Origin: Eubacteriales bacterium
GTDB taxonomy: Bacteria > Bacillota > Clostridia > Oscillospirales > Oscillospiraceae
Assembly (NCBI GenBank): GCA_030539285.1
Contig: JAUNSH010000028.1
Location: 1-38,021 of the forward strand
Direction of reading: 5' to 3'
Length of the DNA: 38,021 bases
The notes beneath the pieces were generated by a model. It searched no databases. It was not told the DNA's origin and saw only the letters and a program-made list of their open reading frames with translations. The first letter of the stretch is position 1. Every line of letters starts with the position of its first letter. Shown here in pieces: positions 1 to 38,021 of the stretch. The translations under genes were made by a program, and so were the position numbers.

Positions 1-40
1 GACCAAGAGACCGTGGGTTCAAGTCCCGCAGCCCGGACCA
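1..40 (+). tRNA. tRNA, 3' part only (identity not determined)
   Basis: The window opens inside a tRNA gene. A T-arm is visible with stem GTGGG (13-17), loop TTCAAGT (18-24) and stem CCCGC (25-29, one G-U pair). The 3' acceptor strand AGCCCGG (30-36), discriminator A37 and an encoded CCA (38-40) follow. The anticodon lies outside the window, so the amino acid cannot be given. A terminator hairpin follows directly. A tRNA 3' end beside a region holding an integrase remnant could be an old attachment site, but no second copy of this 3' end was noticed in the window. Confidence 0.85.
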
Positions 41-76
41 AAACCGCCAGTTTTCACAAAGAAAACTGGCGGTTTT
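40..76 (+). terminator. Intrinsic terminator after the tRNA
   Basis: A perfect inverted repeat has arms AAAACCGCCAGTTTTC (40-55) and GAAAACTGGCGGTTTT (61-76) around a 5-nt loop, and ends in a T-run. It begins on the last base of the tRNA CCA. The GC core of the arms recurs in the terminator at 3393-3427. Confidence 0.85.
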
Positions 77-86
77 GTCATTTATT

Positions 87-269
87 TTAGTTTAAGCTCA
101 AAGTTATCCACGATTTACACTGATCGCAGAAAATCTGAATTTCTTCGCTGTCAGCACTTCCCAAATAAAAATGTCGACTATCTAAATAATCTCGAAGTAT
201 TGTGAGCTTTTTATTCGGTGCAGGTATTTCAATGGAATTACCACAGGTGCATTTTATTGTTATTGTCAT
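87..269 (-). CDS. Small zinc-ribbon-like protein, function unknown
   Basis: This 60-residue protein has CTC near residues 8-10 and CDQC near residues 48-51. The four cysteines are spaced as in a small treble-clef or zinc-ribbon fold, which suggests metal binding. GAGGG lies 5 nt upstream of the ATG at 269, a good ribosome site. It is the second gene of a minus-strand pair, starting 9 bp after the stop of the 251-residue gene, so it is probably transcribed from the promoter at 1068-1096. No family is recognised. A structural or nucleic-acid-binding role would be a guess. Confidence 0.6.
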   Translation of the reverse strand: MTITIKCTCGNSIEIPAPNKKLTILRDYLDSRHFYLGSADSEEIQIFCDQCKSWITLSLN

Positions 270-278
270 TGTATCCCT

Positions 279-1034
279 CTAATCTTTGTCTATTGTATCA
301 CAGCCGTCTAACAACTCATTTTTCTGCTCCGTAGAGTCAAGCGCCTTTTGTGCAGCAGCTTTTCCCTGAAGATGGAACTTAGGAATTGTCGGCAATGCAA
401 TCTTTTCTTTTGTGCCAATCTTCTTATGGCTCTTTTCATACAGATAATCTTCCTGTTCCCGCTTCAGCCGTTCATACTCACTTCCAGCATCCTCAAGTTG
501 TACACCGTCTCCATAGAAGCAAAACACTTCGTTCGCTTTGATAACCAGCGCAGAAATATATTCAACGCCCGGAGTGGTAATTTCGTTAAGCACGGTGTAT
601 AACTTGTCCTCTTTATACACTTCCGCTGTTCTCCCATCCGCCCACACCATCTTAGCTGGTACATCATCCAGATATGTAGTAAATGCCCTCCCCGCCAAAT
701 TGACGCATTGATACTTTTGCTGTTTAAAAGCCTTAAGTTTTAATTTATCCGCAATCGTATAAATGACTGCGCCACTGATATCTTTCCCCAGTGCTTCTTT
801 GAAATCCTTTGCCTTATATTCGCCCAGTTCAGACTTATGTCCCTGCTGTCCAATAATTGCAGCATACGGCTCCATATAGGCAAACTCATATTTCTTTCTC
901 GAGATTGCAGTCATCAACAAATTCTTGGACTCACGGAACACAGGCCGAAAAATAAATTCCACTTTGATCATCCGAAAATCCTTTATTGCAGAAATCGGAA
1001 TATGTGTTCCATAGATATCAAAATAGTCAGCCAT
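279..1034 (-). CDS. Hypothetical protein, 251 residues
   Basis: The ATG at 1034 is preferred over the in-frame GTG at 1043 because AGAGGG lies 8 nt before the ATG, while the GTG overlaps that site. The product looks soluble, with no signal peptide or membrane segment. The first half is mixed alpha/beta and the C-terminal third is strongly charged and lysine/glutamate rich. I recognise no catalytic motif and no family. Codon use is AT-richer than in the ABC-F gene next door. It has a very good promoter of its own (1068-1096) and is followed by the zinc-ribbon gene, so the two form an operon. Whether it is chromosomal or part of a decayed island is open. Confidence 0.7.
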   Translation of the reverse strand: MADYFDIYGTHIPISAIKDFRMIKVEFIFRPVFRESKNLLMTAISRKKYEFAYMEPYAAIIGQQGHKSELGEYKAKDFKEALGKDISGAVIYTIADKLKLKAFKQQKYQCVNLAGRAFTTYLDDVPAKMVWADGRTAEVYKEDKLYTVLNEITTPGVEYISALVIKANEVFCFYGDGVQLEDAGSEYERLKREQEDYLYEKSHKKIGTKEKIALPTIPKFHLQGKAAAQKALDSTEQKNELLDGCDTIDKD

Positions 1035-1067
1035 AAACAGCACCCTCTGTCTTTGGTTTGTATGTTA

Positions 1068-1096
1068 ATTGTAATGTAAGCATGATTCTTTGTCAA
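1068..1096 (-). promoter_or_regulatory. Sigma-A promoter of the 251-residue/zinc-ribbon operon
   Basis: On the minus strand, TTGACA (1091-1096) and TACAAT (1068-1073) are separated by exactly 17 nt. That is nearly a consensus housekeeping promoter, about 35 nt upstream of the start codon at 1034. Confidence 0.75.
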
Positions 1097-1203
1097 TCCT
1101 TCCGTCTTTGTCCTGTTGAAAATCGCCCTTGTAAGTGTGTCGCATAAAATGACTTGTGTATTTCGCGAAGAGGATGTGCTATAATATTGGTGCAGAAATG
1201 TTT

Positions 1204-1240
1204 CATGCTCCACGGTGGTTTTTCCGTGGAGCATGTTTTT
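1204..1240 (+). terminator. Intrinsic terminator beyond the ABC-F stop
   Basis: A perfect 12-bp stem (CATGCTCCACGG at 1204-1215, complement at 1224-1235) with an 8-nt loop is followed on the + strand by a T-run. The T-run overlaps the TGA of the minus-strand ABC-F gene. On the minus strand the hairpin comes directly after that gene but has a weaker U-tract, so it may work in both directions. An extended -10 element (TG-n-TATAAT, 1180-1185) lies just upstream on the + strand. Confidence 0.65.
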
Positions 1241-2728
1241 TCAAAGCGCAACAACTCCCGTCGCCACATTCTCGCAGAAGGCCTTGTCGTGTTCCACAAA
1301 CAGGATCGTCGGCTGGAACTGAATCAGCAATTCTTCGATCTGCATCCGGGAGATCACGTCGATATAGTTCATCGGCTCATCCCAGATGTGCAGGTGGGCC
1401 GGTTCGCAGATGGATTTTGCCAGCAGTACCTTTTTCTTCTGCCCGGCGCTTAGACTCGACATATCCTTTTCCATCTGCGCCTTCGGCACATCCAGCTTCG
1501 CCAGCATGGCGAGGAACAAGCTTTCCTCGATGCCGCTGTCCCGGGCGAGGTCAGACAGGCTCCCCCGCAGATAGGAAGTATCCTGACTGACATAGGAGAT
1601 TTTCAGGCCGTTCCCCCGCCAGAATTCCCCCGTGTAGGGGATCTCCTGCCCGCAGATCAGCTTGAGAATGCTGCTCTTGCCAGAACCGTTGGCACCCTGC
1701 AAGGCGATCCGATCCCCCTTCTGGATGGTAAAGCTGACAGGGTCGCATACCGGCTCCTGACCATAGGCGATGGTCACATCCTTCAGCTCCACCAGCCGCT
1801 TGGTATGATACGGGGTCTGGAAGATTTTCAGCGTGTCGCTGCGCTCGATGTTTTTCAGCAGCTTGGATTTTTCCTCTATCGCCGCCGTCTGCCGCTGCTC
1901 GATTGCCTTCGCGCGGGCCATTGACTTTTTGGCCTTTGCCCCCTGCAGCGGGCGCCAGCCCTTTACATTGTCTACATCCATTGGCCCGCTGCGGAGCTTT
2001 CTGCGCTCAGCGGTATCTGACCAGCTGGCTTTCTCTCTGGCGGTTTCCTCAAGGCGGGAGATTTCCTTTTTCAGCTTTTCATTTTCCGCTTGCTCGAAAG
2101 CATCCTGCCGCTGTTTATTCTCCATCCATGTGGAGAAATTGCCCTTGCAGACCTGAATATCCGATTTGTTGATGGAGAGAATGTGATCCACGCAGCCGTC
2201 CAGAAACGCCCGGTCGTGGGACACCAGAATGAAGCCCTTTTTCGTACTCAGATATTGGCTCACCAGCTCCCGGCCCCGGATGTCCAGATGGTTCGTCGGC
2301 TCGTCGATGAGCAGAAAGTTGTTCTCTTTGGAAAACAGCACCGCAAGCTGGAACTTCGTCTGCTCGCCGTTGCTCAAAGTGCCGTAAGGACGGTACAGCA
2401 CCTCGTCATCCAGCTGCAATTTTGCCATTTCCCGCTGGATCTTCCAATATTCGTAGTCCGGGTACATGGCTTCCACCGCGTCAAGGGCTAGGACGCTCTT
2501 GTCCGCCACAAAATACGGGAAGTAGGAAAATTCCACAGAGGCGGAAATCCTGCCCTGATAGTCGTATTTTCCCAGAAGGAGATTCAGAAAAGTGGTTTTG
2601 CCCCGTCCGTTCCTGCCGGTGAAGCCCAAACGCCAGTTGGTATCGATCTGGAAGCTGACGTTCTCAAAAATGTTCTCATAGCTGCCGTCATAGGCAAAGG
2701 TCAAATTGGAAACTTGAATCAAAGACAT
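1241..2728 (-). CDS. ABC-F ribosomal protection ATPase, Lsa/CplR type
   Basis: This 495-residue protein has two ABC ATPase domains and no membrane segments, as in ABC-F proteins. Domain 1 has Walker A GRNGRGKTT (38-46), signature LSNGEQ (118-123) and Walker B FLLIDEP (138-144). Domain 2 has GANGSGKS near 345, LSAGQ near 424 and IWDEP near 447, and both catalytic glutamates are present. A charged linker around 190-320 corresponds to the interdomain arm that enters the ribosome. Length and N-terminus match the Lsa/CplR group, which dislodges lincosamides, streptogramin A and pleuromutilins. The actual drug spectrum is inferred. The ATG at 2728 has GGAGGG 6 nt upstream. A 26-codon in-frame extension to 2806 crosses the attenuator and is rejected. 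Expression is probably controlled by the leader at 2749-2984. Confidence 0.9.
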   Translation of the reverse strand: MSLIQVSNLTFAYDGSYENIFENVSFQIDTNWRLGFTGRNGRGKTTFLNLLLGKYDYQGRISASVEFSYFPYFVADKSVLALDAVEAMYPDYEYWKIQREMAKLQLDDEVLYRPYGTLSNGEQTKFQLAVLFSKENNFLLIDEPTNHLDIRGRELVSQYLSTKKGFILVSHDRAFLDGCVDHILSINKSDIQVCKGNFSTWMENKQRQDAFEQAENEKLKKEISRLEETAREKASWSDTAERRKLRSGPMDVDNVKGWRPLQGAKAKKSMARAKAIEQRQTAAIEEKSKLLKNIERSDTLKIFQTPYHTKRLVELKDVTIAYGQEPVCDPVSFTIQKGDRIALQGANGSGKSSILKLICGQEIPYTGEFWRGNGLKISYVSQDTSYLRGSLSDLARDSGIEESLFLAMLAKLDVPKAQMEKDMSSLSAGQKKKVLLAKSICEPAHLHIWDEPMNYIDVISRMQIEELLIQFQPTILFVEHDKAFCENVATGVVAL

Positions 2729-2748
2729 AGCTGCCCTCCAAATATAAG

Positions 2749-2779
2749 AAAAATGGCCGCAGGAACGCATCCCGCAGCC
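2749..2779 (-). terminator. Attenuator terminator in the ABC-F leader
   Basis: On the minus strand a 10-bp stem with two G-U pairs (2770-2779 with 2755-2764, 5-nt loop) is followed by A, five T (2749-2753) and C. It lies between the promoter at 2956-2984 and the ABC-F start at 2728, so it would stop transcription before the gene unless refolded. This placement is typical of antibiotic-inducible ABC-F genes. Confidence 0.7.
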
Positions 2780-2902
2780 AACACGATCTGCCGCCCCCAT
2801 GGGCATGGCAACACTATGTCAGTTGATCCGGCGCACACCTTCCTGCATCAGGGCACAACAAACACAAGCAGCCGCTTCGCCGCTTTTTGTATGCCCCATC
2901 GA

Positions 2903-2923
2903 TCAGCAAGAAGTATTGCGCAT
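2903..2923 (-). CDS. Leader peptide MRNTSC of the ABC-F attenuator
   Basis: A six-codon ORF reads ATG CGC AAT ACT TCT TGC TGA on the minus strand. GGAG lies 8 nt before the ATG, a good ribosome site. The ORF begins about 30 nt after the expected transcription start. Short peptides in this position regulate many ABC-F and erm genes by ribosome stalling. No independent function is likely. Confidence 0.5.
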   Translation of the reverse strand: MRNTSC

Positions 2924-2955
2924 CCTTTCAACTCCAATCTATTTCAATTATTTGG

Positions 2956-2984
2956 ATTATAGCAGAGAAAATACATTCTGGCAA
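2956..2984 (-). promoter_or_regulatory. Sigma-A promoter of the ABC-F gene
   Basis: On the minus strand TTGCCA (2979-2984) and a perfect TATAAT (2956-2961) are 17 nt apart. Transcription should start near 2949. Confidence 0.8.
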
Positions 2985-3092
2985 GAGGTTCCTGAAAAAA
3001 TGCTTTTCTTTGTTTACAGCAGCAGGGATTTCCATGTCTGCACCACATAGTTTCCGCTCTTTGGCAAACACTAAGCCCAGGGAGTGATGATG

Positions 3093-3386
3093 ATGGATGG
3101 ACAGGAACTTGCAAAGCAGACGTTGGATCAAATTCCGCAGGCAAATGCCAACGCAAAACGCATCGTCGGGCTTGTGAAGGAGGGCGGCAGGATCACGGGA
3201 TACCAGCTGTCCGATGAAACCTTCGTTTCCAAACCCGAAGCCGTCTCCATGGCAAAGCAGGGACAGATCGCGGGCGTGGGCATCGCCCACCGGGGAGATA
3301 CCGAATACCTGAAATCCATCCCCGATGGCACCGAAAATAACAATCTGGGAAATCTGCCCTCTGTTTCCCCGGAGCAAAAGATGTAA
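3093..3386 (+). CDS. DUF3892 domain protein
   Basis: This small protein of about 97 residues has a core (KRIVGLVKEGGRITGYQL and GVGIAHRGDTEYLKSIPDG) that matches the DUF3892 pattern as I know it. The function of the family is unknown. The start is ambiguous because GTG, ATG, ATG and ATG follow each other from 3084. The ATG at 3093 is 8 nt from AGGGAG and is chosen. No clear promoter is seen upstream. The gene ends 6 bp before a strong terminator, so it is probably monocistronic. Confidence 0.75.
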   Translation: MDGQELAKQTLDQIPQANANAKRIVGLVKEGGRITGYQLSDETFVSKPEAVSMAKQGQIAGVGIAHRGDTEYLKSIPDGTENNNLGNLPSVSPEQKM

Positions 3387-3392
3387 GCTAAG

Positions 3393-3427
3393 GCCGCCAG
3401 TTTTCGTGATGAAAACTGGCGGCTTTC
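3393..3427 (+). terminator. Intrinsic terminator after the DUF3892 gene
   Basis: A 13-bp perfect stem (GCCGCCAGTTTTC at 3393-3405, complement at 3411-3423) has loop GTGAT and is followed by TTTC. The stem shares GCCAGTTTTC with the tRNA terminator at 40-76. It also faces the end of the minus-strand gene at 3452. Confidence 0.8.
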
Positions 3428-3451
3428 GCGAAGAAAAATCCGAAAACTGGA

Positions 3452-3763
3452 TCATTTCCACCCGGCAAATACGGAATCCGGCTTGGTGATATAAAAATCC
3501 TCCACACCCTGCCGGTACTTCCGGTAATCCACCCGCACAGGCCTGTCCGCCTGATCAAAGGTCTGCGTCCATACCAGCCACGAAACGTAGCGAAGCTGGC
3601 GATCCGTACCGTAAGCCATGTGGTACCCGATTTGACTGAGTTCGGCTGTGCTGTCCGGGTCATATGCTGTAACAGCTTTCAGGAATTGTGCCCGGCTCTC
3701 CTCATCAGGAAGAGAAAACCAGACCTGGTCATGTTTCTCGAACAGTTCATTTAATTGGCGCAT
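3452..3763 (-). CDS. Hypothetical protein, 103 residues
   Basis: The ATG at 3763 has AGGAGGG 8 nt upstream, so the 26 additional in-frame codons to 3841 are not used. The product is a soluble protein rich in aromatic residues, with an N-terminal charged helix and no recognisable domain or signal peptide. It converges with the DUF3892 gene and the two share the hairpin at 3393-3427. The hairpin at 3806-3827 upstream could separate it from the minus-strand operon at 4009-4629. Confidence 0.7.
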   Translation of the reverse strand: MRQLNELFEKHDQVWFSLPDEESRAQFLKAVTAYDPDSTAELSQIGYHMAYGTDRQLRYVSWLVWTQTFDQADRPVRVDYRKYRQGVEDFYITKPDSVFAGWK

Positions 3764-3805
3764 AAATAGTGCCCTCCTTAGTTTATTCCTAAAAGAGCAC
3801 GAAGA

Positions 3806-3827
3806 AAGCCCATCGGCAGACGGGCTT
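3806..3827 (-). terminator. Weak bidirectional hairpin
   Basis: The arms AAGCCCAT (3806-3813) and ACGGGCTT (3820-3827) pair with one G-U and a 6-nt loop, flanked by short T-rich stretches on both sides. It could end transcripts of the minus-strand 4009-4629 operon. Confidence 0.4.
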
Positions 3828-3858
3828 CTTTGTCGGCCCATCGTTCAAGCTTTAGCAC

Positions 3859-3968
3859 CATACCCTTCGGCGGTTGCTGTGCGGTCATTGAGCTTGTCTC
3901 TCGCGCACTCTTTATAGGCAGGTATGAAATTGGTGAGGTTTCCCTCGCTGACCTAAGTCTAGCAGATC
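3859..3968 (-). pseudogene. Possible C-terminal gene remnant, 35 codons
   Basis: In the 245-bp gap between two minus-strand genes, one minus frame is open for about 35 codons without a start. It contains NLTNFIPAYKECARDK and ends at TGA near 3859. Upstream in the same frame are two close TAG codons, preceded by more open sequence (NNVRFIGPMIC). The composition looks protein-like, so this may be the tail of a decayed gene. The family is not recognised and chance is not excluded. Confidence 0.25.
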
Positions 3969-4008
3969 ATAGGCCCAATAAAACGGACGTTATTCAAAAC
4001 GATTGCTT

Positions 4009-4227
4009 CTAATATTCCGTCGCAACATCCGTCTCGGAAATATCATAAGTATCCAGAAATTCCTGCAAGTCGCCGCCGTTGCGGATGAGCAGAACAGCAC
4101 TGAATTTCCCCGTTTGGATATTCTTGAACCCAGCCACCTGCTCCCCGGTGCAGATACTCGAACGAATCACCGGCTTCAGATTCTCCCGGTCATAGGAACA
4201 CTTTTTTGCTTTCCTTCTAAACATCAT
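4009..4227 (-). CDS. Small conserved hypothetical protein (about 72 residues)
   Basis: The product begins with a basic stretch (MMFRRKAKK) and carries CTGEQVAGF and a C-terminal region with FLDTYDI. Small proteins with this pattern occur beside unrelated enzymes in many Clostridia and are sometimes misnamed aspartate dehydrogenase; no function is established to my knowledge. A run of G lies just before the ATG pair at 4227/4224. The GTG at 4236 is less likely. It begins about 10 bp after the stop of the FMN split-barrel gene, so the two are co-transcribed from the promoter at 4655-4683. Confidence 0.65.
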   Translation of the reverse strand: MMFRRKAKKCSYDRENLKPVIRSSICTGEQVAGFKNIQTGKFSAVLLIRNGGDLQEFLDTYDISETDVATEY

Positions 4228-4236
4228 ATTCCCCAC

Positions 4237-4629
4237 TCAGAATTCTATGGTTTCGGGTGCGGAGGTAAAAGAGGAGAAGGTTGCGGTGGCATTTTTGAAG
4301 TAGAACACCTGTGTATTGCCGTCGTTTTCGTCGTACATTTTCCGCAGGCTGGGATAGGCATCCAGCATGGATTTCCGGGCTTCCACACGGTCATCCTCCA
4401 CCAGCTCGCCTGCAACACGCAGCCATGTGCCATTGTGGAATGCGCAGATCTCGGCCTTGGGGTTGGCCATCAGCTGCTTGGAAACGGGCTTCGCCTTGCC
4501 GGTCTGGATGTACAGTCTGCCTTCAAAAATGTGCGCGGTGCCAAAGGGACGAACCCGTGGCTGGTCACCCTCCACGGTTGCCAGATAGTAAGTTCCGGCA
4601 TCTTTCAGAAACTTGCATACACGTTCCAT
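4237..4629 (-). CDS. Pyridoxamine 5'-phosphate oxidase-like FMN-binding split-barrel protein
   Basis: This 130-residue protein matches the small single-domain FMN-binding split-barrel family. Features are YYLATVEGDQPRVRPFG (about 14-30), LYIQTGKAKPVSKQL (about 39-53) and AEICAFHNGTWLRVAGE. The family contains flavin reductase-like and nitroimidazole- or F420-related enzymes besides PPOX itself, so the substrate cannot be stated. The ATG at 4629 has GGAGGG 7 nt upstream. In-frame codons further upstream to 4737 run through the promoter and are rejected. It is the first gene of a two-gene operon and is divergent from the exonuclease gene at 4789. Confidence 0.85.
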   Translation of the reverse strand: MERVCKFLKDAGTYYLATVEGDQPRVRPFGTAHIFEGRLYIQTGKAKPVSKQLMANPKAEICAFHNGTWLRVAGELVEDDRVEARKSMLDAYPSLRKMYDENDGNTQVFYFKNATATFSSFTSAPETIEF

Positions 4630-4654
4630 AATGTTACCCTCCGTTTTTTCTTCC

Positions 4655-4683
4655 ATCATACTCCCAATCGCCGTCTTTGTAAA
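4655..4683 (-). promoter_or_regulatory. Sigma-A promoter of the split-barrel operon
   Basis: On the minus strand TTTACA (4678-4683), a 17-nt spacer and TATGAT (4655-4660) lie about 25 nt before the start codon at 4629. Confidence 0.65.
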
Positions 4684-4731
4684 GCCGCAAATCAAGAAAG
4701 TAGCTTTTCTTTGTCTACTGCGTATCAAAGC

Positions 4732-4760
4732 TTGCATCCCGGCGGCTTTTTCGGTATACT
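4732..4760 (+). promoter_or_regulatory. Sigma-A promoter of the exonuclease gene
   Basis: TTGCAT (4732-4737), a 17-nt spacer and TATACT (4755-4760) stand about 28 nt before the ATG at 4789. It is divergent from the promoter at 4655-4683, with about 50 bp between the two -35 boxes. Confidence 0.7.
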
Positions 4761-4788
4761 GTTCCCAGAACCATCAAGGAGAGAAAAC

Positions 4789-5340
4789 ATGAGCTATTTT
4801 GCAGTCATCGACACAGAAACCAACTGGGCCGATCAGGTCATGTCCATCGGCACCGTGATTGCGGATGCGGACACCTTCCAGCCGATTGCCGCCAAATATC
4901 ATATTCTGCCCGAGGAATGCGCCATCGGCGGTATATTCTACGACGCCCTGTTTCTGGACACTCCTGTGGAGCCCATCCTATGCACCCGCGAGGAAGCCGT
5001 GGCAGATTTGTCCAGGTGGCTGTACCGGTATGACGTGACTTCCCTATTCGCCTACAATGCGGGCTTTGACCGAAACCATCTGCCGGAACTACATCGTTTT
5101 GATTGGTACGACATCATGCGCATTGCGATTTACCGCCAGCACAATCCTAAAATCCCCGCCTGCGCCGACTGCTACAGCACTGGGCGCATGAAGCGGGGTT
5201 ACGGCGTGGAGTCCATGCTCCGTATGCTTTCCGAGAATTGTACATATCGGGAAACCCACAATGCGCTGTTTGATGCTCTGGATGAACTGGAAATCGTCCG
5301 GCTGCTTGGGCACGGAATCCACGAATATATTCTGCTGTGA
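4789..5340 (+). CDS. DnaQ-like 3'-5' exonuclease (DEDDh)
   Basis: This 183-residue protein consists of an RNase T/DnaQ-type exonuclease fold. Exo I is DTE (8-10), Exo II is NAGFD (90-94) and Exo III is HNALFD (157-162), so the two-metal active-site acids and the general-base histidine are present. No further domain is attached, which fits a stand-alone exonuclease of unknown substrate rather than a polymerase subunit. The ATG at 4789 has AAGGAGAG a few nt upstream and its own promoter. Open frame further upstream to 4003 is a shadow of minus-strand genes. A hairpin follows the stop by 5 bp. Confidence 0.85.
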   Translation: MSYFAVIDTETNWADQVMSIGTVIADADTFQPIAAKYHILPEECAIGGIFYDALFLDTPVEPILCTREEAVADLSRWLYRYDVTSLFAYNAGFDRNHLPELHRFDWYDIMRIAIYRQHNPKIPACADCYSTGRMKRGYGVESMLRMLSENCTYRETHNALFDALDELEIVRLLGHGIHEYILL

Positions 5341-5345
5341 ATAGC

Positions 5346-5373
5346 TGTGGGGTGACGAAACCGTCACCCCACA
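5346..5373 (+). terminator. Bidirectional hairpin between exonuclease gene and integrase fragment
   Basis: A perfect 12-bp stem (TGTGGGGTGACG at 5346-5357, complement at 5362-5373) with a 4-nt loop is followed by TTTC. It sits between two convergent reading frames and ends just before the stop of the integrase fragment. Confidence 0.75.
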
Positions 5374-5375
5374 TT

Positions 5376-5825
5376 TCATACCTTTGCTTTCAATTTCTCC
5401 TTCTCCGCCGCGATTTCCTGTTTCATTTCCTCGATCATGGCAGCAAGTTTTTCTTCACACTCCTCACGGGTGTGTGCGTAGACATTTCGAGAAATCCGCT
5501 TGCCGTGGGCATCTCTGGGGGAGTATTTCCCTTCCCAGAGGTGGTCATTGATCTGGTACAGACAGCCTGTCCCGCTTTTGCGGTGCTTGAACGGGGTTGG
5601 CTGGAAGTCCACCCTCTGGGCGTTGGCTCTTTCCTCCTCGGTGGGCATGGGCGTGTCGGTTTTCCCGATCTGGCGGTCAATCCTCACCGCCGCCTGCTGC
5701 TGCATCAGGTCGGTGACATGGGAGTAAATGTCCAGCGTGGTGGCCGAGGAAACATGACCAATGATGGTGGACAGGGTCTTCACATCCATGCCGTGTTCCA
5801 GCGCCATGGTCGCGAAAGTGTGCCC
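5376..5825 (-). pseudogene. Tyrosine recombinase, C-terminal fragment
   Basis: The fragment begins with GHTFATMALEHGMDVKTLS and continues through IIGHVSSATTLDIYSHVTD. It keeps the second catalytic histidine box (GH) and the nucleophile tyrosine region (YSH). The upstream half, with the catalytic Arg, Lys and the HxxR box, is missing: the frame breaks exactly where HDLR should precede HTFAT. After the catalytic part comes a second module (GTGCLYQINDHLWEGKYSP) resembling AP2-like/arm-binding integrase domains, here at the C-terminus. A chimeric open frame runs on to an ATG at 5978 through non-integrase sequence. It cannot be active. I infer that insertion of the ICE cut this gene. Confidence 0.85.
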
Positions 5826-5834
5826 ATACACTAT

Positions 5835-5892
5835 AATAAAGACAAATCGGAAAATCCCTGATATTTCAAGGGTTTGCTGGTTTGTCTTTATT
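5835..5892. repeat. Nested inverted repeats at the ICE left junction
   Basis: The outer arms AATAAAGACAAA (5835-5846) and TTTGTCTTTATT (5881-5892) are perfect complements. Inside, AAATCCCT and AAGGGTTT around 5852-5875 pair with one G-U. The structure starts about 10 bp inside the proposed junction, so it may be the element's terminal site for Int/Xis. It could also act as a terminator. The rest of 5893-6014 holds no gene or clear promoter that I can see. Confidence 0.5.
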
Positions 5893-6014
5893 CTTTTTCC
5901 ACGGTTTTTAACCACAAAAAACAGGCTCAAAAGGCGGGCCGGAAAGTGAGGTGTTTCATTAGAACTAAAATCTCTCATCGCTCCAAAATAACAAAATATT
6001 GGACTTTGAGGGAT

Positions 6015-6043
6015 AGCCGCCGCTTTAATTAGTGGCGGCTTTT
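6015..6043 (+). terminator. Intrinsic terminator/attenuator upstream of parA
   Basis: AGCCGCCGC (6015-6023) pairs with GTGGCGGCT (6032-6040, one G-U) around an 8-nt loop and is followed by TTTTC. It lies 33 bp before the short ORF at 6076. It may insulate the element from outside transcription or attenuate the parA transcript. Confidence 0.65.
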
Positions 6044-6075
6044 CTTGTTTCTAAACACAATCAAGGAGGCCATAT

Positions 6076-6108
6076 ATGCGTAAACGATATTGCGGGGTGA
6101 AATTATGA
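6076..6108 (+). CDS. 10-codon ORF translationally coupled to parA
   Basis: MRKRYCGVKL begins 6 nt after AAGGAGG, the best ribosome site in this region. Its TGA overlaps the parA ATG (ATGA, 6105-6108). ParA's own site is only GGGGTG, so ribosomes finishing this peptide may restart on parA. It is most likely a translational leader rather than a functional protein. Confidence 0.4.
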   Translation: MRKRYCGVKL

Positions 6109-6926
6109 ACGCCCAAATCATTGCCATCGCCAACCAAAAGGGCGGCGTTGGTAAGACGACCACCTGTGCCAATCTCGGCATCGGACTGGCACAGGAAGGA
6201 AAGAAGGTGCTGCTGATCGACGGCGATCCGCAGGGAAGCCTGACCATTAGCCTGGGAAACCCACAGCCGGACAAGCTGCCTGTTACTCTCTCCGACATGA
6301 TGGGCAAAGTCCTGACTGACCAGCCCATTGCTCCCGGCGAGGGTATCCTGCATCACCCGGAAGGTGTTGACCTTATGCCAGCAGATATTCAGCTCTCTGG
6401 TATGGAGGTATCCCTGGTAAACGCCATGAGCCGGGAAACAATTCTCCGACAGTATCTGGAGACCGTAAAGCACCAATACAGCCATATCCTGATCGACTGC
6501 CAGCCCTCCCTGGGTATGCTGACCGTCAATGCGCTGGCAGCTGCCAACCGGGTGCTGATACCCGTCCAGGCGGAGTATTTGCCCGCCAAAGGACTGGAGC
6601 AGCTGCTGCAAACCATCAACAAGGTTCGGCGGCAAATCAATCCCAAGCTGCAAATTGACGGTATTCTTCTGACCATGGTGGACAGCCGTACCAACTTTGC
6701 CAGAGACATCAGCACCCTGCTTCGAGAGACCTATGGAAGCAAAATCAAGGTGTTTGGGACAGATATTCCCCATTCTGTCCGTGCCAAGGAAATCAGTGCC
6801 GAGGGCAAGAGCATTTATGCCCATGATCCAGGCGGCAAGGTGGCGGAAGCCTATCAAAATCTGACGAAGGAGGTGCTGAAAATTGAAAAGCAGCGCGAAA
6901 AATGTAAAGCTGGCATCGGTAGATGA
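6105..6926 (+). CDS. parA: ParA family partition ATPase
   Basis: This 273-residue ParA/Soj-type ATPase has the deviant Walker A box KGGVGKTT (12-19), the A' box LLIDGDPQG and Walker B ILIDCQPS. There is no N-terminal DNA-binding extension, as in the Soj/short ParA group. With ParB it should position or stabilise the excised circular ICE. Similar genes start the Tn1549-like backbone. The ATG at 6105 is preferred over a TTG at 6090. It overlaps the 10-codon ORF upstream and overlaps parB by 44 bp, which suggests coupled translation. No clear promoter was found, so control may come through the hairpin at 6015-6043. Confidence 0.92.
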   Translation: MNAQIIAIANQKGGVGKTTTCANLGIGLAQEGKKVLLIDGDPQGSLTISLGNPQPDKLPVTLSDMMGKVLTDQPIAPGEGILHHPEGVDLMPADIQLSGMEVSLVNAMSRETILRQYLETVKHQYSHILIDCQPSLGMLTVNALAAANRVLIPVQAEYLPAKGLEQLLQTINKVRRQINPKLQIDGILLTMVDSRTNFARDISTLLRETYGSKIKVFGTDIPHSVRAKEISAEGKSIYAHDPGGKVAEAYQNLTKEVLKIEKQREKCKAGIGR

Positions 6927-7812
6927 TCTGTTTTCCACAGAAGAAAGCCGTGCCGATGAGCAACGTGAAAAAGTGGTAGAAATCCCACTTTCGGAGCTTC
7001 ATCCCTTTAAGAACCATCCGTTCAAAGTCAAGGATGACGAAGCTATGATGGACACCGCCGAGAGCATCCGGCAGTATGGTGTTCTGGTTCCTGCCATAGC
7101 GCGGCCAGACCCGAGCGGCGGCTATGAGCTGGTAGCCGGACACCGCCGCCACCATGCCAGTGAGATTGCCGGAAAAGAGACCATGCCGGTGATTGTCCGT
7201 GACCTGGACGATGACGCAGCCACGATTATCATGGTTGACAGCAACCTTCAGCGTGAAGAACTGCTTCCCAGTGAACGGGCCTTTGCCTATAAGATGAAGC
7301 TGGAAGCCATCAAACACCAAGGAGCCAGAACAGACCTGACTTCTGTTCAAGTTGAACAGAAGTTGAGCGCCCGTGACAGAGTAGCACAGGAGGCTGGTGA
7401 AAAGAGCGGCATACAGGTTATGCGTTATATCCGCCTGACCGAGCTGATTCCTCCCCTGTTGGATATGGTGGATGAAAAGAAAATTGCCCTAAGTCCGGCC
7501 TATGAGCTGTCTTTCCTCAAACCGGAGGAACAGGCTCAACTTATTGAGACCATGGACTATGAGCAGGCGACCCCTTCTCTTTCCCAGGCACAGCGTTTGA
7601 AAAAATTCAGCCAAGAGGGCAAGCTGACCGAAGATGTCATGCTTGCCATTATGTCGGAGGAAAAGAAAGGCGATCTGGACAAGGTGACGCTGACTTCCGA
7701 AACCCTGCGGAAGTATTTTCCCAAGAGCTATACGCCCCAGCGGATGCAGGAAACCATTATCAAGCTGCTGGAGCAATGGCAGCGGAAACGCCAGCAACAG
7801 CATGAACGCTGA
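6883..7812 (+). CDS. parB: ParB/Spo0J-type partition protein
   Basis: This 309-residue protein has an N-terminal ParB nuclease-like/CTPase domain (about 33-130) with GHRRHHA (86-92) and NLQRE (121-125). A helical DNA-binding middle part follows (SGIQVMRYIRL and RAS-like helices around 170-230), and the basic C-terminus ends in KRQQQ. The start is a TTG at 6883 with AAGGAGG 9 nt upstream, inside parA. No parS site was identified by eye. The gene forms one operon with parA and the small gene at 7826. Confidence 0.9.
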   Translation: MKSSAKNVKLASVDDLFSTEESRADEQREKVVEIPLSELHPFKNHPFKVKDDEAMMDTAESIRQYGVLVPAIARPDPSGGYELVAGHRRHHASEIAGKETMPVIVRDLDDDAATIIMVDSNLQREELLPSERAFAYKMKLEAIKHQGARTDLTSVQVEQKLSARDRVAQEAGEKSGIQVMRYIRLTELIPPLLDMVDEKKIALSPAYELSFLKPEEQAQLIETMDYEQATPSLSQAQRLKKFSQEGKLTEDVMLAIMSEEKKGDLDKVTLTSETLRKYFPKSYTPQRMQETIIKLLEQWQRKRQQQHER

Positions 7813-7825
7813 AAGGAGCTACGCC

Positions 7826-8110
7826 ATGCAGGATAGATTGGCAAGAGAGCTGAAAGGCCACAATATTCTGGCTGTAGAGCGGTTCCAGGACAGCACACGC
7901 CACATGATCGAATTTGTGGTCCGTAAAAGTGAAAATCCCTATGGCTCCCCCGGTGATGAAATCCGTTTGTTTCTGGATGATGCCGGATACCGGAACGCAT
8001 TGGAACGCCAAGAGCGAAAGGAAATCAAGATCAAACGATATGCCCGCATCATCGAGGGACATATTCTCATGCAAGACAAGAAAAGTAAAAAGAATACCGG
8101 TACACATTGA
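7826..8110 (+). CDS. Small ICE protein, paralogue of the gene at 9473
   Basis: This 94-residue protein starts at the ATG 7826 with AAAGGAG 7 nt upstream. It contains RHMIEFVVRK, RLFLDDAGYRNALERQER and IIEGHIL, which align with RHMIIFDVL, RLFLSDQGYQKALENQER and VVHGDLF in the protein at 9473. Such proteins recur in Clostridia conjugative elements and have no known function to my knowledge. The gene follows parB by 13 bp and its stop overlaps a terminator, so it closes the parAB operon. Confidence 0.75.
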   Translation: MQDRLARELKGHNILAVERFQDSTRHMIEFVVRKSENPYGSPGDEIRLFLDDAGYRNALERQERKEIKIKRYARIIEGHILMQDKKSKKNTGTH

Positions 8111-8146
8111 GCCGCAGTTTTGAGTAATTTCAGACTGCGGCTTTTC
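8110..8146 (+). terminator. Intrinsic terminator after the parAB operon
   Basis: A 9-bp perfect stem AGCCGCAGT (8110-8118) with ACTGCGGCT (8134-8142) is followed by TTTTCTT. The first arm begins on the last base of the preceding stop codon. Confidence 0.8.
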
Positions 8147-8177
8147 TTATGCCCAAATTTCGAGAGGAGTGAAGTCA

Positions 8178-9074
8178 ATGGCTGTATTTCGCGTGGAACG
8201 GACGCGGGATTACACCGTTATGAGTAACCATCATTTGAGAGATAAGAGCCTGTCGTTAAAGGCAAAAGGATTGCTTTCTCAGATGCTTTCTTTGCCGGAA
8301 GATTGGGATTACACCCTGGCTGGCCTTTCTCACATCAACCGCGAGAGCAAGGATGCCATCCGCTCCGCTGTTAACGAGCTTGAGAAAGCTGGTTATGTCC
8401 AGCGCCGTCAGACCACCGATGCCAGCGGAAAGTTCAGTGTCAACGAGTATATCATTCATGAGTTCCCTGTTTTGCCGGAACCGTCGTTGGAAGAACCGTC
8501 ATCGGGAAAACCGTTGTCGGAAAACCCGACAACGGATAATCCGTCAACGGAAAAACCGTCGCCGGAAAATCCAACGCAATTAAATACTAAGAAATCAAGA
8601 AAAGAAAAACAAAATACTGATTCACGAAGTACCGATTCAATTCCTTCTTTCCGGGAAACTGCGGCGGTTGAACCGCCGGAAGCGAAACGAACCGAAGCGG
8701 CATCGGCAAGCGAATATGAGATTTATCGGGATTTGATCTGCGAAAATATTGAGTATGACATTCTGAGGCAGCAATATCCCTACGATGTAGATTCCATTGA
8801 TGAGATCGTGGAACTGATGCTGGAAGTGGTCTGCGCCAAGCGGAAATTCACCAGAGTGGCCGGTACAGACTTTCCCCATGAAGTTGTGCGATCCCGCTTT
8901 TTGAAGCTGAACAGCGAACATATTCAGTTCGTGCTGAAATGTATGCAGGAAAACACCACCAAAGTGCGGAACATCAAGCAATACCTACTGACGGTGCTGT
9001 ATAACGCGCCGACCACTATCAGCAATTACTACTCGGCGCTTGTGAATCACGATATGTACGGCAGCTCACAGTGA
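8178..9074 (+). CDS. Replication initiator-like protein (winged helix, DUF6017 type)
   Basis: This 298-residue protein has a winged-helix domain at 1-80 (LSLKAKGLLSQMLSLPEDW, then HINRESKDAIRSAVNELEKAGY), as in Firmicutes plasmid and phage initiators. A flexible Pro/Ser/Glu linker (about 95-140) follows, then a helical C-terminal domain of the DUF6017 kind known from ICE Rep proteins. The linker is encoded by six tandem 15-bp repeats (8481-8570) that look like iterons, so the origin may lie inside the gene. The ATG at 8178 has GAGAGGAG 8 nt upstream; the GTG at 8169 overlaps that site. Its likely role is replication of the excised circle. Its stop lies inside a terminator hairpin. Confidence 0.8.
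   Translation: MAVFRVERTRDYTVMSNHHLRDKSLSLKAKGLLSQMLSLPEDWDYTLAGLSHINRESKDAIRSAVNELEKAGYVQRRQTTDASGKFSVNEYIIHEFPVLPEPSLEEPSSGKPLSENPTTDNPSTEKPSPENPTQLNTKKSRKEKQNTDSRSTDSIPSFRETAAVEPPEAKRTEAASASEYEIYRDLICENIEYDILRQQYPYDVDSIDEIVELMLEVVCAKRKFTRVAGTDFPHEVVRSRFLKLNSEHIQFVLKCMQENTTKVRNIKQYLLTVLYNAPTTISNYYSALVNHDMYGSSQ
8481..8570 (+). repeat. Six tandem 15-bp iteron-like repeats inside rep
   Basis: The units start at 8481, 8496, 8511, 8526, 8541 and 8556, each beginning CCG and most reading CCGTCnnCGGAAAA. A weaker unit precedes (8466-8480). Units 3 and 4 place CCGTTGTCGG (8511-8520) and CCGACAACGG (8526-8535) as a perfect 10-bp inverted repeat. RepA_N-type plasmids carry their origin inside rep, so this is a candidate origin. 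The 15-bp period also encodes a 5-residue repeat, so protein-level selection is an alternative. Confidence 0.65.
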
Positions 9075-9085
9075 GCTGCTTTTTT
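9061..9085 (+). terminator. Intrinsic terminator overlapping the rep stop codon
   Basis: GCAGCTCA (9061-9068) and TGAGCTGC (9072-9079) form a perfect 8-bp stem with a 3-nt loop, followed by six T (9080-9085). The TGA of rep is part of the stem. Confidence 0.8.
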
Positions 9086-9117
9086 ACTGCCCGAATACCG
9101 GGAGAAAGGATTATGCC

Positions 9118-9486
9118 ATGAAACGACCTTTGGCTTACATTACCGCCTCTTGGGGCGATAACGAATTTGAAAACACGGAAAACGCCGCGAAATATTGCCG
9201 CGCGGTTTACGACGCTGGTTTTTCGCCAGTCTGCCCACTTTTGTTTCTGCCTTTGTTCCTGAACGATAAAATCCCCCAGGAGCATAAGGACAGCATCGAC
9301 ATGGCCCGTGATTATCTCCGGCGTTCCCATGTGTTGATTGTCTGCGGCCACAGCGTAGATGAAACCGTAAAAAACGACATTGCCATGGCGGAACGCCTGC
9401 GAATCACCGCGACCACCCTGGACGGTATTCTCACTGTCAAGGGGCAGGGACGCGAGAAAGGAGACAGCAACCATGAGAGAGGTTGA
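9118..9486 (+). CDS. DUF4406/DUF7768-like protein
   Basis: This 122-residue protein has PLAYITASWGDN at the N-terminus, a YCRAVYDAGFSPVCPLLF segment and a central helix, then VLIVCGHSVDETVKNDIAMA. The pattern resembles DUF4406/DUF7768 proteins, which share the Rossmann-like fold of nucleoside 2-deoxyribosyltransferases. I see no firm catalytic assignment. GGGAGAAAGG lies upstream of the ATG. It overlaps the next gene by 14 bp, indicating coupled translation. Its role in the element is unknown; nucleotide sensing or handling would be an inference from the fold only. Confidence 0.65.
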   Translation: MKRPLAYITASWGDNEFENTENAAKYCRAVYDAGFSPVCPLLFLPLFLNDKIPQEHKDSIDMARDYLRRSHVLIVCGHSVDETVKNDIAMAERLRITATTLDGILTVKGQGREKGDSNHERG

Positions 9487-9799
9487 ACCACTGAAAACAG
9501 TGACTTTGCGTGAACTGATGGAGGATATGCGAAGAAAGGCAGGAGCGCAGAACTACCAGGGCCACGACTACATGGATTTGGCCCGGTTTGATGAGAACAC
9601 CCGTCACATGATTATCTTTGATGTGCTGACCCATGATTCGCCGGTTGGTTTCAAGGGAGACCGGATGCGCCTGTTTCTCTCTGATCAGGGGTATCAGAAG
9701 GCATTGGAGAATCAGGAGCGCGGGAATATCAAAATTCTGAACCATGCGAAGGTAGTGCATGGCGACCTGTTCTATGACCACAAGGACCGTGTTCGATGA
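9473..9799 (+). CDS. Small ICE protein, paralogue of the gene at 7826
   Basis: This 108-residue protein starts at the ATG 9473 with AAAGGAGA 8 nt upstream. It shares RHMI, RLFLSDQGYQKALENQER and the ending VVHGDLF with the 94-residue protein at 7826, but has about 15 extra N-terminal residues. The two copies flank the rep gene. The family function is unknown. It lies between the DUF4406-like gene and pcfB. Confidence 0.75.
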   Translation: MREVEPLKTVTLRELMEDMRRKAGAQNYQGHDYMDLARFDENTRHMIIFDVLTHDSPVGFKGDRMRLFLSDQGYQKALENQERGNIKILNHAKVVHGDLFYDHKDRVR

Positions 9800-9810
9800 A
9801 GGAGGTTCCC

Positions 9811-9855
9811 ATGATGCTCAAATATCTCTTGCGGCGGCTGGTGGTGCCACCTTAG
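9811..9855 (+). CDS. 14-residue ORF with strong ribosome site
   Basis: MMLKYLLRRLVVPP begins 5 nt after GGAGG. It is hydrophobic and basic, as in an amphipathic helix. It lies in the 102-bp gap before pcfB. It may be a leader peptide, the relic of a longer gene, or chance. No family is recognised. Confidence 0.3.
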   Translation: MMLKYLLRRLVVPP

Positions 9856-9901
9856 TTTGAACGCCGCCCCTGCAAAATCCACGGAAAGGAGTTGATGAGC
9901 A

Positions 9902-10378
9902 ATGCAGGAAGAAGTGGAAAACAGAACAGTATCCCTGATTATCAGCGGCTCCAAGTTCTCCGGGAGACTGCTGAAATCCGGTATTTCCAAGTATCTGGCA
10001 CACCGCAAAGAAGTAAAAGCGCAGAAAAGCCGTGACCACCCGGTAGAACACGGCGGCAGGGTGAGCATGGCCGAGCTTCAGGCACAGAAAGGCGATCTGC
10101 GCCGCCTGGATATTTCAGACCCCTCTATCAAGGAGTTTGAGCGTATCGCCCGACAGCATGAAGTGAAATACAGCGTCTACAAAGTGGGCAAAGGCAAGTA
10201 TCAGGTATTCTTCAAGGCTCCCAGCGAGGAAGCCATGACCGCTGCCTTTGAAAAGTACAGCCAGAAGAAGCTGGAAAAGGCCAACCGGCCCTCTGTGTTG
10301 AAAAAGCTGGGCCAGTTCAAAGAAATGGTAAAACACGCCGTGGTGGACAGGACCAAACGGAAGGAGCTGGAACGATGA
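9902..10378 (+). CDS. pcfB: PcfB family conjugation protein
   Basis: This 158-residue basic soluble protein fits the PcfB (DUF3801) family, known from pCF10 of Enterococcus, where PcfB helps recruit substrate to the coupling protein PcfC. Recognisable parts are VSLIISGSKFSGRLLKSGI at the N-terminus, a central FERIARQHEVKYSVYK and KGKYQVFFKA, and a lysine-rich tail. AAGGAG precedes the ATG at 9902. Its TGA overlaps the ATG of the VirD4-type gene, in line with a functional pair. Confidence 0.85.
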   Translation: MQEEVENRTVSLIISGSKFSGRLLKSGISKYLAHRKEVKAQKSRDHPVEHGGRVSMAELQAQKGDLRRLDISDPSIKEFERIARQHEVKYSVYKVGKGKYQVFFKAPSEEAMTAAFEKYSQKKLEKANRPSVLKKLGQFKEMVKHAVVDRTKRKELER

Positions 10379-12210
10379 AGCAGAAAAACATCAAAAAGCT
10401 GGTACTGCTCAATCTGCCCTATTTCCTGCTGGGACTGTATGCCACTAAGTTGGGGCAGGCGTACCGGCTGGCTGCCGGTACGGACCTTTCCGGGAAGCTG
10501 CTGCATATCATGGAGGGCTTTGTCGCTGCATTTCAGTCCCCTTACCCCAGCTTTCATCCGGTTGACCTTCTTGTGGGACTGTGCTGCGGCGCTGCCCTGC
10601 GGCTGGCGGTCTATGTGAAAGGCAAAAACGCAAAGAAATACCGGAAGAACATGGAGTACGGCAGCGCCCGATGGGGAACCCATGAGGACATTGCCCCCTA
10701 CATTGACCCGGTATTCCAGAACAACGTCATTCTCACCCAGACGGAGCGGCTGACCATGAACAGCCGCCCCAAGGACCCCAGGACTGCCCGGAACAAGAAC
10801 GTCATGATTATCGGCGGTTCCGGCTCCGGTAAGACACGGTTCTGGCTGAAGCCCAACCTAATGCAGATGCACTCGTCCTATGTGGTGACGGACCCCAAGG
10901 GAACTATTCTGGTAGAGTGCGGCAAAATGCTCCAGCGCGGGACACCGAAGCTGGGCAAGGACGGAAAGCCCATGAAGGACAAGCACGGAAAGGTCATTTA
11001 CGAGCCGTACCGGATTAAGGTCCTCAACACCATCAACTTCAAAAAGTCGATGCACTATAATCCTTTCGCGTACATCCACTCGGAAAAGGATATTTTGAAG
11101 CTCGTCACTACTCTGATCGCCAACACCAAGGGCGAAGGTAAAGCCGGGGACGATTTCTGGGTAAAAGCCGAAACGCTGCTCTATACGGCGCTGATCGGTT
11201 ACATCCACTATGAGGCCCCGGTGGAGGAACAGAATTTCTCCACCCTGATTGAGTTCATCAACGCCATGGAGGTGCGCGAGGACGATGAGGAGTTCAAAAA
11301 CCCGGTAGACCTGATGTTCGATGCACTGGAAGCGGAAAAGCCCGAGCACTTTGCAGTCAGGCAGTATAAGAAATACAAATTAGCCGCTGGCAAAACAGCA
11401 AAATCTATCCTGATTTCCTGTGGTGCGCGGCTGGCGGTATTCGATATTGCTGAGCTGCGGGAAGTGACCGCCTATGACGAGCTGGAGCTGGACACTCTGG
11501 GAGACCGGAAAACTGCCCTGTTTCTGATTATGTCCGATACAGATGACAGCTTTAACTTCCTAATTTCCATGTGCTACACCCAGCTATTTAACCTGCTGTG
11601 TGAAAAAGCGGATGATGTGTACGGCGGCAGGCTTCCGGTCCATGTGCGCTGCCTGATCGACGAATGTGCCAACATCGGCCAAATCCCCAAGCTAGAAAAG
11701 CTCATGGCGACCATCCGAAGCCGTGAGATCTCCGCCTGTCTGGTCTTACAGGCGCAATCCCAGCTGAAAGCGATTTACAAGGACAATGCCGATACCATCA
11801 TCGGCAACTGCGATTGCTCCATCTTCCTGGGCGGCAAGGAGCCGACCACCCTAAAGGAGCTGTCCGCTGTCCTGGGCAAAGAGACCATCGACACCTATAA
11901 CACCGGCGAGAGCCGTGGGCGGGAGACCTCCCACTCTCTCAACTATCAGAAGCTCGGCAAAGAGCTGATGAGCCAGGATGAGCTGGCCGTCATGGACGGC
12001 GGCAAGTGCATCCTTCAGCTGCGTGGTGTTCGGCCTTTTCTTTCGGATAAGTACGACATCACCAAGCATCCCAATTATCATCTGACAGCCGATGCAGACC
12101 CACGGAACGCCTTTGACATAGAGCGGTTCCTGTCTGTCCGGCTGAAACCAAAACCCAATGAAGTCTACGAAGTTTATGAGGTAGACACCACCGACGACGC
12201 ACCGAATTAA
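10375..12210 (+). CDS. VirD4/TraG-type coupling ATPase (PcfC-like, CD1115 type)
   Basis: This 611-residue type IV coupling protein should link the relaxosome to the transfer channel at the inner membrane. Two N-terminal membrane segments are seen (about 8-25 and 62-81). Walker A is GGSGSGKTR (147-155) and Walker B is LIDECANI near 426. ILISCGARLAVFD and the TraM-contact region LKELSAVLGKETIDTYNTGE are also typical. Length fits the family. The start overlaps pcfB by 4 bp. Confidence 0.93.
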   Translation: MKQKNIKKLVLLNLPYFLLGLYATKLGQAYRLAAGTDLSGKLLHIMEGFVAAFQSPYPSFHPVDLLVGLCCGAALRLAVYVKGKNAKKYRKNMEYGSARWGTHEDIAPYIDPVFQNNVILTQTERLTMNSRPKDPRTARNKNVMIIGGSGSGKTRFWLKPNLMQMHSSYVVTDPKGTILVECGKMLQRGTPKLGKDGKPMKDKHGKVIYEPYRIKVLNTINFKKSMHYNPFAYIHSEKDILKLVTTLIANTKGEGKAGDDFWVKAETLLYTALIGYIHYEAPVEEQNFSTLIEFINAMEVREDDEEFKNPVDLMFDALEAEKPEHFAVRQYKKYKLAAGKTAKSILISCGARLAVFDIAELREVTAYDELELDTLGDRKTALFLIMSDTDDSFNFLISMCYTQLFNLLCEKADDVYGGRLPVHVRCLIDECANIGQIPKLEKLMATIRSREISACLVLQAQSQLKAIYKDNADTIIGNCDCSIFLGGKEPTTLKELSAVLGKETIDTYNTGESRGRETSHSLNYQKLGKELMSQDELAVMDGGKCILQLRGVRPFLSDKYDITKHPNYHLTADADPRNAFDIERFLSVRLKPKPNEVYEVYEVDTTDDAPN

Positions 12211-12283
12211 CGGCTGCGTCTTTCTTTCTGCCTGAAACGGAGGAAAATGTGCCTTCAAAAAATTATTTTCGGAGGTACTTATT

Positions 12284-12499
12284 ATGGCTTTCTTTAACTC
12301 TGCTGTTGGTGTTCTTCAGACCCTCGTTGTGGCGCTCGGTGCCGGTCTTGGCATCTGGGGCGCGATCAACCTGCTGGAAGGTTACGGCAATGACAACCCC
12401 GGCGCGAAGTCCCAGGGCATGAAGCAGCTCATGGCGGGCGGCGGCGTGGCCCTGATCGGCATCACTCTGGTCCCGCTGCTGTCCGGGCTGTTCGGTTAA
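12284..12499 (+). CDS. Maff2 family membrane protein, copy 1 (VirB2-like)
   Basis: This 71-residue protein has two hydrophobic segments (about 5-27 and 47-69) around a short polar loop (GYGNDNPGAKSQG). It is a Maff2 family member (CD1114/CD1113 position). Size, topology and location between the coupling protein and VirB6 suggest a VirB2-like pilin or channel subunit, which is an inference. CGGAGG lies 9 nt before the ATG. The protein is identical to the next gene's product although the DNA differs at synonymous sites. Confidence 0.85.
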   Translation: MAFFNSAVGVLQTLVVALGAGLGIWGAINLLEGYGNDNPGAKSQGMKQLMAGGGVALIGITLVPLLSGLFG

Positions 12500-12554
12500 T
12501 TTCGGCAGTCTGAAACCCGTTCACTTACACAACAAATCATAGGAGGTAACACTT

Positions 12555-12770
12555 ATGGCATTTTTCAACAGCGCAGTCGGCGTTTTACAGACCCTCGTTG
12601 TGGCGCTCGGTGCCGGTCTCGGCATTTGGGGCGCGATCAACCTGCTGGAAGGTTACGGAAATGATAACCCCGGCGCAAAGTCCCAGGGCATGAAGCAGCT
12701 CATGGCGGGCGGCGGCGTGGCCCTGATCGGTATCACCCTGGTTCCGCTGCTGTCTGGTTTGTTCGGTTAA
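12555..12770 (+). CDS. Maff2 family membrane protein, copy 2 (VirB2-like)
   Basis: This protein is identical in all 71 residues to copy 1, lying 271 bp upstream. AGGAGG lies 8 nt before the ATG. Eight of the first 11 codons after ATG differ from copy 1, including Ser AGC versus TCT, while only about 11 of the remaining 59 or so do, and all changes are silent. This points to strict selection on the protein, with possible gene conversion in the 3' part. A stable hairpin follows and may limit read-through into virB6. Confidence 0.85.
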   Translation: MAFFNSAVGVLQTLVVALGAGLGIWGAINLLEGYGNDNPGAKSQGMKQLMAGGGVALIGITLVPLLSGLFG

Positions 12771-12790
12771 TCTTTGATGTGAAAATCCTC

Positions 12791-12820
12791 TGCCCCTCCT
12801 GCCAACCAGTGGGAGGGGCA
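12791..12820 (+). other. RNA hairpin between Maff2 copy 2 and virB6
   Basis: TGCCCCTCC (12791-12799) and GGAGGGGCA (12812-12820) pair perfectly around a 12-nt loop. No T-run follows, so it is not a classic terminator. It could stabilise the 3' end of the pilin message or pause polymerase. The GGAGGG of virB6 lies just beyond it. Confidence 0.5.
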
Positions 12821-12838
12821 AGAAAGGAGGGAAAGTAA

Positions 12839-13708
12839 GTGGATTATATCAAAGAACAAATTACACAGTGGCTGAAGGAAATCCTGGTAGGTGGCATTAC
12901 CAGCAATCTCTCTGGGCTGTTCGATAGCGTGAACCAGAGAGTTGGCGAAATCTCCACCCAGGTAGGCCAGACACCCCAGGGCTGGAACAGCGGCGTGTTC
13001 AACATGATCCACAACCTGTCCGAAACAGTGATTCTTCCCATTGCCGGATTGATTCTGGCCTTTGTGATGACTCTGGAGCTGATCCAGCTCATTGCCGACA
13101 AGAACAATCTGCATGATGTGGACACCTGGATGTTCTTCAAGTGGATTTTCAAGACAGCCTGTGCAATCCTGATTGTCACCAACACCTGGAACATCGTCAT
13201 GGGCGTGTTCGATGTGGCGCAAAGCGTGGTGAACCGGGCGTCCGGCGTGATCGTCGGCAACACCAGCATCGACATAACCAGCGTCACAGCTGACCTGGAG
13301 ACCCGGCTGATGGCAATGGATTTGGGACCGCTGTTCGGTCTATGGTTCCAAAGCCTGTTTATCGGCGTTACCACCTGGGCGCTGTCCATCTGCATCTTTA
13401 TAATCACCTATGGGCGAATGATCGAGATCTATCTGGTAACTTCTGTGGCCCCGATCCCGATGGCAACGATGACCAACCGGGAATGGGGACAAATGGGGCA
13501 GAATTATCTGCGTTCCCTGTTCGCTCTGGGCTTCCAGGCATTTCTCATTATCATCTGTGTGGGCATCTATGCGGTGTTGGTGCAGGGCATTGCAGCGGAA
13601 ACCGACATTATTGCAGCCATTTGGGGCTGTATGGGCTACACCGTCTTGCTGTGTTTCACCTTGTTTAAGACGGGAAGCCTTGCAAAATCCGTGTTCAATG
13701 CCCATTAA
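12839..13708 (+). CDS. VirB6/TrbL-type conjugal transfer membrane protein (CD1112 type)
   Basis: This 289-residue polytopic protein has about six membrane segments: VILPIAGLILAFVMTLELI (about 64-82), one near 100-120, a pair around 160-205, FQAFLIIICVGIYAVLV (about 225-245) and a last one near 255-275. The family forms the inner-membrane pore part of type IV secretion channels. An N-terminal amphipathic region comes before the first segment. The start is GTG at 12839 with GGAGGG 7 nt upstream. PrgI and VirB4 follow, as in Gram-positive systems. Confidence 0.9.
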   Translation: MDYIKEQITQWLKEILVGGITSNLSGLFDSVNQRVGEISTQVGQTPQGWNSGVFNMIHNLSETVILPIAGLILAFVMTLELIQLIADKNNLHDVDTWMFFKWIFKTACAILIVTNTWNIVMGVFDVAQSVVNRASGVIVGNTSIDITSVTADLETRLMAMDLGPLFGLWFQSLFIGVTTWALSICIFIITYGRMIEIYLVTSVAPIPMATMTNREWGQMGQNYLRSLFALGFQAFLIIICVGIYAVLVQGIAAETDIIAAIWGCMGYTVLLCFTLFKTGSLAKSVFNAH

Positions 13709-13729
13709 CCCGGAAAGGAGGTTTATCCC

Positions 13730-14167
13730 ATGGCCTATGTACCTGTACCCAAAGACCTGACCAAAGTAAAAACCAAGGTCATGTTCAATCTCACCAAAAG
13801 GCAGTTGATCTGCTTTGGCAGCGGGGCGCTCGTCGGCGTACCGCTTTTCTTTTTGCTCAAGGGGCCGATTGGCACCAGCGCGGCATCCATGTGCATGGTA
13901 GTCATCTTGCTGCCGTTCTTCTTGCTGGCGATGTATGAGAAAAACGGACAGCCGCTGGAAAAAATCCTCGGCAACATCATCCGCGTTGCCATTACCCGCC
14001 CCAAGCAGAGGCCCTACAAAACCAACAACTTCTATGCCGTCTTAGAGCGGCAGGAACAACTCGACAAGGAGGTGTACAGCATTGTCTACGGCAAACAAAG
14101 TCCGCAAGCGCGGCAAAGACAGGGACACCATGCCCGAAAAGCCAAAGAAAAAGTTGTCCAGGAGTGA
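13730..14167 (+). CDS. prgI: PrgI family protein (VirB3-like)
   Basis: This 145-residue protein has two adjacent membrane segments (about 25-45 and 50-70) followed by a cytoplasmic basic tail. This is the PrgI/VirB3 arrangement, the usual partner of VirB4 in Gram-positive conjugation. AAAGGAGG stands 8 nt before the ATG. Its 3' end overlaps the virB4 start (TTG at 14082) by 86 bp, so the virB4 ribosome site lies inside this gene. Confidence 0.88.
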   Translation: MAYVPVPKDLTKVKTKVMFNLTKRQLICFGSGALVGVPLFFLLKGPIGTSAASMCMVVILLPFFLLAMYEKNGQPLEKILGNIIRVAITRPKQRPYKTNNFYAVLERQEQLDKEVYSIVYGKQSPQARQRQGHHARKAKEKVVQE

Positions 14168-16523
14168 CCGCAAGCAGATCGAAGCGGCCATTGCCAGGGC
14201 AAACCGGACAGACCGGAAAGAAAAAACCGCCCAGGACAGTATTCCCTATCAGCGGATGTGGCCGGACGGTATCTGTCGTGTTACTGATACCCATTACACA
14301 AAAACGATCCAGTTCCAGGACATCAATTACCAGCTGTCTCAGAATGAGGATAAGACCGCCATTTTTGAAGCGTGGTGCGATTTCCTCAATTACTTTGACA
14401 GCTCCATTCAGTTCCAGCTGTCGTTCCTGAACCTGTCAGCATCCGAGGATACCTTTGCCCGGAGCATCGACATCCCGCCCCAGGGAGACGATTTTGACAG
14501 CATCCGGGAGGAATACACCACCATGCTGCAAAATCAGCTTGCCAAGGGTAACAACGGTTTGGTGAAAACCAAATATCTGACCTTCGGCATTGACGCAGAC
14601 AACCTGAAAACGGCAAAACCGAGACTGGAACGGATTGAAACTGACATTCTCAACAACTTCAAGCGGCTGGGTGTCAGCGCCGGAGTATTGAACGGTGCCG
14701 AGCGCCTGCATCAGCTCCATAGCATTTTCCACATGGACGAGCCGCAGCCGTTCCGGTTCTCCTGGGATTGGCTGGCTCCCTCCGGTCTGTCCACCAAGGA
14801 TTTTATTGCGCCGACCTCTTTTGAGTTCCGTACCGGAACGACTTTCCACATGGGACGCAAATACGGCGCTGTCTCCTTTGTCCAGATTCTGGCCCCGGAG
14901 CTGAATGACCGGATGCTGGCGGATTTTCTGGATATGGAAAGCAGCCTCATCGTCAACCTCCATATTCAGTCGCTGGACCAGGTGAAAGCAATCAAAACGG
15001 TCAAACGGAAAATTACAGACCTTGACCGGGCAAAGATCGAGGAACAGAAAAAGGCAGTCCGCGCCGGATATGACATGGACATCATTCCGAGTGATCTCGC
15101 CACCTATGGCAATGAAGCAAAAAAGCTCTTGCAGGATTTGCAGAGCCGGAATGAGCGTATGTTCCTGGTCACATTTCTGGTGATGAACACGGCAGACACC
15201 CAGCGCCAGCTGGACAACAACGTATTCCAGGCCAGCTCCATCGCCCAGAAGTACAACTGCCAGCTGACACGGCTGGACTTCCAACAGGAGGAGGGCCTGA
15301 TGAGCAGCCTGCCCCTGGGGCTGAACCAGATTGAGATTCAGCGCGGGCTTACCACCTCCAGCGTGGCAATCTTTGTGCCGTTCACAACCCAGGAGCTGTT
15401 CCAGACCGGGCAGGAAGCTCTCTACTATGGTATCAATGCCCTGAGCAACAACCTGATTATGGTAGATCGGAAGCTGCTGAAAAATCCCAACGGCCTGATC
15501 CTCGGCACGCCGGGTAGCGGTAAGTCCTTCAGTGCCAAGCGTGAGATCTCCAATGCGTTCCTGGTGACACAGGATGACATCATTATCTGTGACCCCGAAG
15601 CGGAATACGCCCCGCTGGTGGAGCGCCTGCATGGACAGGTCATCCGCATTTCGCCCACCTCCCGCGACTATATCAACCCCATGGACCTGAATCTGGACTA
15701 CTCGGACGATGAAAGCCCGCTGTCCCTCAAATCCGATTTCATTTTGTCTCTGTGCGAGTTGATCGTCGGCGGCAAGGACGGCCTGCTGCCTGTTCAGAAA
15801 ACCATCATCGACCGCTGTGTCCGGCTGGTCTACAACGATTACCTGAACGACCCGCGCCCGGAGAATATGCCGATTTTGGAGGATTTGTATGACCTGCTCC
15901 GCGCCCAGGACGAAAAGGAAGCGCAGTACATCGCCACAGCGTTGGAAATCTACGTCACTGGCTCTCTGAACGTGTTCAACCACCGTACCACGGTCAATAT
16001 CAACAACCGGATTGTCTGCTACGACATTAAGGAGCTGGGCAAGCAGTTGAAAAAGATCGGTATGCTGGTGGTCCAGGACCAAGTGTGGAATCGCGTCACC
16101 ATCAACCGGGCGGCCCATAAATCCACCCGGTACTACATCGACGAGATGCACTTGCTGCTGAAGGAGGAACAGACCGCAGCCTACACGGTTGAGATTTGGA
16201 AGCGGTTCCGCAAATGGGGCGGTATGCCCACCGGCATCACGCAGAACGTCAAGGATTTGCTGTTCTCCCGCGAAGTGGAGAACATCTTTGAGAACTCTGA
16301 CTTTGTGTATATGCTCAACCAGGCTGGCGGGGACCGGCAGATTCTGGCCAAACAGCTCAATATCTCTCCTCATCAGCTGTCCTATGTGACCCACTCCAGC
16401 GAGGGCGAGGGCCTGCTGTTCTACGGCAGTGTCATCCTGCCTTTTGTCGATCACTTCCCGAAGGATACCGAGCTGTACCGTATCATGACCACGAAGCCAC
16501 AGGAAATCAAGGAGGAAACATGA
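14082..16523 (+). CDS. VirB4/TraE-type conjugation ATPase (CD1110 type)
   Basis: This protein of 813 residues from the TTG start is the energising ATPase of the type IV channel. It has an N-terminal VirB4 domain (SIPYQRMWPDGICRVTD near 50-66), Walker A GTPGSGKS near 475 and Walker B YYIDEMH near 684. TTG at 14082 is chosen because AAGGAGG lies 9 nt upstream. An ATG at 14130 has a weaker AGGGA and is an alternative that shortens the protein by 16 residues. The stop overlaps the next gene's ATG. Confidence 0.92.
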   Translation: MSTANKVRKRGKDRDTMPEKPKKKLSRSDRKQIEAAIARANRTDRKEKTAQDSIPYQRMWPDGICRVTDTHYTKTIQFQDINYQLSQNEDKTAIFEAWCDFLNYFDSSIQFQLSFLNLSASEDTFARSIDIPPQGDDFDSIREEYTTMLQNQLAKGNNGLVKTKYLTFGIDADNLKTAKPRLERIETDILNNFKRLGVSAGVLNGAERLHQLHSIFHMDEPQPFRFSWDWLAPSGLSTKDFIAPTSFEFRTGTTFHMGRKYGAVSFVQILAPELNDRMLADFLDMESSLIVNLHIQSLDQVKAIKTVKRKITDLDRAKIEEQKKAVRAGYDMDIIPSDLATYGNEAKKLLQDLQSRNERMFLVTFLVMNTADTQRQLDNNVFQASSIAQKYNCQLTRLDFQQEEGLMSSLPLGLNQIEIQRGLTTSSVAIFVPFTTQELFQTGQEALYYGINALSNNLIMVDRKLLKNPNGLILGTPGSGKSFSAKREISNAFLVTQDDIIICDPEAEYAPLVERLHGQVIRISPTSRDYINPMDLNLDYSDDESPLSLKSDFILSLCELIVGGKDGLLPVQKTIIDRCVRLVYNDYLNDPRPENMPILEDLYDLLRAQDEKEAQYIATALEIYVTGSLNVFNHRTTVNINNRIVCYDIKELGKQLKKIGMLVVQDQVWNRVTINRAAHKSTRYYIDEMHLLLKEEQTAAYTVEIWKRFRKWGGMPTGITQNVKDLLFSREVENIFENSDFVYMLNQAGGDRQILAKQLNISPHQLSYVTHSSEGEGLLFYGSVILPFVDHFPKDTELYRIMTTKPQEIKEET

Positions 16524-16897
16524 TTATGAATCCCAGTGTTTTGAACAAAGACCATATGACATTTTTCGATAAGGCAATGAAAGGCCAACGCAGCCAGATG
16601 CTTTCGGCAATGGCTGATGCAGTGAGTGAGTGCCGTACCGCATCCGACACAGCCGCCCAGCTGAGTGAAACCGGAGAAGTAGCCCTGCTTCGCCTGGTTG
16701 AAATCTGGTGTGGCATCAACGCCACCCCCAGCGGTATCGTTTTGGAGGGGACGGAGGTGCAGATTCTGGCGGATGTGCTGGCACAGATTTACGCCTATCT
16801 GACCCTTCACTCTCTCCAGTCCCCGGTGGGCATGGCAATCTATGTGGAATTGAACTACATGATGTGTGAGCTGATGCAGGGGGAATGGTTTGAGTAA
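16520..16897 (+). CDS. Hypothetical conjugation-module protein, 125 residues
   Basis: AAGGAGG precedes the ATG, which overlaps the virB4 stop (ATGA). A second ATG at 16526 is possible. The product is mostly helical and acidic, with no signal peptide or clear membrane segment, and no motif I recognise. The position between virB4 and the NlpC/P60 gene is constant in many related elements as far as I know, so an accessory role in the channel is plausible but unproven. Confidence 0.7.
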   Translation: MIMNPSVLNKDHMTFFDKAMKGQRSQMLSAMADAVSECRTASDTAAQLSETGEVALLRLVEIWCGINATPSGIVLEGTEVQILADVLAQIYAYLTLHSLQSPVGMAIYVELNYMMCELMQGEWFE

Positions 16898-18605
16898 ACG
16901 GGAACCCCGTCTGCAATTCTCTGATGAGGAACGCGCCGATCCTGTATTGGGGAAAGCTGTCCGAAAGGCGGATAAGGCTGCGTGGAAAGCGGACGCGGCG
17001 CAGGCGAAAATCCCCAAAAAGAAGGTAAAGGTCAGGGAAACGGTCACGGACCCTGCCACCGGTAAGAAAACGGTGCGTCTGCGCTTTGAGGAAGTAGATC
17101 AGAAAAAGCCGCCCTCCAAGCTGACCCATGCCGTCCGGGATGCCCCGGTCAACACCGTGATTGGCACTGTTCATCGGGAAATCCAGGCTTCAGAAGATGA
17201 CAATGTGGGCGTAGAAAGCGCCCACAAAACCGAAGAAGTTGCGGAAGGTACCGGGCGGCTGGTCCGGGAAGGCTATCACTCCCATAAGCTCAAACCCTAC
17301 CGTGAAGCAGCAAAGGCGGAGCAGAGGCTGGAAAAAGCAAATGTCAACGCCCTGTATCAGAAGTCCTTGCAGGAAAATACCCAATTTGCCAGCAATCCTA
17401 TTTCCCGCTGGCAGCAAAAGCAGGCTATTAAAAAGCAGTATGCCGCTGCCAAACATGCCGGTCAGACTGGTGGAACTGCGGCAAAGGCGGCTGAAAACAC
17501 TGCTGCGGCAGCAAAGAAAGTCACGGAGGAAACCAAGAAGGCCGGTGAGTTCATCTGGCGTCACAGGAAGGGCTTTGGCATTGCCATTGCCTTTCTCCTG
17601 ATTCTCGCCATGCTTCTGAGCGGCCTGTCCTCTTGTTCCGTACTGTTCCAGGGGACGGTTTCCTCTTTAACATCCACAACATATCCCTCTCAGGACGCAG
17701 ATATGCTGGGTGCGGAAGCGGCTTATGCACAGATGGAGGCAGATTTGCAGTATGAGCTGGATCATTATGAGACCCTGCATCCGGGATACGATGAATACCA
17801 TTTTGACCTGGATGAGATTACCCACGATCCCTATGTCCTAATTTCCTTGCTGACTGCCTACCACGGGGGTGAATGGACGCTTTCTGAGGTGCAAAGCACG
17901 CTTGCCATGCTTTTTGACCGTCAATACACCCTGACCCAAACGGTGGAAGTGGAAATCCGCTACCGGCCCGAACCCTCCATTGACCCGGACACAGGAGAAG
18001 TGACCATTGTGGATGTTCCCTATAACTATTACATCTGCTATGTGGAGCTGGAAAACTTCAACCTTTCTCACCTGCCTGTATATGTGCTGAGCGAGGAACA
18101 GTTGGAAATGTATGCAGCTTACATCGCCACCTACGGGAATCGGTTGGACCTGTTTCCACAAGGCGAATATCCAGGGGTATCCCAGCGAGGCCCTTATACC
18201 GATTATGACATTCCCCCGGAGGCCCTGGAAGATGAGGTGTTCGCTGCCATGATCGCGGAAGCGGAAAAATACCTGGGCTACCCTTATGTCTGGGGCGGCT
18301 CCAGTCCTTCCACCTCTTTTGACTGCTCCGGCTTCGTCAGCTGGGTCATCAATCACAGCGGCTGGAATGTAGGCAGGCTCGGCGCGCAAGGGCTTTTGAA
18401 CATCTGCACACCGGTATCCAGTGCCAACGCCAAACCCGGAGACCTGATTTTCTTCCAGGGAACCTATGACACTACCGGCGCATCCCATGTTGGCATTTAT
18501 GTCGGCAATGGAATGATGATCCACTGCGGGGACCCCATCTCTTATACATCCATCAACACGAGCTATTGGCAGCAGCATTTTCTCGCCTTTGGCCGCCTGC
18601 CATGA
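16890..18605 (+). CDS. NlpC/P60 cell-wall hydrolase of the transfer system (CD1108 type)
   Basis: This 571-residue protein has a long basic cytoplasmic N-terminus (1-225, Lys/Ala-rich, likely coiled), one membrane segment (about 228-250), a central domain (about 270-420) and a C-terminal NlpC/P60 domain. Visible catalytic elements are FDCSGFV (Cys near 478), ASHVGIYV (His near 532) and MIHCG. NlpC/P60 enzymes cut gamma-D-Glu-diamino acid bonds in peptidoglycan, and here the enzyme would open the wall for the channel (VirB1-like role). The start is TTG at 16890, overlapping the preceding gene by 8 bp with GGGGGA upstream. TTG use is inferred from spacing. Confidence 0.9.
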   Translation: MSKREPRLQFSDEERADPVLGKAVRKADKAAWKADAAQAKIPKKKVKVRETVTDPATGKKTVRLRFEEVDQKKPPSKLTHAVRDAPVNTVIGTVHREIQASEDDNVGVESAHKTEEVAEGTGRLVREGYHSHKLKPYREAAKAEQRLEKANVNALYQKSLQENTQFASNPISRWQQKQAIKKQYAAAKHAGQTGGTAAKAAENTAAAAKKVTEETKKAGEFIWRHRKGFGIAIAFLLILAMLLSGLSSCSVLFQGTVSSLTSTTYPSQDADMLGAEAAYAQMEADLQYELDHYETLHPGYDEYHFDLDEITHDPYVLISLLTAYHGGEWTLSEVQSTLAMLFDRQYTLTQTVEVEIRYRPEPSIDPDTGEVTIVDVPYNYYICYVELENFNLSHLPVYVLSEEQLEMYAAYIATYGNRLDLFPQGEYPGVSQRGPYTDYDIPPEALEDEVFAAMIAEAEKYLGYPYVWGGSSPSTSFDCSGFVSWVINHSGWNVGRLGAQGLLNICTPVSSANAKPGDLIFFQGTYDTTGASHVGIYVGNGMMIHCGDPISYTSINTSYWQQHFLAFGRLP

Positions 18606-18622
18606 AAGGAGGACATCACAAA

Positions 18623-18871
18623 ATGAACCCGAAAATCAAAAAAATCAATGCGGAGTATGAAAAGAACGCCGCAAAAATTGCTGAGCTTCAGGCACGGCAG
18701 AAAGAGCTGGTGCGCCAGCGAACTGAGCTGGAGAACAACGATATTCTGGAACTGGTACACAGCCATGACCTGGACTTCACTCAGCTGGCCGCGCTGATCC
18801 GCAGTATGAAAACAGACCCCGCCGCCATGATGCGGGGAGAAATGGAGGAAGAATCCCATGAAAATGCGTAA
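18623..18871 (+). CDS. DUF4315 family protein
   Basis: This 82-residue protein has an N-terminal coiled coil (INAEYEKNAAKIAELQARQ) and a short C-terminal part (DFTQLAALIRSMK), the DUF4315 pattern found in Tn1549-like elements (CD1106 position). Function is unknown. AAAGGAGG lies upstream of the ATG at 18623. In-frame sequence back to 18566 lies inside the NlpC gene and is rejected. It overlaps the DUF4366 gene by 14 bp. Confidence 0.85.
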   Translation: MNPKIKKINAEYEKNAAKIAELQARQKELVRQRTELENNDILELVHSHDLDFTQLAALIRSMKTDPAAMMRGEMEEESHENA

Positions 18872-20501
18872 ACATCGTTTTATGGCAATCCTGCTGGTTT
18901 GCCTGCTGTGCATTATGACACTTCCGGTCACCGCTTTTGCCGGTGCTGAGCCGGGAACGGAGGAACCCATGACAGAAACAACCGAGGAACTGGTGGAAGA
19001 ACTGGGTGAGGACCCCGGTGAAGAAACCGTGGAGGAACCGACAGAGGACGCCGGGGAGGAATCGGCAGATGGCACTGGCGGAGAACCGGAAGAACCTGTC
19101 ACTGAGCCGGAATACCATGTGGAAGTCGATGAGCTGGAGGGCTATTACAATGAGCCGGTGGAACTGACCATTCGCATTCAGGATGTGGGCGGCACCGGCT
19201 GGGAAAAAGTCGAAATGGCTTTTGAACACGATGATCCTGATGAGCGCACCGATTTGACGGAAACCCTGCTGGAACAGGAAGAGGCCCATCTCACCGTTGT
19301 AGATAACTGTACCGTATATTTCTATATCACCGATCTGACAGGTACAGAGTACATGGAGACATACACCATCACCTTCTTTGACTATGACCCGCCTGTTGTG
19401 GAAGCCGGGGTCCGGGACAAGCTGCTGCGGGTAGAAGCAGTCGATCCCTTTTCCGGTGTGGCAGGCATCTATGTCAACGATCAGCTCTATACCACTTTGA
19501 AGGACGGCATTCTGGACTTGCGGATTGATCGCTGCACCGATGAGCTGCTGTTTTTTATCCGGGCTGTGGACCGGCTTGGCAATCAGTCGCGCAGCGTGGT
19601 GCTGTCCAATCCCTTTTATGCAGAGCCTGAAGAAGATACCCCGGAGGACCCCAAAAAGGACTGCCCGGAAGATAACAAAGAGCAGGAGCAGCCCGCTGAG
19701 ACGACGCCTACGCAGCCCTCTGCAACTACGCCTACCCAGCCTGCCGTGACCACCCCTACGCAGCCTGTATCCTCTGTGGGTACTTCTTCCGGTACGGGAA
19801 CCGCTTCAAAGCCCAGTACCACACAGAGCAGCACAACGGAAACCGCCAAGGAGACAGAGCCTGTGACGAAAGAGCCTGGGGAGGGTTTTGCCGAAAATGG
19901 CAATGCCGTAACACGGGATTTGCTCTATGATAAATATACGAATAAGCAGTTTATCACTATCACTGACCGGGACGGCAACACGTTCTATCTTGTCATTGAT
20001 TACGATTCGCCTGTCAATGAAGATGAGGAACAGTATCAGACCTATTTCCTCAATCCGGTGGATACCGCCGATCTCATGGCGCTGATCGGAGAAGAAACGG
20101 AGGAAACCGTGGCTGTCTGTTCCTGCACCGAACATTGCCAGCCCGGTGCGGTCAATATGAACTGCGAAATCTGCGCGAAAGACATGACCCAGTGCGTTGG
20201 CAAAGAAGCCATTCAGGAACCGGAACCGGCAGAGGACCCCGTTGAGACGGAGCCGGAGGAACCGGAAGAAACCGGCAGCGGCTTGAACCCTGCGGTGTGG
20301 GTCCTTCTGCTTGCCCTGGTTGGCGGCGGCGGTGTTTTCGCCTATTTCAAGCTGGTAAAGAACAAGCCCAAGACCAAGGGCAACGCCGATCTGGATGATT
20401 ACGATTACGGTGAGGACGAAGATACCGAGGAGGACGCCCCGTGGGAGAGCGTGGAGGAAGATGCGGCTGATTCGGAGAACAGTGAGGATGATATGGATTG
20501 A
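18858..20501 (+). CDS. DUF4366 membrane-anchored surface protein (CD1107 type)
   Basis: This 547-residue protein has a signal peptide (LLVCLLCIMTLPVTAFAG near 14-31), a very acidic Glu/Thr stretch (35-85), an Ig-like or beta-rich region (about 90-255) and a Thr/Pro stalk with three 8-residue TPTQP repeats (about 282-305). The conserved DUF4366 region contains cysteines (CSCTEHCQPGAVNMNCEIC near 420). A C-terminal membrane helix (about 478-497) and an acidic tail follow. It is probably exposed on the outer face and anchored in the membrane, perhaps for mating-pair contact; that role is inferred. GGAGGAAG precedes the start. Confidence 0.88.
   Translation: MKMRKHRFMAILLVCLLCIMTLPVTAFAGAEPGTEEPMTETTEELVEELGEDPGEETVEEPTEDAGEESADGTGGEPEEPVTEPEYHVEVDELEGYYNEPVELTIRIQDVGGTGWEKVEMAFEHDDPDERTDLTETLLEQEEAHLTVVDNCTVYFYITDLTGTEYMETYTITFFDYDPPVVEAGVRDKLLRVEAVDPFSGVAGIYVNDQLYTTLKDGILDLRIDRCTDELLFFIRAVDRLGNQSRSVVLSNPFYAEPEEDTPEDPKKDCPEDNKEQEQPAETTPTQPSATTPTQPAVTTPTQPVSSVGTSSGTGTASKPSTTQSSTTETAKETEPVTKEPGEGFAENGNAVTRDLLYDKYTNKQFITITDRDGNTFYLVIDYDSPVNEDEEQYQTYFLNPVDTADLMALIGEETEETVAVCSCTEHCQPGAVNMNCEICAKDMTQCVGKEAIQEPEPAEDPVETEPEEPEETGSGLNPAVWVLLLALVGGGGVFAYFKLVKNKPKTKGNADLDDYDYGEDEDTEEDAPWESVEEDAADSENSEDDMD
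19701..19772 (+). repeat. Three 24-bp coding repeats in the DUF4366 stalk
   Basis: Units at 19701-19724, 19725-19748 and 19749-19772 each encode an 8-residue Thr/Pro-rich stretch with TPTQP. Repeat number could change by slippage and alter the stalk length. Confidence 0.7.
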
Positions 20502-20692
20502 CCCGCTTCACTGACAGTCCCTTTGAAAGAATGATGACACAAAAGCCAAGCGGCGGGGGCAATCCCCGCCGCGCCCCTTCTCTCCCTAAAACCCATCCCT
20601 GCTATGGGTGCAGCCATACAGGACAGGCTTGTGTGGGTATCTGTCATCGGGAAATGCTGGCTCTTTTGAATGGAAGGAGGAAATCAAAATGA
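20498..20692 (+). CDS. Small Cys-rich protein between DUF4366 and topB
   Basis: This 64-residue protein starts at a TTG that overlaps the preceding stop, with GAGGATGAT upstream. Its last codons overlap the topB ATG by 4 bp. Cysteines at 35, 38, 45 and 49 (CYGCSHTGQACVGIC) make a likely zinc-binding knuckle. Similar small proteins occur at this spot in related elements to my knowledge. Function is unknown. The tight overlaps on both sides support a real, translationally coupled gene. Confidence 0.65.
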   Translation: MTRFTDSPFERMMTQKPSGGGNPRRAPSLPKTHPCYGCSHTGQACVGICHREMLALLNGRRKSK

Positions 20693-22794
20693 GCTATCTG
20701 CTCGTGATTGCCGAAAAACCCTCTGTGGCACAGAGTTTGGCTGCGGTACTCGGCGCAAAAACAAAGAAAAATGGCTATCTGGAGGGGAATGGCTACCGGG
20801 TAAGCTGGTGTATCGGCCATTTGGCCGGGCTTGCCGATGCGGAGAGCTACGACCCGAAGTACGCCAAATGGAGCTATGATGATCTGCCCATCCTGCCGGA
20901 GAGCTGGCAGTTCGTGGTGGGTAAGGACAAAAAACAGCAGTTTGAAATTCTGCGGAAACTGATGAACGACCCGGATGTGACGGAAGTAGTCAACGCCTGT
21001 GATGCTGGGCGTGAGGGCGAAGCGATTTTCCGAACGGTTTATCATCTGGTCGGCTGCAAAAAGCCCATGAAACGACTGTGGATCTCCTCCATGGAAGATG
21101 AGGCCATTCGCGCCGGTTTCCAGAACCTCCGCCCCGGAAGCGATTATGACGGTCTGCATCAGGCGGCGCTTTGCCGGACGAAAGCCGACTGGCTGGTGGG
21201 CATCAACGCCACCCGGCTTTTTTCTGTTCTGTATCACCGTACCCTGAACATCGGGCGTGTCATGTCTCCCACGCTGGCGCTGATCGTCCAACGGGAAGCG
21301 GAAATTGATGCGTTCCGGCCGGAGCCTTTTTATACTGTGATGCTGGACCTTTCCGATTTTACCGCTTCCGGGGAACGGCTCAAGGACAAAGCGGAAGCGC
21401 AGCGCCAACAGGAAGCCTGCGTGAACAGCTCCGCTGTGGTGCAGAAGGTGGAGCGCAAAGAAAAGTCTGAAAAGCCGCCTGCTCTCTATGACCTGACCAC
21501 CCTCCAGCGGGAAGCCAACCGCCTGTTGGGGTACACAGCCCAGCAGACGCTGGACTATCTGCAAAGCCTGTATGAGAAAAAACTGTGTACTTATCCCCGC
21601 ACGGATAGCCGGTATCTGACCTCCGATATGGCGGAGGGCCTGCCGGCGTTGGTCAATGCCACAGCCAAAGCAATGCCCTTTGCCAAAGGAATTACTGTCC
21701 GATGCGATGTGTCCCGCGTGATCGACGATAAAAAGGTCACGGACCACCATGCGGTCATCCCCACGCAGAATATCCGCACCACCGATCTGAACAGCCTGCC
21801 GGTTGGAGAACGTGCCATTCTGGAGTTGGTGTCCCTACGGCTGCTCTGCGCCGTTGGCCAGCCTTATGAGTACGCCGAAACTACCGTAACGCTGGAGTGT
21901 GCCGGGTATCCCTTTACTGCCAAAGGCCACGCTATCCTGAATCCCGGCTGGAAGGAGCTGGACAGCCGCTATAAGGCGTCTCTGAAAAACAAGCCGGAAG
22001 CGGATAACGAGTCCGAGGCCAAGGCCCTGCCGGTGGTGTCTGAAGGACAGTCCTTTGAGGTGATTGTCCCCGGCATTAAGGAGGGCAAAACCACGCCGCC
22101 CAAGCACTACACTGAGGACAGTCTGCTGGCCGCTATGGAAACTGCCGGAGCAAAGAATATGCCGGAGGATGCGGAGCGCAAAGGGCTGGGGACACCTGCC
22201 ACCCGCGCCGGTATTCTGGAAAAGCTGGTGTCTGCCGGATTTGTGGAGCGCAAGAAATCCAAAAAGGCGGTGCAGCTCATGCCCACCCATGCCGCTGTAT
22301 CTTTGATTACCGTCCTGCCGGAGCAACTGCAATCTCCGCTGCTGACTGCGGAATGGGAATACAAGCTCAAAGAAATCGAGTGCGGCAAGCTGGAGCCAGA
22401 CGCCTTTATGGATGGGATTGCCGCTATGCTACGGGAGCTGGTTTCCACCTGTCAGGTGATCCAGGGTGCAGAGTTCCTGTTTCCCTCTGACCGGGAGGTA
22501 ATCGGGAAATGCCCTCGCTGCGGCGGCAATGTGACCGAAAGCAAACAGGGCTTTTTCTGCGAGAATCGTGATTGCCGGTTTGCCCTCTGGAAGAACAGCA
22601 AGTTCTTTTCCGCCAAGAAAAAACAGCTGACCAAAGCGGTAGCGGCTGAGCTCCTAAAAAAGGGCCGTATGCCGTTGAAAGGCTGCTATTCGGAAAAGAC
22701 CGGTAAGACCTACGATGCTGTTGTTGTGCTGGAGGACGATGGGCAGTGTGTAAACTTCAAGCTCGAATTTGACCGTCAGAAAGGCGGCAAATGA
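20689..22794 (+). CDS. topB: DNA topoisomerase III (type IA)
   Basis: This 701-residue enzyme relaxes or decatenates DNA by single-strand passage. The Toprim domain shows IAEKPS (7-12) and CDAGREGE (104-111). The catalytic tyrosine is Y302 in TYPRTDS. A C-terminal zinc ribbon (CPRCGG ... CENRDC, about 607-630) follows, plus a further basic module. The ATG at 20689 has AAGGAGG upstream. Conjugative elements of this group regularly carry TopB, probably to resolve transfer or replication intermediates. Confidence 0.95.
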   Translation: MSYLLVIAEKPSVAQSLAAVLGAKTKKNGYLEGNGYRVSWCIGHLAGLADAESYDPKYAKWSYDDLPILPESWQFVVGKDKKQQFEILRKLMNDPDVTEVVNACDAGREGEAIFRTVYHLVGCKKPMKRLWISSMEDEAIRAGFQNLRPGSDYDGLHQAALCRTKADWLVGINATRLFSVLYHRTLNIGRVMSPTLALIVQREAEIDAFRPEPFYTVMLDLSDFTASGERLKDKAEAQRQQEACVNSSAVVQKVERKEKSEKPPALYDLTTLQREANRLLGYTAQQTLDYLQSLYEKKLCTYPRTDSRYLTSDMAEGLPALVNATAKAMPFAKGITVRCDVSRVIDDKKVTDHHAVIPTQNIRTTDLNSLPVGERAILELVSLRLLCAVGQPYEYAETTVTLECAGYPFTAKGHAILNPGWKELDSRYKASLKNKPEADNESEAKALPVVSEGQSFEVIVPGIKEGKTTPPKHYTEDSLLAAMETAGAKNMPEDAERKGLGTPATRAGILEKLVSAGFVERKKSKKAVQLMPTHAAVSLITVLPEQLQSPLLTAEWEYKLKEIECGKLEPDAFMDGIAAMLRELVSTCQVIQGAEFLFPSDREVIGKCPRCGGNVTESKQGFFCENRDCRFALWKNSKFFSAKKKQLTKAVAAELLKKGRMPLKGCYSEKTGKTYDAVVVLEDDGQCVNFKLEFDRQKGGK

Positions 22795-23081
22795 TGAAAC
22801 TGTCGCTCTATGAGCAGGAAACGATCATTCTCTATAATCAGGCAGAATCCACCGCCGAGGTTTATACCCATGACCCGAAGCTGCTGGAAAAGCTCTCCCG
22901 TTTAGCTGAAAAGTATCCCGGCCAGATCACCAAGAAGAATGAACATTCCTTTATTGTCCCGAAACGCTGCGTGTCGGTGCGGGAGCCTTATAGCGAAGAA
23001 CGCCGTGTTGCGGCAAGGGAACGTGCTAAAGCAGGCGGTTATACCCCACCCAAAAGGAATACCGGCCCCAAATCAGAATAA
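22791..23081 (+). CDS. Small conserved ICE protein, 96 residues
   Basis: The ATG overlaps the topB stop, so translation is coupled. The product has LSLYEQETIILYNQAE at the N-terminus, a middle with YTHDPKLLEKLSRLAEKYPG, and a basic arginine-rich C-terminal part (EERRVAARERAKAGG). Proteins of this pattern are common after topB in Clostridia elements. No function is known to me. The basic tail could bind nucleic acid. Confidence 0.75.
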   Translation: MMKLSLYEQETIILYNQAESTAEVYTHDPKLLEKLSRLAEKYPGQITKKNEHSFIVPKRCVSVREPYSEERRVAARERAKAGGYTPPKRNTGPKSE

Positions 23082-23149
23082 TGCTGCGCCCCGGTTCAGA
23101 CTGTTTCCCATCTGTCTGTGACGAGGTTTCTTTCTTGGAGTATGTTTTC

Positions 23150-23177
23150 TTGCTTCAATTTCTGTGCTTTGTATGAT
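23150..23177 (+). promoter_or_regulatory. Promoter of the inserted membrane-protein gene
   Basis: TTGCTT (23150-23155), a 16-nt spacer and TATGAT (23172-23177) lie about 48 nt before the ATG at 23226. Confidence 0.55.
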
Positions 23178-23225
23178 AGAATGAATGCAACAACAAATCG
23201 GAATTTGACGAAGGAGCGTGATTGT

Positions 23226-23453
23226 ATGAAAAAGGTATGGACATATTTTGCGATAGGCTGTGTAGTCGCAATCATAGGCATGTTCTTTTCTGACATTTGC
23301 GGAGATTTCTTCAATGGTATGGATTATGGAAGTGCTTGTGTATTAGGAATAGGAATGTATCTTTGTGTAGTAGTTGTTACTTGCACAGGTATTATTGTTT
23401 CAAAAATCAGTTCCAAGCCAAATGAAGATACTCCTGAAGAAAAAGAAGAATGA
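23226..23453 (+). CDS. Small two-helix membrane protein (likely cargo)
   Basis: This 75-residue protein has two membrane segments (about 5-22 and 38-61) and an acidic C-terminal tail (EDTPEEKEE). AAGGAG lies 9 nt before the ATG at 23226. The gene has its own promoter and is followed by a terminator at 23527. Its AT-rich codon use differs clearly from the surrounding ICE genes. It stands between two backbone genes, so it looks like a separate acquisition. Function is unknown; entry exclusion or stress protection would be guesses. Confidence 0.7.
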   Translation: MKKVWTYFAIGCVVAIIGMFFSDICGDFFNGMDYGSACVLGIGMYLCVVVVTCTGIIVSKISSKPNEDTPEEKEE

Positions 23454-23526
23454 CCAATTCCAGTTTATCGAGCCAATAACCTACCTGTAAATAACTGAAT
23501 ATCCGCTTCCACAGCGGCACCACTGA

Positions 23527-23558
23527 GCAGGAAATCTGAAAAGGTTTCCTGCTTTTTT
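23527..23558 (+). terminator. Intrinsic terminator before the ArdC/YodL gene
   Basis: GCAGGAAA (23527-23534) pairs perfectly with TTTCCTGC (23545-23552) around a 10-nt loop, followed by six T. Confidence 0.8.
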
Positions 23559-23584
23559 CATCAAAACAAAGGAGCGCGACCATT

Positions 23585-25681
23585 ATGGCAGAACCAAAGA
23601 AATCCAATCAGGAACGATTGCGGGAAATCACCGAGGGCATTGAGCAGGGTATCAAAGAGTTGTTCGAAAGTGAGAAATACAGACAGTACCTCTCCACCAT
23701 GTCCCGGTTCCACCGCTATTCCGTCAACAACGTGACCCTGATCCACATGCAGATGCCCAATGCCACCCATGTGGCTGGCTACAACAAATGGCGGGATCAG
23801 TTTGAACGCCATGTAAAAAAAGGTGAACATGGCATTACGATCATTGCGCCTACGCCATTTAAGAAGAAAATTGAAGAACAGAAGCTCGACCCGGACACCA
23901 GAGCGCCCATGCTGGATGCAGATGGGAAAGTCATTACTGAGGAAAAAGAAATCGAGATTCCCATGTTCAGGCCGGTTAAGGTGTTTGATGTGAGCCAGAC
24001 TGAGGGCAAGCCCCTTCCCCAGCTGGCAAGCGACCTGACCGGTGATGTCCAGCAGTTTGACGCATTTATGGAAGCCCTGCGCCGTGCTTCCCCCGTCCCC
24101 ATTACGATTGAACCAATGAAAGCCGATATGGACGGCTTTTTCAGTCCTGCGGATCAGCGCATTGCTATCCGGGCAGGAATGAGTGAGGTGCAAACGGTCT
24201 CCGCTGCTGTCCATGAAATCGCTCACTCCAAGCTCCACAATTATGAAAAGGAACAGGAGGCCGCTGCTGCAGGTGATGAAACCAGAGAGCCGCCCAAGAA
24301 AAAAGACCGTGCTACGGAGGAAGTAGAAGCTGAGAGCATCTCCTATACGGTCTGCCAGTATTACGGCATCCAGACCGGCGAGAACAGCTTTGGCTATATT
24401 GCTACCTGGTCTAAGGGCAAGGAACTGCCGGAGCTGCGGGCCAGCTTGGAGACGATCAACAAAACGGCCAATAGTTTGATTACTGACATTGACCACCACT
24501 TTAAGGAAATCTGTAAGGAACGCGGTATTGATCTGACTGCCCAGCAGGAACCGGAAGTTACCGCTCCAGAGCAGACGGAGCCGGACCCACAGAGCCAGAA
24601 CGAGGTAGCGCAATGGGAAGCGGACCACATCGTAGATATTTCTGTTTCTACCCAAGCTGTGACCCCACCCATTGTTACGGCTGAAACTTCCGCTGATGCT
24701 CCTGAAGCATCCGAAGCAGAAGCTGCTGTTGCTGCGGACACTCTCCCGGACGCGCCGGAACAGGCCCTGGATGAATACCCTATGCCGGATGAACAGCTGC
24801 GTGTGGCCGATCTGGAAGCCTGCGGCTACATGGACGGCGATATGCTTCCCCTCTCTAAAGAAAGGGCATTGGAGCTGTACGATATGGATTTAACTGTCTA
24901 TGCCATAGTGAGCGGGGGCAGCGCGGAAATGCTGTTTGACCAGGAGGAATTTGAAACCCAAGCACCCGGCACCGTCTTTGCTATTTCCCGTGAGGAATGG
25001 GAGGAAAGTCCTATATTCCACGAGAAAATCATGGAGCGCCTTGACCATCAGGAGCAGCGGGAAGCTGCTTTTCTCTCCCATGATGGTGATTGCTTTGCGA
25101 TCTATCAGGTGAAACATGATGATGCACTGCGGGATATTGGTTATGAGAGGCTGGATTGGTTGAAATCTATCGGGCGCAAGGTGGAGCATGAAAACTATGA
25201 TCTCGTCTATACGGCCCCCTTGCCTGACGCAGCCAACACCGATGCAGCTTTAGATGCCCTTTGGTATCAATTCAACAATGAGCATCCGGCAGACTACCAT
25301 CATCCTTCCATGAGCGTCAGCGACATCATTGCGGTCAAGCAGAATGGCGTGGTATCTTGTCATTACTGCGACAGCGTTGGTTTTCAGGAAATCCCCGGCT
25401 TTCTTCCCCAGAGCAATCCACTCAGGAACGCAGAAATGTCCATGGAAGATGATTACGGCATGATTGAAGGTATCATCAACAACGGCTCCAAGGAACCAAC
25501 TGCTGCCCAGCTGGAGCAGCAGGCCCGTTCCGGTCAGCCCATATCACTCATGGATTTGGCGGATGCAGTTCATCGGGAACAACAGGACAAGAAAAAATCT
25601 GTGGTACGGCAGCTCCGTACACAGCCGAAACAGGAACATAAGAAGCCTACACCTAAGAAGAATACAGAAAGGGAGATCTGA
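23585..25681 (+). CDS. ArdC-like/zincin protein with YodL and DUF4316 domains
   Basis: This is a 698-residue multidomain protein. The N-terminus (1-130) resembles the ArdC/LtrC single-strand DNA-binding domain (YLSTMSRFHRYSVNN). Then comes a zinc metallopeptidase-like region with HEIAH (210-214) and a downstream acidic helix (EVEAESISYTVCQYYG). A flexible acidic linker (about 315-400), a YodL domain (about 500-545, FAIYQVKHDDALRDIGYERL) and a DUF4316 region (about 560-610, SDIIAVKQNGVVSCHYCDS) follow. ArdC proteins protect incoming single-stranded DNA from restriction, and the same role is likely here. A GGAG site precedes the ATG. Confidence 0.82.
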   Translation: MAEPKKSNQERLREITEGIEQGIKELFESEKYRQYLSTMSRFHRYSVNNVTLIHMQMPNATHVAGYNKWRDQFERHVKKGEHGITIIAPTPFKKKIEEQKLDPDTRAPMLDADGKVITEEKEIEIPMFRPVKVFDVSQTEGKPLPQLASDLTGDVQQFDAFMEALRRASPVPITIEPMKADMDGFFSPADQRIAIRAGMSEVQTVSAAVHEIAHSKLHNYEKEQEAAAAGDETREPPKKKDRATEEVEAESISYTVCQYYGIQTGENSFGYIATWSKGKELPELRASLETINKTANSLITDIDHHFKEICKERGIDLTAQQEPEVTAPEQTEPDPQSQNEVAQWEADHIVDISVSTQAVTPPIVTAETSADAPEASEAEAAVAADTLPDAPEQALDEYPMPDEQLRVADLEACGYMDGDMLPLSKERALELYDMDLTVYAIVSGGSAEMLFDQEEFETQAPGTVFAISREEWEESPIFHEKIMERLDHQEQREAAFLSHDGDCFAIYQVKHDDALRDIGYERLDWLKSIGRKVEHENYDLVYTAPLPDAANTDAALDALWYQFNNEHPADYHHPSMSVSDIIAVKQNGVVSCHYCDSVGFQEIPGFLPQSNPLRNAEMSMEDDYGMIEGIINNGSKEPTAAQLEQQARSGQPISLMDLADAVHREQQDKKKSVVRQLRTQPKQEHKKPTPKKNTEREI

Positions 25682-25683
25682 CC

Positions 25684-25899
25684 ATGAATGAATTTACCTT
25701 TGAAGAAATGAATCTGCTGTGCATTTACAACACCGGCACCCGCACCGGACTGATCGACGCATTAGAGGACATGAAACAGTATTTGGAGACAGACGAAACC
25801 GAACTGCTTGCTCTGACCGATTCTGCGATTGCGAAGCTCCGTGCTATGGATGACACATCCTTTGAGCAACTGGAGCTGTACCCGGACTTTGACAAATAA
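25684..25899 (+). CDS. Transposon-transfer assisting protein (TTRAP family)
   Basis: This 71-residue acidic helical protein has FTFEEMNLLCIYNTGTRTG and LIDALEDMKQYL, the TTRAP family pattern. The family is found in Tn1549/Tn5252-like elements. The biochemical role is not established. It begins right after the ArdC/YodL stop, with GGGAG just upstream. Confidence 0.8.
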   Translation: MNEFTFEEMNLLCIYNTGTRTGLIDALEDMKQYLETDETELLALTDSAIAKLRAMDDTSFEQLELYPDFDK

Positions 25900-25975
25900 G
25901 CAAATAGAATAACCTGAATGGGCGGCTGTCTGGCCGTCCTTTCTCTTTATAAGGCACGAAAGGAGGTTCAAAACC

Positions 25976-28900
25976 ATGCCGAGTAAAGCAGAATTGTATG
26001 CACAGATGGCCGACCAGGTGGCAACCCGGCTCACCTGCAGCTGGCAGGAATGGGCGGCGTTCCTTACTACCGCCGCCCGCCTTTACAAATATCCCTACCA
26101 TGAGCAGCTGATGATCTATGCCCAGCGCCCGGATGCCACCGCTTGTGCGGAGTATGACCTTTGGAATAACCGGATGGGCCGGTATGTGAAGCGCGGCTCC
26201 AGGGGAATTGCCCTGGTGGACGATTCCGGGGACCGGCCACGGCTGCGCTATGTCTTTGATGTCTCTGACACCGGGGAACGGGAAAACTCCCGCCGCCCGT
26301 GGCTCTGGACCATGAAGCCAGAACATATCATTCCAGTGTCCGCCATGCTGGAGCGCCGCTATGGTGTCGCAGACAGCGATTTTCCCCAGCAGCTGGCCAG
26401 TATTGCCGGACAGCTGGCAGATGAATATTGGAACGATCACCAGCAGGACATTCTCCGCATCGTTGACGATTCCTTTTTGGAGGAGTACGATGAACTTAAC
26501 ATATCGGTGCAATTCCGCTCTGCCGCCGCTGTCAGCATCACCTATTCCTTGATGTCCCGTTGTGGGCTGGAGCCGGAACAGTATTTTGACCATGAGGATT
26601 TCATGGCAATCTTCGATTTTAACACACCGGCCACCGTTGCTGCCCTCGGAACAGCGGTCAGCCAGATCAATCAGCAGGTGCTGCGGCAAATCGGTGTCAC
26701 CATTCAAAATGCAGAGCGCGAGAAAATCGCGGAAAGGAGATCACAGGATGAACAACACATTGACTTACAGACAGAACGGGGACTATCTGATCCCCAACCT
26801 GGAACTGAGCGAACAGCCGGTGAAGCCCCTGGGCAAGTACGGAAGGATGCGGAAAACCTATCTGAAGGAACACCGCCCGATTCTTTACAGCCAGATGCTG
26901 CTGTCGGAGAAGCTGTACCCGCACCTTCTGGAGATCGACGAGACCGCGAACAGCCGTCTGGAGCAGATGATCCCGGAGCTGGCGAAAGCGGCGGGCGCGA
27001 CAGAGGCCCTGAAAGCCAGCGACCCGATGCGGTGGGTCGGGCTGATGAACAACTGCAAGGCCCAGGCGGAGGAAGTGATTCTGGCGGAGCTTATCAACAA
27101 CTGACATTGAATTTGTTCCTGTCCGAGCAGGAACAAATTCATAATATTGAGCAAGCGGAGAGCCGACAGCCCTCCGCTTTTTCTATGCCCCAACCGGTGC
27201 CTGCAAAACTGGCCCCTGAACCGGCGCGACCCATGGATACCCAGGCCGCCATTGATGCAGCACTCCAGGAATGGAATGGCGACATCAGGAGCAAGCAGGC
27301 CGTTGTCCGTTATATGAAAGATCATGCCCGCGATAAGGGTACGGCGGCATGGCTGAAGCAGGAGTATGGAGATGATCTTCCGGCATTTCCGGTTCCGGCC
27401 GCTGCTGCGGATTTGCCGTGGGCAAAGGTACAGCGCCGGATTGCCCAGCTCATCAAGGATGATCGGTTTTTCACGGAAGAAGAACAGAACCACTTTGATG
27501 ATATTGACCCTATTGCTATCCGGGAAGCCCTGGAACAGCGTGGTATTGTAGGCGGTCAGGTAGTTGACTCCGAAAAGCTGGATCAGGACCCGTTTATCCG
27601 GCAAGTGACCTCCGATGTGGAGCGCATTGCCCAAGAGGAACAGGCCCAGGCTCCCGATCTGTCCGGCCAGCCCATTACCCGTCAGGGCGATACCATTACC
27701 ATCGGGGACGGCGAAACCACCCATGAGGTTGATATAACCGTATCCGATGAGGAATGGCAGCACATCCAGGAGGTTATCCCTGATACATCGGTCCTCAATT
27801 ATAAGGTGGGCGATACAGTCTATCTGGACAATAAGCCTTTTACGGTTGAACGCATTGGGACTTTCGATGTGCAGCTGCGCGATCCTTCTCTGGCTTATCC
27901 TATCTTCCGGTCAGAATCCAAGGAACGTTTCCTTGAGCTGGCCGCACAGGATGATAGAAATGTGGGTATATTTTTCCCTGACGTTGCAGCATGGGAAAAA
28001 GAGCGCCAGAAACAGATCGAAGCGATTGTAGCTGCCTTAACTCCGGAGCAGCAACGTATTGTTCAGGCCATGCACACCGGCGGATTTGAATTTGATCCTC
28101 TGAACGCCCATCCACCCCGAGAAGCCCTGATTTTTCGTAGTAATGGTGATGGCTACCCAATTACCTTTGAAAATTGGGATGATGCTTATGCATGGATTGA
28201 TGGCGCAGAGCTGAAAGACTATCCCGGCTTACGGGAGCAGGTCCAGCAAGTTTTACACCCGGAACAGGCTGTGCCGGAAATTACATCGGAGCCGGTAACG
28301 GTCTATCCCGGCGAGAAAAACGGTCTTCCCTATGATATTGTAGTGGAACGGCTGCATATTGAAAAACCTGAGCCAATGCCGCCGACAGCAGCACCGTCCA
28401 CTGACAACTTCCGCATTACAGATAAGCAGCTGGGCGTGGGTGGCCCGAAAGCCAAATTCCGCGCTAACATGGATGCCATCAATACCTTAAAAACGATTGA
28501 GCTGGAGGAACGCACGGCAACCAAAGAGGAGCAGGAAGTCCTCTCTCGCTATGTGGGCTGGGGCGGCATCCCGGAAGCCTTTGACCCGGATAACAAGTCC
28601 TGGGAGAATGAATATTTGGAATTGAGTGCCGCCCTGTCTCCTGCGGAATATGAAGCTGCCAGAGCCTCCACCCTGAACGCCCACTACACCAGCCCCACGG
28701 TCATCCGCGCTATCTATGAAGCTGTCGGCAACATGGGGTTTACAGCGGGGAACATCTTGGAACCGGCCTGCGGCGTCGGAAACTTCTTCGGTATGCTGCC
28801 GGAGGAAATGTCCGGCTCCCGTCTGTACGGTGTGGAGCTGGATTCCATCAGCGGACGGATCGCAAAACAGCTCTATCCCAAAGCAGATATTACGGTGGCC

Positions 28901-31900
28901 GGTTTTGAAACCACAGACCGCCGCGATTTTTATGATCTGGCCGTAGGCAATGTTCCGTTTGGACAGTATCAGGTCAATGACCGGGCATATAACAAGTTGG
29001 GCTTCAACATCCACAACTATTTCTTTGCCAAAGCACTTGACCAGGTACGTCCGGGCGGTGTGGTTGCCTTTGTCACCAGCCGCTATACCATGGATGCCAA
29101 AAGTCCCGAAGTGCGGAAGTATCTGGCACAGCGGGCAGATTTTCTGGGTGCAATCCGCTTGCCCAACAATGCGTTCAGAGCCAACGCTGGTACAGATGTG
29201 GTCTCCGATATTATCTTTCTGCAAAAACGTGACCGGCCCATCGACATCGAGCCGGACTGGGTGCATTTGGGACAAAACGAGGATGGCTTTGCGATCAACA
29301 GCTACTTTGTAGACCACCCGGAGATGATCTTGGGCAGGCAGACCTCCGAAAGCACCCAATATGGCAGGCAGGACTTCACGGTTGCACCGATTGAGGGGCT
29401 GGAGCTGGCCGACCAGCTCCATGACGCTGTGAAGTACATTCGCGGCACCTATCAGGAAGCAGAGCTGCCGGAGCTGGGCGAGGGTGAAGAAATCGACACC
29501 TCCATCCCGGCAGACCCCAACGTGAAAAACTACTCCTATGCTGTGGTGGACGGCGAGGTGTACTTCCGGGAAAACAGCCGCATGGTAAAGCCAGACCTGA
29601 ACGCCACCGCCGAGGCCCGCATCAAGGGCATGGTTGCCCTGCGGGACTGTGTGCATCAGCTTATTGACCTTCAGATGGACGAGTACACACCGGACTCCGC
29701 TATTCGGGAAAAGCAGGGGGAATTGAACCGGCTCTATGATGCGTTTTCCGCCAAATACGGGCTTATCAATGACCGAGGAAACCGACTGGCCTTTTCGGAC
29801 GATTCTTCGTATTATCTCCTGTGTGCGCTGGAAGTGCTGGACGAGGACGGGAAGCTGGAGCGCAAGGCGGATATGTTCACCAAACGTACCATCAAGCCCC
29901 ACAAGGCTGTGACCACGGTGGACACCGCCAGCGAAGCCCTTGCCGTTTCCATTGCGGAAAAAGCCAGGGTGGATATGGAGTATATGTCCCAGCTGACCGG
30001 TAAACCCACCGAGGAAATTGCGGCAGAACTGTCCGGCGTTATTTTCAAAGACCCGTCCTATGGCAGAGATCCGCTTTCCGGCTGGCAGACCACAGACGAA
30101 TACCTGTCCGGCAATGTCCGTCAGAAGCTCCGGGCGGCACAGCGGGCAGCAGAACGCGATCCGGCTTTTGCCGTCAACGTGGAAGCCCTGAAAGCAGCCC
30201 AGCCCAAGGACTTGGACGCATCGGAAATTGAGGTTCGCTTGGGTGCTACCTGGATTGACAAGGAATATATCCGTCAGTTCATGTATGAAACCTTTGACAC
30301 GCCCCGGTATCTGCGCGGCACCATTGATGTGAACTATTCCGCTTACACCGCCGAGTGGCAGATTACCGGCAAAACACAGATACCCTACAACAACATCGCG
30401 GCCTATACCACCTATGGTACAGACCGCGCCAACGCTTACCGCATCCTGGAGGATTCTTTGAATCTCCGGGATGTTCGCATTTATGACACCATAGAGGATG
30501 CAGACGGCAAGGAACGCCGGGTGCTGAACGCCAAAGAAACCACCCTGGCCGCACAGAAACAGCAGGCCATTCGGGATGCCTTCAAAGACTGGATTTGGAG
30601 AGACCCTGAACGGCGGCAGGCTCTGGTGCGCCAGTACAATGAGGAAATGAACAGCACCCGCCCCCGCGAGTATGACGGAAGCCATATCGTTTTCTCCGGT
30701 ATGAACCCGGAAATCACCCTGCGGGAACATCAGAAAAGTGCTATCGCCCATGTGCTATACGGTGGGAATACGCTGCTGGCCCATGAAGTAGGCGCAGGCA
30801 AGACCTTTGAGATGGTAGCCGCTGCCATGGAATCCAAGCGGCTGGGCCTGTGCCAGAAATCCATCTTTGTAGTGCCGAACCACCTGACCGAGCAATGGGC
30901 CTCTGAGTTCCTGCGGCTATATCCCTCCGCCAACATCCTTGTGACTACCAAAAAGGACTTTGAAACCCACCGGCGCAAGAAATTCTGTGCCAGGATTGCC
31001 ACCGGCGACTATGATGCAATCATCATTGGACACTCCCAGTTTGAGCGTATTCCCATCAGCAAGGAGCGTCAGGAACGACTTCTTCAGGAGCAGATTGCAG
31101 AAATCACCGAGGGCATTTCCGAGGTGGAATCCAGCGGGGGCGAACGGTTTACCGTCAAGCAGTTGGAGCGTACCAAACGTGGGCTGGAAGCACGGCTTGA
31201 AAAGCTGCAAGCCGATCACAGAAAGGATGATGTGATTACCTTTGAACAGCTGGGTGTTGACCGACTGTTTGTAGATGAAGCGCACAATTACAAGAATTTG
31301 TTCCTCTACACAAAGATGAGGAACGTGGCTGGCCTATCCACCACAGATGCCCAGAAATCCTCCGATATGTTTGCCAAATGCCGCTACATGGACGAGATCA
31401 CCGGGAGCCGTGGCGTAGTTTTTGCCACCGGCACCCCGGTCAGCAATTCCATGACCGAGCTATATACCATGCAGCGGTATTTGCAGTATGACCGGCTGCA
31501 AGAGCTGGGCATGGCTCACTTTGACTGCTGGGCTTCCCGGTTTGGAGAGACTGCTACCGCCCTGGAGCTGGCCCCGGAAGGCACGGGCTACCGGGCAAGG
31601 ACACGGTTTTCCAAGTTCTTTAACCTGCCGGAGCTGATGAATCTGTTCAAAGAGGTGGCGGACATTAAGACCGCCGATCAGCTGCATCTGCCGACGCCGG
31701 AGGTGGAGTATCACACGGTTGTGGCAAAACCCACAGAGCATCAGCAGGAAATGGTGCAGGCCCTGTCTGAACGCGCTGCTCTGGTACATGGAGGATCAGT
31801 TGACCCCTCCACGGACAATATGCTCAAGATCACATCGGATGGCCGGAAACTGGGTCTTGACCAGCGGATTATCAGTCCGCTGCTGCCTGATGAGGCAGGC

Positions 31901-33337
31901 ACTAAGGTCAACCAATGCGTGGAGAACATCATGCAGATTTGGAGGGACGGGCAGGCTGAGAAGCTGACCCAGCTTGTATTCTGCGACATTTCCACACCGA
32001 AACCGGCACCGTCCAAAAAAGTTGCCAAAGCCGTCAGCGGAAATCTGGATAGCCCGGAGATTCACGCTTTAGAAACTGCTATTTCCATGCCGGAGTCGGA
32101 ACCGGAATTTTCCGTTTATGAGGACATCCGTCAAAAGCTGATTGCCGGGGGCGTGCCACCAGAGCAGATTGCTTTCATCCATGAGGCCAATACAGAGGTG
32201 CGGAAAAAGGAGCTGTTCAGCAAAGTACGCACTGGCCAAGTGCGCGTTTTGATCGGCAGCACATCTAAAATGGGAGCCGGGACCAATGTGCAGGACCGCC
32301 TTGTGGCACTCCATGACCTGGATTGTCCTTGGAGGCCCGGAGATCTGGCCCAGCGTAAAGGCCGCATTGAGCGCCAGGGCAACCAGAATGAACGCGTCCA
32401 TGTGTTCCGCTATGTGACGGAGGGAACCTTCGACGCCTACCTCTGGCAGACCGTGGAGAACAAACAGAAGTTCATTTCACAGATCATGACCAGCAAAAGT
32501 CCGGTGCGCTCCTGCGACGATGTGGACGAAACAGCGCTGTCCTTTGCAGAAATCAAGGCCCTGTGTGCCGGTGATCCCCGCATCAAAGAGCGTATGGATT
32601 TGGAAGTAGATGTATCCCGTCTGAAGCTAATGAAAGCTGACCACCAAAGCAAGCAGTTTCGTCTGGAGGACAATCTGCTGAAATACTTCCCGGAACAGAT
32701 CGAAAAGAACAAGGGCTTTATCGCCGGGCTTCAGGCAGATATGGAAACGCTGAAAGCCCATCCCCACCCGGAAGAAGGATTCGCCGGAATGGAAATCCGG
32801 GGTGATACGCTGGTAGACAAAGAAAATGCTGGTGCCGCACTTTTGGACGCCTGTAAAGAAGTGAAAAGCTCCGAGCCAGTGCAGATCGGCAGCTATCGGG
32901 GCTTCACCATGTTCGTCAGCTTCAACGCTTTCGAGAAGCAGTACGAACTGACGCTGCGGGGGGAAATGAGCCATAAAGCAATGTTGGGTACTGATCTGCG
33001 CGGCAATCTGATCCGTATCGACAACGCACTGGCACAGATGCCTGGGCGTCTGGCCAGTGTGCAGGCTCAGCTGGACAACCTCTACCAACAACAGGAGGCA
33101 GCCAGAGCCGAGATTGGCAAGCCGTTTCCCCATGAACAGGAGCTTCGGGAAAAGTCGGCGCGGCTGGTGGAACTGGATACGGCCCTGAACCTGGATGGCC
33201 GGAGCCGGACGCAGCCGGAGCAGATAATCGCCAAGAGTACAAAGCCCTCCGTGTTAAGCAAACTGAAAACTCCGCCTGTCCATGGCGCACTGGATAGGAG
33301 TCATAAGAAAGCAGAAAGGAAGGAACCGACGATATGA
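25976..33337 (+). CDS. Giant DNA methylase-like/SNF2-type helicase protein
   Basis: This 2453-residue protein begins with an ArdC-like domain (about 10-110, LYKYPYHEQLMIYAQRPDA). Its disordered Gly/Asp/Arg linker (about 258-376) is the out-of-frame reading of the nested tnpV gene. Several small domains follow (about 380-800). The N6-adenine methyltransferase-like domain has EPACGVGNFFG near 928, but NVPFG near 991 where active enzymes have NPPY/F. The helicase has HEVGAGKTF near 1605, DEAH near 1767, ATGTPVSNS near 1816 and QRKGRIERQG near 2126. Coiled C-terminal segments end in a basic tail. AAAGGAGG precedes the ATG. Such giants are ICE backbone proteins; a role in DNA entry, unwinding or anti-defence is inferred. 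Confidence 0.88.
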   Translation: MPSKAELYAQMADQVATRLTCSWQEWAAFLTTAARLYKYPYHEQLMIYAQRPDATACAEYDLWNNRMGRYVKRGSRGIALVDDSGDRPRLRYVFDVSDTGERENSRRPWLWTMKPEHIIPVSAMLERRYGVADSDFPQQLASIAGQLADEYWNDHQQDILRIVDDSFLEEYDELNISVQFRSAAAVSITYSLMSRCGLEPEQYFDHEDFMAIFDFNTPATVAALGTAVSQINQQVLRQIGVTIQNAEREKIAERRSQDEQHIDLQTERGLSDPQPGTERTAGEAPGQVRKDAENLSEGTPPDSLQPDAAVGEAVPAPSGDRRDREQPSGADDPGAGESGGRDRGPESQRPDAVGRADEQLQGPGGGSDSGGAYQQLTLNLFLSEQEQIHNIEQAESRQPSAFSMPQPVPAKLAPEPARPMDTQAAIDAALQEWNGDIRSKQAVVRYMKDHARDKGTAAWLKQEYGDDLPAFPVPAAAADLPWAKVQRRIAQLIKDDRFFTEEEQNHFDDIDPIAIREALEQRGIVGGQVVDSEKLDQDPFIRQVTSDVERIAQEEQAQAPDLSGQPITRQGDTITIGDGETTHEVDITVSDEEWQHIQEVIPDTSVLNYKVGDTVYLDNKPFTVERIGTFDVQLRDPSLAYPIFRSESKERFLELAAQDDRNVGIFFPDVAAWEKERQKQIEAIVAALTPEQQRIVQAMHTGGFEFDPLNAHPPREALIFRSNGDGYPITFENWDDAYAWIDGAELKDYPGLREQVQQVLHPEQAVPEITSEPVTVYPGEKNGLPYDIVVERLHIEKPEPMPPTAAPSTDNFRITDKQLGVGGPKAKFRANMDAINTLKTIELEERTATKEEQEVLSRYVGWGGIPEAFDPDNKSWENEYLELSAALSPAEYEAARASTLNAHYTSPTVIRAIYEAVGNMGFTAGNILEPACGVGNFFGMLPEEMSGSRLYGVELDSISGRIAKQLYPKADITVAGFETTDRRDFYDLAVGNVPFGQYQVNDRAYNKLGFNIHNYFFAKALDQVRPGGVVAFVTSRYTMDAKSPEVRKYLAQRADFLGAIRLPNNAFRANAGTDVVSDIIFLQKRDRPIDIEPDWVHLGQNEDGFAINSYFVDHPEMILGRQTSESTQYGRQDFTVAPIEGLELADQLHDAVKYIRGTYQEAELPELGEGEEIDTSIPADPNVKNYSYAVVDGEVYFRENSRMVKPDLNATAEARIKGMVALRDCVHQLIDLQMDEYTPDSAIREKQGELNRLYDAFSAKYGLINDRGNRLAFSDDSSYYLLCALEVLDEDGKLERKADMFTKRTIKPHKAVTTVDTASEALAVSIAEKARVDMEYMSQLTGKPTEEIAAELSGVIFKDPSYGRDPLSGWQTTDEYLSGNVRQKLRAAQRAAERDPAFAVNVEALKAAQPKDLDASEIEVRLGATWIDKEYIRQFMYETFDTPRYLRGTIDVNYSAYTAEWQITGKTQIPYNNIAAYTTYGTDRANAYRILEDSLNLRDVRIYDTIEDADGKERRVLNAKETTLAAQKQQAIRDAFKDWIWRDPERRQALVRQYNEEMNSTRPREYDGSHIVFSGMNPEITLREHQKSAIAHVLYGGNTLLAHEVGAGKTFEMVAAAMESKRLGLCQKSIFVVPNHLTEQWASEFLRLYPSANILVTTKKDFETHRRKKFCARIATGDYDAIIIGHSQFERIPISKERQERLLQEQIAEITEGISEVESSGGERFTVKQLERTKRGLEARLEKLQADHRKDDVITFEQLGVDRLFVDEAHNYKNLFLYTKMRNVAGLSTTDAQKSSDMFAKCRYMDEITGSRGVVFATGTPVSNSMTELYTMQRYLQYDRLQELGMAHFDCWASRFGETATALELAPEGTGYRARTRFSKFFNLPELMNLFKEVADIKTADQLHLPTPEVEYHTVVAKPTEHQQEMVQALSERAALVHGGSVDPSTDNMLKITSDGRKLGLDQRIISPLLPDEAGTKVNQCVENIMQIWRDGQAEKLTQLVFCDISTPKPAPSKKVAKAVSGNLDSPEIHALETAISMPESEPEFSVYEDIRQKLIAGGVPPEQIAFIHEANTEVRKKELFSKVRTGQVRVLIGSTSKMGAGTNVQDRLVALHDLDCPWRPGDLAQRKGRIERQGNQNERVHVFRYVTEGTFDAYLWQTVENKQKFISQIMTSKSPVRSCDDVDETALSFAEIKALCAGDPRIKERMDLEVDVSRLKLMKADHQSKQFRLEDNLLKYFPEQIEKNKGFIAGLQADMETLKAHPHPEEGFAGMEIRGDTLVDKENAGAALLDACKEVKSSEPVQIGSYRGFTMFVSFNAFEKQYELTLRGEMSHKAMLGTDLRGNLIRIDNALAQMPGRLASVQAQLDNLYQQQEAARAEIGKPFPHEQELREKSARLVELDTALNLDGRSRTQPEQIIAKSTKPSVLSKLKTPPVHGALDRSHKKAERKEPTI
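26748..27104 (+). CDS. tnpV: TnpV protein, nested in the helicase gene (+1 frame)
   Basis: This 118-residue protein matches the TnpV family: LTYRQNGDYLIPNLEL at the N-terminus, GKYGRMRKTYLKEHR, LYPHLLEIDETANSRLEQM, and MRWVGLMNNCKAQAEEVIL near the C-terminus. AAAGGAG stands 8 nt before the ATG. The whole gene lies inside the 2453-residue ORF, shifted by +1, and the helicase frame stays open across it. TnpV was named from Tn4451-type elements, but its function is poorly known. The good ribosome site and complete family-length ORF argue for real translation. Confidence 0.82.
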   Translation: MNNTLTYRQNGDYLIPNLELSEQPVKPLGKYGRMRKTYLKEHRPILYSQMLLSEKLYPHLLEIDETANSRLEQMIPELAKAAGATEALKASDPMRWVGLMNNCKAQAEEVILAELINN

Positions 33338-34422
33338 ACAATCAAGAGCTGAATACCGAACTTTATCAAAAAATGTCTGCCGAACAGGACACCTACCGGA
33401 AGTGGTTGCTGGAGCAGTCCCCGGAGGAGATTCTGAAATACGCTTATGAATACACAGCGCGGGAGGATATTCTGCTGTCGCTGGAATACCACGATCTGAC
33501 GGATGCCCAAGCCGCCGCACTTTTGAAATCGCCCTCTCCGCTGGCAGATGTGTTCAAGGAATTTGACCACAGGGAAACTGACCACATGGATCAGGTTTTC
33601 TATGCAATGCAGGATCGGGCAGACGATGTGCTGGAGGCGGAGGAAAAACAGCGGCGCGTCCTGCGGGAGACACCAGTTTATCGTTATCCCGCGAGCTATG
33701 CCCGTGAGCATGATGAGCTGGAACAATACCGGGCCTCTCACAAAGCAAATGTGGCTTGCAAGGAAGCCATTGAAGCAGCGATTTCCGCTCATTACAGCGA
33801 TAACCGTTTGGGCAGGGAGGCTGCGCTGGAGGTGATTGAAGCCTTTGGCATGGAGCGCACCATGTATGTTCTGGCCAATACCGTCCGGCATAAAGATTGG
33901 GACGGGCGTATCTCTCACGACAATAAGATGTGGGCCATGACAATTCCTGTTCATGCGGACAAGAATCAATGGGGTGATAACCGCAACACAGAGTTTGTGG
34001 TGGACAAATCCCACCCTGGTCTGACGGACCTCTTTGTGAATCAGGTGCGCCGGGAACAGCTTCTGCGGACGCCGCTAACCAACGAAGAAATCCAGCGGGA
34101 GGCCGAACGGCTGCTTTCGGCACTTCAAGCCCCAAAGGAACCCAACAGTCCCAGCGGCACACACTTCATGGCGCAGATTTCACCGGACTTTCTGGTACGG
34201 GCCTCCACCAAGGATACGGACCGGCTCATGGCGACGCTGCCGTTTCGCTCCACCACCTTCTCCGGTCTCAATGACCGCAAGGGGCATTTTGTCCTGATTA
34301 CCAAAGGCGAGGACCGGAGCCAGCCGCTCAGAAAGCTTCGCCGTTCTGTGCGGAAGGATCTTCAGAAAGCGCCGGATGGCACAAAGAAACCCGCCGCTAA
34401 ACGGCGGGAACCGGAGCGATAA
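33334..34422 (+). CDS. DUF3848/DUF3849-type ICE protein
   Basis: This 362-residue protein begins with a helical domain holding ILKYAYEYTAREDILLSLE (DUF3848-like). The DUF3849-like part (about 120-250) has VYRYPASYAREHDELEQY, MERTMYVLANTVRHKDWDG and a C-terminal FVNQVRREQLL. The tail is basic. These families occur in conjugative elements next to the helicase gene and have no proven function. The ATG overlaps the helicase stop by 4 bp. It is followed by mobC after 4 bp. Confidence 0.8.
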   Translation: MNNQELNTELYQKMSAEQDTYRKWLLEQSPEEILKYAYEYTAREDILLSLEYHDLTDAQAAALLKSPSPLADVFKEFDHRETDHMDQVFYAMQDRADDVLEAEEKQRRVLRETPVYRYPASYAREHDELEQYRASHKANVACKEAIEAAISAHYSDNRLGREAALEVIEAFGMERTMYVLANTVRHKDWDGRISHDNKMWAMTIPVHADKNQWGDNRNTEFVVDKSHPGLTDLFVNQVRREQLLRTPLTNEEIQREAERLLSALQAPKEPNSPSGTHFMAQISPDFLVRASTKDTDRLMATLPFRSTTFSGLNDRKGHFVLITKGEDRSQPLRKLRRSVRKDLQKAPDGTKKPAAKRREPER

Positions 34423-34426
34423 GCCT

Positions 34427-34768
34427 ATGGCGGCAAAGCGCAATCGGAATGTGCAGGTGAACTTCCGTGTCTCTCCCCATGAACTGGAACTGATCGAGGC
34501 AAAGATGGCACAGGTTGGAACCACAAACCGGGAAGCCTATCTGCGAAAAATGGCGATTGACGGGTATATTGTCCGGCTGGATTTACCGGAACTGAAAGAA
34601 TTGGTCTCCCTCCTTCGTTATTCCAGCAATAACTTAAACCAACTCACCCGGCGAGTGCATGAAACTGGGCGTGTATATGATGCAGATTTGGAGGATATAC
34701 TCCAAAAGCAGGAGGCCATTTGGTCCGGGGTAAATGAGATATTGACCCGTCTTAGTTCGATTTCATAA
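34427..34768 (+). CDS. mobC: MobC relaxosome accessory protein
   Basis: This 113-residue protein has an N-terminal ribbon-helix-helix-like segment (RNVQVNFRVSPHELELIEAKM) and the MobC signature YSSNNLNQLTRRVHETG. MobC binds and locally melts oriT to help the relaxase. The ATG at 34427 follows a weak CCGGAG site; the in-frame ORF back to 34376 lies in the preceding gene. In most related elements the relaxase comes soon after, whereas here it is 2.8 kb away because cargo intervenes. Confidence 0.88.
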   Translation: MAAKRNRNVQVNFRVSPHELELIEAKMAQVGTTNREAYLRKMAIDGYIVRLDLPELKELVSLLRYSSNNLNQLTRRVHETGRVYDADLEDILQKQEAIWSGVNEILTRLSSIS

Positions 34769-34788
34769 CAGGGATCTATATCCCATTT

Positions 34789-34836
34789 GCGGAGGGAGGA
34801 CGGCGTGTTTCCGTTCCCCCTCCGCTTTTTCTTTTT
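34789..34836 (+). terminator. Strong intrinsic terminator after mobC
   Basis: GCGGAGGG (34789-34796) pairs with CCCTCCGC (34818-34825). The stem is extended inward by GGACGG/CCGTTCC with one bulge, and is followed by TTTTTCTTTTT. Confidence 0.85.
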
Positions 34837-34868
34837 ATCCAGCCGCATCCTTGCGTTTTTATATTAGG

Positions 34869-34889
34869 TGCGGTTACAATAAAACCGCA
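34869..34889. repeat. Inverted repeat after mobC, possible oriT or regulatory hairpin
   Basis: TGCGGTT (34869-34875) and AACCGCA (34883-34889) are perfect arms around ACAATAA. It lies between mobC and the next ORF in a non-coding gap of 155 bp that also holds the terminator. A relaxase binding hairpin is one possibility and a 5' UTR stem another. Confidence 0.35.
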
Positions 34890-34923
34890 ATCAAAAGCCG
34901 GTATCAAAGGGGTTGATCGTGCA

Positions 34924-35244
34924 ATGCTCACAAACGAAAAAGTTTTGGATATTTTTCGGGATTATTTGAATGAGGATCAGGCAACGGAGGTGGTGATGAC
35001 ACGGCATGGCTACGCTGTTATGCTGTGGGATAATGCTGGTCAGGATTGGTCTGATGTCGAGTGCTGCCCAACACCGGAGGAATTGTTTGATAAGCTGCTG
35101 GATTCCTATGCCTTGTATCAGGAGTTTCTGCTGATCCGGGACAAGAGCGACAGCGAGGGCGAAATCGATGAAGCGGAACGGGCGCAGATTCAAAAAATGT
35201 GTCTGCCCTATCTGGAGAAGCGGAAGGAGGCTGAAAGAATATGA
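34924..35244 (+). CDS. Hypothetical ICE protein, 106 residues
   Basis: This is an acidic soluble protein with VLDIFRDYLNEDQATEVVMTR at the N-terminus, YAVMLWDNAGQDW in the centre and a charged helical C-terminus (EAERAQIQKMCLPYLEKRKE). Similar small proteins lie between mobC and relaxase genes in related elements, so this is probably backbone rather than cargo. AAGGGG stands 11 nt before the ATG, slightly far. It overlaps the following membrane protein gene by 4 bp. Confidence 0.7.
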   Translation: MLTNEKVLDIFRDYLNEDQATEVVMTRHGYAVMLWDNAGQDWSDVECCPTPEELFDKLLDSYALYQEFLLIRDKSDSEGEIDEAERAQIQKMCLPYLEKRKEAERI

Positions 35245-35531
35245 GGATTTTAATGAAGCTGCTGGCAGCACCGATTGTTCTGGTGCTGATGTTATTCGTA
35301 TGGATATGTTCGGCGCTGCTGTATTGTTCCGCCTTTGTTTTTGGGCTGGCTAGTACAATCATTGGGCTGCTGGGATTGGCAGTCCTGGTTACATACTCTG
35401 TAAAGAACGGAGTCATCCTGCTGATAATCGCGTTCCTGGTCAGCCCGGTGGGAGTTCCGATGGCGGCGGCGTGGTTGCTGGGTAGAATTCAGAATTTGCG
35501 GTATGCAATTCAGGATCGGGTATATGGATGA
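35241..35531 (+). CDS. Small membrane protein, CD1845-like
   Basis: This 96-residue protein has three hydrophobic stretches (about 5-30, 33-52 and 58-82) and a short basic C-terminal tail (RIQNLRYAIQDRVYG). Size, composition and position resemble the CD1845 family of Clostridia elements. That assignment is from memory and moderate. AAGGAGG lies 10 nt before the ATG, and the gene is translationally coupled to the one before. It is the last backbone-like gene before the AT-rich cargo. Confidence 0.65.
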   Translation: MRILMKLLAAPIVLVLMLFVWICSALLYCSAFVFGLASTIIGLLGLAVLVTYSVKNGVILLIIAFLVSPVGVPMAAAWLLGRIQNLRYAIQDRVYG

Positions 35532-35561
35532 TGGCCTCCCAACGTTTTTTGAAAATTCTCT

Positions 35562-35589
35562 TTGCAGATTCACACTGATTTGCTACAAT
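35562..35589 (+). promoter_or_regulatory. Promoter of the cargo gene at 35626
   Basis: TTGCAG (35562-35567), a 16-nt spacer and TACAAT (35584-35589) lie about 36 nt before the ATG. Confidence 0.6.
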
Positions 35590-35625
35590 TTAGGAAAGAG
35601 TTAAAGAGCGAATGGGAGCAAACGC

Positions 35626-36066
35626 ATGGATGACAAAGAATTGATCGGCAAGATTCACTCTGCTATGTACCACCAATGCCAGCACCGTGGATATGCCACG
35701 CCGGTGGATGTGCTGATGGACATTGGAGTATTGCCAAAGAAGGAATACGAGGACTGGCGCTTTGGCCGGGTGCCCTATTTGGAAAGCGTCTATCTTGTTA
35801 ACCTCCGCAAGCTATCTTTCATCATGCACCAGATGCGAGTCTATGCAAGAAAGTCAGAATTGAAGCCATCCTTCTGTTATTACAAGCAATGGGGTGTTAA
35901 GAAGAAAAACGGCCAAGGCCATAAGCCGGTATTACCCCTGCGTTTTAGTAAAAGCGGAAACCCTGAAATCGAAAAGTGGTATGCAACTCACTTTGTAGAT
36001 ATGAAGCGTATTACCCAACTGAAAGAACAAGCCGAAAAAGAGAATATAACAAAAATAGGCTGCTGA
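35626..36066 (+). CDS. Hypothetical cargo protein, 146 residues
   Basis: This is a basic protein with RGYATPVDVLMDIGVL near the N-terminus, then WRFGRVPYLESVYLVN and a C-terminal KQWGVKKKNGQGHKP. It looks soluble, with helical segments and a lysine-rich loop that could touch nucleic acid. I recall similar proteins scattered in Clostridia genomes, without a known function. GGGAG stands 7 nt before the ATG and the gene has its own promoter. Its stop lies inside the bidirectional terminator shared with the XRE gene, so it is a single-gene unit. Confidence 0.7.
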   Translation: MDDKELIGKIHSAMYHQCQHRGYATPVDVLMDIGVLPKKEYEDWRFGRVPYLESVYLVNLRKLSFIMHQMRVYARKSELKPSFCYYKQWGVKKKNGQGHKPVLPLRFSKSGNPEIEKWYATHFVDMKRITQLKEQAEKENITKIGC

Positions 36067-36098
36067 GATTCACAATCCTTTCTCAGCAGCCTATTTTT
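36051..36098. terminator. Bidirectional terminator shared by two convergent genes
   Basis: An 18-bp perfect stem, with left arm 36051-36068 (AAAAATAGGCTGCTGAGA) and right arm 36081-36098, has a 12-nt loop and A/T tails on both sides. The TGA of the + gene (36064-36066) and the TAG of the minus XRE gene (36091-36093) both lie in the stem. Confidence 0.9.
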
Positions 36099-36285
36099 TG
36101 AACTCAACAATATCATTCGGTGTACATCCGATGATATCACATAATTTTTCCAAAGTGAGCAACGTAATATTTCTGTTCTTTTTCAACGCATCCAGCGTTT
36201 TGTTATCTATACCATTTTTTAAGAGCTGATATTGCGTGATGTGTCGTTCGTTCATTGTTTTCCAAAGAGGACTGAAATCTATCAT
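36091..36285 (-). CDS. XRE-family helix-turn-helix regulator
   Basis: This 64-residue single-domain Cro/C1-type regulator has an HTH covering about residues 13-50 (ITQYQLLKNGIDNKTLDAL), with LEKLCDIIGCTPNDIVEF as the closing helices. The short cHTH/XRE_26-like type is common in Firmicutes. The ATG at 36285 has AAAGGTGG 8 nt upstream; the GTG at 36297 is an alternative. A minus-strand TATAAT lies upstream. It is divergent from the SLOG gene, and a palindrome in the intervening promoter could be its operator. Confidence 0.82.
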   Translation of the reverse strand: MIDFSPLWKTMNERHITQYQLLKNGIDNKTLDALKKNRNITLLTLEKLCDIIGCTPNDIVEFKK

Positions 36286-36346
36286 TCGGATCACCACCTT
36301 TAACGATGTTTCAAATAAATTATATGGTGGTTCCCCTTAAATAAAT

Positions 36347-36376
36347 ATTGTGGAGTTAATCACAATAATGTATAAT
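36347..36376 (+). promoter_or_regulatory. Promoter of the SLOG gene with overlapping palindrome (candidate operator)
   Basis: TTGTGG (36348-36353), a 17-nt spacer and a perfect TATAAT (36371-36376) form a good promoter. ATTGTG (36347-36352) and CACAAT (36361-36366) make an inverted repeat with an 8-nt spacer lying over the -35 and spacer. The divergent XRE protein may bind it; this is inferred from layout. Confidence 0.65.
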
Positions 36377-36461
36377 AGCTACGTCTTCATGACAATGATT
36401 TGGAAACCTCCATCTCAGTATTTTTCACGGCCCAAAAAGTTTTATACAATGAGGTGTTGAT

Positions 36462-36953
36462 ATGGAAAATAATAGGGAATGTGAGTACAGCTGTTGTTTT
36501 ACCGGGCATCGTCCAGAAAAGCTCCAAGCTCCAGATTCTCTTGTAATTAAAGAGCTGGACAGTGCGATCAAGAATGCTATTAACAACGGATATTCAACTT
36601 TCATAACCGGAATGGCAAAAGGAGTGGATATTTGGGCCGCAGAATTGGTACTGCGTGACCGGAGAAGATTTCCGCAAATTAAGCTAGTTTGCGCCATACC
36701 GTACAAAGGATTTGGTTTGCATTGGGATAAGGAATGGACGAGCAGATTCTTGCGAATTATTCAACAAGCAAATGCTGTCCACTATATCTGTCCGAAGTTC
36801 TCGTATGGAGCATATCAGGCGCGAAATATCTGGATGGTTGACCATTCCTCATTGGTAATTGCCGTATATAACGGTTCAAGCGGAGGCACCAGGAATACGA
36901 TTGCATATGCGCAAGAGCAGGCTAACTGTAAAGTTCAATACATAACTCTATAA
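36462..36953 (+). CDS. SLOG (DUF1273/YpsA-like) family protein
   Basis: This 163-residue protein has a Rossmann-like SLOG fold: CCFTGHRPEKL (about 11-21), FITGMAKGVDIWAAELVL (about 47-64), an acidic/aromatic middle and a C-terminal NGSSGGTRNTIAYAQ. SLOG proteins are predicted to bind nucleotides or nucleotide-derived signals and are often found in mobile and defence settings. The ligand here is unknown. GAGGTG lies just before the ATG. The gene is AT-rich compared with the ICE backbone and is preceded by a strong promoter with a possible operator. Confidence 0.82.
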   Translation: MENNRECEYSCCFTGHRPEKLQAPDSLVIKELDSAIKNAINNGYSTFITGMAKGVDIWAAELVLRDRRRFPQIKLVCAIPYKGFGLHWDKEWTSRFLRIIQQANAVHYICPKFSYGAYQARNIWMVDHSSLVIAVYNGSSGGTRNTIAYAQEQANCKVQYITL

Positions 36954-37027
36954 TTACCCTGCCTGCTTTTGAAACATCTCATTCATGTACCAGTAACTCA
37001 GCAAATAATACGAAGAGGGACAGAACT

Positions 37028-37498
37028 ATGAAGATAGAAAAAAGGTATTATGATATTGATAAAGAGCGTTGGGATCAAATAATCAATGAAGTACAACTTG
37101 AAGAAAATCAACTCACAGAATCGGAACGTGAAGCGCGGTTCAGGGATAGAGATTTGAAACTTCAGGAGATTTACCATGAGTGTGAAGAACGAATTAGACA
37201 TCATAAGAAAATAATAGATAGGGAGAAGGTGCAGCAATTTCAGATAATTGTCCAGCAGGCTTTATGGATGGCCGAATACATCAAGGCAAACATAACTGTG
37301 GATACGGAGGCTAAGTTTCTAGGAGAAATCGTTTTAGAGGCGAAGGACTTTATAATTCCTTGCACTTGTAACCCCTCGGTCAAAAAAGTATTTTGCAGTC
37401 TATTTCTGGCCTCGGATGACATCTTTATTGGACATTCTTCTGGTTTGTGTAGAATGCAATTTTTATTTGATCTCTATAAAGAAGTTTCAGTTGACTAA
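37028..37498 (+). CDS. Unknown cargo protein, 156 residues
   Basis: The N-terminal half (about 10-75) is a long charged helix, probably coiled coil (EREARFRDRDLKLQEIYHEC). The C-terminal half is hydrophobic/mixed with CTCNPSVKKVFC, giving three cysteines in a short span. No family is recognised. GAGGGA lies 7 nt before the ATG. It follows the SLOG gene by 74 bp in the same direction, and no promoter was seen between them, so the two may act together. Confidence 0.65.
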   Translation: MKIEKRYYDIDKERWDQIINEVQLEENQLTESEREARFRDRDLKLQEIYHECEERIRHHKKIIDREKVQQFQIIVQQALWMAEYIKANITVDTEAKFLGEIVLEAKDFIIPCTCNPSVKKVFCSLFLASDDIFIGHSSGLCRMQFLFDLYKEVSVD

Positions 37499-37533
37499 CC
37501 ATTACTTCTGCAAAAAAATAGAATAACATTCTC

Positions 37534-37558
37534 AGGGGCAGTCATAACGGCTGCCCCT
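37534..37558 (+). other. Hairpin upstream of the relaxase gene
   Basis: AGGGGCAG (37534-37541) and CTGCCCCT (37551-37558) pair perfectly around a 9-nt loop. The following bases are only TGTC, so termination would be weak. It lies 27 bp before the relaxase start, where it could be a terminator for the cargo transcripts or part of oriT. Confidence 0.5.
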
Positions 37559-37585
37559 TGTCACTTGCGAAAGGAGGTATTTTAT

Positions 37586-37967
37586 ATGGCGACCACAAGA
37601 ATCATGCCACTTCACACAGGCAAAGGCCGGACAGTCGGTCAGGCCATTAGCGATATCATTGATTATGTTGAGAACCCAGAAAAAACGGATCATGGTAATC
37701 TCATTACCTGCTATCAATGTGATAGTCGGATTGCGGATGCAGAGTTTCTTTTTGCAAAAAAACGATACATCCAGAAAACCGGGCGAATGCGCGGCGAGGA
37801 TGATGTGATCGCCTACCATCTACGGCAGTCCTTCGTCCCTGGAGAGATCACGCCGGAGGAAGCGAACTGGCTGGGCCAGGAGCTTGCCCGGAGATTCACC
37901 AAAGGGGAAAACGCCTTTATCGTCTGCACCCACATTGACAAAGCACATATTCACAATCACATCATTT
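37586..37967 (+). CDS. MOB_P-type relaxase, 5' exon (interrupted)
   Basis: The first 127 codons of a mobilisation relaxase are present, up to HNHII plus one base. A likely nucleophile is Tyr27 in IIDYVENPEKT. Motif II is YHLRQSF (about 78-84). Motif III is HIDKAHIHNH, the metal-binding histidine cluster. AAAGGAGG stands 8 nt before the ATG at 37586. The frame then runs into GTGCGCCC and stops at 38017, only about 17 codons after the motif, whereas relaxases of this group normally continue for hundreds of residues. The break matches a group II intron start, so functional enzyme should need splicing and the 3' exon outside the window. Confidence 0.88.
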
Positions 37968-38021
37968 GTGCGCCCATAAGGGGCAGAGTAAATCCGCTTA
38001 GCAAGCGGCTGGCGTGAGGTT
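37968..38021 (+). mobile_element. Group II intron, 5' end (continues past window)
   Basis: The relaxase reading is broken by GTGCGCCC, the conserved 5' start of group II introns (GUGYG; Ll.LtrB begins GUGCGCCC). The next bases fold as domain I does: GCCC ATAA GGGGC, then CCGCTT AGC AAGCGG as a perfect hairpin. The proposed splice site follows ATCATTT in the relaxase motif III region, so IBS1 would be about TCATTT. The remainder of the ribozyme and any reverse transcriptase/maturase gene are outside the window. Confidence 0.8.

Follow-up and report, generated by a model that had tools for sequence, protein, structure and literature searches.

The locus and its surroundings

The window, i.e. 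the whole stretch of DNA that was analysed, is an entire contig, and position 38021 is the final base of this 38021-bp sequence. The genes that precede a relaxase gene at its right-hand end comprise CD1107-like, topoisomerase and ArdC/YodL/DUF4316 genes, a gene for a SNF2-type helicase of 2453 amino acids, a DUF3848/DUF3849 gene and a NikA/MobC-like gene. These are the surroundings of a conjugative element, which we take to be an integrative element of the Tn1549 type. The features of importance here are as follows.

25976..33337, plus strand: SNF2-type helicase gene (Pfam SNF2-rel_dom), 2453 aa, uninterrupted
34376..34768, plus strand: NikA/MobC-like relaxosome accessory gene (Pfam PF21983, PF05713)
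37586..37967, plus strand: 5' exon of a presumed MobP-type relaxase gene (PF03432), ending in HIDKAHIHNHII and the first base (T) of the next codon
37953..37957, plus strand: possible IBS2 (tentative, by eye), ACAAT of CACAAT, which would pair with the GTTGT loop of L041, L024 and L079
37962..37967, plus strand: putative IBS1, TCATTT, by analogy with the EBS1 of relatives
37968..38021, plus strand: first 54 nt (start of domain I) of what is almost certainly a group II intron, cut by the contig end; GTGCG 5' end, 53/54 identical to the intron of Blautia wexlerae
37994..38008, plus strand: domain I hairpin CCGCTT-AGC-AAGCGG, with compensatory changes among relatives

Two further reading frames separate the MobC-like gene from the relaxase: a 68-aa open reading frame (36091-36297, minus strand), whose product by eye resembles a small helix-turn-helix protein, and a gene of the YpsA/SLOG family (36462-36953, plus strand; Pfam PF06908).

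The relaxase exon and the intron boundary

The relaxase open reading frame (37586-37967, 127 aa) matches the Pfam Relaxase family (PF03432, E 6.4e-23), has AAAGGAGG directly upstream and translates from position 37586 as MATTRIMPLH...THIDKAHIHNHII. It carries the sequence HIDKAHIHNH, for which we assume the motif HxDxxxxHxHN and the label MobP. The last relaxase motif read is HIHNHII; it is followed by GTGCGCCC, whose first base is 37968.

Does the protein end here naturally, or has it been cut? An intron-free relaxase of the same genus is 80% identical over the 127 aa. The relaxase stretch has matches in 11 of 101 genomes of the genus, the window's own included, and, leaving aside the window itself, the nine top matches stop at base 404 or 395 of the 457-base query, i.e. 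at window position 37968 or 37959. Of 14 relative relaxase loci in the genus, one falls short of the HNH motif; the 13 others are all intron-free and read past it, with 203-362 residues to the next stop (one locus reaches its contig end after 258). The continuation is HNH(I/V)I-W in nine loci, HNHII-F in two and HNHIY-Y in two. To judge by these relatives, the split codon of the window relaxase, which starts with T, was most likely TGG. The sequence-only reading, that a normal relaxase runs into an intron right behind its histidine motif, is borne out, with the boundary placed at 37968.

The stretch beyond the boundary opens with GTGCG, in agreement with the GUGYG of group II 5' ends. Because the contig ends at 38021, the reverse transcriptase, domain V, EBS1 and 3' exon of the window copy are out of view. 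Two small hairpins that might belong to domain I had been pointed out, and both can be drawn in the 54 nt. The second stem (37994-38008) gains support, as 4-7 pairs are kept via several compensatory changes in 11 hairpins of relatives that were delimited by eye; the folding of the whole 54-nt piece, however, is no better than that of shuffled sequences (z 0.09). No Rfam group II model matched the whole window, or positions 37900-38021 with lax thresholds, because 54 nt of domain I are too short; two chance snoRNA matches on the opposite strand were all that appeared.

Traces of the remainder of the intron were sought elsewhere. In the window's own genome (84% complete), several searches, one of which had no positive control, gave no credible further intron 5' end, intron 3' end or 3' relaxase exon. 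The 54-nt query returned just two records from the plasmid collection, with a 19-nt chance match, and the pattern of the insertion site described below matched twice in viral contigs, as one identical unrelated sequence. Two other reverse transcriptases are encoded in this genome (G000:C15, 1288-2367, and G000:C97, 1210-2343, both minus strand). One best fits the PADLOC model RT_VI (retron-like, E 3e-70); the second is unassigned and weakly like group II and DRT families. Both were rejected as the reverse transcriptase of the intron, the one as retron-like and the other with a score of 81 against the 300-bit group II cut-off.

The same insertion site in other bacteria

A pattern of the insertion site (coding HNH-I-(I/V), then T, then GTGYG) was searched for in a collection of 84,980 species and gave 28 matches, 14 of them in relaxases. 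All 14 relaxase-borne introns start with GTGCG(C/T)(C/T)CATA. The other 14 matches are not in relaxases, are about as numerous as expected by chance and were dropped. The carriers are Peptoniphilus asaccharolyticus, Butyrivibrio hungatei (two loci), bacterium D16-56, a Tissierellia MAG, two Lachnospiraceae MAGs, a Holdemania MAG, Blautia wexlerae, a MAG labelled 'Mycobacteriales', Ezakiella, an Oscillospiraceae MAG, Allofustis seminis and Parvimonas parva. In the Mycobacteriales-labelled MAG (L042/L076), the relaxase with the intron resembles that of Peptoniphilus; the contig is probably mis-binned, or else transfer has been very wide.

Within the window's own family the site pattern was found in 2 of 400 sampled genomes, the window's own included. 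A domain I probe matched 6 of the 400, namely the L024 locus (94% identity) and five others at 67-79% over parts, two of which could be placed; both are in other genes. Among the genomes with the relaxase insertion, the probe matched 10 of 12, the misses being the genomes of L040 and L053.

Not all copies are whole. Two of the 14 relaxase loci hold clearly decayed copies. Similarity is lost after about 20 nt in L040, and L053 (Parvimonas parva, intron start 1176) has an internal deletion, with domain V kept and no relaxase exon behind. At the same site in L024 (311-1200, G452:C37), the IEP breaks off after ~120 residues and unrelated DNA follows; a domain V search of this contig gave no match. 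L024 also has a second, open relaxase gene (3742-5166, minus strand), with HIHTHII instead of HIHNHII.

The complete intron of Blautia wexlerae (L041) spans 285-2754, i.e. 2470 nt, and can serve as a guide to what would lie beyond the end of the window. Its IEP of 605 aa (837-2654) consists of RVT_1, type II intron maturase (Intron_maturas2) and AI2M-like HNH domains, scores 310 bits with TIGR04416 (cut-off 300), and matches residues 19-594 of LtrA (PDB) with its residues 18-599 (E 3.9e-147), a full-length homology. The Rfam domain V-VI model matches at 2658-2754 (57.5 bits), and, of the seven relative loci that were scanned with RF00029, five gave a match (L041, L052, L029, L053 and L031). 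The 3' exon begins at 2755. Counted from the first whole codon, its frame stays open over 342 residues, and its alignment with the corresponding part of an intron-free relaxase from the genus of the window starts at residue 1 (26% over 328 positions, E 7e-38); a BLASTP comparison with exon 2 of LtrB gave nothing significant. Thus the LtrA-like reverse transcriptase/maturase, the domain V and the in-frame 3' exon, which the sequence-only reading had expected within a few kilobases, are all found in an intron whose start differs from that of the window at one base in 54; in the window they would be beyond the contig end.

Further complete copies are those of Peptoniphilus (2476 nt) and Allofustis (2477 nt), each with exon 2 open and in frame. 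The copy in the Tissierellia MAG (L073) measures 1245 nt; it has lost its open reading frame and has a domain V-like end, and its in-frame exon 2 is open for only ~115 residues. Such an ORF-less intron would need a maturase from elsewhere. The introns end in AC in Blautia, Allofustis and the Tissierellia MAG and in GC in Peptoniphilus.

Movement of the intron

The 54 nt of the window are identical to the Blautia intron at 53/54 positions, to that of L024 (G452) at 52/54 and to that of the Holdemania MAG at 51/54. With the other eleven introns compared, 35-43 of 50-53 aligned bases are shared. The adjoining relaxase exons are far more diverged, with 164/272 aligned bases identical between window and Blautia and 203/293 between window and Holdemania. 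Near identity of the intron alongside divergence of the exons indicates that the intron moved between relaxases separately from its host gene.

The ends of contigs are also of relevance. With k = 55, a de Bruijn assembler breaks off a unique sequence 54 nt into one that is repeated in the data. The window contig breaks exactly 54 nt into the intron and, if the assembler was of this kind, the sample would contain the same intron end in one or more further contexts. The Holdemania MAG contig ends 87 nt into the intron, which would suit another common k. Others that end inside the intron are L065 (the same as L037), L062 (the same as L048, Ezakiella), L066 and L068 (Butyrivibrio) and L077 (Lachnospiraceae MAG).

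Recognition of the target

How might the intron recognize this site? EBS1 was taken by eye from the alignment of relatives, as a loop at intron positions 279-288. Eleven introns could be counted; L040 and L053 were excluded as domain I is not there, and L037 as its contig ends before EBS1. The loop occurs as AAATGA, AGATGA, AGATTA, AAATAA and AGATCA. The TCATTT of the window would form 6/6 pairs with AAATGA (L024, L077, L078, L030 and L044), and five plus one G.U with AGATGA (L041). In the 11 relatives, EBS1 and IBS1 form 55 of 66 possible Watson-Crick pairs, with no mismatch in four introns and one mismatch in seven. Pairing is perfect in cases where the exons differ, e.g. TCATCT with AGATGA in Blautia and TTATTT with AAATAA in L076. 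In a control for covariation in which exons were swapped among these 11 introns, the mean was 52.7 against 55, which is not significant (p = 0.17). Other 6-mers that pair equally well within the first 620 nt (or the available part) are absent from five introns and number one or two in three; in L073, L075 and L074, about 8-37 other 6-mers pair as well as the presumed EBS1. In view of the swap result and of these competing 6-mers, the loop at 279-288 is put forward as the likely EBS1, from alignment and pairing, and not as a demonstrated covariation.

In introns of the LtrA (mitochondrial-like, IIA) class the base 5' of EBS1 pairs with the first base of the 3' exon (delta-delta'). The candidate bases in the relatives are an A before EBS1 in 11/11 and a T as first 3' exon base (Phe-Asn) in all four copies with a readable 3' end. 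As TGG is found in 9/9 of the closest relatives of the window relaxase, the 3' exon of the window would start with G, and the A-T contact of the readable copies would then be missing.

Relation to Ll.LtrB and to other introns

The comparison that suggests itself is with Ll.LtrB. Ll.LtrB of Lactococcus and Ef.PcfG of Enterococcus faecalis likewise have an LtrA-type IEP, sit in the histidine motif of a relaxase in a conjugative element and start with GTGCGCCC, as read from pFI430 (L086) and described in PMC5072309; their hosts differ from those of the introns described here. In pFI430 (L086), Ll.LtrB reads CACATCCATAAC followed by GTGCGCCC, whereas the window reads CATATTCACAATCACATCATTT followed by GTGCGCCC. 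Ll.LtrB thus sits after the AAC of HIHN, before the next H, which agrees with the site HIHN-H given in the accessible text of PMC5072309. The window intron is not at this homing site. It lies exactly 10 nt downstream, and a shift of about this size had been proposed in the sequence-only reading.

Had the shift arisen in a separate lineage? The IEPs of the introns at the HNHII site are 41-44% identical to LtrA and 49-54% identical to those of introns in SNF2 helicase and traG genes. Three of them make up a clade that is supported at 100/100 in each of the two trees (of 16 and 22 rows), and LtrA stands elsewhere on a long branch in both free trees, with forks in between that are partly weak. The AU test did not reject a topology in which both groups of relaxase-site introns are united (p-AU 0.182 and 0.12). 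The sequence-only reading had spoken of a different or independently adapted lineage. That the lineage is different is upheld by the clade and by the identity values; independent colonization of the HNHII site is likely on the protein comparisons, with the joint tree still allowed.

The nearest IEPs to that of Blautia in plasmid records are from introns with other target genes, in pGTC3 of E. faecalis (SNF2 helicase, 53.2%) and in Bacteroides faecis (traG, 53.7%). The HNHII-site clade groups with the SNF2 and traG introns at 83/94 in the first tree and weakly, at 65/43, in the second. The pGTC3 intron (L025, 3894) lies directly after CPWRPSDIE of the SNF2 helicase; the equivalent WRPGD motif of the window helicase (CPWRPGD, residue 2119) is empty.

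Similar patterns have been described for ICEs of Streptococcus suis, where four IEP families are each directed to one conserved conjugation-gene motif and have invaded several ICE families; the targets given in the accessible text are virB4, a helicase (two sites) and the coupling protein, and a relaxase site is not named there (PMC12479173). Recorded insertion sites thus comprise the virB4, helicase and coupling-protein genes of ICEs (PMC12479173, PMC9815147) and also orf14 of Tn5397 (PMC4430133). Tn1549 of E. faecium has a 2588-bp LtrA-like insertion at nt 5014/5015, with an IEP 43% identical to LtrA; it resembles the window intron by description, and the accessible text does not name its gene (PMC4143159). 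A literature search, in which subscription journals were thinly covered and specialist intron databases lay outside the scope, found no report of an intron at the HNHII site.

Alternative explanations

Positions 37968-38021 are almost certainly the start of a mobile group II intron of the LtrA class (IIA-like), one that targets specifically the catalytic histidine motif in the MobP relaxases of conjugative elements and has entered behind the first base of the codon next to HNHII. That the relaxase family simply ends near here, with GTGCGCCC present by chance, was the possibility that the sequence-only reading had set against itself. The frame does meet a stop at 38015-38017, but the 13 intron-free relatives all read on, and this, together with the match to a complete intron at the same site, leaves the natural end with a negligible probability. 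A chimeric assembly, in which the intron end of another organism was joined to the window relaxase, would account for a contig that stops after 54 nt, for a genome that yields no second intron stretch and for near-identical introns in unrelated species. The junction, however, coincides to the base with the insertion point in 14 other relaxase loci, which a chimera would not choose, and the contigs of other genomes also end inside the intron, as expected of a sequence repeated in the data set. A chimera is therefore regarded as very improbable.

Two other possibilities concern the kind of intron. The window copy might be truncated or dead and leave behind a disrupted relaxase. Broken copies do exist at the same site (L024, L053 and L040), and L073 is ORF-less; against this, the visible 54 nt are nearly identical to those of an intact intron, and the relaxase exon of the window is intact and open. 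A dead copy is unlikely on this evidence, although it deserves more weight than a chimera. The intron might also belong to the Ll.LtrB/Ef.PcfG line, with a shifted target. A shared protein family and host gene, the adjacent site and the p-AU values of the joint clade speak for such a shift, but the IEPs are closer to those of the SNF2 helicase and traG introns than to LtrA, and LtrA stands apart in both free trees; this origin is rated as a little less probable still than a dead copy.

Functional and evolutionary significance

The intron at the HNHII site is a relative of Ll.LtrB that is specific for its site and moves horizontally. Its RNA would pair with the exon through EBS1 and EBS2, splicing aided by the maturase would restore the relaxase message, and retrohoming could spread the intron into the relaxases of other elements brought in by conjugation. 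With Ll.LtrB, relaxase expression needs splicing and is restrained by the intron, and nicks made by the relaxase stimulate retrotransposition, as described in the accessible text of PMC4256276 and PMC6003770. By analogy, the introns of the HNHII line may also splice, and conjugation may depend on it; they may likewise restrain the relaxase and be mobilized more readily by its nicks.

A broader scenario can be proposed, and stands at about an even chance: LtrA-class introns radiated in conjugative elements, each on a different transfer-gene motif (relaxase, SNF2 helicase, TraG/VirB4 or coupling protein), and the histidine motif of the relaxase was colonized on two independent occasions at points 10 nt from each other, once in Lactobacillales by the Ll.LtrB line and once by the HNHII line. 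The latter is seen in Blautia, Butyrivibrio, Peptoniphilus, Parvimonas, Ezakiella, Allofustis and others.

Ll.LtrB is the model for the life of a group II intron within the gene of a conjugation enzyme. With another line at a nearby site in several genera of Firmicutes, the two can be compared as they occur in nature: which target bases are under constraint, and do EBS changes follow synonymous codon changes? It also bears on how general intron control over relaxase expression might be. There is a warning for annotation as well, as the relaxases of such elements appear truncated and contigs break within these introns. Elsewhere in the window, a SAM riboswitch (RF00162; 3835-3920, minus strand, 57.8 bits) is the sole Rfam match at gathering score.
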